Shown: positions 1 to 64,000 of the stretch, in pieces
Numbering within the stretch: the first letter of the stretch is position 1
Layout of the letters: the number at the start of each line of letters is the position of its first letter
Assembly (NCBI RefSeq): GCF_921293095.1
Contig: NC_060259.1
Location: forward strand, 372,001-436,000
DNA: 64,000 nucleotides
DNA from: Ischnura elegans
Taxonomy: Eukaryota > Arthropoda > Insecta > Odonata > Coenagrionidae
Direction: 5' to 3'
The notes under the pieces: model-generated
Seen by the model: the letters and a program-made list of their open reading frames with translations, nothing else
Databases searched by the model: none
What the model was told of the DNA's origin: nothing
Translations under genes and position numbers: made by a program

Positions 1-14
1 CTTGGGCTACAACC

Positions 15-1727
15 TTGTCGCGGTGGAAAGGCTTGCGCGTTCCTATGACCCCTAGAGCTGCACTGGCGGGATTAATTGTAAATTATTCCCGGTTAACCGA
101 GCGAGAAGAGGTACAGAGTAGATGGAAGGAATACGTGGAGGACCTGTATGACGGAATGAACAGACCAGAGAGATTGACTCTAGAGGAGGAAAGTGCAGTG
201 GAGGAGGATAATCTTGGGCCGGGGATATTCGATTCGGAAACAGAGAGAGCACTTCGTGATATGAAGGCTAGGAAAGCAGTAGGCGTGGACAATATCCCGT
301 GTGAGCTTCTGAAGAATCTAGGGAAGGAGAGTAAGAAAAGGTTTTTCGAACTAGTGCGCAGGATCTATGAGGAGGGATGCTGGCCGGAAGATTTCGTGAA
401 GACGGTTTTAATTCCGCTTCCGAAAAAGAAGAAAGCTGTGGAATGCGGAGATTATAGGACTATCAGCTTAATATCGCATGCGGCGAAAGTGGTGCTGAGG
501 ATATTGAACAGACGAATGGAGGCGAGGGCAAACGAGTATTTGAGCGAAGATCAATTTGGTTTCAGAAAGGGGAAGTCAACTCGTGATGCATTAGCAATAA
601 TGAGGTCACTCGTGGAGAGGAACCTAGAATACGACCAGGACGTATATGCGTGTTTCGTGGATTTTGAAAAAGCGTTTGATAAGGTGAACTGGGTAAAGTT
701 AATGGATATTCTCAAGAGAATAGGTGTAGATTGGAGGGATAGACGACTGATTCGTAATCTGTATATGGCCCAGACTGCGCAAGTGAGGGTAGCGGACGGA
801 GAATCCGGGTGGGCAAGCATTGGCCGAGGTGTGAGGCAAGACTGTCCTCTATCGCCGCTGCTCTTTAACGTGTACGCTGAAGAGATGGTAAGGGAAGCAT
901 GGGATGAGTTAGAAGCTGGAATAAAAGTGGGAGGAATGATGTTCAAATCAGTGAGAATCGCGGATGATCAGGCGCTGATTAGCCAGTCAGCAAGGGGGTT
1001 TCAGGCTGTAGTGGATGCGTTATACGAGCGTTGCGAGGAATATGGGATGAGGATTAATCAAAAGAAAACTAAGGTAATGCGGTTTTGTAAAGCATCACGA
1101 GCGAGGAATGTGAGACTTAAGATAAAGATGGGTGGTAAAAAACTTGAGCAGGTTGAGCAATACAACTATTTAGGCAGTACGTTAGAGGAAAATGGATACA
1201 GTAGTAAGGACATTAGGAAGAGAATTGCATTAGCGAAGAAGGCGTTCATGAACAGGAAGGAGCTTCTAAGAGGATCGTTATGTAAGAGTTTAAAGAAAAG
1301 GTTAGTGAAGAGTTTAATCTGGAGTGTAGCTCTCTACGGTGCGGAAACGTGGACACTGAGGAAAGAAGACGAGAGAAGATTGGAGGCATTCCAGATGTGG
1401 GTATGGAGAAGAATGGAGAGGGTGAAATGGACGGAGAGGAAAAGGAACGACCAAGTGCTGGATATGGTTGGCGAGGAGAGGCAGCTTTTAGATGAGATAC
1501 GGAGGAGACAGAAGGTATGGATGGAGTTAGTGCTTAGTGGTGAGGGGATGTTTAAAATGGTGCTAGAGGGTAGAATGTTAGGGAAACGAGGGAGGGGAAG
1601 GAGAAGAATAGGATTTTTAGATAGATTGAAAGAGAGTAGGCCTTACTGTGAGTTAAAGAAGTCAGTGCTGGAAGGAAAGGGAGGCTCCCAGATCACTTCT
1701 TGCGTACTCCATGGAAACCTACCTTAA
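15..1727 (+). CDS. LINE reverse transcriptase, open but probably inactive
   Basis: A 570-residue reading frame holding the reverse transcriptase and C-terminal region of an APE-type LINE, which copies element RNA into DNA at the nicked target. Residues 1 to about 25 are flanking sequence read in frame. The apurinic-type endonuclease that should precede the RT is lost by truncation. Visible RT blocks are QFGFRKGKSTRDA, the first catalytic Asp in CFVDFEKAFD (D216), and the palm pair D317-D318. Two normally conserved positions differ from the sister copy: RQGCPLSP reads RQDCPLSP, and FADD reads IADD. The C-terminal part, with GAETWTL and EAFQMWVWRRM, is typical of arthropod proteins annotated as endonuclease-reverse transcriptase. 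The frame is open, but these substitutions and the missing endonuclease argue against activity. Confidence 0.85.
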   Translation: MSRWKGLRVPMTPRAALAGLIVNYSRLTEREEVQSRWKEYVEDLYDGMNRPERLTLEEESAVEEDNLGPGIFDSETERALRDMKARKAVGVDNIPCELLKNLGKESKKRFFELVRRIYEEGCWPEDFVKTVLIPLPKKKKAVECGDYRTISLISHAAKVVLRILNRRMEARANEYLSEDQFGFRKGKSTRDALAIMRSLVERNLEYDQDVYACFVDFEKAFDKVNWVKLMDILKRIGVDWRDRRLIRNLYMAQTAQVRVADGESGWASIGRGVRQDCPLSPLLFNVYAEEMVREAWDELEAGIKVGGMMFKSVRIADDQALISQSARGFQAVVDALYERCEEYGMRINQKKTKVMRFCKASRARNVRLKIKMGGKKLEQVEQYNYLGSTLEENGYSSKDIRKRIALAKKAFMNRKELLRGSLCKSLKKRLVKSLIWSVALYGAETWTLRKEDERRLEAFQMWVWRRMERVKWTERKRNDQVLDMVGEERQLLDEIRRRQKVWMELVLSGEGMFKMVLEGRMLGKRGRGRRRIGFLDRLKESRPYCELKKSVLEGKGGSQITSCVLHGNLP

Positions 1728-1760
1728 TGGGGAGAATACTATAATAATAATAATAATAAC
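91..1760 (+). mobile_element. LINE family 1, copy 1 (5'-truncated, TAA tail)
   Basis: Non-LTR retrotransposon copy. Its nucleotide sequence matches the minus-strand copy at 16.5-18.7 kb closely from about position 91 to the tail, which sets the 5' truncation point. Sequence 1-90 is not shared and is probably flanking DNA. The 3' end is a short UTR followed by a TAA microsatellite at about 1739-1760. The other copy ends the same way, so the repeat is the tail of the element. No clear target-site duplication was found. Confidence 0.9.
1739..1760 (+). repeat. TAA microsatellite tail of LINE
   Basis: About six TAA/ATA units directly after the LINE 3' UTR. The minus-strand sister copy has a shorter version at 16521-16536. 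Confidence 0.85.
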
Positions 1761-2080
1761 GTGTATTGGTAATGCCCTTCGATGCTTCAAGCGAAATAAA
1801 TATTCAAATGCTGATATTTTCACGTCATTTTATGATCATCTTGTATGTTTAACTGCAAACGGTTGTTTGGACTACATGTTAGTCGAAGTTGATGGTATAC
1901 GGTCATTGAAGGTGGGTGAAATTGTGAAATTCTCTCGCGTTAACTTGAAACTGTACCAATTAATTTGAAGATTTACCAATCAGTGGTTTTCTCTGGTGGA
2001 TGCATATTTTGATATGGGTGTGTATTGAATTATTTTATGCTTACCAATTCTTGAAATTCTTGGAATGTTGACCTAAGGGG
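1761..2080. other. Spacer, nothing recognised
   Basis: AT-rich sequence after the LINE tail. No coding similarity or repeat structure was noticed. Confidence 0.5.
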
Positions 2081-2085
2081 TTATA

Positions 2086-2295
2086 CAGGGTGATTCAAAA
2101 AGAATTTGGAAGCAGGTTGGGTTTGTTCGCTGGTTCCTGCACTGCTTTCTCATTGTTGCCGATGCCTTCAGTACTGACGGTTCTACCTGGACGGTTGGTA
2201 CTTGTCGGGTGTTGGTTATGGATGACTGCTCTGAGGGTCTGCCCTTTCTTCCTACTAGTTCCTGTTAGTTTTGGTATTCTTTTTTAATCACCCTT
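2086..2295. mobile_element. MITE-like element with ~19-bp TIRs
   Basis: The left end reads AGGGTGATTCAAAAAGAA. The reverse complement of the right end reads AGGGTGATTAAAAAAGAA, giving near-perfect terminal inverted repeats about 208 bp apart. TTATA lies next to both ends (2081-2085 and 2295-2299), compatible with a TA-type or TTATA target duplication. The 65-codon frame inside looks fortuitous, so this is best read as a non-autonomous DNA transposon. The superfamily is not determined. Confidence 0.65.
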
Positions 2296-2299
2296 TATA

Positions 2300-3116
2300 T
2301 TGGAGAAATGGAAACTCAAGAATACCTATATTATCAAAACCAATGAATGAATGGCCACGCAATGAAACATCTTGATTGTGATTAAGGACTTATATCAATA
2401 AATATTTCTTTTTCTAATTCAAATGATACCTCGACATATGTGAATACCTAACCCGAGTATTCATTCACGAATTTTGTAGTAAAACTTTTCAATGAAGTCT
2501 ATGTTGCCGTGTAAAGAAAACTTACTAATAATCCCACATCCTCGATAAAATATTGCTTTGCTGCAGATAATATGACAATGAAGGAAATTACGTTATTCTT
2601 TTTTATTACTTCCTTTCATGACGTTCATTGTAAACATTCAAATACGCAGTCGAAAAACGAAACAAAAACTCTATAGTTTCAAAATGACAGAAACATGTTA
2701 AACGTAATATAGAGGCATGAGGAAAGAGAACATTAAGCAATAATGGAATAAAAACGCATAAAATGCAATGCAACATTCAGAAACTAGCATTTGGCTGCTT
2801 AAACGACATGAAAATCAAGTATTTGATGACGAAGACCGTTGACGCCAATGTAAACTGAATTTTGCTATCATATTCAAGTATCTTCAAAGGGAAATACTAG
2901 AATATAAACGCATAAATAACCTAAGAACTTAATAATTAGCTTGTATTCAAAGTCAACATAGATTGCGCCAACCTGTTCAACCACTTACTGAGTTGTAATT
3001 ATCACATAATCATTAAAATTTCCTTGGTAGTATAACGGCCGATAGAGTTCAACTGCAAAATATGGGTCATCTCCATCAATAACGACTCGATATATTTTTA
3101 GGGAAAAGAGATATAT
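2300..3116. other. AT-rich spacer
   Basis: No coding frame, repeat or RNA gene was recognised before the LINE at 3.1 kb. Confidence 0.5.
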
Positions 3117-3128
3117 TATGTGTCTGGT

Positions 3129-3984
3129 CTTCTTCTTCTTCTTCCTTGGCACTACAGCCCGGTATGGGCTTTGGCCTCCCTCAAGACGCCTGTCCATTCT
3201 CTCCTGTTCTGCACTTTGTCCCACCATCTGACAATCCTCATAGCCTTCATGTCTTCTTCCACATCCTGCATCCATCTTTTCCTCGGTCTTCCTCTTTTTC
3301 TCTTTCCATCCATATTTCCATGTAGAATCTTCTTAGGCATCCTTTCTTCACTCATTCTTTTTACATGACCTAGCCAAGCTAGCCGTTGGGTCTTCACAAA
3401 CCTCACTATGTCTTCGCCTCGGATAATATTTTCTATTTCCTTGTTTGTTCTTATCCTCCAAGTTACCCCATCTGTCACGGGACCATATATCTTTCGCAAA
3501 ACCTTCCGTTCAAATATCCGCAGAGCTTGCTCGTTTCCAGCGGAGATGCTCCACGTTTCTGCTCCATATGTCACGACCGGTCTGATAAGTGTCTTATAGA
3601 TCTTGAATTTCATCTCCTTAGATAGAAGAGTTGACTTCAGGAGCTTAATATTAGCAAAGTAAGCCCTATTTCCAGCCATTATCCTCTTGTTGATTTCTTC
3701 CGTCATTGAGTTCTTACAGTTTAAATTAGTACCGAGGCAGCTGAAATATTTTACATTTTCAAAGTTGTACTGCCCAAATGTAACGTTTTGAGTCCATCTT
3801 TTGTCTTCCGTGGTCGACATTCTCATGTATTTCGTTTTTCTCTCATTAATTATGAGCCCTATATTCTTACTCTTCTGTTCTAAGATTTTGAATATTTCTT
3901 TCAGAGAATCCATATTCCGTGCCATTAGAACTATATCGTCGGCATAGGCACATGCCTGAGTAGATTTATGCACAATTGTCCCCC
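3129..3984 (-). mobile_element. LINE family 2, 5'-truncated, with 12-bp TSD
   Basis: Minus-strand non-LTR element, truncated just upstream of its catalytic YADD box. It ends in a GAA microsatellite, seen on the plus strand as CTT units at 3129-3145. The 12-bp sequence TATGTGTCTGGT lies directly at both ends (3117-3128 and 3985-3996), a clean target-site duplication that proves insertion by target-primed reverse transcription. Confidence 0.92.
3152..3973 (-). CDS. LINE reverse transcriptase C-terminal fragment
   Basis: A 273-residue open frame with the last part of the RT palm and the C-terminal domain. It starts at the catalytic box AYADDIVLMAR. Further on are the INERKTKYM block, VVTYGAETWS and the RLAWLGHVKRM motif, followed by a basic GKRKRGRPRKRW stretch. 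These motifs are common in insect Jockey/RTE-type RT proteins. Fingers, most of the palm and the endonuclease are missing. The start Met is internal: the coding frame runs a few codons further to the truncation point at 3984. The intact frame suggests a fairly young insertion. Confidence 0.85.
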   Translation of the reverse strand: MHKSTQACAYADDIVLMARNMDSLKEIFKILEQKSKNIGLIINERKTKYMRMSTTEDKRWTQNVTFGQYNFENVKYFSCLGTNLNCKNSMTEEINKRIMAGNRAYFANIKLLKSTLLSKEMKFKIYKTLIRPVVTYGAETWSISAGNEQALRIFERKVLRKIYGPVTDGVTWRIRTNKEIENIIRGEDIVRFVKTQRLAWLGHVKRMSEERMPKKILHGNMDGKRKRGRPRKRWMQDVEEDMKAMRIVRWWDKVQNRREWTGVLREAKAHTGL

Positions 3985-3996
3985 TATGTGTCTGGT

Positions 3997-4120
3997 AATT
4001 TCTTAAAACGCGCCAGTCTGCTGCTGTGTTCTTACAAAAAAATTAGTTCCTATTAATATCCGTAACCCAAATATCTTCATATTTTAACTTCAATAACAGC
4101 TGCTGCGGCCATATTTATTC
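3997..4120. other. Short spacer
   Basis: Unremarkable sequence between the LINE target duplication and the hairpin-like element. Confidence 0.4.
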
Positions 4121-4121
4121 A

Positions 4122-4290
4122 GCCATAAAGGACACTTTAGCCCTAAAGTGAGCTCCGGTTGGGCACTTTACGGTAGAGTGACGATTCGGCCATTTTTCTT
4201 CGTAAGTGGCGTTTATGAAACGGAAAAGGCAGACTTTAGCCCGTCTAAAGTATACTTTAGCCTAAAGTGCCGTCTATGAATCGCACCCTT
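4122..4290. mobile_element. MITE-like element rich in CACTTTAG inverted motifs
   Basis: The left end contains CATAAAGGACACTTTAG then CTAAAGTG. The reverse complement of the right end contains CATAGACGGCACTTTAG then CTAAAGT. The two ends thus form imperfect terminal inverted repeats of about 28 bp. Extra CTTTAG/CTAAAG copies near 4234-4262 add internal hairpins. No target duplication was identified and there is no coding capacity. Confidence 0.45.
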
Positions 4291-4660
4291 AGATAACATG
4301 ACTAGGACAATCTGTTTGAACAACAGTTATGATGAATAAATATTCCTGATAACATTCCACGTTACTCATGTTCATTGAGTGCATGTAATTAGCTATTTTT
4401 CGAATATTCCGAGTTAATAATTAAAATTTAAAGGTCATAATAATGCATAGGCAAGGGCCATCACTACATGAATTATTATCGACTTTATAGTCGCCATATT
4501 AACTTCAAATGCTATTTATAGTTAAGAATAACATTTTAAGAAATGGAATTGTGTATTCATGCAGAAAACAACATATGTATTGTGCGGTAGGTTCGAAATC
4601 ATAAGATGATATGCTCACAAGCCGATTTTTAGGAGCCGACGCTTTTTGCCTTTCATTTGT

Positions 4661-4683
4661 TTTCGCAACGCAGAGCTGTGAAG
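4661..4683 (+). repeat. 23-bp direct repeat, copy 1
   Basis: TTTCGCAACGCAGAGCTGTG plus AAG, repeated exactly at 4868-4890. The two copies bracket 184 bp. Confidence 0.8.
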
Positions 4684-4709
4684 GGCTCCAATATAAATAC
4701 CTACTCTAC

Positions 4710-4739
4710 AATCCTGTGTACCTACTTGTACACAGGATT
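4710..4739. repeat. Short hairpin, 11-bp stem
   Basis: AATCCTGTGTA and TACACAGGATT are perfect inverted repeats around an 8-nt spacer. They lie inside the segment bracketed by the 23-bp direct repeats. Confidence 0.7.
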
Positions 4740-4867
4740 CTCCACTCCCATGGTTCCTTTGATTCCCACCGGTCGCATTAAATAGCGGCGCTGATGTAGC
4801 TATTCCCGATTGGTCCCAAGCAATACAAGCCCACAAGAGGCACGCTACGCGGCGATTTGAATCCACG

Positions 4868-4890
4868 TTTCGCAACGCAGAGCTGTGAAG
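4868..4890 (+). repeat. 23-bp direct repeat, copy 2
   Basis: Exact copy of 4661-4683. It could be a long target duplication of an inserted 184-bp element or a local tandem duplication. Confidence 0.8.
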
Positions 4891-5600
4891 TGCAAAATTA
4901 CGGACTCAACTATTGCGATGGCAAGTCAGAAGCTTGTCTCGAAAAGCACGCGGCTGCAGGGAAATAGTTTCTTATACTTGGAGAACCCATATCTTACCGT
5001 AATGCACCCGCATTTTGCTAACTACATTCTTCTAGGTCTTACATATAGCTCCCACCAGCTCAAACACTGGAAAGGGCTCAAGAGTGGTGGTGGGCAATAC
5101 CCTGCTTACTGCGGTAACCCCTATTGTGACCGTAAACCCTACCTCTGTCTTACGATTTTTATCAAGCGTTTAAAATGTTTTCTACTGAAAGCATAGCTGT
5201 CCGTTTGTAGAAAAGCCGCTGCTTTATTGCCTCGTTACATGAAGGGTTTTCGCAATTTTGAAGATCGTTTATCTTCGATACAGGTGATATCTACGAGGTG
5301 GCTCGTACAGGGTTTTCCAAAAATGCTTCTACCCAATTGATTGAAAAACATTCCATTCACGATTTTACGGAGGAAATTAGTCAATTTTTACTAGTAAGTG
5401 TAAAAGGATCTCAGGGTTTGTGCCACGGAAGCGAGGAACCAAGGTCAACTTTCCCTAGAGCGTGAGATTTCAGCATTGAGGTCGAACTACCACTACTGGA
5501 GGATATCTCGCAACGATATGTTTTCTAAGATAAGTATCTCACTGTTTTCGTGTGTTGTATTATTCAGGATATTATACTCTAATTTTGATTTTCATCTTTC
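4891..5600. other. Spacer, nothing recognised
   Basis: One 103-codon frame (4885-5196, +) crosses this stretch, but it shows no domain-like pattern and begins inside the direct repeat. No other signal was seen. Confidence 0.4.
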
Positions 5601-5610
5601 ATGATTCAGA

Positions 5611-6560
5611 TTGTTGATATTTTGGATAAGAAAAATTGAGCGAATGAAAGTAACACGAAAAGAAATAAATGACGTATTTGTTGATGGAAGTGGAAATTCG
5701 TTGTCCTCAAAACGGAAATTTGCCGTTCAATATCTTCTCAATAAGTTTAACTGGGAGCAGGAAGTGAAGACGAAGGAAGTAATGCAGAATGTCATGAACA
5801 AATACTTTTTCAATACGTATTTCCAGAAATGGGACGAATGTAAGAGAACCAGCGACAGGTTTGAAAAAAAAACGTCGATGTTGGTTATAGAAGGGTATAC
5901 CCACCTGACATGCATAATGATCTCCTTGAGACTCCTTGCACAGTTTGTGACCTATTATTGTTTAACGTATTCGTATTGGCTTTACTTTCCTCCTAGGCGA
6001 TTTTATGTCACTTTTCTATCTAATACCTGGTTTTTCTGGGTAAAGCAGCAAAGAAAGGCCTAAGATGGACTTTAAGAGGTATAGTGATAGGTCTAGCAAT
6101 AAGAGCAGAAAAGTGACTGGTTTGAGAAAGCAACAGCAGCTGAGCTATCGCTAGCCACATCTGTGACACTGCGCTCGCAAGGGAATGATGCGGCAGCGAA
6201 GAAAATCACGGAAATGACCACGATCACCCCCACCCGAGGGAAATGGATATTACAGAAACGGAGGAAAATACATACAACTCTAAATGAACTGACGCCAGAA
6301 GAAGCTATGTCGCTGATTGTTGATGGCAATTTAACAAAATGTCTGTCCAAAATTATTCGTAAGACTGCCATGATCCGTGGGTATCAGCTTTATCCTAGTT
6401 ATGAAAGGGCAAGACGAAAAAAAAAATCTTCATACCCAGAGGGGACATCAGTGGAAGAAAAAAATTTAAAGTGGACCTTCAAGGGCTTCTGAACCACGCA
6501 GCCTCGTGCATCATAGCATCAATGCCAAAATTCAGTGATGATCACGGGGTTAACTTTTCC
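5611..6560 (+). pseudogene. Decayed unknown protein fragment, probably transposon-derived
   Basis: Two plus-strand frames (5611-6063 and 6163-6492) seem to be pieces of one broken coding region. The first is lysine/asparagine-rich with YLLNKFNWEQE and a KWDECKRTSDRF stretch. It turns into hydrophobic nonsense after about residue 90. The second contains TPEEAMSLIVDGNLTK and IYP-like YQLYPSYERAR. A one-base frame change near 6470 would continue it as VDLQGLLNHAASCI, in keeping with a coding past. The style resembles a repeat-associated protein seen in many insect genomes, but I cannot verify the family. No splice sites were assigned. Confidence 0.4.
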
Positions 6561-6993
6561 CTTGAATGCAAATGAAAACTAGTCGTGGAGCTGGTGAACT
6601 CATTCTTGATGTTTTCTGATTATTTAAATACTTTTGTTAATTTATAATGGTTCATATTTAATTTCATGTTTTCCATTGCATTTTCAAAATATAAAATGTT
6701 TGCGAGGTGATTTCTGATGAATGCTTTATCAGAAAAAATGATGACACAAAGTTCAACTATTAATTAAGTACTACTTTTGTCTTGAAATGCAGGTTTCGTC
6801 TCTCCCACGGAGTTTTTTCATCATGTTCTGTTTTATTGCTTCTTTTCATCGGTGTTAATAAAAAATATTTCCATCTCTAACTTAAGTAACCATTGCTTTT
6901 CGCATCCAAGTGTGATTTTCAAGCAAGCTAGCTGACATATATTGTTACATTTTATTAATAATCAATTATGTTAGTTAAATATATTTCACGTAC
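6561..6993. other. AT-rich spacer
   Basis: No features were recognised up to the piggyBac left end. Confidence 0.5.
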
Positions 6994-6997
6994 TTAA

Positions 6998-7022
6998 CAC
7001 ATTCGGTGCGGACATTCAGGAC
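6998..7022 (+). repeat. piggyBac left terminal repeat
   Basis: Begins CACATTCGGTGCGG immediately after TTAA. It pairs with the right end at 10182-10203. Confidence 0.75.
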
Positions 7023-7655
7023 ACGACTTTACGTAGGACCGGGAATCTTTTTGTTTTGATTACCAACCGTTGCTTTACATAAACAAATTTTACGCCAATA
7101 TTTTCGCTGAATTTCATTTTTTAACCGTTAATTTTTTAAACATTATCTCCGCCGCCTATCGGCGGCTGCCCGATCGGCGAGATTGTTGTCAAAAATAGAT
7201 GTTAGCGCATATCTTTCTATTTCCTACTATTTGTTTCGTATAATATTTCGGTAATGTAATGATTATCTATGACCAATTTATTAATATTGACGACAATTTT
7301 ACCAACAATTTTTCAGGTCATTACCATGCCGCCTATCGGAAGTGAACCGCTCTCCGTGATGTTTCCTATTCTGCTAATGTCGGCAAGCAAGCTCTTTCCT
7401 CGCATAGCAGTGTTATTTATTGGTCTCACGATTAGACTAATGCAAGCCAGAGTAGCAAAAACTTTAAACATAAAATTTTATTTAAGTATACTAAAAAAAT
7501 GTGTATTTCAAAATAATTACACGCTATTTTGTTTCAAAACTTCATCTAAAATATATTTCTTCTTTGAATACAATTCACACTTTTATTATTAATTCAAACA
7601 TTAATTGGATAAACATTGCAACAATTGTAATTGGAATTTGCAACATATTTACCGA

Positions 7656-9365
7656 TTAATAGTTATGGAACACTCTAAAACAGGGTTCAAGACATAGTCC
7701 TGGTTCACCATCACACATCGGGCAGTACGTGACGACGTCTCTTCTTACTCCTGTCGTTGAGCAGTTACGACATCTTTTTCTTTGCGCTCTTGAACCCTTT
7801 TCACTTTGTATTTGTACTGGCAAATGGATCTTTTCCTTTCGCTGGATTGGCGCTGGAATTTCTGCCGGCTTGTTTTTGAAAATAAGACTGGCGATTACAC
7901 TTTCACGAAAATTCTGAAGACTCATGTGTTGGCTACTAAATTTATTATGTAGTATTTGCGAGTTGTTTAGAAGTATTTGAAACATGTGTATCCCTAATTT
8001 TAAATACCATCTCAGGCTTCTTCTCTCCACTGGATAATAAGAAATAATCTGGTCCGCCCTATCTATTCCCCCCATAAATTTATTGTATTCGGCTACAACG
8101 CTTGGTTTTTTAGAAATTTTACCCCTTCTGTTTGCTACTTCTATCATCTCTCCACAATGCTCCGAGGAAATCATTAAAACTTCTCTTCTATCCTTCCATT
8201 TGCATATGAAAATTCCTTCTTTCGTATACTGGCCCACTACTTCTCCTTTTGCCAATTTTTTATTTACAACATTATGAGGGTTGCCTTTCCTAGTGTTTCT
8301 GAGAGTTCCCGTGGAATATATTTTCTTTCCCAGCAGTTCTCGCGACAATTTATAGCTGTTATAGAAGTTGTCCATGTACACAGCATGACCAACATTAGTA
8401 TAATCAGATAGAAGCGAATGTACAACTTTTTCTGAGTGACCAACTCCCCCAACATTTGGATCCTTGGAACCTGCGTAAACCAAGCAATTCAAAACAAGCC
8501 CATTTGGTTCCGTTAGCATGTACAATTTAATACCATATTTATGCCTCTTGTTTTTTATGTACTGCCGGAAATATAGTCTTCCCCTCCAAAGTACCATCGA
8601 TTCATCTAAGCTAAGTTGTTTCTGAGGATAGTACACTTTTTTCATATTGGTCTGGATAAGATTCAAAAGAGGGCGGATTTTGTAGAGTGGATCACTTGGC
8701 TTAGGGTGGCCATCAGGAGCGTTACGACCAAAATGTAGGCACCGCAAAATGATCATGAACCTGTCTCTTGGCATGGCCTTTGAAAATGTGGGAAATTCAT
8801 AAAGCCCATCTTTTCGCCAATAATATTGAATTTTATTTATTCTGATAAGCCCCATATGAAAAAGTAGCCCTAAAAATATTTCAAACTCCCCTCTAGTCAA
8901 GTCTTTCCATGGTTTCATTTTAGATTTATCAGCTACTGATTTATTCTGCAATTTTTGGGCATAAATATTTGTTTCAGAAATTATGTGGTTGAAAAATTCA
9001 TCGTTTGCCAAGAGCATGAAGAATCCTATTGGATCTAAAACATGAGGCCGTATTTTGAGTCCAGAATTTCCAGTAAAAGCAATAGGAGTGATAACTGGCC
9101 GTTCAGTTTGCCATCCTGCCGGGGATATGCGTTTACCTGAATCACTTGAGGCCTGACAATCGCCATTTGCACCACTGTCATCCTCGGAGCTCTCGTCGGT
9201 TTCCTCATCTTCAGAGGAGACATCAAAATCCGAATCTGTTGCACTTCCATCCGAAATTTCTTCTTCCCTCTCAGAGAACCGAGCGATGTCTTCGTCGGAG
9301 ATAGACACAGGGTGACGAAGTGCGCTCCTTGTCCGCTTTCTTGATGAATTCGGTTTATTCTCCAT
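7656..9365 (-). CDS. piggyBac transposase (PGBD4-like)
   Basis: A 569-residue uninterrupted cut-and-paste transposase that would excise and insert the element at TTAA. The N-terminus (about 1-75) is acidic and Ser/Glu/Asp-rich, as usual for the family. The RNase H-like catalytic core follows, with Asp254 in LSLDESM, Asp332 in YMDNFYNS and Asp435 in GGIDRADQ. The spacing (78 and 103 residues) closely resembles that of the characterised moth transposase. The last ~40 residues hold a Cys-rich cluster (CRNC, CPMC, CLEPC then H), matching the C-terminal zinc-binding domain that recognises the ends. The start at 9365 is the first Met of the frame and precedes the acidic tail. No intron is needed. 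Expression cannot be judged from sequence. Confidence 0.93.
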   Translation of the reverse strand: MENKPNSSRKRTRSALRHPVSISDEDIARFSEREEEISDGSATDSDFDVSSEDEETDESSEDDSGANGDCQASSDSGKRISPAGWQTERPVITPIAFTGNSGLKIRPHVLDPIGFFMLLANDEFFNHIISETNIYAQKLQNKSVADKSKMKPWKDLTRGEFEIFLGLLFHMGLIRINKIQYYWRKDGLYEFPTFSKAMPRDRFMIILRCLHFGRNAPDGHPKPSDPLYKIRPLLNLIQTNMKKVYYPQKQLSLDESMVLWRGRLYFRQYIKNKRHKYGIKLYMLTEPNGLVLNCLVYAGSKDPNVGGVGHSEKVVHSLLSDYTNVGHAVYMDNFYNSYKLSRELLGKKIYSTGTLRNTRKGNPHNVVNKKLAKGEVVGQYTKEGIFICKWKDRREVLMISSEHCGEMIEVANRRGKISKKPSVVAEYNKFMGGIDRADQIISYYPVERRSLRWYLKLGIHMFQILLNNSQILHNKFSSQHMSLQNFRESVIASLIFKNKPAEIPAPIQRKEKIHLPVQIQSEKGSRAQRKRCRNCSTTGVRRDVVTYCPMCDGEPGLCLEPCFRVFHNY

Positions 9366-10181
9366 GAAGTCTTCTTAGAGTAAAATAAAGAAAAAGGTTA
9401 AATTATTTCTCAATATTGCTGTAAACATTGAAATCAAACATTTCAAATAAAGTCGTACATACCAATTGAGCTGGTTCTAAGTTTTATCTAAAGTATACTT
9501 GAAGGTATTTTACGTCATTCGAAGCGAATGGTATTTATGAAGCAACTTCTTATTTATCCTGCGGAAAACAACGAGACCATAATCATTATCGGGATAGCAG
9601 CAACAAATAGAAATTCATTTTTTATGAATAAATAGTAAATACTATTGTTGAATTCTAAAGATAATCAATAAATAGAATAATTATATTTATTTTTAAAATT
9701 GTACTTACCTTATGTATGCTCCCCTTTATATATATGCCTTGAATAACAATGTCGCGAAAGCAAAAATAAAATAGGTACATTGTACGAAGCACACAGCCAA
9801 AAAGTGTCTCCAAAAGGCAAACTGATGGTTTGCTACATATGAAGTGTTATCTTGACTTCTTTGAAGATAGCGACTTGCAAGATTGTAAAAATATAATTGT
9901 GGAAACATGATATACGGAAAAAGGGTAAAAAACGCGTCAGGAATACACGGAATCAAATGACATAGTGAATGAAAAATAAGAAGGCTTCATTGTATTTCCG
10001 AAGCATGACATTTGAGAACGGGGGGCAGATTTTAGAATGTAGTTCTATGTAAAGACCGGGTAAAATTCAGGAGACAGCTGTGACGAGCGGGCGACAAAAA
10101 AATTTCATTTTGGATCACCAGTGTTTCAAGACGCCGAAAGGCGGCGGCCGATCCTTGGGAAAACACGGCACGCCGCCTATC
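9366..10181. other. piggyBac 5' untranslated/promoter side
   Basis: Non-coding part of the element upstream of the transposase start. It should contain the transposase promoter, but no specific box stands out. The 76-codon frame at 9726-9956 is not convincing. Confidence 0.5.
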
Positions 10182-10203
10182 GGCGGGGCCCGACGCGAAT
10201 GTG
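10182..10203 (-). repeat. piggyBac right terminal repeat
   Basis: Read inward on the minus strand it begins CACATTCGCGTCGG, next to TTAA at 10204-10207. Confidence 0.75.
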
Positions 10204-10207
10204 TTAA

Positions 10208-10484
10208 GCATATATCAAATAAGAAACCTCTCCACTTTTTGTTTGTCACCAGTTTTTCCCTTCTGTTTCGAAAACTGCGAGCGATGATGTCTTCTTTACT
10301 TACGTAAAATGACTCTACATTCCGTTAAAATAACATCATAAACCACAATTTAATAATGAAATTTCATTTTTTTAATTTTGTTTTATTCCAAAACCACCGA
10401 ATACAGCTAAAATTGAGCCTTTATGTATTGAGTATTCAAAAAGTTTAACAATTATTTACACGAACAACCAAGACCAATAGGGGA
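10208..10484. other. Spacer
   Basis: AT-rich, nothing recognised. Confidence 0.4.
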
Positions 10485-10486
10485 AA

Positions 10487-10570
10487 CCTACCCAGGCGTG
10501 ACTCGAACCCGCGATTTCTTGTTTGGCAGGAGAGGACATTACCCAGCCGACACCGAGGTCGGCGGTGTTA
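10487..10570 (-). mobile_element. tRNA-derived SINE head
   Basis: On the minus strand the sequence runs GTGTCGGCTGGGTAATG, then CCTCTCCTGCC, then a good pol III B box GCGGGTTCGAGTC. The spacing is tRNA-like, but there is no complete cloverleaf and no clear acceptor stem. A related unit lies at 54712-54785 on the plus strand, which supports a dispersed SINE rather than a tRNA gene. Confidence 0.6.
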
Positions 10571-10574
10571 TGTT

Positions 10575-13500
10575 GACGACATGCCTGTTTACGTAATAAA
10601 GATATCATCGCCAACAATTTTGGAAAATTTGTTAACTCGAAAGGACCCTCGCATTCACAGGCCTATTTTTTCAGCGCATGAGAGAGGAACCAGAAGTTGG
10701 CTTCTTATTTTTTTAATTGGCTCGCCGCCACTTAGGTGTCACATATCAACTCCGACTGCGAACCCTGTTCCAACGACCCGTATCAAGTTTATCCTGAGTA
10801 TCAAATTTCTCCTCGGAGTCGTCGCGGGTGAAGTTGGGAAGGGAGTTGCCTCCCCCCCCTTTCTCTCCCTCGAGGCGCTTCGGCTTCCGTCTCCATATCT
10901 CGGCGCTGCGGCTAGAGGCCTTCGTGAGCCGTTAAATTGGGAAATCCAAACGCTAGGGAGCCCCCTTAAGGCGGGGGGTGGAAGGCAGTGTGCGTGAAAT
11001 GGTTCGGACGTGCGTACAGAGCCCGAATCTTCGGCGGATGTGATTATCGCTAATGACTTGATGGAATTAGCATGTTTCACTTCATTTGATTACAAAGCCT
11101 GGCGGAGAGAGAGAGTGGGGGGGGAGAGAAAGAGGGGTGTGGGAAAGGCTGCCCCCTTAACCTTCACCGCCCCCGACCGTTTCCTCTAAAACTGCCGACC
11201 GCCTAACACTACCCTCCTTTCCTTCCTTCCTGCCCCCGACATCCCCGTGGCAAACCCCTCGCGCGGTATCACCCCTTCTCTGCCCAACCACTAACCACCC
11301 CCATTCGCGGGGCATCGATTCCTTTCGAGAGCGATACGTTGGGGGCTGGCGTGGGGCGAAAAGAAATGTATCCAGGACCACAGCGCACTTCTCGAAAAAT
11401 CCTAAGGCGAAGCATCACTCTCCGGTCTATTTACACTACCTACGTAAGTTAAGAACTTACGCTAAAACCTAGAAATTTTCAGGGTGCATAGAGTAGATAC
11501 TAGTAAAATTTGAAAATTTCAATTAAGTATTTTATCGGACGCAAATGATGTATTTCAATGATGAAAAGGGTCAACAAAATATTCCATATTACTTTCACGG
11601 AAATAGATGAAGTTCTAAACAAGTAATACCTAGCGAAACAAGGCAAATTACGACAGTTTGATATTGAGCGCTGCGTCATCTTAAGACTATTGAGCAGGAG
11701 ATACTACAGAGTACCTTTAGATTCACCTATGAGGCGCACAAGAAATTGCATCAAGTGAGCTGACACAACACTGCGACTAATAACGCAAAATTCCTCATCA
11801 TACGACCTGGGAAAATATTGATTACTCAGATTCTTCCCGGCAAAGAAAACTGCCTGAATGACTAAATGTACATTTAAGTTTCTCGTTTAAAATGCCTTTC
11901 AAACCTAAATGCGCGGAACGTAAGTGTTGAAATGTGAGGGTGGATAGGATGAGAACTAAATTTGCGATGAAATAAAAACTAGACAATGAAACGTATGCTC
12001 TATTTCACATTGAGGGTATTCCTTACGCCATAATCTACTGCAAGAAACTTGCATCCTTCCGCAGCGGTTTATTTCAAACTTTTCTAGTGGCATGCACAGA
12101 ATGAGGAAAAGCAGAGTCATAATTCTGAAACATTTTTGCTCATCGCTACACCTAAACAAAAGATATTTAAAATCAAACTTGCACGGCTTCGTGATCTTTA
12201 ACCAGGAAACGACTCAGTCATGAAAAAAATCTCTAGAACTGGGGGAATGACTGTATCCTGAAGGTTTTTGGCCCTACTTCCCTCAAGCTGAGTAGCAAAC
12301 GATATCTCGGATGTAAAGGTAAAACTCAATTAGCGGAAGAAAACGCTGGCCGTTAGAAGCGGTTCGCTTCCTTATACGAGTATTGGCCGAAGGAAATCGA
12401 CCACCGTGCGGAGCTGCATTGCAGATCTGAAGCATTTTAAAGTCTTCAAATGAGAAACCTATCAAGAATATATATCCATGGAGAAACCCAAACGCCTTCG
12501 TAACATCTGATACTGGTAATTACAACTTGGTAGTTTATCCGAAATGGAAGTAATTAACAGCGTTCATCGCACGAGATGATACTTTATTTCTCGGAAGAGA
12601 GTTAAAAAACATTGACAGTCATAATTCGATTAAAACATTATTGAAACGATTTTTCACACTGAGATATCGGGGATATTTTAACATGGCATACAATTTACTC
12701 TTCTCAATAACAATACTTATTAAAGAGAGAAATATTTTATACAAAATATTCTCATTCAAAAGTCTTAACAACTGGTATTTCTAAGAATTAAAGATACCTT
12801 CAAACTCATAAAATTCACCAAAAAACGCTAAACACATTCATTAGTTCTGAAAAAGCCACGGAGATTTGAACCATAGAAGGCAAGGCAATAGATTTTTTAC
12901 AAATATTAAAAAAAAAACTAGACTTAAATAACTATCACCACATGTCCTTGGGCGAACTAAAACCGCCGATGGCAAGAGTTTCTTTCATTACAAATTGGTT
13001 TTCCTCGGAATATAACACTGGAGGGTGCAACAAACCGTGTATTCACAAGCTCACGGCCAGCGAATAAACAATGGATAGGGAGGGAAATACAATCAATCAT
13101 ATAGCCCACCTTATAATTAATGAAAAGCTTTATTTTTTCCTGGCTTGCCCTTGAAAAACCAATACCCTACACCCCGCAGACACACGGAATGCCTCCGAGA
13201 TCCCACAAAAAACCGCAATCTTGGTCTCTGCCGTAACCGATCGGCTCCGCCGCGCGGGCCCTTGCGAGATCCCTGGGGGCACACCGGGTCAACCGCCGGC
13301 CCTGCTCCGTCCCCTTACCGCACTGGAGAACCCACAATCCGGTGCCTTATTGCGACTCTTCCCCACGGCGAAAGCGGCACCCGCAATCCCCAAGGGCTTG
13401 CACGACCACTCCAGAAAGCTTTTCTCTCCAGCAGCCTCACGAATTGAATAATAAAGCGAAAGGTTCAATCCATCACGTGTTTTCCTACTTGGCGATCCAA

Positions 13501-15585
13501 GCAATCGGATCGGAGAGCTGGCCTACGATGTAAATTGGAACCACGCCCTTCGCGTAGGGGTTACTCGCACCCGAGGCACTACATTTCAACATGAATTACG
13601 GGTGGGTGCCGTGGATACCACAACTTATCACGAATGCCCAGTTTCCATTCAGTACCCTCCACTTTCAATACCTCAAAGTTCGCAGAAGATATCATCGCTA
13701 GGCTTAAAAAACGTGAAGGGTCACCCTTACCCTATCAGACTCCGTCATGCTCAGCTCAAAATCTCCAGTTTTTTTAGAAAAAGTTTGAACAATTAAATAC
13801 AAATATGGATGTGGAAAATCTTGAAACTGTCCGCCGCATCCCCCAACCGCGGCCATAAACGCATCCACAGAGTCAATGACACCACACCCCGCCACCCACC
13901 ATCCGACACTCCTTCACCACCTCCCTCGCAACGGCTCTAAGTTAAATAAATAACAATTACACATATGCTCCACGCCAGTCGCGGAGGCATATAAAAAAGG
14001 GAACCTAGCCTGGAGATAACGAAACAAGCACGGAGGAAAGAGTTGAGCAGCTGGAGGGGAAAAACCTAACTGCTTATTCATCTTTATAATGCTCCCTTCA
14101 CGACCTATTTATTTTTTCCGCCATTTCTCTCTCTCACTCTAACCTTCCCTACCCCCCCCCCCCTCCCCACACCGTCCCCTAACTCCCATCCTTGTCGTCT
14201 ACAACACGCGCGCCACCCCACCAAACTCCAGCCTTGCCTTTAGATAATTTAATAAGAATACAGAAGATGCGAGGCAAAGGCTCGTGGAGGGGACGGAGAG
14301 GGACTGGAGGTGAAAACTTGGTAATAAATTTAGGCGCCTGGAACAATGTTAAATCTTCGAGTAAACAGGACAGAGGCAGGGAAAAAGGTGGGCGGGTAAG
14401 GATGGGTAGGGGGGTGAGGAGATGTTTGAAAAGTACCTACGTAGGTAAGCCAAAGGTGAGGGGGAGGGACACAGGGTACAGACGCAGGACTGGAGAGGAG
14501 GATTTAAGACTAGGTTAAAAGGATAAACTGTGCACTAAATGAAGGGGGATTACGACGGTCTTGAATGCTGTGTGCATGGACTTCCAACTCACTTGACAGT
14601 AAAATTAAAGCAAAACCCCCGTGAGCCGTACCTCAGCGATTTCTTTTAAGGAACATATTCTTCACAGCCGCCGAGAAGAGATATTTTATACCTCGCGAAG
14701 TGTATAAGTTAAAGTCAACTGCCGCGACCAATCGACGAATTTTGCGCGAGAGCGAGGAAGCCAATTCTTCCAGGAATTCTGATCTTAAGGAGAAAAGGAA
14801 TGAGGTAGGAGAATAAATAGATAGTTCGAGAAACAAATTTTAATCTACACTCCTACTTTCCCGCTTTTAATTGGATAGCGCAGTATTCAGAAACATAATA
14901 GAAGGGATATGGAATAGAATGTAGAATATAGCGGAGAAGATGGAATGAGATTATTACTTACAACGAAGTTTTAGCATTAATTATGGAGGAATAAAATACG
15001 CCTAACTAATGAAGTAATACAAGTATTTGGAGGAAAAATTGTCATTTTTCCTCAATTGCTACCATTTCCTTCAAAATGTCATGCCATTGAAGAGTCACAA
15101 TTCAAACCTTAGTACCTATATGATATTTTCGTAATAGTTACATGATAACTGAGGATAAAATTGAACATTTCCACTACATTATTACCACTAATTTGCATTA
15201 CATCAACAATACGTATGCTAAAAATCAGGAGGTACATAATTCATATGCCTCATAAAATAGTGCAATATGGAAAAATTGTGCATTTGTACAATAGACAACG
15301 AGCCTGCAAAGTTTATTCACGATACGAATAAAAAACATGTTTCACTCACAGCAACTGAACTAATAAGCAAAAGAAGAACGCTGCCAGCAGCTAAGAATTC
15401 CAATAGATGTCAGAAGAAAAATTACTGTCAGAAGGCAACGTAAATAATCGATGGTGGTAGGTAGCCTGCCAGCCGTTATTAGAATTAAAACTCACGCTCA
15501 ATTAGCCGTTATTATATGTATATCTGTATTTCGCCGTTCCGTTTGGAATACCCAGTACATCCCTTCACAACCTTTGCCCGTGCCC
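10575..15585. other. 5-kb spacer without recognisable genes
   Basis: Only short, unconvincing frames are seen. Low-complexity tracts are a GA-rich run near 11105-11145, a C run at about 14152-14163 and surrounding pyrimidine-rich DNA. Segments near 10850-10990 and 13230-13420 are GC-richer. No transposon coding similarity, RNA gene or strong repeat was noticed. Confidence 0.4.
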
Positions 15586-15589
15586 ACTC

Positions 15590-15865
15590 TTCTAACAATG
15601 GTATGGCATTAGAAGGAGGCGACCGACAGCTGAGGTCATTTGCGCCATGGAGGAAGGTTAGGTAAGGAAGGGTGGAGAGTAACCCGGTGTCGGCATTAGC
15701 CTGCTCTTAACGAAAGGCGCCAAGGGGACCACGGCTTAGCGTCCCATCCGACGGACGGAGTGTTGTCCTTGAAATTCCTCTGCCACCGTCGGGATTTGAA
15801 CCCGAGCCCACGGGGTAGCAAATCAACATACCAGCCTGATCCCTTTTCAAACAATGGTGGGAGAC
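15590..15865 (-). mobile_element. tRNA-derived SINE
   Basis: At the high-coordinate end, the minus strand has a tRNA-like head: GGGATCAGGCTGGTATG, then a B box in CTCGGGTTCAAATCCCGAC, then GTGGCAGAGG. The body downstream includes CGTCCGTCGGATGGGACG and the segment GCGCAAATGACCTCAGCTGTCGG. Head plus body is the arrangement of a SINE. The exact 3' end is uncertain. Confidence 0.6.
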
Positions 15866-15909
15866 GATTACCATGTGTACAATCGGTATCAGGGCTAACG
15901 CCATCAACC

Positions 15910-16515
15910 TTGAACTACATAATCAGTGTTCTAATGCATTTCACCATCACCAAAGAGCAAAAAATATAATTTTTACGGAAAATATTTATTAAACGGATCA
16001 CTTAAATCGATTATAAATAAATTATGACGATCATTAAGGAAGTTAGTCCCAAGACTTGAAAATATGTCAAGGAAATTCCTCTCCGAGTGCATATCGTTTG
16101 ATTCCTCGTAATTTGGCGTGCACTGCTATGTTCTCCAGAAATGACCACAATTTGAATATAAATCGCGGAGCGGAACGATCAAATAACAAGAAGTCAGGAG
16201 TATTTACCATAAAAAAATGGAATCCCAAGGATATTTCGAGAATAATATGCCACCGCGGAAGTATTTAAATCGCGGGAATGGATCAGAAATACTAAGGATT
16301 TCGCGTAGGAGTACGAATAAACGAAAGACCTGAGGCAGCTTGAGACTAATATCCTTCCTTGATGGTCTGAGACATGCGAGGCGGACAGAATACGGTTCTC
16401 TCAGAAGATATTGTGATTGGAGAAATGCATTCTTAGTGAATAAATAAACTTCATTCCGCGATTGGTAAATTGTAGAAGACGGGAATGAAAAATATCATGC
16501 CATTGCATGCACGCC
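15910..16515. other. Spacer
   Basis: Nothing recognised between the SINE and the LINE tail. Confidence 0.4.
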
Positions 16516-16520
16516 TTCAC

Positions 16521-18735
16521 AATTATTATTATAGTATTCTACCGATTAAGGTAGGTTTCCATGGAGTACGCAAGAAGTGATCTGGGAGCCTCCCTTTCCT
16601 TCCAGCACTGCCTTCTTTAACTCACAGTAAGGCCTACTCTCTTTCAATCTATCTAAAAATCCTATTCTTCTCCTTCCCCTCCCTCGTTTCCCTAACATTC
16701 TACCCTCTAGCACCATTTTCAACATCCCCTCACCACTAAGCACTAACTCCATCCATACCTTCTGTCTCCTCCGTATCTCATCTAAAAGCTGCCTCTCCTC
16801 GCCAACCATATCCAGCACTTCGTCGTTCCTTTTCCTCTCCGTCCATTTCACTCTCTCCATTCTTCTCCATACCCACATCTCGAATGCCTCCAATCTTCTC
16901 TCGTCTTCTTTCCTTAGTGTCCACGTTTCCGCACCGTAGAGAGCTACAATCCAGATCAAACTCTTCACTAACCTTTTCTTTAAACTCTTACATAACGATC
17001 CTCTTGGAAGCTCCTTCCGGTTCATGAACGCCTCTTTCGCTAATGCAATTCTCTTCCTAATGTCCTTACTACTGTATCCGTTTTCCTCTAACGTACTGCC
17101 TAAATAGTTGAATTGCTCAACCTGCTCAAGTTTTTCACCACCCACCTTTATCTTAAGTCTCACATTCCTCGCTCGTGATGCTTTACAAAACCGCATTACC
17201 TTAGTTTTCTTGTGATTAATCCTCATCCCATATTCCTCGCAACGCTCGTATAACGCATCCACTAGAGCCTGAAGCCCCCTTGCTGACTGGCTAATCAGCG
17301 CCTGATCATCCGCGAATCTCACTGATTTGAACATCATTCCTCCCACTTTTATTCCAGCTTCTAACTCATCCCATGCTTCCCTTACCATCTCTTCAGCATA
17401 CACGTTAAAGAGCAGCGGCGATAGAGGACAGCCTTGCCTCACACCTCGGCCAATGCTAGCCCACTCGGATTCTCCGTCCGCTACCCTCACTTGCGCAGTC
17501 TGGGCCATATACAGATTACGAATCAGTCGTCTATCCCTCCAATCTCTACCTATTCTCTTGAGAATATCCATTAACTTTACCCAGTTCAATCTATCAAACG
17601 CTTTTTCAAAATCCACGAAACACGCATATACGTCCTGGTCGTATTCTAGGTTCCTCTCCACGAGGGACCTCATTATTGCTATTGCATCACGAGTTGATTT
17701 CCCCTTTCTGAATCCAAATTGATCTTCGCCCAAATACTCGTTTGCCCTCGCCTCCATTCGTCTGTTCAATATCCTCAGCACCACTTTCGCCGCGTGCGAT
17801 ATTAAGCTGATAGTCCTATAATCTCCGCATTCCACAGCTTTCTTCTTTTTCGGAAGCGGAATTAAAACCGTCTTCACGAAATCTTCCGGCCAGCATCCCT
17901 CCTCATAGATCCTGCGCACTAGTTCGAAAAACCTTTACTTACCTTCCTACCCTAGATTCTTCAGAAACTCACACGGGATATTGTCCACGCCTAATGCTTT
18001 CCTAGCCTTCATATCACGAAGTGCTCTCTCTATTTCCGAATCTAATATCCCCGGCCCAAGATTATCCTCCTCCACTGCACTTTCCTCCTCTAGAGTCAAT
18101 CTCTCTGGTCTGTTCATTCCGTCATACAGGTCCTCCACGTATTCCTTCCATCTACTCCGTACCTCTTCTCGCTCGGTTAGCATCCTCCCATCTTTAGCCT
18201 TAATTTTAGACATGGCTTGTCCTCTTTTGCCGCCCGATAGCGACTTAACTCTGGCGTACAACGCGCCTATTTCTCCATCCTTCTGGAACTTTTCCATTTC
18301 CTCACACTGTCTTTTCCACCGAGCCTCCCTTGCCCTCTTAGTTTCACGTCGTAATCGATTATTAAGTTCCCTATACATTCTTTTTCCCTGTTCCGTGTCC
18401 ACGTTCTTCCACTTCCTCCTCTCCTCCATTTCCCTTATCATGTTCTCCGTTACCCACGGCTTCTTTATCCTTCTACTGTCAACGTAACCAATTGACTTCT
18501 CCGCCGCTTTGACTATTCCCGTTTTAATATTATCCCATCTTTCCTCAACAGTCTTAGTACTTTCTATCTCCCGTATACTAATGTCCACTAGTTCCTGATA
18601 TTCTCTCCTCATACTCCCCTTCAGGGCTTCTACGTTCCATTTATTCGCCTTCCTAACTTTCATAAGTCTTTTGAATCTTACATTGCATTTCATGAGTACT
18701 AGATTGTGGTCCGAATCCGCATCCGCTGCGGGGAA
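16521..18735 (-). mobile_element. LINE family 1, copy 2 (5'-truncated, TAA tail)
   Basis: Minus-strand sister of the copy at 91-1760 that extends about 560 bp further 5'. It is truncated inside the endonuclease domain, whose final SDHNLV motif is the first recognisable block. Homology stops near 18735. The 3' tail is the TTATTATTATAG run at 16521-16536 on the plus strand. No target duplication was found. Confidence 0.9.
16546..18735 (-). pseudogene. LINE endonuclease end + reverse transcriptase, two stop codons
   Basis: One reading frame from the endonuclease end (DSDHNLVLMKCN) through the linker and RT to the C-terminal domain. It is interrupted only by TAG at 17947-17949 and TAA at 17935-17937. 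In copy 1 the same codons are AAG and AAA, so both stops are single-base changes in one 15-bp patch. The RT blocks are otherwise in good order: QFGFRKGKSTRDA, CFVDFEKAFD, RQGCPLSPLLFN and RFADDQ, the canonical residues that copy 1 has lost. The intact-looking pieces are therefore 16546-17919 (457 residues) and 17947-18735. The N-terminal endonuclease is missing. Confidence 0.88.
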
Positions 18736-18739
18736 GCTG

Positions 18740-19920
18740 CGCGAGTTTGGAATGATAAAAAAATATCTATATACTTCAGAAACTTGCCACAAGAGTTTTG
18801 AAAGTAGGGTAAAGTAATGGTATCAGAGTTGGTGAGTGTGTTTAATGTCATTCCAACAATGAGATATGCCCTCCCTCAAGCGCAGCGCTCCGTCTCTTAT
18901 CGTCACTCGCTTGTCTATTTACAGAATAATATTACGACCGAAGAGGTTTTCTACCGCAAAAGCATAATAATTCACGTGAAGCAAGGAAGTGAATACGTGC
19001 ATATATCTAAAGAGATGACAAAGCATGCTCACAACGATTTCACAACATGTTGTCCGGTACTCTGGGGGAAAAAACTTAACAAGAATTGAAAGCTATCAAG
19101 ATAACGCTCGTCAGTGGCATGACATATGAAAATTGATGATTAAAATTTATGGAGAAAAAATAAACTATATTAACGCAGCTTACGTCAATACTATACGATA
19201 TTACACTATAGCTAAAATCAGCTAAAAATATTGATCTGTTGTCAGCAAAATTATTGTAACATAAAACTATGGAATACTGAAAATTATTACATGTTATCAT
19301 ACCTAGTTTCGTAATAGTTCATTGACGATTTAACATCTCAAACAATAAGTTGCGGAATAATGATCACCGTTAATTTAATAACTTACATAGATCAATCAAA
19401 TCTTATGATAATACATCTACCACTTGAAAGAATTAAAATTTGCTATTTTCAATTAGTAAAGGAAAAATACTTCGTCGTCATAAGATTTCTACAAAGTTAC
19501 GCCCGCTACTATAAATAATACTTAATAAATATTCTGAAAACAGGGTCAGATGCTAGTTTTTATAACGAGAAAGGAAGTCTCACAGGATGTGAAGGGCGGT
19601 TTGAACTAAGGGAAAATGGCCAGAAAGAATATTGAAGTGAGCCCAAAATCTAGCCGACATAACAAACTTTAAACACAGACTATAGGACAAGAAACTTTTA
19701 CTGTAAAAAGAAATACTTTTTTTACCTAAATGTATATAAATGGAGGCCTGGTTAAAAACTTCATATTGAAAAAGCAACATATAACACGGATTTCATAATA
19801 AAAACTAGCTACTCTTGTCGGCATCGGTTGCGACGGGGTTTGGTAGGTGATTATGATCGTCATACATAGCTGTGTGTTAAATTCTTCTTTGCTCGCGACG
19901 ATATTTTTTTAGCCGCCTTA
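18740..19920. other. AT-rich spacer
   Basis: No gene or repeat was recognised upstream of LINE copy 2. Confidence 0.45.
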
Positions 19921-19925
19921 AATAA

Positions 19926-20412
19926 TTAGTTGTGCCGCCAACGAATAATACCATCCCTTTCGATAAAGATGCTTCTTTCCCCTCTGCGTTTGTACACGAA
20001 GGCTAAGTCCAAAAGAAGACGATATAGTGTTGTAATTTTGTAATCTGGGAGAGTACTATCCATATTTACCGAGTTTAAGATGGATTTTAATGTCGGAGGA
20101 ATATTTTTCACGACGGATTCGTGTACCTTCCTTCTAATTCCCGATCTCACAAAATCGTCGAAAATCACTGCTCTCGAATTTTTGTAAGGCAGTCTAATTT
20201 CTTTAGTTTTTCAAGGAGTTACCAATGGACCACGGGAGCTTTCCTTTCTCACTCTGTAAATAGTGGACACCGAGCACCCAGTAGCCTTCGAAGCTTCTCG
20301 GCAGGCCTCACTAATGCTGAGAGATTTCCTTACGTACGAGAAGACTTAGCACCAACTGTCTTTCGCGGCTTATGAGCTTCTCACCTTTTCTCCTCTTCTT
20401 TGTATCGGACAT
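19926..20412 (-). pseudogene. Decayed DDE-transposase N-terminus (IS630/Tc1-like)
   Basis: From an ATG at 20412 the minus strand encodes MSDTKKRRKGEKL followed by a helix-turn-helix-like region, SISEACREASKATGCSVSTIYRVRKE, after one frame change. After another frame change an 80-residue frame (20168-19926) continues with PPTLKSILNSVN and TTLYRLLLDLAFVYKRR. This two-part DNA-binding layout matches the N-terminus of IS630/Tc1-related transposases of arthropods. The catalytic DDE/D domain is absent and at least two frameshifts are needed, so it is a relic. Confidence 0.6.
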
Positions 20413-20419
20413 GTTGATT

Positions 20420-21685
20420 GGGCGCGTTACAGCAGAGATGTAAAACACAGTTCACCATTTTCAAATTCAGTATACCACACAGCACTTGTTCACTCCAAAA
20501 AACGCAACGACAAACTAAACGCCTTCGTACATTCCTCCCCCGACCCTTTCGGCTAGGGTCGCTTCTGGCGCAAATGTTTTATGGTACCCTATGAAAGAAA
20601 CTCCAGGAGAAACCCAAGCCCCCTTTTGAAAAAGGCGTGCCCCGGATGGGGTAGTGTTTGGCACAGATTATGAGATATTCTCTTTCTTGGTTTCCGCGGT
20701 GGAACCGAAACACCCAATGCGAAAGCGTCTTATTTCCAAGCCGCTTGCTTACTTTCGCGTATCAATGTATTGAGATAAAAACACTGCTGTTACAACGTAT
20801 GAGTATTCTCTGTTTAGGATATCAAACGAATAGATAAATACATTTCATAGTATGCATTGACAAAAAACTCCATTTCCGCCGGAGAATTTTCCCTCCGCGC
20901 GCAAGAAAAAGCAAGAAGCCCGGCCCGGCGGCGTCGTAATATTTTTTATTTAAGATCAAAACCTTGTAACTCCCTTGAGAATTGATTTAAGTTAATCATC
21001 TTTTCACCATAAATAACTTTGTAGCTTTCTTCTCATTTTATACGCAGCATATAGGGACATTTGACGTAAGAAACGTAAGTTATATAGAGACTACTTTTTA
21101 CTTTGCAAAAATCAAAATTTTCTTGTACTAAAGGGTGATACCTCGGCATAACAACATTTAAACTCAATCATTGTACAATTGGTGAAGATTTTCAAAGAGA
21201 AAATAGTGTGAAGAATTTTGTGAAGAAGATTCAATTCAATACAGACAGCGGTCAGGCAGCAATTGCGAGAAGAAGATAAAGTAAAAAAAATACACGTTTC
21301 CTACGGAAATTAAAGGATATATTTTTATAGCCCTTCTTATATTTTTTATCCAAAAACTATTGGCATCGATGAATGCAGCATCTCTTCCTACATAGGATTG
21401 CAATTTTTAATCAGTGTGTAGCGCCACATTAATTTTCGTGCTGTTATTGATAACACCGTGCTGCCGGCCTTACGGAGATAAACATCGGAAACGATTCTCC
21501 ATAAGAGCCCATACTGTCAACTAAATGTGGAACGCTCTATAGTAAATAATGAAGGTAATCGAAGGATATCGAATAATTCTACTCACGAAAGACTCCATTT
21601 GATAAATAAATGCAAAAAATTGAAGCAGAGGAAATATTTCGGAACTCGCTGCAACAGTGGCGCCTCCGTACTTGCCGAAAGCAAA
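20420..21685. other. Spacer
   Basis: No coding feature was recognised. A short GC-rich patch lies near 20880-20930. Confidence 0.4.
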
Positions 21686-21689
21686 TGTA

Positions 21690-21765
21690 CGCTACGAGTG
21701 ACCAGAGTCCTCTGGATTGTTGATAATACACTACAAAGTTGAGTCGTCGCATCCTACCATCTTTG
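21690..21765 (+). repeat. Short dispersed segment, inverted match at 27.5-27.6 kb
   Basis: Shares CAGAGTCCTCTGGAT, a TACACTAC block and a GAGTCGT block, in the same order, with the reverse strand of 27535-27615. Confidence 0.4.
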
Positions 21766-22003
21766 TTCTCTGCACTCGTTGTTTACGTTGTGAAAGTGAA
21801 TGTGGTCGGCAGTTGCTCGGCAAGATTTTCAGTTATTTGTAGTAGAAATACGGCACAATAAGTTGTAGTTCGGCTCCTAATTGCTACATTAGCACCAAGG
21901 ACGTGTTTAAAAATTTTATTTTCCCTCAAAATATTGAGAGAAGAGCGAAATGGCTTCAAATATGCCGAAGTGACACCAAACAACGTCTTCCCGCCTACGT
22001 GAG

Positions 22004-22009
22004 GTAAGT
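22004..22009 (+). promoter_or_regulatory. Candidate 5' splice site
   Basis: GAG|GTAAGT fits the animal donor consensus. It could open the intron whose acceptor is at about 26605. It resembles the minus-strand donor at 63999 (G|GTAAGTTTT). No exon with a convincing reading frame was established before it. Confidence 0.3.
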
Positions 22010-24395
22010 TTTTCTACACATAATGGTTCCTTTAATACTATTACCTTAAATTTAGTGCTGATCCACATATTCCAATTATTAGGTTTGAACTGTGTATAAG
22101 TAGTAATTTTTAAAAATATGTATTCCGGTTCAGATAATCCGGCGAGGTTCTTGACGAGTGTTTTTGTGCTTGTGTGTTTTCTATTCATCAATGGAATATG
22201 TGAAATTTTGTGATTAAAATATAATATTTAGTCTGGGTTGCAGAGATGATTGACTTAGTTCTTTACTACGTACCAGAAAGTGTAACAATAACTATTAGTG
22301 CTGCTAGTTTTGTATTCAATAAAAATATTTGTTTTTGTCAATGCCGGTATGAAGTAATCTTACGGTCATTTACAACAATAAAGACAATTACGTTTTTGAC
22401 TAGAATCTGCATATCCGGATACATATTAGTGGACGAAACTCCGCTTTTCATTGCTTTATTTGTGTGTTTGTTCATGAGAAGAATGACTATTATATTTCGA
22501 AGTAGTGTGAATGCTTAATTTTAGGATGCAATTAAAATCTCGACGGGTCGCTTTTGCGACTAATCTTTTCCTTGACTCATTCCGAATTTTTAATTCCAGT
22601 TTTGTTTGAAGAGGATTACATTCCTAGGGCTGGTTAAAACGGAAAAATACATCAACACCGAACTTTTGTCGTGGCCCAGTGCTTATACTGCTGTCTGCTC
22701 CTGTGTACTTGAAGTTTCAACATCTTTGGCCGAATATTTACTTGTGGTACGTATTCGAGCTTAGTAACTAATTGTAAAATATGGAAATATATAATTAATT
22801 AGGTTTTTCTGAAATGGCTTCAGTGATTATCAAAGAGGACGGTACCATTCATGCCTAATTATTGAGAGTTATTAAAAAAATATAGCTATGGATAACTAGG
22901 AGTTTTTGATTATTTCTTCGTAGACCATTTCAATTTCAATGCGTTATTGTCAGTGTGTATATTATTCATGTACATTTCTCTAGAACTTATTGTTTTACTT
23001 TTATATTTACTTTTATTAAGCCTGTGCGTTTAATTGTGCTTTTATAAATCTTATATAAATAGTGATTATCAAGAGTGGAGTGGAAGCTTATTGTTAATGT
23101 GTAGATATAACTTATTCAAGACCTGATGCGGTATTGTGTGAAAATAATACGGTTTTAATGATATCTTGGAGATATCATGATTTCTGTTGCAATAAAAACT
23201 TCTTTAAATGCATTTCTTAGTGATATGTTGCGATAAACCTAGGATATTGTACTCCTAAATCCATTTATGGTGTTTATCCTAAGCTGTAGGGGGACTTTCT
23301 GCCATTTCCTTTTGCGTTGATTCTATATTCTAGTGATTAGTAATGTTTACCATTGGAATAAATTAATAAATTTGATTTGCATTATCACTTGCATGTTGCT
23401 GCTGCTGTTCAAGCAGGTTCCAAGGGTGTCATTTGGCGAGGGAGCAACATAGGAAGAACTAGTGCACGATGCTAAAATTACTGATTGGGCAAGTTCTACA
23501 TTTTACACGAAATACCCTGACATTGAACGTTCAACTGCCCTTTCTCACCAGTATGTATGAATAGGGTACCACATTGCCATTTATTTGTTTCTTAAGTGTT
23601 GAGGTTAGTGTCTGTAGCTTTGAATATATTTGTTGAAGGTAATTCATTAGAGTTCCTACAGGAAAATGGTGCACTGCAAAGTAAAAGCCAAAAACGTCAT
23701 AATGAAAGTGGCATATAAATATTAGACGCATTGGTTCTCTTTGAGTTCGAACTTAACTTTAATTGTAGTATAAGCCTTACTTTTTTTATACATCACTGAT
23801 TGGCTGAATTTTTATCATTTTAAGATTGGCATCATTCTTTTCCAAAGATATTATGGCTTCATCGATAAACATGCAGAAGATAATTCATATTTAAATGTAA
23901 TTTTTGGGTTTCTTGTTTAGTTCTCGTATTTGTTGTATAGAACACCAAAGAATCATTTTGTCTTCAGTAGAATACATTATAAGGGCCTACTATACTGTAT
24001 GGTTGAAGTACAACAGAGTGTTTTAAGCATGCTGTAGAGTTGTAATTCTTACTTTCAATTTTCTACTTCAGCATATGGTTAAAATAATTTTACAATAGGT
24101 CATTGCAACATGGTTGAATTTTTTAATCAATGATATTGTAAACCACATACTATGAAGCCATTGCTTTTTATCCTTCAGTCAAGTTTTAAAGTTCCAGTTA
24201 CGAAGTACCCCCTTATTTTTGCAGAGGAAATTAGTATGTATGAAATGTTATTATGTTCATGAGATTAATGCTGAAATCAAATTACAAATAAGTGCAACAG
24301 TCTTTCTTAGAGAGGGGGGAATTCAAGCCCAAAATATGTTTAATCAAATTAAATATTGCAAGTAATATGATTCCATACTCAAATCCAAGTCGATA
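22010..24395. other. Intron-like AT-rich spacer
   Basis: No exon or mobile element was recognised. Frames here are short and look random. Confidence 0.35.
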
Positions 24396-24399
24396 TTTG

Positions 24400-25190
24400 G
24401 CCTCACCAACAAGTTGTCTCTTCAGACTCCTCTGTCCTCCATAATGTCAACCCTTTCCCCAACTCATCCCATGCCCTCAAACACTGGGTCATTGCATCTT
24501 AGTCTTGGTCTTTCTTGTGGGTGTCTTCCCTCTGGTTGACCTCTCCACACTCCTCACTTCTTCTTACGTGACCAAGCCATGCAATTCTCCTACTTCTGAT
24601 CACAGTGACAATATCTTGTTTTATGAAGTTTCCTGCTCTATGTTTTTCAGTATTCTCCAAACCCCTTCGTCAAACGTTGGACCATATATCCTTCTCGATA
24701 TTTAATTTCCAACAGTTATTTACTTCTTCTAAGGCTGCTTTGTTAGGGTCTTTACCTCAGCCTCATTTTAGAGCACTTGCTGTATTATGATAGTATACAT
24801 TCTAATTTTTATCTATCTTGAGTTGATATATACCTGGAGTTGGTATATTGAGAAGTTGAATCTATGATAATTTTGATAGGCTCCTGTAGCATCTATTAGC
24901 TTAATTTATCCCCATTTGTATCTCTTCATCTATTTCATTTTGGCAGTTAATGGTGACTACCAAATACCAGCAGAGAAATGTTAGGCTCTGCCACTCTTCC
25001 AATTTTCATATATTTAGTTTTATCTTCAATTACCTGTAATCCTACTTTTATTACTATTCTACTTGGGCTACTGATTTGAGGTTACTTTTACTATAGGCTT
25101 TTAAGGCTACATCAGCAGCATAGGCCAATATATTTATTTTTCCTTCGATACTTGCCCTTCTTGGTATAGCTTCAGTTGCTTTCAAAGCTT
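24400..25190 (-). pseudogene. Ancient LINE RT fragment (family 2-like)
   Basis: The minus strand retains recognisable RT debris: a degenerate catalytic box (AYAADVAL) near 25110-25130 and a KTKYMKI-like stretch near 25010-25040. On the plus strand there is also sequence like that antisense to the GHV segment of the family 2 element at 3.1-4.0 kb. Many stops and frame changes mean it is an old insertion. Confidence 0.5.
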
Positions 25191-25208
25191 TTTCTAGTGC
25201 CAAGTCTC

Positions 25209-25795
25209 TTCTTCATAATTGAGAATACTTCTTTTGATGGGTAAGTTTAGTTTTTTTGTGCATAAATGCACTGCAATTCTGAGATTCCTCTTTTTAAGTT
25301 AGTTTCTTTCCAGAAGTGTGGATTGCTTAATCCTTTTGGCAAATTACTACATTATATGTTGTACTTAAAGGAATATATATTCCATGACGGTGTTAATGGA
25401 GAGTGTAAATGTTGTTCATCTCATTGATTTGAGGGTACCATGAACATTGACTTGAACTCTTCACTGAACAGTTTTCTGGGGTTGAAATCTGTTCTTCATA
25501 ATTACTAGTGTCTCTTTTGATAAGCAAGTTTGGTCTTGCTGTGCATAAATTCACTACTATTCTGAGATTCCTCTTATACAGTCAATTTTTTTCCATAACT
25601 ATTGACTACTTAATCCTGGTCTGAATGTTATTATAATGGATGTAATACCGGAGGAAACTGTATGACACATTCCATGATGGTGTTAATGGAGATAGGTAAA
25701 TGGTGTTCATCGTTATAATGAGGGTCATTAATTGGGGGGTACCTTCACCATTGGCATGAATTCTTTGCTAAACAGTATTCTGGGGTTAAAATATG
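25209..25795 (+). repeat. Diverged tandem duplication, ~283-bp period
   Basis: Two head-to-tail units (25209-25491 and 25492-25795) share TTCTTCATAATT, GTGCATAAAT, CTATTCTGAGATTCCTCTT-like, TCCATGAYGGTGTTAATGGA and GTTTTCTGGGGTT-like blocks in the same order. The units are clearly diverged, so the duplication is old. Confidence 0.7.
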
Positions 25796-26007
25796 GGATA
25801 CGTTTGAGAATACCTATTAAATGTGAAATCTATCAACCTATTCAGCTGTTTGGAATGTTTTAAAATGTAAATATTTTTTAAAGGGGGAGAGCATACGATG
25901 GTCAAGATTAGGCAATGGAGTAGTTTAATATGACTGTATTTCTTCAATTTGATAATATTTTTAGATGATCTAATAAATGTTGAAATATTTGTGTCAAGGA
26001 GTAATGG

Positions 26008-26270
26008 CAATGGCGTAACTAGGAATATGCTTTGGGAAGGATAGGATGGCCTGGGGTGGCACCCCCCCCCCCCCATCAGACAACGAATCAGTCCAAGAAA
26101 ATTTTTGAAGAATAACATTCCTGGAAATACATTTGAAATCATTTTGGCACTAAAGATTTAACTTTTAGTCGATGCAGTTCAATATATAAAATAATTATAA
26201 ATATTTTTTTTATTTCTCTGAGGCTTTGGGGAGGGATCTTTCCCTTCCTCCCCCCGTAGTTATGCCACTG
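26008..26270. mobile_element. hAT-like MITE with empty site in paralogue
   Basis: The left end reads CAATGGCGTAACTAGG. The reverse complement of the right end reads CAGTGGCATAACTACGG, giving imperfect TIRs of hAT type. Flanking 8-mers AGTAATGG (26000-26007) and AGTAACAG (26271-26278) agree at six positions. The paralogous segment near 62860 reads AGTGATAG with no insertion. The interior carries a C run near 26070 and no coding sequence. Confidence 0.75.
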
Positions 26271-26605
26271 AGTAACAGTGTTGTGGAATGTTAATGTCAT
26301 ATTATTCCTTTTTATAATTTTGTATGCTGACAGGAAGATTGCCATCTTGGTAATAGAATTAATTTCCCGAAAGTTGTCTGCCAATTGAAATTTAATTTAT
26401 TAATTTCCTATTGCTCAAACCATGAAATATGATATAGAAACTTAAGTGATTGCATGTTTAATAAACATCTACACATTATAGAACTTTATCATGACTGTTG
26501 ATTGTGAGAATTTGATGTATCACTGAGATGCTGTTCATTAAAATTACTTGTGAATTAATGCTTTTGGTGTAATTAACGAAATTTTATTTATATTTTTAAT
26601 TACAG

Positions 26606-26652
26606 GTTCATATACTCGAGTAGTCAATGTCATTGGTGGTAAAGGAACATAG
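26606..26652 (+). other. Candidate terminal exon (paralogue 1)
   Basis: A pyrimidine-poor but AG-ending acceptor (TTAATTACAG) precedes a short open frame: Gly-Ser-Tyr-Thr-Arg, then VVNVIGGKGT and TAG. The homologous place in the 62-kb copy reads GSANPVANVIEGV then TGA, in the same phase. The shared GS...V.NVI.G pattern suggests a conserved C-terminus of a real gene, or one gene and one degenerate copy. I do not recognise the protein. Confidence 0.35.
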
Positions 26653-26960
26653 TAAAATTGAGAATAATGCAAGATGTGTGGCAGCTGTCACACCTGTACA
26701 TCATTCTCTCCTACTAATTTGAATCCATTTTAATAGAAATGTTACATCATGTGCACTTCAGATTTATTTATCTTGCTTATTTGCATTATGTAAATAATCT
26801 TAGTTTCAATGAAATTGTTAAATCATTCTGGAAATCTTAAAATGTAACATTTCTGGTGTGTGTACATTATATACTTTGGAAAAATGTGATTTTTTCCTTT
26901 ATATACCTCCTTTGATGATATCTTTTATGATCTGCAACTCTCGTGAAAAGTACAAAAATT

Positions 26961-27530
26961 GCATGTCAGCTTGTGACTTCTGTAGTTTTTCTTGTCTAAT
27001 TTTGGGGTAGAATAATATTTCCGATTTGTCGGCACTAAAAATTGACCAGACTTGTCCTCAAATTCCTCGTATAATATCCATTGCGCTGTTTTCATGGAAG
27101 TTTACTCGGATATTACATGCGAAACCTCTTCCGATCAGAAGATAACAATTCTCTCTCAGCTGATATTGGACTTTTCAAAATCTGAAATTATTCCTTTGAC
27201 GAGAAAAAATCGCTATATAGTAGCCCTGAGAGCAGTAATAGTAGTTTTGGAAATAATTAACCCTGTTTCAGACATAAATATGAGAGTTTCATATCTAGAA
27301 AAACGTCCTGTGAAAAGAATCAAAACTTAACTGAAGCGCGAATATTTGTTATTTTTCACGATTTAAAATTTACAAATTGATAGTAAAGTGTTCCTAGTAC
27401 CTCAAGACTGAATATATTATAATTTATAATTACCGAAAATGCGACAGGAATCGCGTATTTATGAAAAAACTGGCATTATATCACTTTCCCCCATAAGACT
27501 CTATAGAGACGGAAGAACTAAAATGGCGGA
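26961..27530. other. Spacer
   Basis: Nothing recognised. A 92-codon frame at 27052-27330 shows no domain features. Confidence 0.4.
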
Positions 27531-27534
27531 CGTC

Positions 27535-27615
27535 TCAATTCCCATAGTGGAAGTGTATGGAACGACTCGACCCTATGAGGGAGTAGTGTAGAGAACTGCC
27601 ATCCAGAGGACTCTG
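27535..27615 (-). repeat. Partner of the 21.7-kb dispersed segment
   Basis: Reverse strand carries CAGAGTCCTCTGGATGGC, TCTCTACACTACTCC and GGTCGAGTCGTTCC, in the same order as 21690-21765. Confidence 0.4.
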
Positions 27616-27619
27616 CGAG

Positions 27620-29279
27620 TGACGGCCTTGAACTGCAACCTGTGGGACTCGTTTTGAATCGCTGAGCGAAACACTAGTGGTTGAAAGGGGAGAGGTGAAA
27701 GAAGGATAATCCGCAGCTAGGAAAGATACAACCATTGACCGAAATCCAGGAATAAAAATGCGAAGAGAACACTCGCCGGGGACACCACAGCAGAGAAAAT
27801 CCGTGGGCTAAGGGACTGCATAGAGTAGGCCCATTTCCATCCCATAGAACAGCCGTGGGAAATAGTGTGGTTTCCTATTATTTTTTTCTTGCCTAAATCG
27901 AAAGATCCTGGAGTACGCATTTCACGCTTTTAGATTTTTAACTGACGATATCTATTTTTCGCGATTGAATGAAAAGTGAAAATTTTCAAGCGCGCGAAAA
28001 CGCGACGGCTAAGTATGAATGCAGGGAAAAGTCCGTGTGGCGTCAGTCTGGTTCCCGCTGCTGCCGTGTGAGGTGACCTTGGGGCGGGGATATGTGCGCC
28101 TTTGCAATGCGGGCTGCTTGCAGGTAGCGCTTGGCTTAAATAAGGATTATTAATACCTTATCAAACGAAGGAAACTTTCCGACCATGGGCAGTTTTAATA
28201 GGTGATAATTAAGAGATGTTTCCCGGAAGTCTGTGCCTCATGCATGCATTGGTAATATCTGACGGTGTAAAACTCAAATCTACTCGTATAGAAACTAGGT
28301 CCCTCTGACGTCACGTGGAGTGGCATGGCATGGGCGCCAATTTAGCCTTTTTCAAATGCGGTTAAAATTGACCATTGCCATTCGTCTAAACTAGGATCTC
28401 TAAAATCAAATAATTTGTATATTATGAATACACTAATGGTGGGTAACGAATCGCAATCAATGACTTTCCTTTTTTTTAATGAAGGAAACTACCCCATTGG
28501 TTGGGCTCGTGGGCCACTTTGTATGGGCGGAGGTTATCGGAGGGTCGCATCAATGATTTTTGGTTTACTATGATTGGATTCATCAGTTAACATTATATTT
28601 AATTTCAGAAATAATATTAATTGTATAATAAAAATTATACAATAGGGGTAGTTCTATTCTACTTATTTATTTAGTTAATTTTATATTAGCTACATTTTTA
28701 GCTGCTGGCGCATTTAATTATATAATCAGTTTAATGATATAAGTGTACCCTTTCATTTTTTTAACTCTGCGTTGGGCCATCACTAACTCCGCGGCGGGCC
28801 GTAAGTGGCTCGCGGGCTATAATTTGCCCACCTCTGCCATGGAAGGCAGATTTTAGTTGCCAATTCGGTCACATTTCAATCGGTTTTCCAAAATGTACGC
28901 GGCGCGGTGTTGAGTGCAATGCGATCAATTTTTCTAATATTTTGCACTATAATGTTTGCAATTGCGAGGAATAGCATTGAAAACTCATGAATTTGACAGA
29001 TCGCATCATCACGCATAATAATTTCGGTTAACACCCCTAATTATACCGTATTTCCCTCTGGCGCTCGAATCACTTCGTCCGTGATGACTTTAGTAAACCT
29101 AAAGGAGAGGCTGAAACCGCTCTCACCCACGGATGTTTGTATATTTACCAACGATACACTCACGCCATTATTTAAATTTTCTTATGTAAACTGGCTGGTT
29201 GAGGTGAGTTTTACACTCACTGGAACAGCACAATAGTTCGCGCCTTTGAAGCGGTAAAACCTAAGAACAAAAGGAAATG
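27620..29279. other. Spacer with possible hAT relic
   Basis: No coding feature. The stretch 28490-28840 is GC-rich at both edges, and its right edge reads CAGAGGTGGGCAAATTATAG on the minus strand, a hAT-like terminus without a matching left end. Confidence 0.35.
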
Positions 29280-29359
29280 CCATTGGATTCCTGATGACGA
29301 TGGGCGAGATGATCATCGAAACGTTGGAAGGAAATATGGATGTGCGAAACCCGAGAAAA
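29280..29359 (+). repeat. Dispersed repeat containing ATCGAAACGTTGGAA
   Basis: Shares GATGACGATG-like, ATCGAAACGTTGGAA and AACCCGAGAAA followed by TTACTGC with 31440-31535. It directly precedes the left arm of the big palindrome. Confidence 0.6.
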
Positions 29360-29865
29360 ATTTACTGCAATTGTTTGAAGACAGTGGAGGTTTTTCATCC
29401 GAGGTAAGTGCACGTTTCATTGAAGTTCATTTCGTTTTCTTTGGCTATGATCGAAGACCATGCTTCTATTAAAAGCGTTCCAACCTCGAAAAAGTGAGTC
29501 GTTTTCCTGGGACTCATGCAAAAATACCTACCAGAAAGGTACCAGCTGAGACTCATACACTTTCTTTACTATTCGATCCCTGACCCCCAGGATTCTACCG
29601 CGAAAACGGCCGGTAGAACTTTCGCGGTAGAATCCTGGGGGTCAGGGATCGAATAGTAAAGAAAGTGTATGAGTCTCAGCTGGTATCTTTCTGGTAGGTA
29701 TTTTTGTATGAGTCCCAGGAAAACAACTCACTTTTTCGAGGTTGGAACGCTTTTAATAGAAGCATGGTCTTCGATCATAGCCAAAGAAAACGAAATGAAC
29801 TTCAATGAAACGTGCACTTACCTCGGCTGAAAAACCTCCACTGTCTTCAAACAATTGCAGTAAAT
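29360..29865. repeat. Large near-perfect palindrome, 246-bp arms
   Basis: Arms 29360-29605 and 29620-29865 are reverse complements with only about four mismatches seen by eye and no length difference. They are separated by a 14-nt loop (29606-29619). The outer ends read ATTTACTGCAATTG and its complement. The innermost part is GATTCTACCGCGAAA with its complement. There is no coding frame. The structure would extrude as a cruciform, or fold as a long hairpin if transcribed. Confidence 0.95.
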
Positions 29866-31435
29866 CGGATGGCCGGCATAGGACGGCCATACTTCTTATT
29901 ATTTCACGGACGGGGGTGGCGAAACGACAACGGCAGAAACTGGGGGCCCTTGACCAGGGGCGGAGGGTGGGGTAGGATAGTGGGTGGGGGGAGTGAGGAA
30001 TGGTAACGCGCTTCGACGCGATTTTCCTATATTTGAAAAAAAATTCATCGACGAAAAAAATATAACTGCATCATCCAGCCGTTCGTAATGGACTTGAGAA
30101 TTGGGAGGAGCGAGGTCGGACACGAGTCAGATTTGGCAGAATAATTGAAGGCTAGCGATTATTTTTCAGGGGTTTCAGGGGAAAGTCAAAAACTTTGCTT
30201 ATAAAGAATAAAACGCGCCGATATTCACGGACCTTTAGCGATTCCCAAACGTGCGGTGAACTTCGGGACTGATCCGTTAACGCGCGCTGGCCATTGACGG
30301 GAACAAACTGCAAGCGCTGTCAAAACCAATGAGCACGGATAGCTGAGTGGAGGTGTAAAAATTTCGTGCTCTCGGTGCGCGCATAAATCTTTGAGCGAAA
30401 ACCATTCACTTCAAGGGTTGTCCTTCCCTGAGTAGTCATCCGCCGAATAAATACCGTTATGTTTTCACATTTACGCATATTTTTACAAACGCTTTGTCAC
30501 TCACAGCACCTGAATTGTTAATGATATATCATGCACAAAAAATCACTGCCAAAAGAATGCCCAAATATCACGCTGGAAAAATGAATGTCCACAATATCAG
30601 GAATATTTTGAAGAAAAAAGAAGCTGGAAATGACGATGACTTTACGAGGTGAAATCAAATTACCATGTACAGCGACAAGAAGATAAGACACAATCGCAAA
30701 TGAAAGTTGCTAAAACCTAGGCTTAGTTTGAACATAGGAAGTTCGAATCCATTTAAATCCAAATCGCCCATTATTTAGGATCACCCTTTGATTTAAAGCA
30801 AAGACATTTGACATATAATGCACTGCACTGGTATTCTCGAACGAGTTATATCAAATTTTCGTCCTAGCTGAAAATATTGCCATACTTGCGAAAACTTGAA
30901 TAATTCATTACGGATCAAGGCATGTTAAGTATAATTTCTTAGAGTTCCTCGAAGAGCTGGTGTTATAATGTTCTGGTTAGCTTCTGCATAAAATCAGACT
31001 TTGAGCTAGCCAGAACTTACAGCCAGCCCCAGGTAAAGTTGAAAGCTGCATTATGGTAGGTTTAGGGCTAATCAGGCATTATGAAATCGGCTCTAATACG
31101 ACAATTTCGGGTATATTCACTTGAAGCAACTTTAACTCATTTCACGATAAACATATTACAATGGTCGGAAAAAATTCCCGAGTAGAAAATGTATCTACAC
31201 TTACTTTGGATTATAAACATTTCCTACCACCTTTTTCTACACCCTTAGCAGTAGGATATTAATATACTCCTAAGACAATGGGTAGTAATGTAATATTTGG
31301 ATCTTTCCCGGAGAAAAATTCAGTGAAGATTTCTCCGGTTTTGCAAAGGGTAAGGTCATGTCAGGTCAGGTCCATGTCTCTTTCCAACTATTCGAGAGGC
31401 AACTACCCCTTCGTTTTCAGGGATTCAGGAATCCA
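29866..31435. other. Spacer
   Basis: No gene was recognised. A G-rich low-complexity patch lies at 29940-29995. Confidence 0.4.
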
Positions 31436-31439
31436 ATCC

Positions 31440-31535
31440 TTCAGCCCTGAAGACGATGTATGAGTTGCATATCGAAACGTTGGAAAGAGACATGAAGGAC
31501 CTCACCCGGTGCAAAACCCGAGAAATACTTACTGC
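31440..31535 (+). repeat. Second copy of the ATCGAAACGTTGGAA repeat
   Basis: Contains GAAGACGATG, ATCGAAACGTTGGAA and AACCCGAGAAATACTTACTGC-like blocks, matching 29280-29370 but without the palindrome. Confidence 0.6.
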
Positions 31536-31689
31536 TATAATGGGCAGTACTTATATACTTCAAGAGTGAGATCATGAAAACTTCAGAATAAATGAACTGA
31601 ATGATTCAGCTACAGTTCAGAATCAGATGTGTATACTCGATTTATATAATTTCCTCCCGCAACTTTTTAATATGAAGAGCTCATATTCG

Positions 31690-32795
31690 CCTCATCATCA
31701 CAATCATCACTGGTCAACAATCCTAGGATTGGTTTGACGCAGCTTTCCACTCAGTTCTCCTATCAACTAATCTTTTCACACCTACGTAATACAAACGATT
31801 CTGTCCTTCCTCTGTTTTCGCAGCCTTGTATTTTCTTCTTTCTTCAATGAGATCTAATACTTCCTGCGTGTTCCATGGTTTTTTCATAACGACTCTTCTC
31901 TTACCAAGAACTTCCTCAGCTGCCGCCTGCAGACCACATCTAATGGTTTTCCAACTCTCTTCCATTGGTTTGTTGGTCGGATCCTCCCCTATTTTATTTT
32001 CTACAGCCTCTTTAAAAGCCAGTTGATGTTGAACCTCCCTCAATTTTTCAACCTGCCATATGTTTTTCACGGCTTTCTTCAACTTTTTAAATTTAAAGTG
32101 GCATTTCATCATAACTAGGTTATTTTCACTATCGATATCTGCCCCTGGATAGCTTTTGCAGTCCTTCACCTGGTTCCTGAATCTTTATTTCACTAGAATG
32201 TAGTCGATTTGGAATCTTCTACGGTCTCCCGGCATCTTCCACGTGTATCTTCTTCGCAGGGGATTTTTTAATAAAGTGTTGGCAACCACTAGCCTGTGCT
32301 CCGTGCAGAATTCAAGTAGCCTTTCTCCTCTTTCATTTCGGTTACCCAACCCATATTTCCCAGTTATTATGCCGTCTTGACCTTCGCCGACGACAGCGTT
32401 CCTGTCCCCTAAAAAAATAAGATTTTCTTCCCCTCTTACCTGCTTGATAACTTCCGCTATATCTTGGTAGACATTTTCTTCTTCTTCGTCTTCATAATCT
32501 GACGTAGGCATGTAAACCTGTACCACTACAGTAGCTACGGGTTTAGTATCTATCTTCACCATTACTATCCTTTCATTAAACTGAGGTTAGCTTTTAACAC
32601 GCATCCCGGCGCTCTTTCTAAGCCGTATGCCTACTCCAGCATTGCCATTTAGCGATCCCGTGTGTATCATTCTGTAGCTTCCACTCCAAAAGTCTCCTTC
32701 CTGGGGCCACTTCATTTCGCTGATGCCTAATACATCGAGGTTAATTCTTCGCATCTCCACCTTCAAGTTCTCTAGCTTACCGCAGGTACGAAGTG
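31690..32795 (-). mobile_element. LINE family 3, copy with RT deleted
   Basis: The minus strand keeps the endonuclease and linker, then jumps to the last ~20 codons of the RT protein and the ATG-type 3' tail. The junction is at QNRLYYVGVKRL near 31795, compared with the longer copy at 35.6-38.2 kb. About 1.8 kb with the whole RT is absent. The element thus has both outer parts but no polymerase. Confidence 0.8.
31723..32795 (-). pseudogene. LINE endonuclease pseudogene lacking RT
   Basis: APE-type endonuclease blocks read in order: DVLGISEMKW near 32740, NAGVGIRL near 32620, the VVVQVYMPTS strand, GDRNAVVGEG (the sister copy has GDWNAVVGEG), RRYTWKMPGD and IDYILVK. A stop lies at about 32185, an earlier stop follows the first endonuclease block near 32585, and a frame change separates the pieces. 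The second piece (32169-31723) has ENNLVMMKC, where SDHNLV would be expected, then the linker and the C-terminal RTEWKAASNQS of the RT protein. It is not functional. Confidence 0.75.
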
Positions 32796-32799
32796 AAAA

Positions 32800-32970
32800 A
32801 AAACACTACGCACCTCATGAATAATGAGGCTACTTGCGGAGCAGAAGTATGTAGGTGTTGATGTCGATTTAGAAAGCAAGGGAGTACACTTTTGAGATAA
32901 AAGCGGTTGCCATATTTTATGATCGCCATATTTTACACAAATAATCCACTCTCTTGAGTAAAATGATTAT
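32800..32970. other. Spacer
   Basis: Short AT-rich stretch with nothing recognised. Confidence 0.4.
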
Positions 32971-32974
32971 TCTG

Positions 32975-33045
32975 AACTTAGATTGGACCCGCGATCTTTC
33001 CCGGCGTCAGCACTTTTCAGCCATTCCGTCATAGACTAAGCCTCT
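32975..33045 (-). mobile_element. Possible tRNA-like SINE head
   Basis: The minus strand reads GAATGGCTGAAAAGTGCTGA, then GCGGGTCCAATC at B-box spacing. It is degenerate and has no closed cloverleaf. The body toward 33350 is not recognised. Confidence 0.4.
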
Positions 33046-33059
33046 TCACAATAAATTTC

Positions 33060-35315
33060 GCTGTTCGGGGTGAGTTTTGCAAGCAGATCTGATTGTGTGC
33101 CTCGGTGGCGGTCAGCTTCAGATGCTAACACCCTCATAACGCCTAGCGAAATAATCACTCGGGTTAAGCTTGTCTTGAAAGAGGAGGGCGATCGCGAGAA
33201 GAGCAAACGATTCCAAAATGCAATTTTCCTCAAACCAACGATAAAAACGTCGTCTTCCGGGCAGCCTTGCCGGCATCACTCAGGATCAGCACATCATCGG
33301 TATATTCTAAAAATCAGGTTCCAAGATCTAATATGGCAATCAAAATTTTAGAGCAAAAAGGAATTTTATTCAATTATATACTCACCAAATAATAATTCCC
33401 GACATACAATGACAAACTCAAACAACACGCCCAATTTTGAGACAAAATAATGCTGTTTTTATGTACCGCCAAACCATTGCTTGCAATTTTAACTTTACAG
33501 AAATGAGTAATTTTAAATCAATTTTTAATCGTAGCAGTAATTAATTGTGTTTAGAATTCTGGAAATTTTGGTACATTACGAATGAAAAATAATGAAAGTA
33601 GAGGTAAGTAACCGGAAGCATATTATTGCAGTCCATAGTTATACTTAATAATTGAAATACCATACATCATTAACTACATTTGAATCAATCAATCTGATAT
33701 CTTTAAGTGATTAGTTGTTAAATATTTTGATAAACTACTGTCACAGATAATGTTTTCATTGAAATTTAATTTTAATAAATACCACACAATAGAGAAAGCT
33801 GATAATCTAGGGCTCGAGGGCTATATTCGAGGGCTCTTTAAATTCTGCTGTAGGCAAAATCGAGGAAAGTAATGCAAAGCTAGTCGCTCTTATATATAAA
33901 CGGAGCTCTCTCTCTTTTCTGTAAATATTTCATTTAGGATGAAAAGCTTACGGGCTTTTCTGAATGTCAGAGAATTCGAATGAATCTGTCTTTCGAATTT
34001 TCGCCTCCACAGCGCGCCAATCCTTTGCCGATTACATTTCGTTTCTTTTTTGTTTCGGCGATTCGGCGAGTGCCTCGTTGAAAGCGACTCTTGACGCCCC
34101 CCCTCCCGATCGAGTGGGAAATAAATAGCATCCGCTTCGAATGATCGTTCGCCGTTCGGGAGGATTACACTGGAGCGGCGGAAATAAAAAAAGACGCTTG
34201 AATAGCACTCACTCGGTAAAAGGAAAGAGGAGAGTTTGTCCACGAAACACCGATGGTTCTTGTTTTAGAATAAAAACGTCGAGAGTTTTTGCAGTGCTGT
34301 TTTGTCTGCGATTGCACAGAGATGTGTGCCGAAAATACTTTACGAATGCAACAAGGAAGAGCAACTTTGGTAGTGCCACTAAAAAGATTTAAAAATTTGT
34401 TCAGTAAATCCTTTACATAAATTATTGAGTCTTATTATTTATACCCGCTTCAAAATGAACCTTGACGGTTGAGCTTTTCTACAACAGACTTATGATCGAC
34501 CAAATAGCTGATATGGATTATTCCAAGTTTTTGTTTCAGCAATTGTCACTGAAAATGATCGAATTTGTTTCCGGCAGTGCTTTTTGGCGCCATGAAACAT
34601 TTTTCTTTTAGGTTTTTTGACCAAGGCTACAGTGGAAACTTTCTGTGGGATTTAAGATAGAGAAGAGTCCTCTGATTCGAAGGCTGTTCTCCACTCAAGC
34701 GGGCAACTATGGTGCTGTTTTGATAACGGAAATTGTTGGTGGTTCATTTTCCATTTCTAGAAATTATTTCACCGGGGAATTCTTATTTCTCTCAGCAAAA
34801 TATTGAAGTTAGTTCCGTTTCATCGGTATGATTTTTTGCTTAACGTATGATTACTTTGAATTCCTATTACGAATGATTTGAAAATGGTAATTACGGTAAA
34901 TTTACAACTCTTTTCACTCTGTATGCTTATTTTTTTCTTCCCATTGAAGTAAAGGATTTCAATGTGCATAATTTTCTTAATCTTATATATTTTCAAAGCC
35001 CGGCGAGGAATGAAAACGAGCATAATTTCTATTTAAAAAGTGGCGGAACTGTAATTTTTTGAAGCAACTAATTCGTTTTTTGCGTATTTTCCTCCCAGCC
35101 GTATTAATCTAAGTTTAAATTATATTGCGGAAGTAGCAAGGAAAACTGTGTTTTGAGAGTTACAGGAAGGGAGTGTGGACACGGAATTAACTCGAACACC
35201 TTCCTATTTCATCACTTAATCAGTGCATTATAGCGTCTGAATACACGAATTTATCTTTTTTTAAATCTTAGCATCATTATTTTCATAAATCGGCATTCCA
35301 TTTAAAATTCGGCTA
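33060..35315. other. Spacer
   Basis: No coding similarity was found. Several 60-117-codon frames on both strands overlap one another and lack motifs. Confidence 0.4.
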
Positions 35316-35327
35316 ATAGTGTTCGAT

Positions 35328-35587
35328 CAGGGGTGCCGACTTACAAAAAATATTAGGGGGCCCAAACCGGGGACCTTGACCCGGTAATTTTTATAAGTAG
35401 TTAATTTTATGTTTTTTAAGCATTTTAGAAGAATCATATGATCAACACTACAACCTTGATCACTCGAATCTCGATATCTGGACATTCCGGGGAAAATCGA
35501 CAAGCCTGACACATTTTTTCCTCACATCTGTAAATAATTTTTGGAGGGGCTCGGGCCCCCTTAGGCCCCATGGAATCGGCGTCACTG
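35328..35587. mobile_element. hAT-type MITE with perfect 8-bp TSD
   Basis: A 260-bp element flanked by exact TGTTCGAT copies at 35320-35327 and 35588-35595. The left end reads CAGGGGTGCCGACTT. The reverse complement of the right end reads CAGTGACGCCGATTC. GGGGGCCC-type G/C runs lie near both ends. There is no coding capacity. The 8-bp target duplication and CAG terminus fit the hAT superfamily. Confidence 0.85.
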
Positions 35588-35639
35588 TGTTCGATAGAGG
35601 GTAACTTCAAGAACTCGCTCCGGCAAGCAGTTCATCATC

Positions 35640-38175
35640 ATCATCACCATCATTCCTGGCCAACGATCCTAGGATTGGTTTGACGCAGCTCTCCACTCAG
35701 TTCTCCTATCAGCTAATCTTTTTACTCCTACGTATTTCTTCTCCTTCACATCTCTCTTTACTTGTTCCATATATTTTGTTCGAGGTCTTCCTTTTCCATT
35801 CTTGCCTTCCACTTGCCCTTCGACGATTGTCTTCATCAGGCCATCATGTCTCAAGATGTGGCCTATAAGGTTGTTCCGTCTTCTTATTAAGGTTTTCATG
35901 AGGCTTCTCTTCTCTCCTACCCTTCTTAGGACTTCCTCGTTACTAACTCGGTCGATCCATTTGATTTTCATCATTCTTCTGTAGCACCACATTTCAAAGG
36001 CCTCTATCCTTGCTTTCTCCGCTGCGGTCATTGTCCATGCCTCACTTCCGTATAGGAGCATACACCAGATGTAGGTTCTTATAAATTGTTTCTTTACATC
36101 CATATTCAAGTTTCCCGCTGTAAGCAGGTCTCTCTTTTGGTGGAATGCTCTCTTCGCCTGGGCTATTCTGCTGATAATTTCTTTCTTGCTTCTCCCGTCA
36201 CCAGTTATCTTGCTTCCCAAATAACAGAATTCATCCACCTCTACCAGTTTTTGCCTCCCTATTTTAATGTTGGTCTTGACTTCTTCTCTTCTGCTGCATA
36301 CTAAGATCTTGGTTTTCTTCGTGCTTATTTTCAGTTGATATCTACTCATTACCCTACCCATATTAGCCAAAATATTTTTCAAATCCTTCTCTGTTTCTGC
36401 TATAACGGCTATGTCATCTGCAAATCTTAGCATGCTAATTTTTTCTCCATGGATATTCACTCCCAATGCCTTTTCTTTGATTTCATTAATGGCTTTCTCA
36501 AAGTAAGCGTTGAAAATTACGGGTGACAATGTAAAGCCCTGTCGCACTCCTTTCTTAATTCTTGCTTCTTCACAGCTGGGCCCTGATTTTATCACGGCTA
36601 CTTGGTTTTTTTATAAACTGTGGATGATTCTTCTGTCATTATAAAGAACCCCAATTTCCTTTAGGATTCCAAGCATTGTGCTCCAATCCACGTTGTCAAA
36701 TGCTTTCTCTAAGTCCACAAACGCAACGAATGTTGGCTTGTTCTTTTCCATTCTCTTTTCTATGAGCAGTCTTAGGGCCAATATTGCTTCCCTTGTGCCT
36801 TTGTTTTTTCTGAATCCAAATTGGTCCTCATCCAAGTACTCTTCTGCTTTTCGTTCTATTCTTCTATAGATGATCCTTGTCAGTATCTTTGATGCATGTG
36901 TAGTAAGGCTTATGGTCCTAAAATCTTCGCACTTCTCCGCTCGTTTCCTCTTAGGAATAGGGATTATAATGTTCCTCTCGAAATCATTTGGTATCTCACC
37001 TGTCGTATACATTTCACTAATGATTTTGTATAGCTGGTTCAACGTCTTCTCTCCTGAATTTTTGATTAGTTCTGCAGGAATGCCATCAATGCCAGACGCT
37101 TTATTTATCCTGAGGTCTCATACAGCCGCATCAAATTCCGATCTTAAAATTGGGGCTCCCATGTCATCGGCATCCACTTCCCTCTCGTTTTCGATAGCAT
37201 TCGTTCTGAGGCGACTTCCTTTGTACAAATCTTCCAGATATTCCTTCCATTTCTTCCCTTTTTCTTCGTTTTCAATCAATAGTTCTCCGTTTTTGTCCCT
37301 TAGGGTATTACATCTTACGCCCCTTTCCTTAAAGTGGTTCCTCACTATACTAAAGGGGCCTCTACTTTTCCATGTTTAAGATTGTTTTGCACGTCTTCGC
37401 AAATGCTTTTCATCCACGTTTCTCTAGCCTTCCGCGCTTTACGACATATTTCGTTCCTTATCCTCTTGTAACGATTCTGTCCTTCCTCTGTTTTCGCGCC
37501 TTGTATTTTCTTCTTTCTTCAATGAGATCTAATACTTCCTGCGTGATCCATGGTTTTTTCATAACGACTCTTCTTTTACCAAGAACTTCCTCAGCTGCCG
37601 CCTGCAGACCACTTCTAATGGTTTTCCAACTCTCTTCCATTGGTTTGTTGGTCGGATCCTCCCCTATTTTATTTTCTACAGCCTCTTTAAAAGCCAGTTG
37701 ATGCTGAACCTCCCTCAATTTTTCGACCTGCCATATATTTCTCACGGCTTTCTTCAACTTTTTAGATTTAAGGTTGCATTTCATCATAACTAAGTTATGG
37801 TCACTATCGATATCTGCCCCTGGATAACTTTTTCAGTCCTTCACCTGGTTCCTGAATCTTTGTTTCGCTAGAATGTACTCGATTTGGAATCTTCTAAGGT
37901 CTCCCGGCATCTTCCACGTGTATCTTCTTAGCAGGGGATTTTTGAATAAAGTGTTGGCAACCACTAGCCTGTTCTCCGCGCAGAATTCAAGTAGCCTTTT
38001 TCCTCTTTCATTTCGGTTACCCAACCCAAGTTTCCCAGTTATTATTCCGTCTTGACCTTCACCGACGACAGCGTTCCAGTCCCCAAAAATAATAAGATTT
38101 TCTTCCCCTCTTACCTGCTTGATAACTTCCTCTATATCTTGGTAGACATCTTCTACTTCTTCATCTTCATGTTCT
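35640..38175 (-). mobile_element. LINE family 3, long copy (5'-truncated, ATG tail)
   Basis: Minus-strand element running from the middle of the endonuclease to a 3' microsatellite, seen as TCATCATCATCACC at 35635-35650 on the plus strand. Homology with the 31.7-32.8 kb copy starts near 38175, the truncation point. Copies of the 3' end also lie at 38.8-39.1 kb and 63.4 kb. Confidence 0.9.
35669..38172 (-). pseudogene. LINE endonuclease-RT pseudogene, three stops and one frameshift
   Basis: Pieces in order: endonuclease C-half with GDWNAVVGEG and RRYTWKMPGD (38172-37833), linker with KKPWITQEVLDLIEERRKYKA, then RT. RT blocks seen are DEDQFGFRKNKGTREA, AFVDLEKAFDNVDW, VRQGFTLSPVIFN (usual Cys-Pro replaced by Phe-Thr) and LRFADDIAV. 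The C-terminal domain has GSEAWTMTAAEKARIEAFEMW and the terminal RTEWRAASNQS. Lesions are in-frame TGA at 37833, loss of one T near 37497 relative to the sister copy, in-frame TGA at 37118 and in-frame TAA at 36611. The 308-codon C-terminal half (36595-35669) is open. Related to family 1 but clearly distinct. Confidence 0.85.
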
Positions 38176-38179
38176 GTGT

Positions 38180-38800
38180 TCTTCATGTGAGAATTTCATC
38201 ATGTCATTATATAAATTGAGTGGAGTAGCTGTGACTCCTCGGGATGATAATGTGGTGGTTTCCCCTTGCCTTCCACATCGCAGTACTACAGCCGTTAAAG
38301 TAAATGTTACCACGCCCGTAGTGGAATGTGTGTCACTGTACCGACCAGTATGGTCTCCACCTTCGCACATGTGAAGAAGAGCTGCTGCCCTCTCCCCCGG
38401 GTGATGAGGGGCATAATTGTTGGCGGCCCCCAGTCGCCAAGTCACGGTATCTTCACAGGTTTTGGTATCTTTTAAATGGCCTACCTTACCCAAGGGTAGC
38501 CTAATACCCCCTCAGAATACCGCTGCTTTTTGTCCACGACTGCTTATTCGACGAGAGAACTCGCTTATCTCGAAGCTAACCTCTATATCTAAAGGTCGAC
38601 CCACCATCCGCAACCCGGTGGACGCACTCGGTGGCTTTAAGCTCAGCCGCGAGTGGTAAGCCGTTACGCCCGCGGAAAGGCTAGAATTTGAAATGGCGCT
38701 GGAAGTTGGGTCTACAGTGACGTCAAGCCAATGGGAGCCCGAGTCGCGAATGAGGCAACCTTTTCTCTGAGAACCTTGCGTACGAAGAGCTTTCGGATAA
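38180..38800. other. Repeat-like GC-richer stretch, identity unknown
   Basis: Moderately GC-rich, without a real frame. The wording (GGTGGTTTCCCCTTGCC, CCATCCGCAACCCGGTGG) looks like dispersed arthropod repeat sequence, but no second copy is in the window to prove it. Confidence 0.3.
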
Positions 38801-38854
38801 TGATGAACTCAATCAGGACAAAACCAACCGTGTGGTAAAATATTATGCAAAAAA

Positions 38855-39105
38855 AGGCTAAATCTAACAAGTGTCTTTCAAAACTCTCAGGAGATGGGAC
38901 AACCTAACGGGCTACATTACGAGGTATGATGGCCCGACGAAAACAATCATACAAGGAGAGGTGGACTTGAAGACGGGCAGGGGACGGTCCCGAACGAGCT
39001 ACATAGGACAATTTACAAACGATCTAAAAGAGAGGAAATACGTGACTAAGAAAAGGCTAGCAGATAGGAGAGCGGGAAGGAGGGCTGCGTATAAATAATC
39101 TTAGG
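38855..39105 (+). pseudogene. LINE family 3, 3'-end fragment
   Basis: Plus-strand frame 38871-39098 aligns with the C-terminus of the family 3 protein: RRWDNLTGYITRYDG, TIIQGEVDLKTGRGR and KRLADRRAGRRAA correspond to RRRNNLIGHILRHDG, TIVEGQVEGKNGKGR and KRLADRRTEWRAA. It is a short, diverged, 5'-truncated insertion. Confidence 0.75.
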
Positions 39106-39109
39106 ATTG

Positions 39110-42100
39110 AAACTATCTGAGGCAGGCGAGATGAAGTAGAATGTCTTCCTGATTTTATGGAAAATAGAGATGGCAATATTTCACAAATTTATGTAACAAT
39201 GAACGACGCGTTACGACCGACAGGTCATTCTGAAGTATGGTGTGAAAAACATTTGGTACTTGTACTTTGTATTTTTTACTTTTTTTCGTACGGTACTTGA
39301 GAATAACCAGATGGTCGAGACGCACCCTACATTATTAAATAAATTCGTGGAAAATTACCATCTCACTTTCGTATTCAATCATAGGATTGTTGAATTGTGA
39401 AGATGATAAATCTAGTATGCTCAAAACACTGAATGGCAGCTCATATTATTCTTGAAAATGTGAGCTTGAAAAACTATCGCGTGATTCGGGACAGAGAATG
39501 AGGAGAGAGGGAAGGTAAGACAAAAGCAAAGGGGAGAGAGAGAGAGAGAAGGTGCGATAGAAAGAGGAGGTAAAAGGTATGAGCAGGGGCGGACGGACGG
39601 ACAGAGAGAGAGAGAGATGAGTGGAGAGGAGGCGCAGGCAGGGCCGGCTCTTTTTGGCGATGCATTTGGCGTGGTCCGCTGGACCAAAGAGGGAATAAGA
39701 GATGGGAGGGGAGAAGGGGTGGAAGGATGAGGATGCTAAAGAATGGGAGAAGAAAGGACACCATAACGACTCGGTTTGCAACGAGTGAATCTTTTATATT
39801 TCTTTTCATTTTTTCTTTTATTTTGTGAATGTAATGTCATGCTGAACTTGTAAAAGTTGTACAATAATTTTCTCATGGGCCACAAGACCCACGAAATACA
39901 CGAATTTATTATTATTGTTATAGTTCACAGTGCATCAAAGAGGAACAAGGTGGATGGCCACATAATGAGACAGATGTAATGATGGAGACGTGACAAAAGA
40001 GAAAAATAATTGAAAAGTCCTCAGAGGAAGGCCAAGGGACAAGCACCAAAGCCAGATAAAGAAGGATATCGATGGCTAAGTTCTAACAACATGTATCTCA
40101 AAATTTTAGCCGGTTTGACACAGGTATCCTAAACAAAGTGCGATAACATAAAAAATAAAATTCACGCAAAAAACAACTCTTTGTTGGCAAGTATATGCTT
40201 CTTTTTTCCGTTTTATGAATTTTTTGTTTTTAATTTTAGGGTGCAAGTAGAAAAAATTAACCGTTCCTTTACTATCCCGAAAAGTTGCAATTTTTTAGAT
40301 ACGTGTTGTAAGAACTTATCCATAGATATAGGAAAGAAAAGCTCCAGGGAGGCAAAAAAAACCTAGCTACAAGAACCAGTGAGGAATGGAGGGCTGCACT
40401 ATATCAATCTCGGGATTGCAAGCATTACCTTAGGTTTAGGTATGCATGAGGTATATTATTCATGTATGAGATATTGTCTCTCGTATAGAGTATGTTGCAA
40501 TAGATTCCCTGCAACTTCATTCCAACCAGTAAAATCCGAACGATGGCATTGGCTATATGATGGACTGATTGGGGGTACCTGAGGGGGAAGGAGAGGGTGG
40601 AGCGATAGTCCTGAGATCAGACACGGGAGGGCGACACCGGTCACCTGGGTTTGTCGAGTCCGTTGGCGCATGAGACACACAGTGGAGACCTCGCGGACGA
40701 AAGAAAGAAAGGGTCACCAACACACGCGGAGGGAACGGGGGAGGGGCAAACAAGCAGCACGGGAAATGTTTCCCTCCGTCGCTGGAATCAGTTCCGTTTC
40801 CCCAAGCGGGCCCGCGCGTATTTGTTCCGCGACCCACCGCCATCGGGGAGCCGTCCCAGAGGTGTTCGCCGGCCAACGCCGCCGCCGCATCCGATGACGA
40901 CAAACCCCCAAGCGGGAGCGGCATATCGCGGGAAAATCAGCCGCTGGGCGTCCCCAGACCGCACCACTGTGTGCGCGCGGTGCGGCTCCAGCGTTTGCTT
41001 TATTTGCACGCTTTGCGATTGTCTCTTTTTTCTCTCCTTTCCCCCACCTCTCTTTCTCTACTCACAATACGCGAGCCTCGTAATGTCTACACACACGCGA
41101 GGGCAAAACGTGCGACTACGGTGAGCGCGATAAAAATAAAAAGATATACATTTCACATCAGATCCCAGCCTGCTTCCTCTCGCCCCAGCGACATCATCGG
41201 CGTCGATGAAACGGGTGCAATGCACATAACATACGCACGCAAATGAGTTATTCTTTTCTTTTTCGGAGGCCGGGAATAATAAAAAAAATAACCGTATCCT
41301 TCCTCATAGTAACACAATGGAGCAACAATCAAACAAATGACTTACAGATGCCGGCCCGTGCGTTTCTCCTCATCGCCGTATGCATGGGAGGGGATTGCTG
41401 CCTCACCAAGACAATCGACATGCGCCATGCATTATAGAATAGGCCCTGCTTTGGGGAAACAACGGTACATTTTTCCGGCACAAATATGTATGCATATACT
41501 GTCGGAGAATGATTTGTTCGGTTCCGCACTTTTTTTCCCCGCATGTGCGTGGCCTGCAGACTCGCGGAGCGATAGCCTATAGCCAGCCTCCGTTTCCCTC
41601 AGCTCAAAAAATTTCGCCCGAAAAGCGTCCGCCAAATGCGAAAGGTGAAGTCGGCAGGGTCCGCGAACCCAGGGATCACGTCGGGCTTGAGAAAATGTTT
41701 ATCGTATGGAATGTATAACGACTCTACAATTGAAATGCCAATTAAGGACTTTGAATTACCACTCCACTTAAACGTTGATTCATGCCAAACAAAAGGACCC
41801 CGCGGCCTGTGACCAGAGCTCAACGCCTCCCCGATCGCTGCACCCCCCCCCTCCTAATCCCCCTAAAACTATTCCACCTCCCCCGTTGCCCGAACACCCC
41901 AACAGATTGATTGTATCGGAGCAAAAATGGGGGGGGGGGGTGAAGGGCGGCGGTAATGACGATTCGTCTCATCACGAGTTTACTTCGCTCTCTCGAAATC
42001 GGACGCGAGAAAAGAATAGTTTTAATTAGACGTGGAAATTCGCGTCCTGCCCCGAGGGAGGGGGAGGTAAACGTGTGTAAGCGCTAATCGAGCGGCGACG

Positions 42101-44110
42101 CAAAAATATGTGACGCGATGGACGGAATCGAAGCTTTATTATGGCGGAAAAACAAAGAAAGGTCCTTTGCTGAGCGAGTGTGGATTTATGCGAAGAAGGA
42201 GCTCGCGAAATAATTGGCGTTTCTCACGCGCCGATGAGCTCACAGGGCGAGAGAGAGAGAAATGCAGCGGGTTCGATCTCTACGGCACAGGATGGTTCAA
42301 GGCCGAAATTTTTGGGCGCCGCGTGCACGTCAAATATCGAGAAAAGGTCATTAGGAGCGAGCAAATAAAGACGAATGCAATGGAAATGATGGAATATATA
42401 TCCAAGCTTGACCGCACCTCAACCAATAGAACTATTCTCATCAGGAAACAAAACGAAATAAACGCATCCTTCCAAGTGTGCATTCCCACCGCAATAGTTT
42501 AGGCGGCAGCGCAGCTGAAGAAAGAGTGAGTAAACGCTACCGAAATGTGGAACAGAAACTAACATGAAGGAGAGCGCATGGGCCACATAACGAAAAATGC
42601 AGTATGTAAGCTTCATCACAGTTGAAACAGTTTTAGATCTAATTCTCTGGTTTACTTTTGAAGACTAATAAGGACCAAAAGATTGATACCTACGAAAATT
42701 TGATCCTCTCTTCCTGAGGTAAAAAAATCTCCGAGTTGTAAACCAAACAGTTGTGTATGCCCCGAAAATGTCAACGCAAAAATGTTTAATAGGCATAATT
42801 CAGCGAATATTTACAAGAACACGATTTCTCCTTCCCACCATGCAAAGATTTTGACTTATCTATGCTATTACTGGTTAGGATTGCACCCGAAATAAACAGT
42901 AAACTTCCTGCAAAGTAACTCTCATCCTGGCATCTTCCTCTTTCACCAGAGCATTTTTCTGATCCGATATATTTTATCTCACTGCTAGGTAAAGTCACAG
43001 AATGACTAAGAGGGTACACCGCCCAATACCCCAGTCTCTGTTTAGACACCAACATTATATTTTCCTGTTTTGACTTTATTACTACCATTATTATTATATC
43101 AATGGTAGGTGCGTTGCTAATATAGTCAACAATCATGTTCTTGCTCCAAATCGTCCCAACAAATAGACATGGCAAGGTGAAAGCAATGGTAACGCCACAC
43201 TGTGACCACACGGTTACACTTCCCATGACTCCGGTCATAGCTTACACCAATTTTTTTCTAACCTTTCCCACATGAATACCATAAATAATAAAAGAATGGT
43301 AGGTGCCATATCGAGTTGCTACCATATTCCACAATCATGTTCCTACCCCAATGCATCACAACAAATAAATATGGCATAATTACAGCCAATCATCGGATAT
43401 ATATTCGAAGAAAAAAATATCTATGACATATGGAAAACAAAGCAGTCCGCAGCAGAAAACCATGATAAGCGTTCGCGATCTTCCTTCCACCTCACCCCAC
43501 CTTTGGTCCCAACAAACCCTCCCATTTTTTTCTGCCTTCCCTACATCGTCAAACATGAAAACTAAAGATACGCGTTTATGAAACAGCTCGGGCACATGCG
43601 AAAGGATGGGATTACGGCGAAAAAAAATTAAGAGAAAGAGAGTACAGAGATTCGAACAGGGAAAATACAAAAAAAGAAGAACGGAAAGTACACACAGATG
43701 CCTACCACGTACGTAGGTAACATCCCTCAAACTTTTCCCATCCACCACTGACGACCACATAACCAACTCTCCCTCCTCCTTCCACATATAACGAGCGAAA
43801 AACTATAGAAGCGACTGAGTGATCGATAAGGTTTAAGTGCGGGGAAAATGGTGGGATGGGTTGAAACGGTGCGAGGATGGCAATGGACAGGGTTTTGCCG
43901 GAGAGGGAGGGTAAAAGTTGGGTGGGGGTGTAGGGAGGGAGGGGGTGGAGAAGGAGGGGAAAACCTAATTGTAAGCCGTCTCTGGTAAGGATCAAAGAGT
44001 GATTATAATGATAAAAGGATGGGGGAATGGGCCCATCGCAGCGCGGGAGGACGGGCGACCACCTTTCCGGGAGAACAAGGGAAGAACGGGTATCGAGGGG
44101 CGATAGGTCG
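39110..44110. other. 5-kb spacer with low-complexity and CpG-rich patches
   Basis: GA-rich tract at 39500-39660, CpG- and GC-rich sequence at about 40720-41110, C- and G-runs near 41850-41945, and G-rich DNA at 43830-43960. A weak plus-strand LINE-like stretch (KVDGHIMRQ) lies near 39985. Frames such as 42110-42502 (130 codons) and 40651-41124 (157 codons) show no domain or family pattern and overlap other frames. The CpG-rich patch could be a promoter of an unrecognised gene, but nothing confirms it. Confidence 0.35.
43095..43390 (+). repeat. Diverged direct repeat, ~197-bp period
   Basis: AATGGTAGGTGC, then CACAATCATGTTC-like, then CAACAAATARAYATGGCA recur at 43098-43175 and 43297-43378. 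Two old tandem units. Confidence 0.6.
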
Positions 44111-44111
44111 T

Positions 44112-44779
44112 AGATCGTAGTCAGCTCGGTAATGAAACATCTAGACGCGCAAAACTTATTAATGGGAAATACACATGGATTCAGGAAAAACAGGTCGTGC
44201 GAAACTCAGTTAGCGCTTTTCGCCCACGATATTTTAGTCTCCGAAGAAGACAACATTCCAGTAGACGCGATATTTCTTGATTTCAAAAAGGCATATGATA
44301 AAGTACCCCACGGAAAGTTAATAATAAAACTGAAATCTTATGGTCTAGACGAAGATGTCATTTCCTGGAAAAGTGAATTTTTGAGCGACCGCGTCCAAAG
44401 AGTAGTATTAGACGGTGCAGTCTCCAATGAGGTTAGAGTCACTTCTGGCGTTCCTCAGGGTAATGTCATAGGCCCACTCCTATTCCTTCTTTATATAAAC
44501 AACATTGGCGAAGTTGTACACAGTAAGTTACTATTATTTGTAGACGAAGCTGTAGTTTACAGAGAAATCCGTTTCAGCAAAAATGTAGATGAACTAACGA
44601 ATGACCTTGCTGCTATCCAAGCTTGGTGCGATGCTTGGTAGTTAGAATTAAATTTGAAAAAATGCGTCGTAATGAATTTCTGGAAGAAGAATAACTCCCT
44701 ACAGCGTAACTATATCATTCGGGGAACCCAGTTAAAGGCAGTTGAATCCGTGAAATATCTAGGGGTTAGACTCAATAAT
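44112..44779 (+). pseudogene. LINE family 4, copy A: RT fragment with FVDE box
   Basis: Internal piece of a CR1/L2/Jockey-like RT, from VMKHLDAQNLLMG to LGVRLNN, missing both ends. It abuts copy B directly. HGFRKNRSCETQ, FLDFKKAYDKVPHG and SGVPQGNVIGPLLF are readable. The catalytic box FADD is replaced by FVDE, and CAG after CDAW is TAG at about 44639. Copy C shares both defects, so they predate the two insertions or the copies are duplicates of each other. Confidence 0.85.
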
Positions 44780-47363
44780 GAAGTGTAACGTCATTTTTGG
44801 AACGGAAAGTTGGCTAACAGATGATGATTCAGACAATGAGATCTTCCCAAAATCGTTCACTGTTTATCGGAAAGATATAATTAATCGAGTTGGGGGCGGA
44901 GTTTTTATAGCTGTAAAGAATTCAATCGTCAGCCAAGCGATAACCGTAACTGAGACCAGCGTTGAATCTGTGTGGTGTTTAATTAAATGTCCAAAATTCA
45001 AAACTATTTTATTATGTTCGTATTACAGACCACCTAACTCAGATATAACGACAATGTTGGATTTTCAAAATCAAATAAACAGCGTAGCATCCAAGTATCC
45101 TGAAAGAAACTTGATTGTGGGTGGAGATTTCAACGTACCTTCTATAGATTGGGAGACTTATAGCTTCATTCCTGGTGGGAGGGATAAAGTGATCTGCGAG
45201 GCCTTATTACACACTTTCACATCTAATTCATTGTTTCAAATAGCATCCGCACCAAACAGAGGAGAAAATATTCTTGATTTATTAGCGACAAATATACCAC
45301 ATCAGGTAATAAACGTTGGCACTGTCGAAGGAATAAGTGACCATAGGGTAGTAACTGCAAAGTTTTCTCTAAATACCGCTGTAAACTTTAAAAAAGAGCG
45401 TAAAGTTTTCATTTTTAAAAGAGCTAATTTTGATGGGTTTAAAAGTCACCTGAAAAATGCTTTCCCCGAGTTTCAAGAATCAGTATTAAAGTTAAATGTA
45501 GAGAATACTTGGAAAGCTTTTCTTTCGCTCGTAACTTCGGGAATAAATAGCTACATCCCTAGTAAAATAGTAAAAGAAGGCAGCGAACCGAGATGGTACG
45601 ACGCGGAAGTGAGAAAATCATTGAGGCGACAGAGAGCGTGTCATGCTAAAATGAAAAAAGTCAGCACGGATTTATCCGCTAATGAACGCGAGCTAATAAT
45701 TAAAAAATATAGGATGACTAAAGCCGCCACGAAGGAAGCGTTCAGGAATGCGTTCACGAATTTTAAAAGAAAATCACTAGTAGCGCAGTTACAGGATAAC
45801 CCAAAAGCATTTTGGTCATATGTTAGGGAAGTTCAAGGTAAACGATCTACCGTATGTTCGCTGAGAAACGACAATGGAGATGTGTTGACAAGCAGTTACG
45901 ATAAAGCCAATTTATTAAATTCCTACTTTAAGAGCGTGTTCACGGAGCCTTCCGAAAACTCACCCGAGACCGATGACAATCCCTGTCTACATAAGATGCC
46001 AGCTATTGACATTAGTACGCTCGGAATAGAAAATATATTGAAATCGCTTAGTCCAAATAAATCACCTGGTCCAGACGGACTCCCTTCTCGCGTATATAAA
46101 GAACTAGCCTCAGAACTTGCCCCCTACTTGCAGTTAATATTCAGTAAATCCATCAAGCAACACGAAGTACCTAATGACTGGAAAATCGCTAATGTAACGC
46201 CTATATTTAAAAGTGGAGACAAGGAACAGCCATCTAATTACAGGCCGATATCTTTAACGTCCATCTCTTGCAAAGTCCTTGAACACATCGTAGTCAGCTC
46301 GGTAATGAAACACCTAGACGCGCAAAACTTATTAATGGGAAATCAACATGGATTCAGGAAAAGCAGATCGTGCGAAACTCAGTTAGCGCTTTTCGCCCAC
46401 GATATTTTAGTCTCCGGGGAAGACAACATTCCAGTAGACGCGATTTTTCTTGATTTCAAAAAGGCATTTGATAAAGTACCCCACGGAAAGTTAATAATTA
46501 AACTGAAATCTTATGGTCTAGACGAATATGTCATTTCCTGGATTAGAGAATTTTTGAGCGACCGCGTCCAAAGAGTAGTATTAGACGGTGCAGTCTCCAA
46601 TGAGGTTAGAGTCACTTCTGGCGTTCCTCAGGGTAGTGTCATAGGCCCACTCCTATTCCTTCTTTATATAAACGACATTGGCGAAGTAGTACACAGTAAG
46701 TTACGATTATTTGCAGACGACGCTGTAGTTTACAGAGAAATTCGTTCCAGCAAAGATATAGATGAACTAACGAATGACCTTGCTGCTATCCAAGCTTGGT
46801 GCGATGCTTGGCAGTTAGAATTAAATTTGGAAAAATGCGTCATAATGAATTTCTGGAAGAAGAATAACTCCCTACAGCGTAACTATGTCATTCGGGGCAC
46901 GCAATTAAAGGCAGTTGAATCTGTGAAATATCTAGGGGTTAGACTCAATAATGATCTATCGTGGAATAAACATATTCGAGAAATAACCGGTCAAGCTAAT
47001 CGTAAAATGGGTTTTGTTAAAAGAATATTAGGAAAGTGCGACGACAAAGTGAGAGAAATTAGCTACTTTTCCCTCGTTAGACCACATTTGGAATACGCTG
47101 CCAGTTTTTGGGACCCTCATGAAAAAGGCTTAATAACAGAGTTAGAACGCGTGCAAAGAAGAGCTGCCAGGTATGTGAAAGGTCGTTACGATTGTCTTGT
47201 TAGTGTAACTGACCTCTTAGATAAACTCGGATGGGAATCTCTGTCGGACCGTAGATTGAAAAATAGACTGAACCTTTTAGATAAATTCAAGAGCAATGTC
47301 TTTTCTGACGAGGTTAACCATATCTTGCGGACGCCAACGTACTACGGAAGATCAGAAGTTTGA
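44778..47363 (+). CDS. LINE family 4, copy B: endonuclease-reverse transcriptase, long open frame
   Basis: An 861-residue uninterrupted frame. Residues 1 to about 200 are an APE-type endonuclease lacking its extreme N-terminus: GTESWL near residue 9, GGGVFIAVK, CSYYRPPNS, IVGGDFNVPSIDW and GISDHRVV, the last two carrying catalytic Asp/His residues. A linker follows. The RT has SPNKSPGPDGLP, NYRPISLTS, QHGFRKSRSCETQ, the first catalytic Asp in FLDFKKAFD (D559), GVPQGSVIGPLLFLLYIND and an intact FADD (D647-D648), then YLGVRLN and the C-terminal domain to TYYGRSEV. The start Met is internal; the coding frame joins copy A at about 44780. The layout fits the CR1/L2/Jockey supergroup. The 3' UTR with ATGTAG units seen in copy C is not found here, so the copy probably lacks its proper 3' end. 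Confidence 0.88.
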   Translation: MKCNVIFGTESWLTDDDSDNEIFPKSFTVYRKDIINRVGGGVFIAVKNSIVSQAITVTETSVESVWCLIKCPKFKTILLCSYYRPPNSDITTMLDFQNQINSVASKYPERNLIVGGDFNVPSIDWETYSFIPGGRDKVICEALLHTFTSNSLFQIASAPNRGENILDLLATNIPHQVINVGTVEGISDHRVVTAKFSLNTAVNFKKERKVFIFKRANFDGFKSHLKNAFPEFQESVLKLNVENTWKAFLSLVTSGINSYIPSKIVKEGSEPRWYDAEVRKSLRRQRACHAKMKKVSTDLSANERELIIKKYRMTKAATKEAFRNAFTNFKRKSLVAQLQDNPKAFWSYVREVQGKRSTVCSLRNDNGDVLTSSYDKANLLNSYFKSVFTEPSENSPETDDNPCLHKMPAIDISTLGIENILKSLSPNKSPGPDGLPSRVYKELASELAPYLQLIFSKSIKQHEVPNDWKIANVTPIFKSGDKEQPSNYRPISLTSISCKVLEHIVVSSVMKHLDAQNLLMGNQHGFRKSRSCETQLALFAHDILVSGEDNIPVDAIFLDFKKAFDKVPHGKLIIKLKSYGLDEYVISWIREFLSDRVQRVVLDGAVSNEVRVTSGVPQGSVIGPLLFLLYINDIGEVVHSKLRLFADDAVVYREIRSSKDIDELTNDLAAIQAWCDAWQLELNLEKCVIMNFWKKNNSLQRNYVIRGTQLKAVESVKYLGVRLNNDLSWNKHIREITGQANRKMGFVKRILGKCDDKVREISYFSLVRPHLEYAASFWDPHEKGLITELERVQRRAARYVKGRYDCLVSVTDLLDKLGWESLSDRRLKNRLNLLDKFKSNVFSDEVNHILRTPTYYGRSEV

Positions 47364-47379
47364 AATCATATTATTAAAT

Positions 47380-48810
47380 TACACTCCTAGATTTTGACGA
47401 ACGCCAGTGTTAAAAAACTTAAATGTCTGACATCAAGTGACATTATATTTTAATTAAAAATTGGTCAAAATAGTAAAAGCCCTATAGTAACTTTGCCCTT
47501 TCAACTAAGCCACTGGGCATAACACTAATATTAGAAATAGGATTAAGATCTTGATAACTCCTGTAGGCAGCAATATCAATAAAATCTGAGTTGGTTTCTA
47601 TATCTAGCTCTGGAGGAGCAAACACTTTCAGATACATCCTCGATGAATACGATAAAAATATCAGTTCTTCTCCACATCATCCATGTTAGGAAAAGGTATA
47701 CCTTCAGAGGGCGCGAAAAGCTACCCAGTCAACGCCTCCCTAATCGCGTGAGTGTTACCAAATAGACGTAATTTTTATTTTCTTCGAAATATTGGTTCAC
47801 TGGCGAGCGATATATGTACTACTCTTGAGACACTTTTTTGTGCAGCCAGATCTACCTTTCCGACCACCGTACGTCTACCGGGAGGGAAGGTGCAGCGGGG
47901 GAGGGAACCGCGGAAGGTTGGCCGAAGAAAGAGCGATGCATGGGAGGAGATGGGTGGGTGGGGCTCCACCAAGAGGAAGAGGAGGCGGAGGAGCACCAAA
48001 CGGCCTAACTTGGACTCCACTCCGGCGTACAAATAAAGGGAACTACCCAATCCCACAAAGCACGCCGTAATTGCATCTGCATTATCGCACAGTACACGAT
48101 ACAAAGTGCATACACAGGAAGCTTGTGCTCGGTGCAAATGGGTTCATCCGTTCGTGCGTACCAGGGGGTGGGGGGCGGGTGGGAGGGTTTGAGGGGGGAG
48201 GGATGAGTGGGGGTTTAGGGAGGCCAACGGTGTGGGAAGGTGGAGTAATGGGGAGGGCCGTGTGTTGCTGGGAAGCCGGACGTTTGGGGGCGTAAGAAAC
48301 GCGGAGAGAAGGGAGGGTGGGTGGGTGGACAGGGAGTGAAATGGGAGAGAGGCCATATGGAAGGAGGCCAGAGGGTGAAGCGAAGTAATGAAGGCAGGTG
48401 AGAGGCTCACGTCGGAGCAGCCTCAAATCTCAATTGTGAATGATGTTCTACAGCTCAGGGCATACAGGTCATATGGGGCACACTTCTACCCTCTCGCAAT
48501 CTCTACCTTGAAGCACCTTTCCGACGATGCATTTCAATCTACCGCATAGTACATGCACTCCTTACATACCTCACTCAGTCAAACGCAGCAATTTATCCTT
48601 ATTCTTCTTAGCTCGATTGATAAAATTTATCACTGACGTTATATTTCCTCTAGTATTAATAGGATGTTAATTTTTCCTTGCCTGACAAGTACAAAGTGGA
48701 GACCAAAGGGTTTTACAGTTAAACGAGCATCCAGTTTTTAATTTACACGTAACGCAGTCGAGTTGGAGGAAGATTCAAGCGTCATAAGGATAAAACTTAA
48801 TTTTGAGGAA
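47380..48810. other. Spacer with G-rich low complexity
   Basis: No gene was recognised. Purine-rich, G-run-rich DNA at 47870-48000 and 48160-48400 produces long but uninformative frames on both strands. Confidence 0.4.
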
Positions 48811-48816
48811 GAAAAG

Positions 48817-48888
48817 ATTATTTTATCATTCGGTATTTTATCATTATTTTATCATTCGGTATTTTATCATTATTTTATCATTCGGTAT
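48817..48888 (+). repeat. 26-bp tandem repeat, 2.8 copies
   Basis: Unit ATTATTTTATC + ATTCGGT + ATTTTATC, repeated exactly at 48817-48842, 48843-48868 and partly 48869-48888. It sits directly upstream of the LINE endonuclease remains. Confidence 0.85.
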
Positions 48889-48889
48889 C

Positions 48890-51100
48890 AGTTGAAGAGT
48901 TCGGGTCATCGATTGAAGCCTGCAATCCCGATATTGTGATTGGTACTGAATCGTGGCTTAGTGATCATGTTGATTCCAATGAGGTTTTCCCACATAATTT
49001 TGAACCCAAAGGAGAGATAGGGATGGGAGAGGGGGAGGAATATTTATCTGCGTAATAAACAAACTAGCGAGCACTCTAGAATGGATAAGAGATGATTGTG
49101 AGATGATGTCTGTAAGTGTTAAAGGTAAAAATGGTCAGAAAACCCTAAAAATTATTGCTATCTATAGAAGCCCAAACGAAGGGATGCGTGCGGTGGAGGT
49201 TTTAGCGGACGCATGCTCGGAAAGTCCGGAGGGTCATACAATAACAGCAGGGGATTTAAACCTTCCGGGAATTCACTGGGCTGGCGACGCTGTCGCGGTA
49301 GGGGGCGGTAAGGCCCAGGAATTTGCTAGTCGCCTTGTAAATGAAGAGGGCTTTGTGCAGGTGGTGGAAAAACCCACCCGTGGGGCAAACATACTTGACG
49401 TCATGCTGGTGAGACCAGGAGGGTTGGCGGGTGAAGTAATTGTCTCTCCGGGAATAAGCGACCATTCGGCGGTGTGCGTACAACTCAACTGGGCCAAGGC
49501 TCAGTTTAAAGAACCAGACAAGGAAAAGATAATATGGCACTTTGGGAGAGGGGATTGAGAAGGATTCCAGTTATTTTTAAGGGAGAGATTCTCTGAATGG
49601 ATAAGCAAGGGACAGAGTGTTGAGGAAATTTGGGAGACATTTAAGCAGATAATGAATGAAGGCCTAAGTACCTTCGATCCGAATAAGAGAATCAAAGAAA
49701 ATACCGACCCAGAACACTACAACCATACAATTAGATCACTGAAGAGAAAAATAAGAGTGATTCACAAAAAACGGGATCGGAGTCCAGAGTTATCTACCAT
49801 GTATAAAATGTTAATCCGCTTATTAAATAAGGAAAAGAAATTAGCCAAAGAAACGTTTTTGCGGAATGTTATCTCTAAAGACAACGGTAATAAATTTTAT
49901 AAATATTTGAGACGGAGGAAGGGGAGCAGGGACAACATCGCAGTTTTATTAAACAAAAAGGGGCCTTAGTTACAGATGATAAAGAGAAGGCTAATGAGTT
50001 CAGCGACTGGTATTCTAATGTTTTTTGCGAGAGCAATGAATAGAATAGATAATTCAGATATTTCACTGGTTTCTTGGGAACGGTCGGGGATGACGAACAC
50101 ACAGAACCCTATAAATATTTCCACTACCAACTCAGAAATATATAACAAAATCAAAAAAATGAGGCCAAATAAATCAATAGGACCAGATGGAATTTCAATC
50201 GATTGAAACTGGGAGGGAGTGCTGTGACGGGTTATATTCTTTATTTATTCAATGTAACTATGAACAACAATACCCTACCCAAGGACTGGAAGAAGGCTAA
50301 CATAAAGCCCATATATAAAGGTGGTGACGAAAAACTTGTTGAGAATTATAGGCCAGTAAGCTTGACTTCAGTGGTTTGTAAATTAGTTGAAAAGATAATT
50401 GCTGAGTACCTCTGGGATTTGTGGGAAAGTGAAAATTGGCTATTCGAACGACAACACGGTTTTAGAAAAGGACACTCATGTCAAACCCAACTCTTAGGGC
50501 TCTGTCAAGAAATGGCCGACTCCATGGATGCGGGTTTGGAAGTGGACGCCGTTGTAGTAGACCTGTCTAAAGCCTTCGATAAAGTCGAACACAATCGACT
50601 CATACTAAAGATGAGACAATTACCCCAGCAAATAGATAAACGGGTGATCCTGTGGGTTGAGGACTTTCTGAAAGGTCGAACTCAAAGATTACAAGTTGGT
50701 GATACGAGTTCCGATGAAACAATGGTTACATCGGGGGTGCCTCAAGGTAGTGTTCTTGGGCCAATCTTGTTTTTAATTTATATAAATGACCTCCCAAACA
50801 AAATTAACTCGCATTTTAGACTTTTTGCCGACGATTGCATTATTTATAAACAGATAGGAGGAGAGAGCGATCATGAAACTCTGCAAGTGGACATTAATAA
50901 AATGGCAGATTGGGTGACTCAGAACGGGACGGATATAAACGTTAGTAAATGTAAGCTTATATCCTTCGGCAACAAGATAAAGTCTACCAAAAGGGACTAT
51001 CAGTTCTTAGGTAACCCTATTCCTAGGTGTGACAACTGTAAATACTTAGGTGTCCACCTGTCTAAAGATTTGAATTGGGGGCTGAACGTTCAATATACTA
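48890..51100 (+). pseudogene. LINE family 5, endonuclease-RT, frameshifted and interrupted by Penelope element
   Basis: A second CR1/Jockey-like LINE, different from family 4. Endonuclease: NPDIVIGTESWLSDH near 48930, then after a frame change GGGIFICVINK, IIAIYRSPNEG, ITAGDLNLPGIHWAGD and GISDHSAV. A stop at 49556 and frame changes near 49560 and 49960 break the linker. RT (50203-51100): NIKPIYKGGDEK, NYRPVSLTS, QHGFRKGHSCQTQ, VVDLSKAFDKVEH, SGVPQGSVLGPILFLIYIND and an intact FADD, then YLGVHLSKDLNW. At 51100 it stops abruptly at the Penelope-like element's terminal repeat. I do not see its continuation beyond 54010. Confidence 0.85.
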
Positions 51101-51426
51101 CAAAATTCACTAACTCTTGGTTAACTATGTGGTATTCCATTATATCCTGGATATAGACAGTTACTTATACCACTTATTTTATAAGAGCGCGACCCGGGTT
51201 TCAATGAGTAATCATCATCATCAGGCGCTAATTATAATTTGTTTATCTTGTTGTTAATCTTGTTGTTACCTAGTTACTTGATGAATTTTAAAACAGACGC
51301 CAGAATAGGTGAAAAGGATGGGTAGAGGTATTCATTTATAAGGGTACTATCTTGATTGTCAATAATTTTTAAAATTTCTAACTGTTCCCTAGAATCCAGT
51401 TCTCCACGGTCATTGCAAAAATTTAA
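51101..51426 (-). repeat. Downstream pLTR of Penelope-like element
   Basis: Matches 53684-54009 with only one difference noticed (TATATCC against TATTTCC). It contains the ORF C-terminus, the 3' UTR and a hammerhead motif. Confidence 0.92.
51179..51237 (-). ncRNA. Hammerhead ribozyme motif in downstream pLTR
   Basis: Read on the minus strand, helix I 5' side TTATAA-TT-AGCGC is followed by core CTGATGA, a 15-nt helix II region able to form GATGA/TCATT around TTAC, core GAAA, helix III from ACCCGGGT, and the GTC cleavage triplet. Helix I then closes with GCGCT-C-TTATAA. Helix I pairs 5 bp plus 6 bp around an internal loop. ACCCGGGT is self-complementary, as in the minimal dimer-forming hammerheads known from Penelope-like elements. 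One U stays unpaired (or a G-U pair closes) at the base of helix II. Predicted cleavage lies between plus-strand positions 51190 and 51191. Confidence 0.85.
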
Positions 51427-52482
51427 AATATTCATTTTAAAGTCGCTTCTGTGGCAGTTACATATTAAGTGCTTAGCAAAATTACTCTTTTCATCTTTAT
51501 TATGATTGTAAGCGCTTAAATGTTCTTTTTTCCTAATTTCAAAACTTCTTCCTGTCTGTCCCACGTACACACCATTGCAATCGCTGCATTTCAAAGAATA
51601 TACTCCACATCTATCCAATCGGTCTATATGGTCCTTGCATTTAACGATCAGTCTCCTTAAGGTGGAATAAGGTTTAAAAGCCAAGCGGAATTTGTCCTTG
51701 GGTAAATGATGAGCCATTTTCAGAGAAAATGCATCGAGGTACGTCACTGTGCACCACTGCTTCTTTTTATCCTCGTCCGCCGAAAACATTTGGTCGATAG
51801 CCAATCTTCTCTGTTTTTTTAAAATCAGTTTATCTATTAAATTTTGAGAATAACCGTTGGCAGAAGCAATTTGTTTAATGGTGATGATTTCTTTCTTAAA
51901 GTCTTCTTTGGAAAGTGGTATGCTTAACAGGCGATGAATCATGGAATGAAAAGCCATAAGTTTGTGAGAGTAATGGTGTCTTGAACTTGCTGGGATGACA
52001 TGATCGGTATAACAGGGTTTCCGAAAAATGGAGAAGGAATGCCGGCATTTATCGAGTTTGATTGTAAGATCCAGATAATTTAAGCAATGGTTGGAGTCTC
52101 TTTCACAGGTAAATGAAATTGTGGGATGGATGTCATTCAAAAAACTCAAGAACATATCCAGTTGCCGATCAGTTCCATTCCAAAGCACAATAATATTGTC
52201 AACGTACCGGTACCAGTATACCACAGAATTTAGTAGGCTATGCCCTGAGCTAAAAATTTTCCTTTCCAAACTATCAACAAAAACATCTGCCAGCAACGGA
52301 GAAAGTGGTGAGCCCATAGCGAGGCCACTACTTTGTTTGTAAAATTTACCATCGAACTTGAAATAATTTTGTGCCACACATATTTTGAGAAGGGTGGATA
52401 ATTCGTCCTTCATTTTCTTTGCAATATTGGCTGCCCCAGGAGATCTATTGCTAGGCCGGTTGCTTCCTCTGGTGGCACACAA
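51274..52482 (-). CDS. Penelope-like element ORF, RT second half + GIY-YIG endonuclease
   Basis: A 402-residue continuation of the PLE protein in another frame, so one small indel between about 52410 and 52482 splits the original ~830-residue ORF; its Met is not a true start. It contains SSGLAMGSPLSPLLADVF and the catalytic box WYRYVDNIIVLW, where YVDD is normal. The second Asp is therefore Asn, probably inactivating. Next come NYLDLTI and CYTDHV blocks. The C-terminal GIY-YIG nuclease shows CGVYSLKCSDC, GVYVGQTGRSFEIRKKEHL and a conserved-looking EYLY segment. The last ~50 codons lie in the pLTR and are duplicated upstream. Confidence 0.9.
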   Translation of the reverse strand: MCATRGSNRPSNRSPGAANIAKKMKDELSTLLKICVAQNYFKFDGKFYKQSSGLAMGSPLSPLLADVFVDSLERKIFSSGHSLLNSVVYWYRYVDNIIVLWNGTDRQLDMFLSFLNDIHPTISFTCERDSNHCLNYLDLTIKLDKCRHSFSIFRKPCYTDHVIPASSRHHYSHKLMAFHSMIHRLLSIPLSKEDFKKEIITIKQIASANGYSQNLIDKLILKKQRRLAIDQMFSADEDKKKQWCTVTYLDAFSLKMAHHLPKDKFRLAFKPYSTLRRLIVKCKDHIDRLDRCGVYSLKCSDCNGVYVGQTGRSFEIRKKEHLSAYNHNKDEKSNFAKHLICNCHRSDFKMNILNFCNDRGELDSREQLEILKIIDNQDSTLINEYLYPSFSPILASVLKFIK

Positions 52483-53723
52483 GTGAAAAGGTTGACGATA
52501 TCAAAAGATACTAGTCTTGAGTTCTTCGGAGGTATGATGTCTTTAATTTTGTCCACAAGATCAATCGAATTTTTGATACCACGCTTAGACATAAATGCAG
52601 AGTGCTGCGAGATCAGTTGAGTCAAGGTGTGGGCAAGTTTGTGCGCTGGAGCGCTTATACTCGACACCACTGGTCTGATTGGTGCGTCCGGTTTGTGAAT
52701 TTTAATGAGCCCATAAAGTCTAGGAGGAATAGGGTTTTTAGATAACAAAAAATGCCTATCTTTGGGTTGGAAAAGTTCTTTTGAGCTTCGTATGACATCT
52801 CTGATAGATTTTTGGTACTTCTGCGTAGGGTCTTTCTCCAACAGTGACAAATTTGATTTTTGAATAAATTCATAGCACTTCTTAATATAATCCTCCCGCT
52901 TCAAAATCACCAGGCAATTTCCTTTATCAGCTTTCTGAATCACCAAATCTTCAGTCACTAGCTGTCTTTGAATTGATCGAACTGTTTTCAGCACTTGCAC
53001 TGCATCTCTAGAAGGTCGTGAGTCACAAATAGCTGGATAAATCTTACATATCTCGTGGGCAACAACATGTTTCAGGCTTGTATCCGCTCGTTTAAGGGCA
53101 ACATCGAACTCAATCGCTAACGTTTCCAGGTCACTACGGGTTATAGGAATCGGAGGGGCGTACTTTAGCCCTTTAGAAAGGACATCCATTTCTTCCACTT
53201 CAAATTTGTGATGAGATAGATTTAATACTCTCTGGTGGAATTTATGGCATTGTGGTGCTCCATTGACGTCGTCGATCGCTGCCGTCGTCCGTCCTTTCAA
53301 CCGCAGTATTTTACGATTTAGTATCTCACGTTTCTTAAAAGCTGCAACACTGCTGAGTTGACGAACATAATCATCTATAGCTGACCATTCCACAGTGTGC
53401 AAGGAATGCGTAAGTTCAACATGCAAAACGAATAGATAGTAAGAGATGCTATCTCGGATTCCGTACCATTTTCTCAATTCTCTCCGAATCCATTCACTTG
53501 AAGCCTTCCTAACGGCATGGATGGCAGCTGGCGACCGTGAAGATGTTGTGATGTTCACGTAAGATGGGGTAAGATTCTGCCGGAGACACATGCTGTTGAA
53601 GTAAATATTGAGAGAGGCGATCCGTTTCTTGATGGATAACTTTCGGTATAACTTTACTTGAGTAGCCGTACTTGCTTCACGAACAAAATTCACTAACTCT
53701 TGGTTAACTATGTGGTATTCCAT
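52410..53723 (-). CDS. Penelope-like element ORF, N-terminal and RT first half
   Basis: The 437-residue 5' part of the PLE polyprotein. The N-terminal ~250 residues are a basic, helix-rich region without a sharply recognisable fold. RT blocks begin with the ADKGNCLVIL motif, then a YGLIKIHKPDAPIRPVVSS block and SFDIVNLFTCVPPEEA, whose Asp is the first catalytic residue. The frame is lost shortly after, in the 52410-52482 overlap with the next frame. The start codon lies inside the upstream pLTR, about 40 nt after the hammerhead motif. Confidence 0.88.
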   Translation of the reverse strand: MEYHIVNQELVNFVREASTATQVKLYRKLSIKKRIASLNIYFNSMCLRQNLTPSYVNITTSSRSPAAIHAVRKASSEWIRRELRKWYGIRDSISYYLFVLHVELTHSLHTVEWSAIDDYVRQLSSVAAFKKREILNRKILRLKGRTTAAIDDVNGAPQCHKFHQRVLNLSHHKFEVEEMDVLSKGLKYAPPIPITRSDLETLAIEFDVALKRADTSLKHVVAHEICKIYPAICDSRPSRDAVQVLKTVRSIQRQLVTEDLVIQKADKGNCLVILKREDYIKKCYEFIQKSNLSLLEKDPTQKYQKSIRDVIRSSKELFQPKDRHFLLSKNPIPPRLYGLIKIHKPDAPIRPVVSSISAPAHKLAHTLTQLISQHSAFMSKRGIKNSIDLVDKIKDIIPPKNSRLVSFDIVNLFTCVPPEEATGLAIDLLGQPILQRK

Positions 53724-54009
53724 TATTTCCTGGATATAGACAGTTACTTATACCACTTATTTTATAAGAGCGCGACCCGGGTTTCAATGAGTAATCATCA
53801 TCATCAGGCGCTAATTATAATTTGTTTATCTTGTTGTTAATCTTGTTGTTACCTAGTTACTTGATGAATTTTAAAACAGACGCCAGAATAGGTGAAAAGG
53901 ATGGGTAGAGGTATTCATTTATAAGGGTACTATCTTGATTGTCAATAATTTTTAAAATTTCTAACTGTTCCCTAGAATCCAGTTCTCCACGGTCATTGCA
54001 AAAATTTAA
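53684..54009 (-). repeat. Upstream pLTR of Penelope-like element
   Basis: Second copy of the terminal direct repeat. The 53857-54009 part encodes a truncated duplicate of the ORF C-terminus (FCNDRGELDSREQLEIL and onward). The other end runs into the ORF start at 53723. Confidence 0.92.
53762..53820 (-). ncRNA. Hammerhead ribozyme motif in upstream pLTR
   Basis: Identical to the motif at 51179-51237, shifted by 2583 bp. It lies about 40 nt upstream of the ORF start (53723), so self-cleavage would give transcripts a defined 5' end just before the coding region. Predicted cleavage lies between 53773 and 53774. Confidence 0.85.
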
Positions 54010-54705
54010 TATGCGTAAATACGTGACTAATGAGTCTCTTGAGACTCCCACTCCCCGTTTTACCCAAAGCAGTTTTTGACGCCTCGCGCATTTTTTCTTT
54101 GCTGTTAATTTGGTTCGTGGGTTAAATATTTATGCGGTGTATCTCATAAGCGTGCAGTACATTCGGGAAGAGACTAGACGCATGCGAAGTAATAACTCTT
54201 CCATTTTTTGGTCCGAAAACCTTCCCATAGAGCCAAAACGCTTGACGAATCCTTGCTCCTTCAGATCTATGCTACAATTATTTATTACTCATAGGAGATC
54301 CCCACGATAGATTTGAAGTTATCGTAACTCCAAGATATGTGACTCCTTCATGTTGACTTTCCATATTAGGCGATAGGCAGACATCCTACGGAAGTTACGT
54401 AATGAATGCCGCTGCAATGGATAGGGCTCAGTTCTTGTCTTCACGCCTGGTTCCACGCATGATCGTTGCTTGAACAGACGATGTCAACGTCAAGGTCTTC
54501 ACTCATTTCGCGGTAGGTGACAATTTCGTAAGAAAAATAACGAACGATAACTTGATGAACCAACCAACATCGTAACATACTAATGACTGCTGTGCATTTA
54601 TGTCATCCACGACGAACATCACTGGTTCATTAAGTAATCCAACGTCGAACGATGCGATTCACAGGAAAATTAGAACGAAAACTCTGAGTCAGTAAAAGAG
54701 TTAAT
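54010..54705. other. Spacer
   Basis: Right flank of the Penelope-like element. No LINE family 5 continuation and no gene was recognised. Confidence 0.4.
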
Positions 54706-54711
54706 GACTTC

Positions 54712-54785
54712 GCCGGTCTCGGTGCCGGCAGATTAAGTCCTCCCCTGCCACAACAACGATCGCGATTTCGACTCCCGCCTACATA
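54712..54785 (+). mobile_element. tRNA-derived SINE head
   Basis: GTCTCGGTGCCGGCAGATTA, then TCCTCCCCTGCCAC, then the B-box-like GCGATTTCGACTCCCGCC. It matches the unit at 10487-10570 block by block. Confidence 0.55.
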
Positions 54786-54789
54786 TGAT

Positions 54790-55625
54790 TTTATTGAATG
54801 TGTTGCCCGACTTCATTACAATTATCGTAACTGAATAAAGTTCATTGAGCTCTAAGATCACTTGAGATGAATCCGTTTATTTATTATATAGATAGTTTCA
54901 TGTATTGATCGTAATTGGGGGAACCTGTGATCATTGCAGACATTACTATTATCATTACTCCTTGGCGTGAGGGTAAAAATCAAATATTCCACCGCTGAGA
55001 AGTACGAAAATTCTCCTCAACACTTGCTGTACCACGAGTAGAAGGGACAGAGGGGACAGAGGCTGCGGAGCGGAGTTGAAAGAGTCGGAGATCGGATGGG
55101 GGTCGGAATCCTTCCCCGCTGACAGCTTTACGAGCTCTGCGGGCCTCGTTACCGTATCGAGATGGTCCTCGCAGTGAGGGAAATGTATCGAGCAGATAAA
55201 GTGCTGTTCGTATGCGAAGTTAGCTGCGGAGAGTGGAATGGGTTAGTGGGAGAAGTGAAGGAGGGGAAAAAGAGGTGTGTACGGACGTTGGCAGTGAAGT
55301 TAGCGAGTCCGAGATAAGGAGTCGAAAAGGTTAGAGAAAGAGATGGAGAGGGAGATGGAGGCTGGGTGTGGGAGGCGGCGAAAAAACAAACACGAAGCGT
55401 AATGAGGATTGAAGACGCATGGAGGGCATAAAGCACTTTGGGGGAGGAGGGCGAGCGGTAACAGCAAGTTGTGTGCGCGGGGGTGAACATATACGGGTGG
55501 AGAAGCGGAGGAGAGCGGAAGCAGATACGGGTGGGACGAACGGAAGAATCCTTTTCATCCGGGACGCATTGAAAAAATGATTAATTAGACATATTGGAGG
55601 TCTAAAAAACCACTGTCATACGCAG
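54790..55625. other. Spacer, GA-rich
   Basis: Purine-rich DNA at 55040-55560 gives proline/serine-rich frames on the opposite strand. No gene was recognised. Confidence 0.4.
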
Positions 55626-55633
55626 AATAATAA

Positions 55634-56112
55634 TTCTCGGGAAGTTAATATTAAAACTGAAATCTTATGGCCTAGATGATGATGTCATTTCCTGGGTAAG
55701 AGAGCTTTTGAACGACCGCGTCCAAAGAGTGGTATTAGATGGTGTAGTCTCCAATAAGGTTGAGGTCATTTCTGGCGTCCCCCAGGGTGGTGTCATTGGC
55801 CCACTCATATTGCTTCTTTACATATAACGACTCTGGCGAAGTAGTACACAGTAAGCTACGATTATTTTCGGACGACTCTGTATTAATAGACTGCAAATCA
55901 GAGATATTTAAATCGTTATTCTTCCCTCGTATTATTAACAATAGCAATGGTGTCTCAATTACTAGAATTATTCGCGTCACTCCCTCGGACGACTCTCTGC
56001 ATGTTTTGTATTTCTTTTTAGTTCTACACTTGCATGGAGTTTCGTCTTCAATGCTGCATGTTGAAGATTGGTCGCCCCCTGCCAAACACCATGGTGTTAG
56101 GTGTAGATGTAG
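55634..56112 (+). pseudogene. LINE family 4, copy D: RT fragment joined to 3' end
   Basis: 55634-55890 aligns with the copy B RT: LKSYGLDDDVISWVRELL, SGVPQGGVIGPL, and FSDDS in place of FADDA. A one-base deletion near 55825 breaks the frame. The remainder of the RT is missing. The fragment resumes with a 3'-UTR-like stretch containing CCCCCTGCCAAACACC and a short GTAGATGTAGA tail near 56100, like the tail of copy C. Confidence 0.7.
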
Positions 56113-56199
56113 AATTTACCAATAGGTTTGTTGACTTGTTGTGTATCCTACTAACTTATGTCTTCCTTAATTCATGTTTCAGAAATTTTCCTTTTTTCA

Positions 56200-59100
56200 G
56201 GCCGCTTTACACAGTGAATTTTCATTCGCAAGATCATTCTAATGATCTTTCGAATGACCATCATTAACCGTGTATAACATAAATTTCCTGCGTTCGAATG
56301 ATAATTTGAATAAAATTTTAGGCATGTTCTAATTTGCTTGAATGATTTCATCTACATCTACATAATACCCTGCGAGCCACCTCTAGGGTGTTTGGCAGGG
56401 GGTGATCAATCACCAGCATGCAGCATGCATTTGGACTCCCACATGCACACCACACCGTCCAAAAAACGTCCCGTATACTAACAAACTATACTACTATATG
56501 CTGTTAGAAATAATAATTGAATTAAGAAACATGCATTAATTTTTACATATGTTAGTAGGCTACACTACAAGTCATGCAATATATTTACAAGTTCTCTTGC
56601 TGTCGTTATAATCTCTTATTGATCGTGGAATAAAATGACATTCGGAATCTGTCTGTTCTACAATCTATCTCTCTTATTTTATTTATATGATCTGATCTTC
56701 GTAGTATGTTAGCGTCCGTAAGATATGGTTAACTTCGTCAGAAAAGACTCTTGAATTTATCTAAAAGGTTTAGTCTATTTATCAATCTACGGTCCGACAG
56801 AGATTCCCATCCGAGTTTATCTAAGAGGTCAGTTACACTAACAAGACTATCGTAACGACCTTTCACATACCTGGCAGCTCTTCTTTGCACGCGTTCTAAC
56901 TCTGTTATTAAGCCTTTTTCATGAGAGACCCAAACACTGGCAGCGTATTCCAAATGTGGTCTAACGAGGGAAAGCTAGCTAATTTCTCCCACCTTGTCGT
57001 CGCACTTTCCTAATATTATTTAAACAAAACCCATTTTAAGATTAGCTTGACCGGTTATTTCTCGAATATGTTTATTCCACGATAGATCATTATTAAGTCT
57101 AACTCCTAGTTATTTCACGGATTCAACAGTCTCTATTTGGGTACCCCGAATCATATAGCTACGTCGTAGGGTGTTGTTCTTCTTCCAGAAATGCATTACG
57201 ACGCATTTTTTTCAAATTTAATTCTAACTACCAAGCATCGCACCAAGCTTGGATAGCAGCAAGGTCATTCGTTAGTTCATCTACATTTTTGCTGAAACGG
57301 ATTTCTCTGTAAACTACAGCTTCGTCTACAAATAATCGTAACTTACTGTGTCCTACTTCGCCAGTGTCGTTTATATAAAGAAGGAATAGGAGTGGGCCAA
57401 TGACACTACCCTGAGGAACGCCAGAAGTGACTCTAACCTCATTGGAGACTGCACCGTCTAATACTACTCTTCGGACACGGTTGCTCAAAATTACTCTAAT
57501 CCAGGAAATGACATCTTCGTCTAGACCATAAGATTTAAGTTTTATTATTAACTTTCCGTGGGGTACTTTATCAAATGTCTTTTTGAAATCAAGAAAAATC
57601 GCGTCTACTGGAATATTGTCTTCCCCGGAGACTAAAATATCGTGGGAGAAAAAAAGCGCTAACTGAGTTTCGCACGACCTGTTTTTCCTGAATCCATGTG
57701 TATTTCCCATTAATAAGTTTTGCGCGTCTAGATGTTTCATTACCGAGCTGACTACGATGTGTTCAAGGACTTTGCATGAGATGGACGTTAAAGATATCGG
57801 CCTGTAATTAGATGGCTGTTCCTTGTCTCCACTTTTAAATATTGGCGTTACATTAGCGATTTTCCAGTCATTAGGTACTTCGTGTTGCTTGATGGATTTA
57901 CTGAATATTAACTGCAAGTAATGGGCGATTTCAATATATTTTCTATTCCGAGCGTACTAATGTCAATAGCTGGCATCTTATGTATACAGGGATTGTCATC
58001 GGTCTCGGGTGAGTTCTCGGAAGGCTCGGTGAACACGCTCTTGAAGTAGGAATTTAATAAATTGGCTTTATCGTAACTGCTTGTCAACACATCTCCATTG
58101 TCGTTTCTCAGCGAACATACGGTAGATCGTTTACCTTGAACTTCCCTAACATATGACCAAAACGCTTTTGGGTTATCCTGTAACTGCTCTACTAGTGTTT
58201 TTCTTTTAAAATTCGTGAACGCATTGCTGAACGCTTCCCGCGTGGTGGCTTTAGTCATCCTATATTTTTTAATTATTAGCTCGCGTTCATTTGTGGATAA
58301 ATCCGAGCTGACTTTTTTCATTTTAGCATGACACGCTCTTTTTCGCCTAAGTGAATTTCTCACTTCCGCGTCATACCATCTCGGCTCGCTGCCTTCTTTT
58401 TTGTTTTACTAGGGATGCAGCTATTTATTACCGAGATTACGAGCGAAAGAAAAGCTTTCCAAGTACCCTCAACATTTAACTTTATTGTTGATTCTTGAAA
58501 CGCTGGGAAAGCAATTTTCAGATGACTCTTAAACCCATCAAAATTAGCTCTTTTAAAAATGAAAATTTTACGCTCTTTTTAAAGTTTACAGCGGTATTTA
58601 GAGTAAGCTTTGCAGTTACTACCCTATGGTCACTTATTTCTTCAACAGTGCCAATGTTTATTACCTGATGTGGTATATTTGTCGCTAATAAATCAGGAAT
58701 ACTTTCTCCTCTGTTTGGTGCGGATGCTATTTGAAGCAATGAGTTAGATGTAAAAGTGTGTAATAAGGCGTCGCAGATCACTTTATCCCTCCCACCAGGA
58801 ATGAAGCTATAAGTCTCCCAATCTATAGAAGGTACGTTGAAATCTCCACCCACAATCAAGTTTCTTTCAGGATACTTGGATGCTACGCTGTTTATTTGAT
58901 TTTGAAAATCCAACATTGACGTTATATCTGAGTTAGGTGGTCTGTAATACGAACATAATAAAATAGTTTTGAATTTTGGACATTTAATTAAACACCACAC
59001 AGATTCAACGCGATTCAACGATTTCCGTGAATGATATGAGCGCACGGCGTCCATCTTACCATTGGCATGCACCTCGGAATTTTAACATCATACTTAAAAT

Positions 59101-59764
59101 TTTAGAAGCAAAGTAACCATACAAAGCTCAAATAATAATATGTACTTTGAGAGAACATAAATTCACAAACATCAATTGTCTACAATGGGTAATTCGGAAA
59201 TGACATTCGGGATATTCAATGAATAAAAACGTCCTTTTTCTCCTCGATTGCTTCAATATTTTGTATAATTTCCAATTACTAAAATGTATTACATGAGATG
59301 AGCGCTAAAGTTTGGGTTGAGAGCCCCAATTAATGACAAAATCTCTGTTTAGTCGATGAACACAGTAGAACGAAAATGAGCCGTTACGTTATCTTGGCTC
59401 CCCTATGAAATCACAGTATTGCCTATCTCTCATCATTGAAGGAACACATAAGAATTAAATTTCAAGCATGGCCTAATTTGCTTGAATGATTCCGTGAATA
59501 ATATAAATGATATGGTCATTTGAAGAGTAAGTTTCCTTGTGATCAGAGCGCACTATCTTGAAGCATAATCATCGTTGCCCTGCAGCGAAAACAACTTATT
59601 ATGTACTTCGTTACGAGATCACAAAACGCACGATTTACTAAAATGGTTTTCCGCTATCAATTCGTACCGTTCGAATCTCCACTTAGTACGTCATACCCCA
59701 CCGAAAGACGAATGAATTTAATTCGAATGATCTTTCGAATGAAAATTCGCCGCATAAAGCGGCC
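56200..59764. mobile_element. TIR element split by a nested LINE
   Basis: The left end starts GGCCGCTTTACACAGTGAAT. The reverse complement of the right end starts GGCCGCTTTATGCGGCGAAT. Both continue with TTTCATTCG and AGATCATTC, giving imperfect TIRs of about 40 bp. Internally, a stretch beginning CTAATTTGCTTGAATGATT occurs at 56330 and again at 59474. LINE copy C occupies 56351-59010, so the element proper is about 0.9 kb, non-coding, and MITE-like. Superfamily not determined. Confidence 0.6.
56351..59010 (-). pseudogene. LINE family 4, copy C (5'-truncated, defective)
   Basis: Minus-strand copy from mid-endonuclease to a complete 3' end with ATGTAG units (plus strand CTACATCTACAT at 56352-56363). 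Endonuclease blocks are CSYYRPPNS and IVGGDFNVPSIDW (58990-58518), then a frameshift. 58363-57908 holds the linker. About 75 bp encoding the KSPGPDGLP segment is deleted at about 57915. The RT piece 57917-57228 carries FVDE instead of FADD and ends in TAG after CDAW, exactly as in copy A. The C-terminus is 56953-56738. The 3' UTR includes a CCCCCTGCCAAACACC motif followed by GGTGGCTCGCAGGG. Confidence 0.85.
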
Positions 59765-62155
59765 TTTATGCCTTCTCATCTTGTCTGTTTGAGCAGTTGG
59801 CAAGTTTTTCCTTTGCATGAATGTGGACGTATTTGTTAGTATGCAATTTTCAATTCTTTGCAACTTTCCAATTCCCAGGTCATAACAGGGTTTGCCATTG
59901 TTGAGCGTCGAGTGAGAGGGCTAGCCTATCCCACCCCAAAGTTAATGGCTGCAGCGTTGCCAAGTCAAAACGGGACTTCTAGCGCAGATTGGATAAAATT
60001 CTTGAAAATCATCGTAGAAAGACGATCAAAAAAGGACCGTATTTCTGGTGTCATCAAGAGGACGATAAAGGCAATAAATTGTTGATAGCACGAGAGGAAC
60101 TGTAAAATCAAAATTGTACTACACGTGGCCCACTTGGGTGGGGGCCCTCCCGGTGTTTTGGGTCCATCCGTCGCGAGCTCGGACCCCGGGAAAGGGTCGG
60201 ATTAGGCTCGGAGTCGAGGACGAACCCTCATTAGAGGGACTGACCGTCGGTAGTCCACGCGAGAGCGACATTAACCGCAAATTCTGTTTTACAAGGGATC
60301 TCTAGCCTTTCCCTCCCAAACCTATTCCAACTCATTTATGTCCATTGCATTGATTTTCGTAATCAGCAAACTCCAGACCGAAGAAACACTGGATTAACGC
60401 CGCGAAGACATAGATTCGTAATTTAGCCTCATTGGAATATTTATTACAACTTCATGGACATGGACTATGATTTTGTCTACGATAAATGGAGGCTTTAGGA
60501 CTCCATATATAATTTTCCGTGAACATCAGCAGAAAGCAAGCTACTGAATCTCACCTCCCCATGCTACAAGGGCGAGAACGACCAAGTCCCATGTATTCAC
60601 CGCAGCTGGGAGGCCGCTGGACCGTGCCCTTGGCGTTATCGCTTCACAGCAGGAGAAAGTTGGCGCGGCCCAGCCGAAGGATCCAGTCGGAGAGAGCTCG
60701 TTTTAAATAACTCGGGAGCTCATCATTCCGATCTGCATCCCTAAACTACGCCTGACCTCAACCGAGAGGCACGACCCCCCTCGTGTTCCATTCGCGCACA
60801 TTACTCTTCCGAATGCCACCGCGAGAGAGCGATGGGACATAGAGGTCGGACAGCCAGGGCGGGGAGATGTGGCCCGCTCCCAACACGCTCATCATAGACT
60901 GGTAAGCCCCCACGACGGTAATATTTTGAAGCGAGAACGGAGGTGCCAACCATAGAGCATCTGGAGAGGGCGTTAGCTACCCCTCCTACGGTAGGAAAGT
61001 GAAGCCAGGGGGGCGTGGCACTTTAGCCGGTCCGCCATATTCCATTACCCCGGGTGGAGCAGAAATACATGGTTCCTTATGGGGAATTCGTCAAAGGAAA
61101 CTCAATATTTTACCTATTGACAGCCGGAAAAAGCCGTTCCCACCGATGAGGGAAGGTTATCTGTTGAATATAAAACCGGAAAAAATGCATCTTTTGGATG
61201 AAATAAACGATTCAACCACGGTGTAGCAAATTAAAAATATGACGCACGACAAGTCATTTGTGACATTAGCAACTAATTTTCAGCCGTAAGGTGAAAAATA
61301 ACTGATGAATTCATGTGAAACCACTAAGTTATAACTTGAGATGATCACAGTAGAACTTTTTAAACAAAATTCAGTTATGAAAGTAAATAAAAAAGGATAA
61401 ATGGACGAGAGAGGAATGGGAGGACACTGAATGCTACGATAATAACGACGTTTAATTGCTATTGCGTGCACTACAAGATTTTATTTGGCTTATAATCCGT
61501 CAAAAATATAGGTACATAAATCGTGATTCAAGGAAAGAAATGATTTAGTAAGACTTAGGAACTTTGACGTGGGAAGTAGACGCGTTCATGATGCTGTTGG
61601 CCTGGGAAGGATACGAGAGTCAATCGATGATCTTTCTCAACAAGTGCATCGAAAAGATAGTCGGTTAAAAATTTCTGCATTGAGGGCTTGGCTCTATCTG
61701 ATTTTCATCAAACAATAATCACAACGGAAATCATGCCTACAATTACTTATCAATGCTGTACTAAAGTATTGATGGAAAAACTTTGTACACACAGAGGTCA
61801 ACCTTCCATTCTTATCACCGGACTTTTTTTCGGATATGTAACTTCAATATCCAAGTGTTTCACGGTGTAAATCATTTCCGAAACTCATGTCAAAAACCTC
61901 ATGGCCATTAAATGGAAAGGGCTTCCTCATCAAAGGACAAATTTGCGCATTAGGTAAGTAAAATATCGGCTAAGAGACAATATCGAAAGAGATTTTGCTT
62001 ACAATTCCGAGTAAACTGCTATCAAAACAGTAGTATTTGAAGAAATTGAGGATGGGTCTGGTGAATTTCAAGTGCTGACAAATCAGAAATTATTTTCCTT
62101 CCCCAAAATCAGACGAACATGCACCGTGGATGACAGCTGTATTAAATGATATCTT
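59765..62155. other. Spacer
   Basis: No gene or mobile element was recognised. A GC-richer stretch at 60110-60300 and 60540-61060 has only short, unconvincing frames. Confidence 0.4.
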
Positions 62156-62159
62156 TGAA

Positions 62160-63040
62160 GGAGGTATTAAAAAAAGAAAACTATTGCCATTTTCCAACTT
62201 ATATAATGTACACACCCATTAAATGTTACATTTTCAGATTTCCAGAATGACTTAACAATGTTATTCAAACTGATTACTTATACAATTCATACAAAGTAAC
62301 CAAATTAACAATAAATCTTAGGCAGACATGATGTAACATTCCATTATAATGTATTCAGATTAACAAGAGAACTATGAATACACGATGAGGCTGCCACACA
62401 CCCAGGATTATTTCCAATTTCTGTATGTTCATACACCCTCAATTACATTGGCTACTGGATTAGCTGAACCTGCAATGAAAAATATGTAAAAACAATTAAG
62501 CTGTATTACACCTAAATAGGATATATTTGACAATTTCTATGGACAGAGTCTGTGTGATATATCAAATTCTTAGTATCACCAATAAGGTAAACCTCTGGAT
62601 GTTTATGAAAAATGCTATCACTTAAGTTTCTATTTCATCAGTAGAACAATGAATGATCAATTACAATTTGCATACAACTTTCTGCAAAATAATTCTTATG
62701 TCGAGAGGGTGATCTTCCTACTAGCACTGTCTTTCTGCTGGACTTCCCCCCCCCCCTCCTCTGCTAAGGAGCTGAAATGCAGTAATTCAAGAATTCCGTT
62801 AAAAACTTAAAGGTCCACTGGGAAACTATAAAACAGAACAATATGAAATCACCATTCCACAACACTATCACTCCTTGACAAATACATTTCATCATTTACC
62901 AAAATATCTGCATTTATAATTTCATTAAATAACTACAATAATAATAAAATATTCCATTGTTTAATGACCACTATAGTATGCTTTCTGACTATTCAAGCTA
63001 ACTCACGTCTTAAAATTAACCACTTACCAAACAGCAGGAT
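62160..63040 (-). repeat. Inverted paralogue of 25.8-27.0 kb
   Basis: Reverse-strand counterpart of 25830-26960 with shared blocks in the same order and no hAT MITE. It covers a candidate 3' UTR, the last coding exon and the adjoining intron sequence of an unknown gene. Confidence 0.75.
62429..62469 (-). other. Candidate terminal coding exon (paralogue 2)
   Basis: After an acceptor-like TTTTTCATTGCAG the minus strand encodes (G)SANPVANVIEGV and a TGA. The phase is one base from the previous exon, matching an exon ending in G at 64000 before the GTAAGT donor. The intron would be about 1.5 kb (63999-62470). The reading frame is conserved in the other copy at 26.6 kb. The protein is not recognised and the rest of the gene is outside the window. 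Confidence 0.4.
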
Positions 63041-63369
63041 TGGTGTTTGAATTTCATACAAAATAGGCATTTCCAATCATGTCCTCCATATTAATGCTTC
63101 TCACCATTAGGAAAAGGAAACCTAACATACATACAAAGTACTTTCATGGAATGTTTTGTAGATGCACTTCCATCACTCATCAAACAATCTTAACTTTCAA
63201 GGTAGCATAAAACAGTAACATTTCTGGAAAACAAAGAAAATTTAGAGTCATTTAATATAGGCAGTGAATTTATGCTGGTAAAAAACCTAACCTATTGGAA
63301 AAAAACATTTTCACCATGAATAGGATATTTCGAACAAATATTGCAATTCAGCAAAGACCTCAAGTCAAT
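63041..63369. other. Intron-like spacer
   Basis: AT-rich, nothing recognised. Confidence 0.35.
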
Positions 63370-63800
63370 CTTAATCACTCATTCATCATCATCATTAGCC
63401 ACCAATGCTAAGATTGGTTTAACACAGCTCTCCATTCCTCTCTCCTGTCCGCTAACCTTTTCACAGCAATGGATTTCTTCTCTTTCACATCCCTTATAAC
63501 CTGTCACATTTCCCTCATTAATTCGGGACCTTCCTCTGCCCTTCTTCCCTCCCATCTGACCTTCCTTTTTGCAGAAAGCCTTCTTTCAATGAGCTAATCT
63601 ACTGACTATTTACATCCTGCATTGTCCATCCTTGATAATTGGGTTTCCCAGGTAAGGAAACTCTTTCACCCATTCTAGCTTATGCTTTTATGGGTTAATG
63701 TTCGTCTTAGTCTCCTCTGCTCCACTGCATACTAGCTTCTTAGTCTTGTTTTTATTGATCTTCAGGTGATATCTGGCTATTATCCTTTACATATTTTTCA
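63370..63800 (-). pseudogene. LINE family 3, old 3' fragment
   Basis: Begins with a TCATCATCATCATTAG tail (plus strand), then GATTGGTTTAACACAGCTCTCC, closely parallel to the tails at 31.7 and 35.6 kb. A deletion follows, then a stretch antisense to the RT region (CTGCATACTAGCTTCTTAGT). Decayed, and inside the candidate intron. Confidence 0.7.
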
Positions 63801-63993
63801 ATACGATGACAAATCATTCATATATCTGACACAAGACCGTTATGGAACACATGATAAATGTTCCTCACGTACAATATCCAACACAGCATTACAAGCAGCA
63901 GGATGACTTCCAGCCATTTATGAAAAGGCAGTAAATTTTGAAGAAGAATATCAGCTGAAAAATGGCTGAGAATATTATCAAAACAAATGGAAA

Positions 63994-63999
63994 ACTTAC
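63994..63999 (-). promoter_or_regulatory. Candidate 5' splice site
   Basis: The minus strand reads G|GTAAGT at the window edge. It pairs plausibly with the acceptor at 62470. Confidence 0.4.
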
Positions 64000-64000
64000 C

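Follow-up and report, generated by a model that had tools for sequence, protein, structure and literature searches.

In the 64,000-nucleotide stretch of the Ischnura elegans genome analysed here (the window), 59 nt of the minus strand had been proposed, from the letters alone, to form a hammerhead ribozyme in the downstream pLTR of a Penelope-like element (PLE). The locus raises the question whether this short motif serves its element as a ribozyme, and whether the unpaired U at the base of its helix II is a lesion or part of the fold.

The hammerhead and its host element

The host element has the anatomy of an EN(+) PLE: an RT is followed by a C-terminal GIY-YIG endonuclease, and the pLTRs, which are direct repeats in partial tandem, include the start of the ORF. 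They are equal at 326 of 327 positions (one mismatch). Within each pLTR, the ORF end and a spacer precede the hammerhead, after which come the first 41 nt of the ORF. The following features were assigned:

51100 to 54009, minus: whole PLE insertion of 2910 bp, i.e., one period of 2583 plus a 327-bp repeat
53683 to 54009, minus: upstream pLTR
51100 to 51426, minus: downstream pLTR
52413 to 53747, minus: open frame for the N-terminal portion of the PLE protein, with its ATG at 53723
51274 to 52500, minus: open frame, out of frame with the N-terminal part, that holds the remaining RT and the C-terminal GIY-YIG endonuclease
53762 to 53820, minus: second hammerhead, an identical 59-mer in the upstream pLTR, predicted cut after 53774
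51179 to 51237, minus: hammerhead ribozyme in the downstream pLTR, recognised from its sequence and from homologues in other loci
51237 to 51225 and 51190 to 51179, minus: arms of helix I
51224 to 51218 and 51202 to 51200, minus: core strands CTGATGA and GAA
51217, minus: extra unpaired U between A9 and helix II (+1 register)
51203 to 51216, minus: helix II, GATGA / TCATT with loop TTAC, pairing retained despite sequence change in other copies
51192 to 51199, minus: self-complementary helix III, ACCCGGGT, pairing only marginally in the monomer and fully with a second copy
51190 to 51191, minus: predicted cleavage site after C17 (51191) of GTC, from the hammerhead consensus

The GIY-YIG domain scored 27.9 bits (Pfam cut-off 22.6) and RVT_1 reached 28.7 bits, slightly under the cut-off of 29.6, with an E-value of 1.4e-6; the N-terminal frame had no Pfam match of its own at E-values up to 0.01. 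Since the N-terminal part and the RT/GIY-YIG part lie in different frames, which overlap near 52410-52500, this PLE copy is frameshifted. The translated RT (51274-52500, minus) shows YVDN at the place where RTs usually carry YxDD. No relatives of the PLE protein were found in the viral_contigs and genome_contigs searches, and a search of solved structures by sequence, with the C-terminal piece as query, returned none. Inverted repeats of at least 30 bases were absent from 50500-55000 at the settings used.

Both flanks of the PLE contain remnants of non-LTR elements. To the left, a plus-strand RT frame occupies 50173-51099; to the right (54010-56000) there are weak minus-strand RT remnants at 54299-54349 and 54414-54545 (E 1.6e-4) and, farther out, a plus-strand piece. 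The PLE has not simply inserted into a single intact element at this junction. Elsewhere in the window, a 572-aa open frame at 7656-9374 (minus) encodes a DDE_Tnp_1_7 transposase domain (302 bits) together with a zf-Tnp_2 zinc finger, which we read as piggyBac-like, and an 866-aa frame of a non-LTR retrotransposon, carrying both an endonuclease and an RT domain, lies at 44763-47363 (plus). Three pieces at 44311-44554, 55638-55882 and 57315-57558 are 84-86% alike to one another over 245 bases. GC skew is strong (0.400) in 1-2000, and so is AT skew (-0.319) in 36001-38000.

Read from 51237 to 51179, the 59 nt are TTATAA-TT-AGCGC / CTGATGA / T / GATGA-TTAC-TCATT / GAA / ACCCGGGT / C / GCGCT-C-TTATAA. 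As the sequence-only reading had described, the conserved hammerhead strands and the GTC triplet occur in order, helix I comprises 5+6 bp around an internal loop, helix III is self-complementary, and an unpaired U, a G-U closing pair and a GAT run are found at the base of helix II. In terms of the type I fold, CUGANGA, GAAA and an NUH triplet are in order, and helices I and II stand at the core with standard pairs, helix I being open-ended and helix II separated from A9 by one extra nucleotide. The monomer has no closed helix III; only two copies jointly provide one. Two features of dimeric PLE-type hammerheads are present, namely the tandem location in PLE pLTRs and a palindromic helix III region that permits dimer pairing, the pairing being context-dependent. 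The identical copy at 53762-53820 had been missing from the list of the sequence-only reading. A descriptor combining core, helix II, palindromic helix III and helix I matched twice in the window and in none of 60 dinucleotide-shuffled windows, both strands being searched.

Copies across the genome and the extra nucleotide

Relatives were searched for in the window's own 1.72-Gb genome. The pattern CTGANGAN{8,20}GAAACCCGGGTC (that is, CTGANGA-N8-20-GAAACCCGGGTC) had 2107 + 2191 = 4298 exact matches and its sister type, CTGANGAN{8,20}GAAACGTTGGC, had 2789 + 2752 = 5541, with 0 matches for the backwards control of either. A 181-base query gave at least 43 matches that were 98-100% identical (40 of 2387 first-look candidates scored), and a GIY-YIG profile search gave at least 149 matches (150 of 2199 candidates scored), whose profile ranges place them in at least two families. 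Three other GIY-YIG matches of the window element's profile range have 824-aa open frames beside them.

Eighty regions were picked by coding domain, not by ribozyme, from 87 GIY-YIG matches outside profile range 3-71; left out of the 87 were the window's own match, four matches covered by loci (L005, L007, L009, L020) and two 99% copies. CTGANGA..GAAA occurred in the best-aligned segment of 70 of the 80 regions, and the 59 nt were unchanged in 49 of 80. A homologue with a damaged core was found in 5 of 80 regions (L041, L043, L044, L046, L083), and the best-aligned segment contained no hammerhead homologue in another 5. In profile range 3-71, all 20 fetched loci carried the sister type CTGANGA..GAAACGTTGGC and none of the 20 the ACCCGGGTC type. 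The commonest fully paired form of the sister type is GAGCC-CTGAGGA-A-GGAGA-ATAAA-TCTCC-GAA-ACGT-T-GGC, which differs in its helix II, its palindrome (ACGT) and its triplet (GTT). Other GIY-YIG loci had one or both patterns in 7 of 10 cases and neither in 3 (L018, L021, L023).

Among the first 30 loci of the GAAACCCGGGTC pattern, a match to the window's PLE protein (E up to 1e-5) was present within 1.5 kb in 18 and absent from 12; nine of the 18 match over more than 40 residues and nine only over 19-29 residues carried by the pLTR itself. Nearness of the GAAACGTTGGC pattern to PLE genes was examined at GIY-YIG loci only. Helix II types like GTAAC/GTTAC and AGCAT/ATGCT occurred without a match to the window's PLE protein within 1.5 kb at L123-L125, L129, L131-L133, L141 and L142, and one GTAAC-type locus (L136) had a 42% match to it over 67 residues; these types may come from more distant PLE families or from non-autonomous elements. 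Head-to-head hammerheads on both strands, 75 to 242 bases apart, were seen at 8 of the 30 loci L120-L149 (L124, L125, L127, L128, L137, L138, L145, L146), representing 4 places. Inverted pLTRs are known from PLEs, according to excerpts of PMC3846280.

The covariance check that the sequence-only reading had put forward as a way to refute its claim came out negative. The Rfam hammerhead model RF00163 had no match in the whole window at the gathering score, nor in 3.8 kb and 86 bases of it at E up to 10. Across the genome it gave 0 matches with 73 of 227,893 candidates scored, and 14 control genomes were also silent. Because RF00163 likewise gave nothing, among the candidates scored, in a genome with 9,839 core-pattern matches, we give the missing Rfam match little weight. 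In viral_contigs, the single match of a narrower CTGATGA pattern was rejected, as helix I had no pair there and none of the registers tried gave a helix II.

Since the core patterns leave helix II free, its pairing could be compared among copies. From all 100+100 places listed (of 4298 and 5541), which lie on one contig (C1), we obtained 61+66 = 127 distinct helix II segments. In the textbook register, with helix II directly after A9, a stem of at least 4 bp formed in 0/61 and 0/66 segments; with one extra nucleotide on the A9 side (+1 register) it formed in 37/61 and 40/66 (77/127), as against a mean of 2.2 and 1.8, and at most 7, for shuffled segments. The other four registers gave at most 2 stems: in the first set 1/61 (0/2, A9 side/opposite side), and in the second set 1, 2 and 1 of 66 (0/1, 1/1 and 2/0, respectively). 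The remaining segments had no contiguous 4-bp basal stem in the tried registers, as expected for decayed copies.

Pairs 2, 3 and 4 of helix II exceeded the expectation for independent columns (e.g., 57/61 versus 31.5 and 58/66 versus 29.8) and used TA, CG, AT and GC, while pair 1 was barely above expectation (52 versus 50.0 and 52 versus 49.4); because the copies are related, these counts are not independent events. The extra nucleotide was T in 61/61 segments of the first set, and T in 41, C in 17, A in 6 and G in 2 of the second. A recount of 29 distinct segments from L002-L149 gave 0 stems in the textbook register and 20 in the +1 register; three other 4-bp stems had two extra nucleotides on the A9 side versus one on the other side, the difference again being one. 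A separate table, limited to strings fitting the helix III list, held 39 distinct rows (the chance viral match included), and the 35 rows with a helix II of at least 4 bp had one extra nucleotide in 30 cases and two versus one in 5. The longer GAT run in L094 enlarges the loop and keeps the stem. At the free core position 7, A, T, G and C were all seen.

With 0/127 segments in the textbook register and 77/127 in the +1 register, the unpaired U looks like the rule and not like a lesion. The earlier suggestion that it might impair activity was dropped, since one extra nucleotide accompanies most well-paired helices II, whatever their sequence. An extra nucleotide in the catalytic core has also been reported for a natural viroid hammerhead, that of CChMVd(+), in a position next to helix II. 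That case concerns one viroid and reportedly an A, whereas the nucleotide is mostly U here and is found in many genomic copies. The literature searched, which lay outside the two primary papers (Lunse 2017; Cervera and de la Pena 2014), contained no mention of an extra nucleotide in PLE hammerheads.

For helix I, 76 of 100 cells from 25 distinct contexts paired in register. When the arms were slid by -2, -1, +1 and +2, pairing was found in 32/50, 17/75, 23/100 and 55/100 cells (23 to 64 percent), the fairly high values for shifts of 2 arising because GCGC repeats itself. In L016, ATCCGGAT replaces ACCCGGGT with both sides changed, and four rows have a broken palindrome (L073, L118, L012, L021); several old copies have a broken helix I or palindrome. 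The evidence for helix III within the ACCCGGGT type is thus suggestive only. The assignment of the window motif as a minimal type I hammerhead of a downstream PLE pLTR is backed by the repeats, by the RT and GIY-YIG domains, and by the presence and helix II covariation of the motif across PLE families of the same genome. We infer that the window copy is, or was, self-cleaving.

Proposed dimer-dependent cleavage and related systems

The energy model contains no tertiary or non-standard core pairs, so its folding numbers are a guide only: the monomer with two ACCCGGGT pairs closed had a computed fold of -6.8 kcal/mol versus -7.8 kcal/mol without them. In the isolated monomer, CGGG of the palindrome pairs with CCUG, which is the last base of the helix I arm plus core C3, U4 and G5. 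The chance of an open core was 0.0003 in the monomer, and that of both cores being open was 0.047 in the dimer. Intermolecular helix III reached 0.85-1.0 in a dimer of the 59-mer, with the inner pairs of helix I at 0.93-1.0. Dimer pairing holds with 20-nt flanks; helix III was at 0.07 with 40-nt flanks and at 0.49-0.57 with 80-nt flanks. The GAT run allows four helix II registers, of which the active one was populated up to 0.36 (range 0.30-0.36) and the others at 0.31, 0.21 and 0.11. An exceptional dimerisation energy was dropped as a candidate, as 58 of 300 shuffles equalled the free-energy gain.

The best explanation, which we hold with high confidence, is a minimal type I hammerhead of a GIY-YIG-bearing PLE that would cleave in a dimer-dependent manner and probably process transcripts to unit length. 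The hammerhead is found in both pLTRs and has been retained in the majority of the copies studied; a second PLE family shows the same architecture, with compensatory helix II change and one extra nucleotide between A9 and helix II. The monomer would be silent because half of the palindrome pairs with core C3-G5. Two hammerheads, on one tandem transcript or on two transcripts, would pair via ACCCGGGT to a double hammerhead, which should then cleave after GUC. Cuts after 53774 and 51191 would release an RNA of 2583 nt that has its ATG at nt 51 and ends in the ribozyme on the 3' side, and the likeliest role is unit-length processing of read-through or tandem transcripts. By its coordinates, the insertion starts 236 nt upstream of the first predicted cut and ends 91 nt past the second. 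Since the inserted copy spans both cut sites, its template was either uncut at both or re-ligated, and cleavage is probably not a required step of insertion.

PLE hammerheads as a kind are already known, and the title of Lunse 2017 states their dimeric cleavage. Those published (Cervera and de la Pena 2014; Lunse et al. 2017, as covered in excerpts of PMC7761336, PMC6155905 and PMC6466107) share the minimal type I core in pLTR tandem, a diminished helix III and a proposed dimeric cleavage, the last also put forward in PMC7761336 and PMC6466107. In the window element, helix III is a loopless, perfect 8-nt palindrome and one extra nucleotide separates A9 from helix II, features in which it may differ from the published ones. 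Their role is called unknown in the review excerpted (PMC7761336).

A close parallel is PAc, a Poseidon element of Anolis carolinensis, as far as excerpts of PMC11167929 describe it. It is a GIY-YIG PLE with a hammerhead near the pLTR-ORF junction, its insertions end within the start of the ORF, and insertion templates need not be cut. In PAc, hammerhead and start codon overlap and the cut falls 26 bp into the ORF, whereas the predicted cut in the window precedes the ATG by 50 nt; PAc reverse transcription begins 111-118 bp inside the ORF, and the window insertion ends 41 nt into it. According to the same excerpts, the PAc hammerhead cleaves in vitro with its protein present and is dispensable for insertion, and no RNA reads starting or ending at the presumed cut site were reported from Anolis. 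The window insertion across both cut sites agrees with the account in PMC11167929 that unprocessed RNA is the main substrate and that hammerhead mutants insert normally.

Pen2_Av and Pen2a_Av of Adineta vaga (PMC3846280, in part) resemble the window element in that the ORF begins within the pLTR (12 aa in A. vaga, 41 nt in the window), and Pen2_Av shares the partial tandem arrangement. Pen2a_Av also has an inverted pLTR, of which none was found in the window element; the word hammerhead is absent from the text of PMC3846280. Weak helices III with more active dimers are described for the double hammerheads of newt, salamander and avocado sunblotch viroid, and a palindromic tetraloop for an axolotl type (excerpts of PMC7229834 and PMC6155905). 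In the same excerpts these systems have a satellite, retrozyme or viroid context, in contrast to the autonomous-type PLE of the window. A close counterpart is an axolotl hammerhead in which cleavage persists despite a U-U mismatch at the helix II base, though weakly in the monomer (PMC7229834, in part).

Alternative readings and significance

The motif might instead be a structured, hammerhead-like signal retained for a different function, for example PLE protein binding or the initiation of translation or of reverse transcription, while self-cleavage in the cell would be slight or absent. Such a role would agree with PAc, for which the excerpts of PMC11167929 report that hammerhead mutants had no effect on insertion in vitro, that cleavage needs the protein and that cleaved reads were unseen, and with the window insertion, which spans both cut sites uncut. 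We consider it rather improbable, however, since the catalytic strands are kept in 70 of 80 regions and in 20 of 20 loci of the other family, found by coding domain, and since helix II has been rewritten and the free position 7 varies, a pattern that a mere binding stem would not need. The genome-wide core-pattern counts are excluded from this last point because the patterns themselves demanded the other core positions. Another reading places the hammerheads on a route to circular RNA, with the extra 327 bp derived from reverse transcription more than once round the circle. The insertion is indeed one period long plus 327 bp and extends over both cut sites, and retrozymes with type I hammerheads form circles (PMC7229834, in part). 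An uncut tandem template explains the same anatomy, though, and the sources excerpted name unprocessed RNA as the dominant substrate in PAc (PMC11167929) and tRNA ligases, not the ribozyme, as the most likely agents of circularisation (PMC7229834); we regard this route as unlikely.

That the ribozyme is a relic, the neutral baggage of a once useful element, is suggested by the frameshifted ORF of the window copy and by copies with broken cores. Against this, the pLTRs differ at 1 of 327 positions, at least 43 matches listed are 98-100% identical and 824-aa open frames lie beside three other GIY-YIG matches, so that the PLE family looks recently active; compensatory change in helix II moreover argues for long-term use. 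Neutral baggage is therefore a very unlikely account. Chance resemblance in a GAT-rich stretch, to which the shortness of the motif and the missing Rfam match might point, deserves practically no credence: there were no matches in 60 shuffled windows, thousands of genome copies stand against 0 in the controls, and copies without the GAT run share the architecture. We take chance as already refuted by the 4298 versus 0 matches and the helix II register counts.

With the dimer-dependent PLE hammerhead as the preferred reading, we tentatively suggest, at less than even confidence, that the PLE hammerheads of this genome may form a distinct structural variant, in which eight nucleotides (CUGANGA and a free one) make up the junction strand leading into helix II and helix III is a palindrome without a loop, the arrangement having been maintained in at least two PLE families. 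In such a variant, the extra nucleotide would fit the three-way junction for dimeric cleavage, perhaps aided by protein, and transcripts would be cut only when they carry two copies. A standard covariance model can miss such a ribozyme. The genome itself offers thousands of natural variants with an apparent one-extra-nucleotide rule at the junction of A9 and helix II, which can be traced across families.
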